Assembly: GCA_937139605.1 (NCBI GenBank) | Contig: CAKZQG010000014.1 | Coordinates: forward strand, 1-5,455 | DNA from: an uncultured bacterium | Lineage (GTDB): Bacteria; DRYD01 | DNA: 5,455 nucleotides | Reading direction: 5' to 3' | Part shown: positions 1 to 5,455 of the stretch, in pieces | Numbering within the stretch: position 1 is the stretch's first letter | How the letters are laid out: every line of letters starts with the position of its first letter | Notes under the pieces: model-generated | Databases searched by the model: none | What the model saw: the letters and a program-made list of their open reading frames with translations, nothing else | Told to the model about the DNA's origin: nothing | Translations under genes and position numbers: made by a program

Positions 1-86
1 TGATTGATAATTACTTGTATAGTTACTTGCATAGCCTTCTTTGTCGTTCGGTATGCAAGTTTCCAATGTGATTTAATTTGTTTCAT
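1..86 (-). CDS. N-terminal fragment of a small basic protein, cut by window edge
   Basis: An ATG at 86 opens a frame that stays open to the left edge, giving 28 full codons: MKQIKSHWKLAYRTTKKAMQ followed by VTIQVIIN. AAAGGG at 95-100 lies 8 nt upstream, within the end of the preceding gene, and the 14-nt overlap with that gene repeats the arrangement seen elsewhere in this operon. The visible part is strongly basic (K2, K5, K9, R13, K16, K17), as is common for nucleic-acid-binding N termini, but no family can be named from so little. Residues 19-26 come from a 12-bp tandem repeat (see below). Confidence 0.6.
   Translation of the reverse strand, partial: MKQIKSHWKLAYRTTKKAMQVTIQVIIN
11..34. 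repeat. Tandem 12-bp direct repeat, two copies
   Basis: TTACTTGTATAG (11-22) is followed directly by TTACTTGCATAG (23-34), differing at one base. On the coding strand the copies read CTATGCAAGTAA and CTATACAAGTAA, giving MQVT and IQVI in the partial protein. More copies could lie beyond the window edge. Confidence 0.6.
25..60. repeat. 9-bp perfect inverted repeat near the left edge
   Basis: ACTTGCATA at 25-33 is the exact reverse complement of TATGCAAGT at 52-60, with an 18-nt spacer. The left arm is shared with the second copy of the 12-bp tandem repeat, so three related ACTTGYATA words occur within 50 bp. This may be a protein-binding site or chance in AT-rich coding DNA. Confidence 0.5.
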
Positions 87-417
87 TTTTATTTCCCTTT
101 GGTAATGACTCCTGATATAATTTCTTAACTGCATTTACAGTTTCTCGATACATCGGTATCATTAAATGTTTAAAATAATCATCTTCAAACTTCTTTTCAA
201 CTTCAGGAAATCTGTTTTCCAAAGCAGTTGATAAATCGTGTAAGAAAAATCTAAAGCCATATTCCTTATTGAGATACAAGATGTAATCTCCAAGTCTGTA
301 AAGCTCATCAATGTTAAGCTTATCGAGGCCACACAATAATTCCTCAGCTGACTTTATGAGTTCTATCTTTGCTTTGTGATAGTCACTCATAGCATTACTT
401 AATTTGTCAGTTTTCAT
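73..417 (-). CDS. Helical protein of unknown function
   Basis: This 114-residue protein is not recognised. It is almost entirely helical by eye: residues 1-35 are an amphipathic charged helix (DYHKAKIELIKSAEELL), 36-60 include LNIDELYRLGDYILYL, and 75-105 are another charged helical stretch (EVEKKFEDDYF, then YRETVNAVKKLY), with a polar tail. There is no transmembrane segment or signal peptide. AAAGGG lies 7 nt before the ATG. An earlier ATG 7 nt upstream of this start is in another frame. GC is about 31% by hand count over positions 1-420, against about 24% in the next 300 bases, and codon choice is a little less AT-biased, hinting that this part of the operon has a different history. The 3' end overlaps the next gene by 14 nt. 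Confidence 0.75.
   Translation of the reverse strand: MKTDKLSNAMSDYHKAKIELIKSAEELLCGLDKLNIDELYRLGDYILYLNKEYGFRFFLHDLSTALENRFPEVEKKFEDDYFKHLMIPMYRETVNAVKKLYQESLPKGNKNETN
95..100 (-). promoter_or_regulatory. Ribosome binding site of the left-edge partial gene
   Basis: AAAGGG on the minus strand, 8 nt before the ATG at 86 and within the end of the preceding gene. It is the main evidence that the short open frame at the window edge is a real gene start. Confidence 0.6.
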
Positions 418-448
418 TTTTCATCCCTTTTAAATGTTTTTATTAAAG

Positions 449-646
449 TTATTCTACCCTTACTCTATACTTTATTTTATATTTATCTAACTCTTTAGTC
501 ATATTAACAAATTCATTATAACATTTAAATACCTCTTCATTTCTATCCGAAAATATTACTATATCATCTTTATATACAGGAACAGGGAAATGGTCATATT
601 CAAGCAATGTAATTCTATAAATAGGATATTTACTTTTCTTTTCCAT
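449..646 (-). CDS. Small protein of unknown function
   Basis: I do not recognise this 65-residue protein. It has a lysine-rich start (MEKKSK), two or three short strands (YPIYRITLLEY, DDIVIFS), a helix from about residue 35 to 53 (NEEVFKCYNEFVNMTKEL) and a final basic strand (KIKYRVRVE), giving a small beta-alpha-beta fold. AGGAGG lies 5 nt before the ATG, and the gene overlaps the end of the nuclease gene by 17 nt, so it is almost certainly translated. A link to nuclease function, for example as a small partner or inhibitor, is only suggested by adjacency. Its DNA shares the very low GC of the upstream genes. Confidence 0.75.
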   Translation of the reverse strand: MEKKSKYPIYRITLLEYDHFPVPVYKDDIVIFSDRNEEVFKCYNEFVNMTKELDKYKIKYRVRVE

Positions 647-1238
647 TCTTTCCTCCTACATTTATGTAATTATAAATAGTTAATAACGCTTTGAATACTT
701 CAAAATACTCTTTCATATCCTTATATGATAACATCTTAAACTTATACCCTTCAGAACTCAAATACAATAAGCCACCATCTAAATTTCTTCCCAACTTATT
801 GTTATTAACTAATTGGGAATACGCAGCTAACTGTATATAATGTTCTTTATAATATCTACCAGTTTTTATATCAAGTATAACCTCTTTACCATCTATAGTA
901 CATATCTTATCAATAGTACCAGCATATATCAACTTAGAATGATATAGTGACAATTCATTATACTTAGGTTTACAATTATAATCAGAACAAAACTCAACAT
1001 ATTTTTGAACAAGTATATCTACATCAGTTCTTGTTAGTATCCAATTATAATTACCTGTATCATAATTTTCGATTTCTTTATGAACTTCTGTTCCAAAATC
1101 TGCTTTATCTTGTAATAGCTTTTTATCTACGTATTTGAATTTATCTTCGGTAAGTAATTTTATGATTTGAGTTACACTTGGGATAAGATTACCATTAAGA
1201 TAGTATCTATGGTCTATCTTATCTAAAGTACTATTCAC
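630..1238 (-). CDS. PD-(D/E)XK exonuclease, RecB-like
   Basis: This 202-residue protein has the motif order of RecB-type PD-(D/E)XK nucleases: GTEVH (49-53, H53), an acidic residue before the core strand (E95 in NELSLYH), AGTID (106-110, D110), ILDIKTG (121-127, D123 and K125) and QLAAY (136-140), the QxxxY motif. D110, D123 and K125 would bind metal and catalyse cleavage. The cysteines present (C84, C89, C113) do not form the Cas4/AddB iron-sulphur pattern, so a cluster is unlikely. Together with the Bet-like annealing protein in the same operon, it probably plays the part of lambda Exo, resecting double-strand ends to give ssDNA. It starts at GTG, one base after the primase-helicase stop; AAGGAG 8 nt upstream fixes this start. 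An overlapping ATG one frame away is followed at once by TGA and cannot be used productively. A CRISPR Cas4 role is not supported, as no cas genes or repeats are present. Confidence 0.87.
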   Translation of the reverse strand: MNSTLDKIDHRYYLNGNLIPSVTQIIKLLTEDKFKYVDKKLLQDKADFGTEVHKEIENYDTGNYNWILTRTDVDILVQKYVEFCSDYNCKPKYNELSLYHSKLIYAGTIDKICTIDGKEVILDIKTGRYYKEHYIQLAAYSQLVNNNKLGRNLDGGLLYLSSEGYKFKMLSYKDMKEYFEVFKALLTIYNYINVGGKNGKEK

Positions 1239-1239
1239 A

Positions 1240-2985
1240 TTATATTCTCCTTATTTTCTTAGTTACTGGATTATATTCAGTTGTGATTTCAAACAGTTCT
1301 TTATCTCTACCACCTTGTGCTTTAATAAGTCTGTATTGACTATTTCTTTCACCTTCTATTGTAATTACATAATTAGCTTTCTGTTCTATTGCAGATGAGC
1401 CTTTACCAGAATGGATAGTTAAATCTTTACGTTTATTGTTAGCATCTTCAACTGATGATTTACTTATATGATGAACTAAAATAAATATTCGTTTTAATGA
1501 ATTAGCTAATTCTCTTATTCCATTAGCTAAATATTCAGTCTTGCTTGTATAATCCTCTTTTTTAACTGATATTTGATCAATGGTATCAATTACTATTGCC
1601 TCTACATCGGAATCAATAATAAACTTTCTTAAATCTTCTAAAGTAATTGATTTATCATAAAAGTTAAATGAATCTAAAAAATTTAACTTATCTGAATTGC
1701 TTTTAATTAATTCTATTGCTTCTGCTTCATCACAATGATTTTCTATTTGAATCAATCTTTTAATCTCAAGTGGGATACCATTCTCTAATGGTAATAATAA
1801 CCACCTTAAATGCTTATTTTTTAACACAATATTATTTATGATAGTTGACTTACCTAACTTAGTATCACCAAAGGCTACCATATACTCACCTGGATAAATA
1901 TTAACTTCCATTTCTAATCCAAGTGCATTAGTTAAACTAACATACTTGGAAGTCTTAATAAAATCTAAATAAGACCTAACGTCTGTTATTGCATCAGTTC
2001 CTCTAATTACTTTACTATCATAATTCTTATGTGTAAAATAAATACATTTAGGGTCACAAAATTCTGACATAACATAATCATTACATCCAAATCTATATCC
2101 TTTATCATATACTCTATCTACTACATTTGATATACTATTTTCATCTAATGTATTAGCCCACATTCTAAGTAAATTGAATGTAGCTTGTTTATGTAATCCT
2201 TGTCTTCGCCAAGCTGAAGCTAATCTTAGTATATCTGTATTTCTTCTACCTATTACTTGCCCTCTTAAATACAACTTTTGCATACAAGTTACTATTCTTG
2301 TAGGATCATCTAAGCTACTAATATTAACTTCTACATTATTAAATACCTTAAAACTACTTAAATCTCTTTCGAATTCACTTCTTGTCGAAACATATTCTTT
2401 ATTGGGATTTTTACTTAATTCTATTATTTCAGCACTACTTAGACTAAATAATTCCTTATATTCTAATGGTATTTTATATCTACCAGATTTAGAATTATAA
2501 GAATATTTACCTCTAATTACTCCTGTAGTTTTATATATAGAATTATCCAATTGTGGGAAATGTTCTTTAATAGTATTTTTAACTGTCTTAATAATATTAC
2601 CAAATCCAAATTTAAAATAATCATTGATATAGATATGATAACCTCTGCCTGAATACCAAATATCTATTTCTTTTTCAGATAAATCCCACTTAAATATTAA
2701 TTCTTTTACAAATTCTCTAGCTTTTTCCAATACGTAATCATCTGAATTTTTACCAATATCAATGTCAAATACTATGTCATCTACACCTATATTACCATTA
2801 AATCCTTTAATACTACCATTTTGTTGAAAATATTTAACAATTTCTTCATTAAAGTAAAATATAGAAGTATAATAATCAGTTTTAGAATTAAGTAAATTAG
2901 TTATTTCAGATTCCAGTTCATCTGTAGTATAGAGGAAACCTCTATTTCTGAGGTTTCCTACTATTAATTCCCTATACTTTAACAT
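1240..2985 (-). CDS. Fused AEP-type primase and DnaB/Twinkle-like (SF4) helicase
   Basis: This 581-residue protein appears to unwind DNA and synthesise primers on one chain. Residues 1-185 match an archaeo-eukaryotic primase: metal-binding F-D-I-D (D74, D76), S-G-R-G-Y-H (112-117, catalytic H117), then D147 with R158 and the block RGKYSYNSKSG before KIPL, the region where AEPs carry their third catalytic acid and R-x-P-x-S signature. Residues about 220-320 form a helical domain with C234, G-R-R-N (246-249), C301, C310 and C314, like the cysteine-bearing primase C-terminal/PriL-like domain. Residues 365-581 are a RecA-fold helicase: Walker A GDTKLGKST (373-381), E401 after LLLPL, Walker B IVIDTID (464-470), HH at 505-506, GKGSSAIEQ (527-535), and KAQGGR (555-560) in the place of the DnaB arginine-finger segment. 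The ATG at 2985 is the first start after an in-frame stop, but its AAGG lies only 3 nt upstream, so translation is probably coupled to the overlapping gene before it. No DnaB N-terminal or TOPRIM domain is present. Confidence 0.88.
   Translation of the reverse strand: MLKYRELIVGNLRNRGFLYTTDELESEITNLLNSKTDYYTSIFYFNEEIVKYFQQNGSIKGFNGNIGVDDIVFDIDIGKNSDDYVLEKAREFVKELIFKWDLSEKEIDIWYSGRGYHIYINDYFKFGFGNIIKTVKNTIKEHFPQLDNSIYKTTGVIRGKYSYNSKSGRYKIPLEYKELFSLSSAEIIELSKNPNKEYVSTRSEFERDLSSFKVFNNVEVNISSLDDPTRIVTCMQKLYLRGQVIGRRNTDILRLASAWRRQGLHKQATFNLLRMWANTLDENSISNVVDRVYDKGYRFGCNDYVMSEFCDPKCIYFTHKNYDSKVIRGTDAITDVRSYLDFIKTSKYVSLTNALGLEMEVNIYPGEYMVAFGDTKLGKSTIINNIVLKNKHLRWLLLPLENGIPLEIKRLIQIENHCDEAEAIELIKSNSDKLNFLDSFNFYDKSITLEDLRKFIIDSDVEAIVIDTIDQISVKKEDYTSKTEYLANGIRELANSLKRIFILVHHISKSSVEDANNKRKDLTIHSGKGSSAIEQKANYVITIEGERNSQYRLIKAQGGRDKELFEITTEYNPVTKKIRRI
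1247..1252 (-). promoter_or_regulatory. Ribosome binding site that fixes the GTG start of the nuclease gene
   Basis: On the minus strand AAGGAG is 8 nt before GTG (1236-1238) and lies inside the final codons of the primase-helicase gene. The alternative ATG two bases earlier is followed directly by TGA, so GTG is the only productive start near this site. Confidence 0.85.
2933..2959 (-). repeat. Perfect 10-bp inverted repeat (hairpin) inside the primase-helicase gene
   Basis: AGGAAACCTC at 2933-2942 and GAGGTTTCCT at 2950-2959 are exact reverse complements, separated by 7 nt. In the mRNA this would be a 10-bp stem with a 7-nt loop at +27 to +53 from the A of the start codon, coding for residues about 9-18. 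The stem is 50% GC inside DNA of about 25% GC. One arm is also part of a smaller inverted repeat (AGAGG-AAA-CCTCT, 2931-2943), so two alternative folds are possible. There is no U-run, so it is not a standard intrinsic terminator. Confidence 0.75.
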
Positions 2986-3229
2986 ATACCTTATAATGCT
3001 TTTGTTTGCTTTTCTTTGGTAACTCTATTTCTTCTATTTTATAAACATCGTTATCTTTTTTAAAATCTCGCCATTCCCTTGCAAATGTTTCTGGATTGTG
3101 AAATATATTAAATCTACTCTTAGCAAAATCCACAACTTCTTGTTGAATATTGTTAGAAGTAATAACCACACTATCTCTACCAAGTAATTTATTTTTCAAG
3201 TAAAGATTGATTATCTGTTTTACTGTCAT
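2972..3229 (-). CDS. Small basic protein, possible winged-helix DNA-binding or replication accessory protein
   Basis: This 85-residue protein is not recognised. It starts with a short helix (VKQIINLYLKNKLL), followed by a segment rich in V and I, then a helix-rich centre FNIFHNPETFAREWRDFKKD (about 40-59) and two lysine-rich strands at the end (EIEELPKK-like and KHYKVYVKV). The pattern of a helix carrying R-x-W/F-x-x-x-K followed by a basic beta hairpin resembles small phage winged-helix proteins, but the match is by shape only. GGAG lies 7 nt before the ATG. The gene overlaps the previous one by 41 nt and its TAG stop lies 11 nt beyond the start of the primase-helicase gene (14-nt overlap), so it may be needed for translation of that gene. 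Being placed directly before the replicative enzyme, a helicase-loading, origin-recognition or regulatory role is conceivable but unproven. Confidence 0.7.
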   Translation of the reverse strand: MTVKQIINLYLKNKLLGRDSVVITSNNIQQEVVDFAKSRFNIFHNPETFAREWRDFKKDNDVYKIEEIELPKKSKQKHYKVYVKV

Positions 3230-3410
3230 TTTCTTTCTCCAATTTTATAATGTGAACAGCAATGCTATCCCCAAAATTAAAATCAGTTATAAATGGTAAC
3301 TCAATAGTAACTTCTTTTTCAACTCCATTAACTATATGTATCAACACTAAGCTTGTACCATAATTACTTAAAGTAATTCTTTTAATTTTACTTGCTATTG
3401 TAATACTCAT
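3189..3410 (-). CDS. Small beta-rich protein of unknown function
   Basis: I do not recognise this 73-residue protein. Residues 1-57 are predicted by eye to be almost all beta strand (MSITIASKIKRITL, SLVLIHIV, KEVTIEL, GDSIAVHIIKL), with a G-D-S-I turn at about 48-51 typical of small barrels. The last 16 residues (ENDSKTDNQSLLEK region) are polar and probably disordered. A strong AGGAGG sits 4 nt before the ATG and overlaps the TAG stop of the SSB-like gene, so translation is likely coupled to it. Its 3' end overlaps the next gene by 41 nt. The good ribosome binding site and the tight fit between neighbours support it as a real gene. A small OB- or SH3-like barrel acting in DNA replication is possible, but only from context. 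Confidence 0.7.
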   Translation of the reverse strand: MSITIASKIKRITLSNYGTSLVLIHIVNGVEKEVTIELPFITDFNFGDSIAVHIIKLEKENDSKTDNQSLLEK

Positions 3411-3414
3411 ATTA

Positions 3415-3420
3415 CCTCCT
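3415..3420 (-). promoter_or_regulatory. Strong ribosome binding site overlapping a stop codon
   Basis: AGGAGG on the minus strand overlaps the TAG stop of the SSB-like gene (3419-3421) and precedes the ATG of the 73-residue protein by 4 nt. The stop-SD-start overlap implies coupled translation. Confidence 0.8.
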
Positions 3421-3997
3421 AAAATATATCTTCTTCTGGCTGACTTTGAGTTTCATCTGATTTACTATGTTTCTTAATTACATAATCCTTCGGAACGTAT
3501 TTATGAAATGTATTTATCAATTCTAATTTATTAGCTTCTGTTGCTTCTTTAATTAACCAAAAGTCTTTAGTCCCATTTTCAGTTGGATAGCGTATTATAA
3601 AGATATTTCTACCAATAAATGATTTTAAATATTCACTTTGTAGTGTAAAATCATCATTAATCTGTATATCACTATCACTTAATTCACTAAGGAAATCATA
3701 AATAGCATTTTTCTTAGTTAACCACCCTAAACATACAGTAGGTTTACCAGATATTTTATCTGTTTCCCATAAGTAATTACCAAACAAGTATTTCTTATAT
3801 TCATATTTCCCTGAAGTTAATACCAATTCTATACATAATTCAGGAACAAAATCATTCTTACCAAGTCTGCTTATTGACTTTCCAGGTGCATTACTATGGT
3901 CAATTATATCAGTTATTTCATACTTAACTAAAGCAATACCTCCACTTAGTGGGATAAAATTATTCTGAAGCGACTTCTTCGTTGGTATTGTTGGCAT
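3419..3997 (-). CDS. Putative phage ssDNA-binding protein with SSB-like acidic C-terminal tip
   Basis: The body (192 residues in all, about 15-170) is beta-rich, with alternating hydrophobic strands such as IALVKYEITDII, PELCIELVLTS and RNIFIIRY and several aromatics (Y66, Y70, F72, W77, W92, W147). This suits an OB-fold-like ssDNA binder but is not a recognisable canonical SSB sequence. The last residues are a low-complexity polar linker ending PEEDIF (187-192). This closely resembles the acidic, phenylalanine-terminated tip of bacterial SSB (DDDIPF type), which docks replication and recombination partners. The start is well supported: AAGGAG lies 7 nt upstream of the ATG, inside the 3' end of the annealing-protein gene, which it overlaps by 38 nt. 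Position right after that gene agrees with an ssDNA-handling role. A DUF669-like phage protein is the main alternative. The ssDNA-binding role is inferred from tail, composition and context, not from a family match. Confidence 0.6.
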   Translation of the reverse strand: MPTIPTKKSLQNNFIPLSGGIALVKYEITDIIDHSNAPGKSISRLGKNDFVPELCIELVLTSGKYEYKKYLFGNYLWETDKISGKPTVCLGWLTKKNAIYDFLSELSDSDIQINDDFTLQSEYLKSFIGRNIFIIRYPTENGTKDFWLIKEATEANKLELINTFHKYVPKDYVIKKHSKSDETQSQPEEDIF

Positions 3998-4784
3998 TTA
4001 ATATCTCCTTTATTTTATTAGTAATTATTTCTTTATCTGATTCTAATAATTTATCTTTTTCTAATCCAAGTTCATTTAATGCTTGCATAACTACTTCCTT
4101 AGAATTATTAGCTAAAGCAAATAAATCTAATTTAGTAGCTCTGCTCATTAATTCTACATTTTTATTAGCATTAACTTTAGCAATCATTTCTTTTTCTATT
4201 TCTTGTAACTGTTCAAATGTCATATTACTCATTTCTTCTGCTAAATAAGGCATACCACCAAGCTCATTTGGGAATGATAATCTAAATCCAATACCAATAG
4301 CACACTTGGTAATCATAAAGGATGGCATAGTTTTCCAACTACCTAATAATTCTCCATCGGCATCTCTTTTAGCAAATTCATTAAACAGTATTTCAAATTC
4401 AAATGGAACTGACCAATCCTTTCTAATTATAGTTATCTTAGCTGATATTATATTAGAACCTTCCTTAGTTAATCCAACAGACCATCCACCAAGTAACCCA
4501 GTAGCTTCTGCTCTTTGTACATAAACTTGATAACCAGTTACTACTGTCATTACACTTTCTTTAACCCATTTATCACCCTTCTTTACTCTTCTTTCATAAG
4601 GAATTGCATATATCTCTCTTTTAAATGGATTTAAATTACTCATAATTGCAATATTTTTGAATAAAGTCTTCTGTGGCTCTGTTAAATTAGTTTCAGTCCC
4701 GAATAAATAATCATCAATATCTTTTTCACTTACTCTACTAGCTATTTGAACACTCCCTTCATATTTGATAGGTTTTTCACTCAT
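3960..4784 (-). CDS. bet: Red-beta/Bet-type single-strand annealing protein (RecT superfamily)
   Basis: This 274-residue protein has the layout of the lambda Bet family of single-strand annealing proteins, which coat ssDNA and anneal complementary strands during phage recombination. Visible signatures are NPFKREIYAIPY (residues 52-63, compare NPWTREIYAFP in lambda Beta), VVTGYQVYVQRAEATG (81-96), an I-x-RKDW segment (119-124), and a C-terminal core block from SWKTMPSF to YLAEEM (149-185). That block has the conserved W, P, K and a run of small and hydrophobic residues. Residues 190-274 are helical, charged and variable, as in the family's C-terminal domain that contacts SSB and nuclease partners. 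Length is close to lambda Beta (261). The ATG has GGAG 8 nt upstream (4793-4796) and overlaps the previous stop as ATGA. The gene sits upstream of an SSB-like gene and, four genes later, an exonuclease, giving a Red-like set. Use of the symbol bet reflects family membership. Confidence 0.9.
   Translation of the reverse strand: MSEKPIKYEGSVQIASRVSEKDIDDYLFGTETNLTEPQKTLFKNIAIMSNLNPFKREIYAIPYERRVKKGDKWVKESVMTVVTGYQVYVQRAEATGLLGGWSVGLTKEGSNIISAKITIIRKDWSVPFEFEILFNEFAKRDADGELLGSWKTMPSFMITKCAIGIGFRLSFPNELGGMPYLAEEMSNMTFEQLQEIEKEMIAKVNANKNVELMSRATKLDLFALANNSKEVVMQALNELGLEKDKLLESDKEIITNKIKEILNANNTNEEVASE
4005..4010 (-). promoter_or_regulatory. Ribosome binding site of the SSB-like gene, inside the annealing-protein gene
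   Basis: On the minus strand AAGGAG (AAAGGAG with one more base) sits 7 nt before the ATG at 3997. It lies within the last codons of the Bet-like gene and decides the start, which produces a 38-nt overlap between the two genes. Confidence 0.85.
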
Positions 4785-5455
4785 AATTTTGTCTCCGATA
4801 TTAATTCAAACATCTTTAATGACTTATTTGGATGGTCTTTATATTCAGGCGAAGAAGAAATATAATCAGTAGCCGCATTATAAATATTCCATAAAGTATT
4901 GTTATCTTCCTTGTAAAAATAATAACTACTTTGTCTATCTTCAAGCAATTTTACTGCTTTAACAATAGGTGTCGTTCCTAAAACATTATCTCTTACACTT
5001 CTTTTTAGTATATTCCCTATAACATAATTATATTCTTCTGGCTTTAATCTCCTATTGTTCATATCTTCAATTTTTCTAAAATAATCTTCAATCAATTCTG
5101 TAATACAGTTATGATAATTCTTCAAATGATTATAAGATACTCTATAATTACTCAATAAATCCATCTGAAATATATGGTCTGCATTAAATACATTCAAGTT
5201 GTTACAAGCTACTGCATTTAATCCTGCATATACCTTAATTATTGGCTTACTTACATCTAAAGCATATATCATACCTACTATTGGACTGAAAACACCTATC
5301 CCATTTAATAATTCAGCATTAAACCTTTTCTCAATTCTTACTCTTGCATAACTAACATTTTCAGTACCATCTTCATTTTTATTAACTACTCTATCACTTC
5401 CAACAATTACTAAATTGTCTTCTCCTGTTATATCTAAAAACGGAGTAATATAATC
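4781..5455 (-). CDS. DUF932-like phage protein, 5'-truncated at window edge
   Basis: The frame is open to the right edge of the window, giving 224 visible residues; the true start lies outside. The ATG at 5272 is internal, because the 61 codons before it are open and read as good protein (SYARVRIEKRFN, then FSPIVGMIYALD). Two stretches resemble the DUF932 (phage/plasmid-like) family: GLNAVACNNLNVF near visible residues 78-90, and LWNIYNAATDY near 188-198, which matches the family's usual W-x-x-YNA-x-T-x-Y C-terminal signature. The middle is helical and charged. The biochemical role of DUF932 proteins is not established; they are common in phage and plasmid early regions. The TGA stop overlaps the start of the annealing-protein gene as ATGA, so the two are probably translationally coupled. 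The family call is by motif memory only and is moderate; that the gene is real and truncated is near certain. Confidence 0.7.
   Translation of the reverse strand, partial: DYITPFLDITGEDNLVIVGSDRVVNKNEDGTENVSYARVRIEKRFNAELLNGIGVFSPIVGMIYALDVSKPIIKVYAGLNAVACNNLNVFNADHIFQMDLLSNYRVSYNHLKNYHNCITELIEDYFRKIEDMNNRRLKPEEYNYVIGNILKRSVRDNVLGTTPIVKAVKLLEDRQSSYYFYKEDNNTLWNIYNAATDYISSSPEYKDHPNKSLKMFELISETKL

Follow-up and report, generated by a model that had tools for sequence, protein, structure and literature searches.

Profile searches and structural models confirmed the prediction that an AEP primase and an SF4 helicase of the DnaB/T7 gp4 class are joined on a single chain in the 581-aa protein studied here, in the order AEP, PriCT-1/four-cysteine domain, helicase. 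Its gene probably encodes the primase-helicase of a tailed phage, a primosome that would combine unwinding with priming, and stands beside genes for RecT and an exonuclease. The reading frame (1240..2985, minus strand) starts with ATG, contains no internal stops and lies in a window that comprises the entire 5,455-bp contig C14 (27.6% G+C) of a 1.88 Mb assembly in 45 contigs. The protein represents a widespread family whose members link priming covalently to unwinding by means of an archaeal/eukaryotic-type primase, and for which the GenBank phage collection contains no full-length counterpart. A preliminary description of this DNA, made from the sequence alone, had allowed that a known fusion family would lower the novelty of the find. 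This holds for the architecture, as AEP-SF4 helicase fusions have already been published, but apparently not for the sequence family. No published description of a PriS-like, four-cysteine SF4 fusion family was found in the literature searched, which mostly excluded subscription papers, and what appears from the sequence comparisons to be new is the family itself, with its PriS-like primase, four cysteines and SF4 motor, in many uncultured phage contigs.

The fusion protein and its relatives

An alignment of four sequences (the window protein, the standalone primases of KLEB27-3 and MTATph1, and one bacterial AEP) retrieved 222 stretches coding for relatives from IMG/VR. Both halves lay in one frame in every one of the best 80 of these 222, which were kept and gave 64 different complete proteins, about 580-607 aa long and with 27-32% identity to the window protein. 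A search with a second alignment added L096 and L097, which are closer to it (34%). When IMG/VR and the genome contigs were searched with a single sequence, no relatives were returned, so that the family was reached only by alignment-based searches. With the window protein, an IMG/VR member or L096 as the query, none of 50,697 GenBank phage records reached 80% coverage; neither a pattern scan of 84,980 genomes nor a second scan of genome contigs gave a full-length relative; and tblastn against plasmids produced partial matches only (AEP-only or helicase-only), with no full fusion. In BFVD, a single viral protein of 584 residues matched from end to end with 23% identity (9.8e-35); several proteins of 620-650 aa named Prim_Pol aligned over about 600 columns. 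Judging from these searches, this is a sizeable protein family, known so far almost only from uncultured tailed phages.

Taken alone, the window protein matched AAA_25 (1e-4) and PriCT_1 (0.007) in Pfam, both below the cut-offs. Against PHROGs it matched a primase family over residues 68-292 (phrog_16345, 2.4e-12) and DnaB-like helicase families over residues 362-578 (down to 3.4e-21). The full-length model had a pLDDT of 78.7 and a pTM of 0.44, at which the relative placement of the domains is not predicted; an AF2 model of the N-terminal 325 residues alone reached a pLDDT of 84. The preliminary description had named structure prediction as a check, and the models support both folds. Residues 1-208 (2362..2985, minus strand) were predicted to adopt the AEP fold: the top 50 PDB entries for the N-terminal model were exclusively AEPs (Z 10-12.6), among them human Pri1 (12.6 over 192 residues), LigD-type (12.5), Prim-PolC (12.4), CAPP (12.3) and Pfu PriS (11.8) structures. 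At the sequence level, a profile of the AEP half also hit archaeal PriS (2.8e-4), and motifs I, II and III lined up. The superposition on AEP structures and the alignment with PriS motifs suggest, indirectly, that D74, D76 and H117 lie close together in space. Among 21 family members examined by Pfam, the PriS model DNA_primase_S matched one and the Prim-Pol model matched none.

All of the AEP signatures proposed earlier were recovered. Motif I, D74-I-D76 (2758..2766), would supply metal ligands and aligns with 'lvFDIDa' of PriS; motif II, S112-G-R-G-Y-H117 (2635..2652), would bind nucleotide and aligns with 'ysgrgyhi' of Pfu PriS; motifs III and IV run from D147 through R158, N164 and K166 to Y170-K171-x-P173 (2467..2547; all three on the minus strand). 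Identical in all 65 full-length sequences were D74, D76, S112, G113, G115, H117, D147, R158 and K166; Y170, K171 and P173 were likewise kept in 65/65 and N164 in 64. The superfamily motifs I (hhhDhD/E), II (sxH) and III (hD/E) are therefore present throughout as D74, D76, H117 and D147. The motif II/IV combination of the family is H117-R158-N164, that of archaeal PriS being H-R-H (PMC5862659).

Residues 325-581, including a linker helix at 329-345 (1243..2013, minus strand), matched the folds of G40P, DnaB, T7 gp4 and Twinkle at Z of about 19-23, profile searches of this half likewise returned DnaB, Twinkle and T7 gp4, and the DnaB_C Pfam model matched 20 of the 21 members (best 1.8e-18). The helicase motifs also fell where the preliminary description had placed them: Walker A, GDTKLGKS, at 373-380 (1846..1869), E401, the Walker B region, AIVIDTID, at 463-470 (1576..1599) and the H3/H4 region at 500-545. 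G373, K379, E401, D467 and D470 were identical in 65/65 full-length sequences. Against the window protein these sequences show no more than about 27-32% identity, and with invariance on this scale the primase and helicase motifs are not chance resemblances. One helicase motif varies. L059, L096 and L097 keep the K-x-R of DnaB, which reads G558-G-R560 in the window (1306-1314) and K-x-T/S in the majority of IMG/VR members. R560 (1306..1308, minus strand), equated by inspection with the DnaB arginine finger, is thus shared by the window protein and these three relatives, while most others have T or S instead. In the main group the usual arginine finger seems, from the sequences, to be lost, and hydrolysis may be organised otherwise than in DnaB.

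The four-cysteine middle domain

Between the two catalytic halves lies a feature missing from the preliminary description, a helical PriCT-1 domain accompanied by four cysteines (2044..2286, minus strand). C234 precedes and C301 follows PriCT-1 (about residues 241-294), C310 and C314 come shortly after, and all four cysteines were identical in 65/65 full-length sequences. The PriCT_1 Pfam model matched 17 of the 21 family members in one search and 20 of 21 in another (best 7.3e-10). The last three cysteine positions were also present in all five aligned standalone or MCM-fused relatives and the first in four of them, being shifted by one residue in the other. We consider this arrangement a candidate iron-sulfur or zinc site of PriL type at C234/C301/C310/C314.

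Kazlauskas et al. (PMC5862659) proposed homology between PriCT-1 and the larger half of the Fe-S domain in PriL. In yeast PriL, the Fe-S ligands are C336, C417, C434 and C474, and in archaeal PriL most of the small subdomain is missing, which leaves the two C-terminal ligands in a variable linker (PMC2852410). The order and grouping of the four family cysteines agree with those of the PriL ligands, though direct sequence evidence for PriL is weak: the DNA_primase_lrg model matched 4 of the 21 members (best 0.0044), and sequence comparison with PDB chains found no PriL homology, leaving the weak Pfam matches only. It is possible, rather than probable, that the family joins a complete archaeal/eukaryotic-type primase core, PriS-like with a minimal PriL-type four-cysteine [4Fe-4S] domain, to a bacterial-type DnaB motor, making it a single-chain iron-sulfur primosome across a large group of uncultured tailed phages. 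At 581 aa, the protein would make a compact model in which to study the contribution of a PriL-type four-cysteine domain to the initiation of primers.

Gene neighbourhood and proposed role

On the minus strand of the window, the genes follow in the order partial ORF, RecT, 192-aa protein, 73-aa protein, 85-aa protein, primase-helicase, exonuclease. The partial ORF (4781-5455, minus strand) is cut by the contig end and has a weak DUF932 match (0.091). The next gene (3960..4784, minus strand) encodes a RecT-family single-strand annealing protein (PF03837, 9.5e-19; phrog_10056, 1.8e-30). The 192-aa protein (3419..3997, minus strand) had no Pfam or PHROG family match; it resembles a 183-191-aa gene of L096 and L097 in length and position, with a weak hhalign match, and may have an SSB-like role. 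The 85-aa protein (2972..3229, minus strand) overlaps the start of the primase-helicase gene by 14 bp, and a relative of it stands directly upstream of that gene in both L096 and L097 (tblastn 6e-7 to L097; hhalign 96% to both). Directly downstream lies a PD-(D/E)XK exonuclease (630..1238, minus strand; phrog_298, 2.7e-25).

This neighbourhood is partly conserved. In L096 and L097, the gene order is similar to that of the window, with the 183-191-aa protein and the 85-aa relative before the primase-helicase, and L096 carries an AAA_24 (Sak4-type) gene at the position of the annealing protein. An exonuclease of the window's PHROG occurs near the fusion gene in 20 of the 80 IMG/VR loci (best 80 of 222), and the IMG/VR loci also carry Sak4 and HNH/Endo VII genes. 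A 67-aa gene common in these loci was compared with the 85-aa neighbour and proved unrelated. The 54-kb record of one relative contains terminase, portal and major head genes, showing that the carriers include tailed phages.

If the primosome reading is right, the C-terminal SF4 motor would probably assemble into a ring, travel along single-stranded DNA and open the fork, while the N-terminal AEP on the same chain, aided by the PriCT-1/four-cysteine domain, would lay primers on the exposed strand. The fusion would in this way play the part of T7 gp4, its primase being unrelated by descent. The gene belongs to a module with an exonuclease and an annealing protein, which is RecT here and Sak4 in relatives, and annealed recombination intermediates may accordingly serve as further starting points for forks. 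We favour a primosome on the strength of both folds, the invariant catalytic residues of both halves, the fusion in each of the 80 loci kept, the trees of the two halves, the pairing of this AEP with a DnaB-like gene in phages that lack the fusion, the neighbouring annealing-protein and nuclease genes and the tailed-phage genes of the 54-kb record. Counted against it were the sub-cut-off Pfam scores of the window protein, the altered K-x-R, the pTM of the full-length model and the source of the sequence, a contig of 5.5 kb from a bin in an assembly of metagenome type.

Two other roles were weighed against this one. The AEP half could itself replicate the phage genome as a complete primase-polymerase driven by the helicase half, in the way proposed for NrS-1; NrS-1 (PMC12205980) and S-2L (PMC8065100) have been reported as PrimPol-only phages. 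This idea also draws on the 14 fusion-bearing IMG/VR records of 44-60 kb, possibly fragments, in which neither DNA_pol_A nor DNA_pol_B was detected by searches that gave positives in control genomes. However, only families A and B were searched for, and many phages of such size use the host polymerase. A PF03237 terminase search was moreover negative in all 14 records, yet one of them has a terminase by PHROG, which calls for caution over single-family absences in this set. Characterised AEPs have no proofreading and are thought to act chiefly as primases in vivo (PMC5862659), and on balance we regard a genome-copying polymerase as improbable. We give much less credence still to a role mainly in recombination or repair, in which the enzyme would fill gaps or join ends in the manner of LigD, together with RecT and the exonuclease, instead of serving a fork. 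The adjoining RecT and exonuclease genes would suit such a role, as would the match of the AEP fold to LigD-type and Prim-PolC polymerase domains (Z 12.4-12.5); but by Z, PriS structures match equally well as those of LigD, the AEP is fused to a helicase of replicative class with a DnaB_C signature, and Pfam and PHROGs gave no Ku or ligase match among the ORFs of the window.

Other genes recur in the IMG/VR loci. ThiF/E1-like (PF00899, 3.9e-20) and JAB-domain (PF14464, 4.4e-4, below the cut-off) proteins are found about 2-3 kb upstream of the primase-helicase, for example at L080:5976-6647 and L043:4269-5222, their clusters occurring in 34 and 20 of 42 loci; their sequences suggest a ubiquitin-like conjugation pair in these phages. 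Two recurrent proteins had no Pfam or PHROG match, one of about 1,100 aa in 33 loci (L074:8890-12192, minus strand) and one of about 540 aa in 17 loci (L043:2634-4259).

Known systems and exchange of modules

The preliminary description had likened the layout of the protein to that of T7 gp4, built from a different primase, and our results support the comparison: the primase comes first and the helicase last, with an unrelated primase in the TOPRIM slot. T7 gp4 and Twinkle share the domain order and the helicase class with the window protein, but their primase is of the TOPRIM type and not an AEP; correspondingly, the window protein had no Toprim match in Pfam, whereas phi 21A gp4 gave Toprim_2 at 3.6e-10. 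In corynephage BFK20 gp43, the C-terminal part is an SF4 helicase. This protein likewise serves phage replication and contains an AEP prim-pol domain, which is described as belonging to the Prim-Pol clade (PMC4538821). Kazlauskas et al. (2018, PMC5862659) described AEPs of the PrimQH, All3500 and InversePrim families joined to RecA-type helicases of the RepA/DnaB kind. The present family resembles these in carrying a PriCT domain, in combining its AEP with a RecA-type (SF4) helicase in a single polypeptide and in its place in mobile elements; it differs in its invariant motif II His, in its H117-R158-N164 combination (64/65) and in the four invariant cysteines flanking PriCT-1. PrimQH has Gln or His in motif II and falls in PrimPol-PV1 cluster 1; only His was seen here (65/65). 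In InversePrim, PriCT-1 precedes the AEP, while here it follows it (residues 241-294 after 1-208). PolpTN2 carries a PriS-like domain and a PriL-like four-cysteine Fe-S domain on one chain, as our candidate may, but its motif II His is replaced by Gln, and it is reported as PriS plus PriL with no DnaB-type helicase fusion (PMC3973330).

Closer to the family are the AEPs of KLEB27-3 (Bacillus), MTATph1 (Moorella) and G20c (Thermus), which consist of the same AEP, PriCT and four-cysteine module with the helicase encoded as a separate gene nearby. The family profile scored them at 151, 107 and 57 bits, respectively, and a primase-MCM protein of vB_BboS-125 at 98 bits. In this Bacillus phage the same AEP module is again fused to a helicase, here an MCM (AAA+) and not SF4, in a 1,027-aa protein (L091:4839-7922) near a DNA polymerase I gene. 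The earlier wording that the primase module had been swapped is therefore fair, the module occurring both alone near other helicases and fused to MCM. That one AEP module is found paired with a DnaB-like protein encoded by its own gene, in an MCM fusion or in a DnaB-type fusion indicates that phages freely recombine the parts of their replisomes.

A simple merger of neighbouring genes such as those of MTATph1 was considered and not favoured. The profile of the fused helicases scored 68 bits against cellular DnaB, 45 against a T7-like A-4L protein and only 12 against the separate MTATph1 helicase, to which they are thus weakly similar, and these scores agree better with helicase partners having been exchanged. 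When each half was placed in a tree, the 23 fused rows all fell on one side of a branch, with support of 98/95 for the helicase and 84/90 for the primase. Both trees are compatible with what may have been a single origin of the fusion, within the limits that long branches place on inference. A standalone 388-aa AEP of the same type was also seen in a bacterial assembly (L005:1339-2505; G140 contig C25), followed by a serine-recombinase-like gene; it groups with the fused family, apart from the other standalone AEPs.
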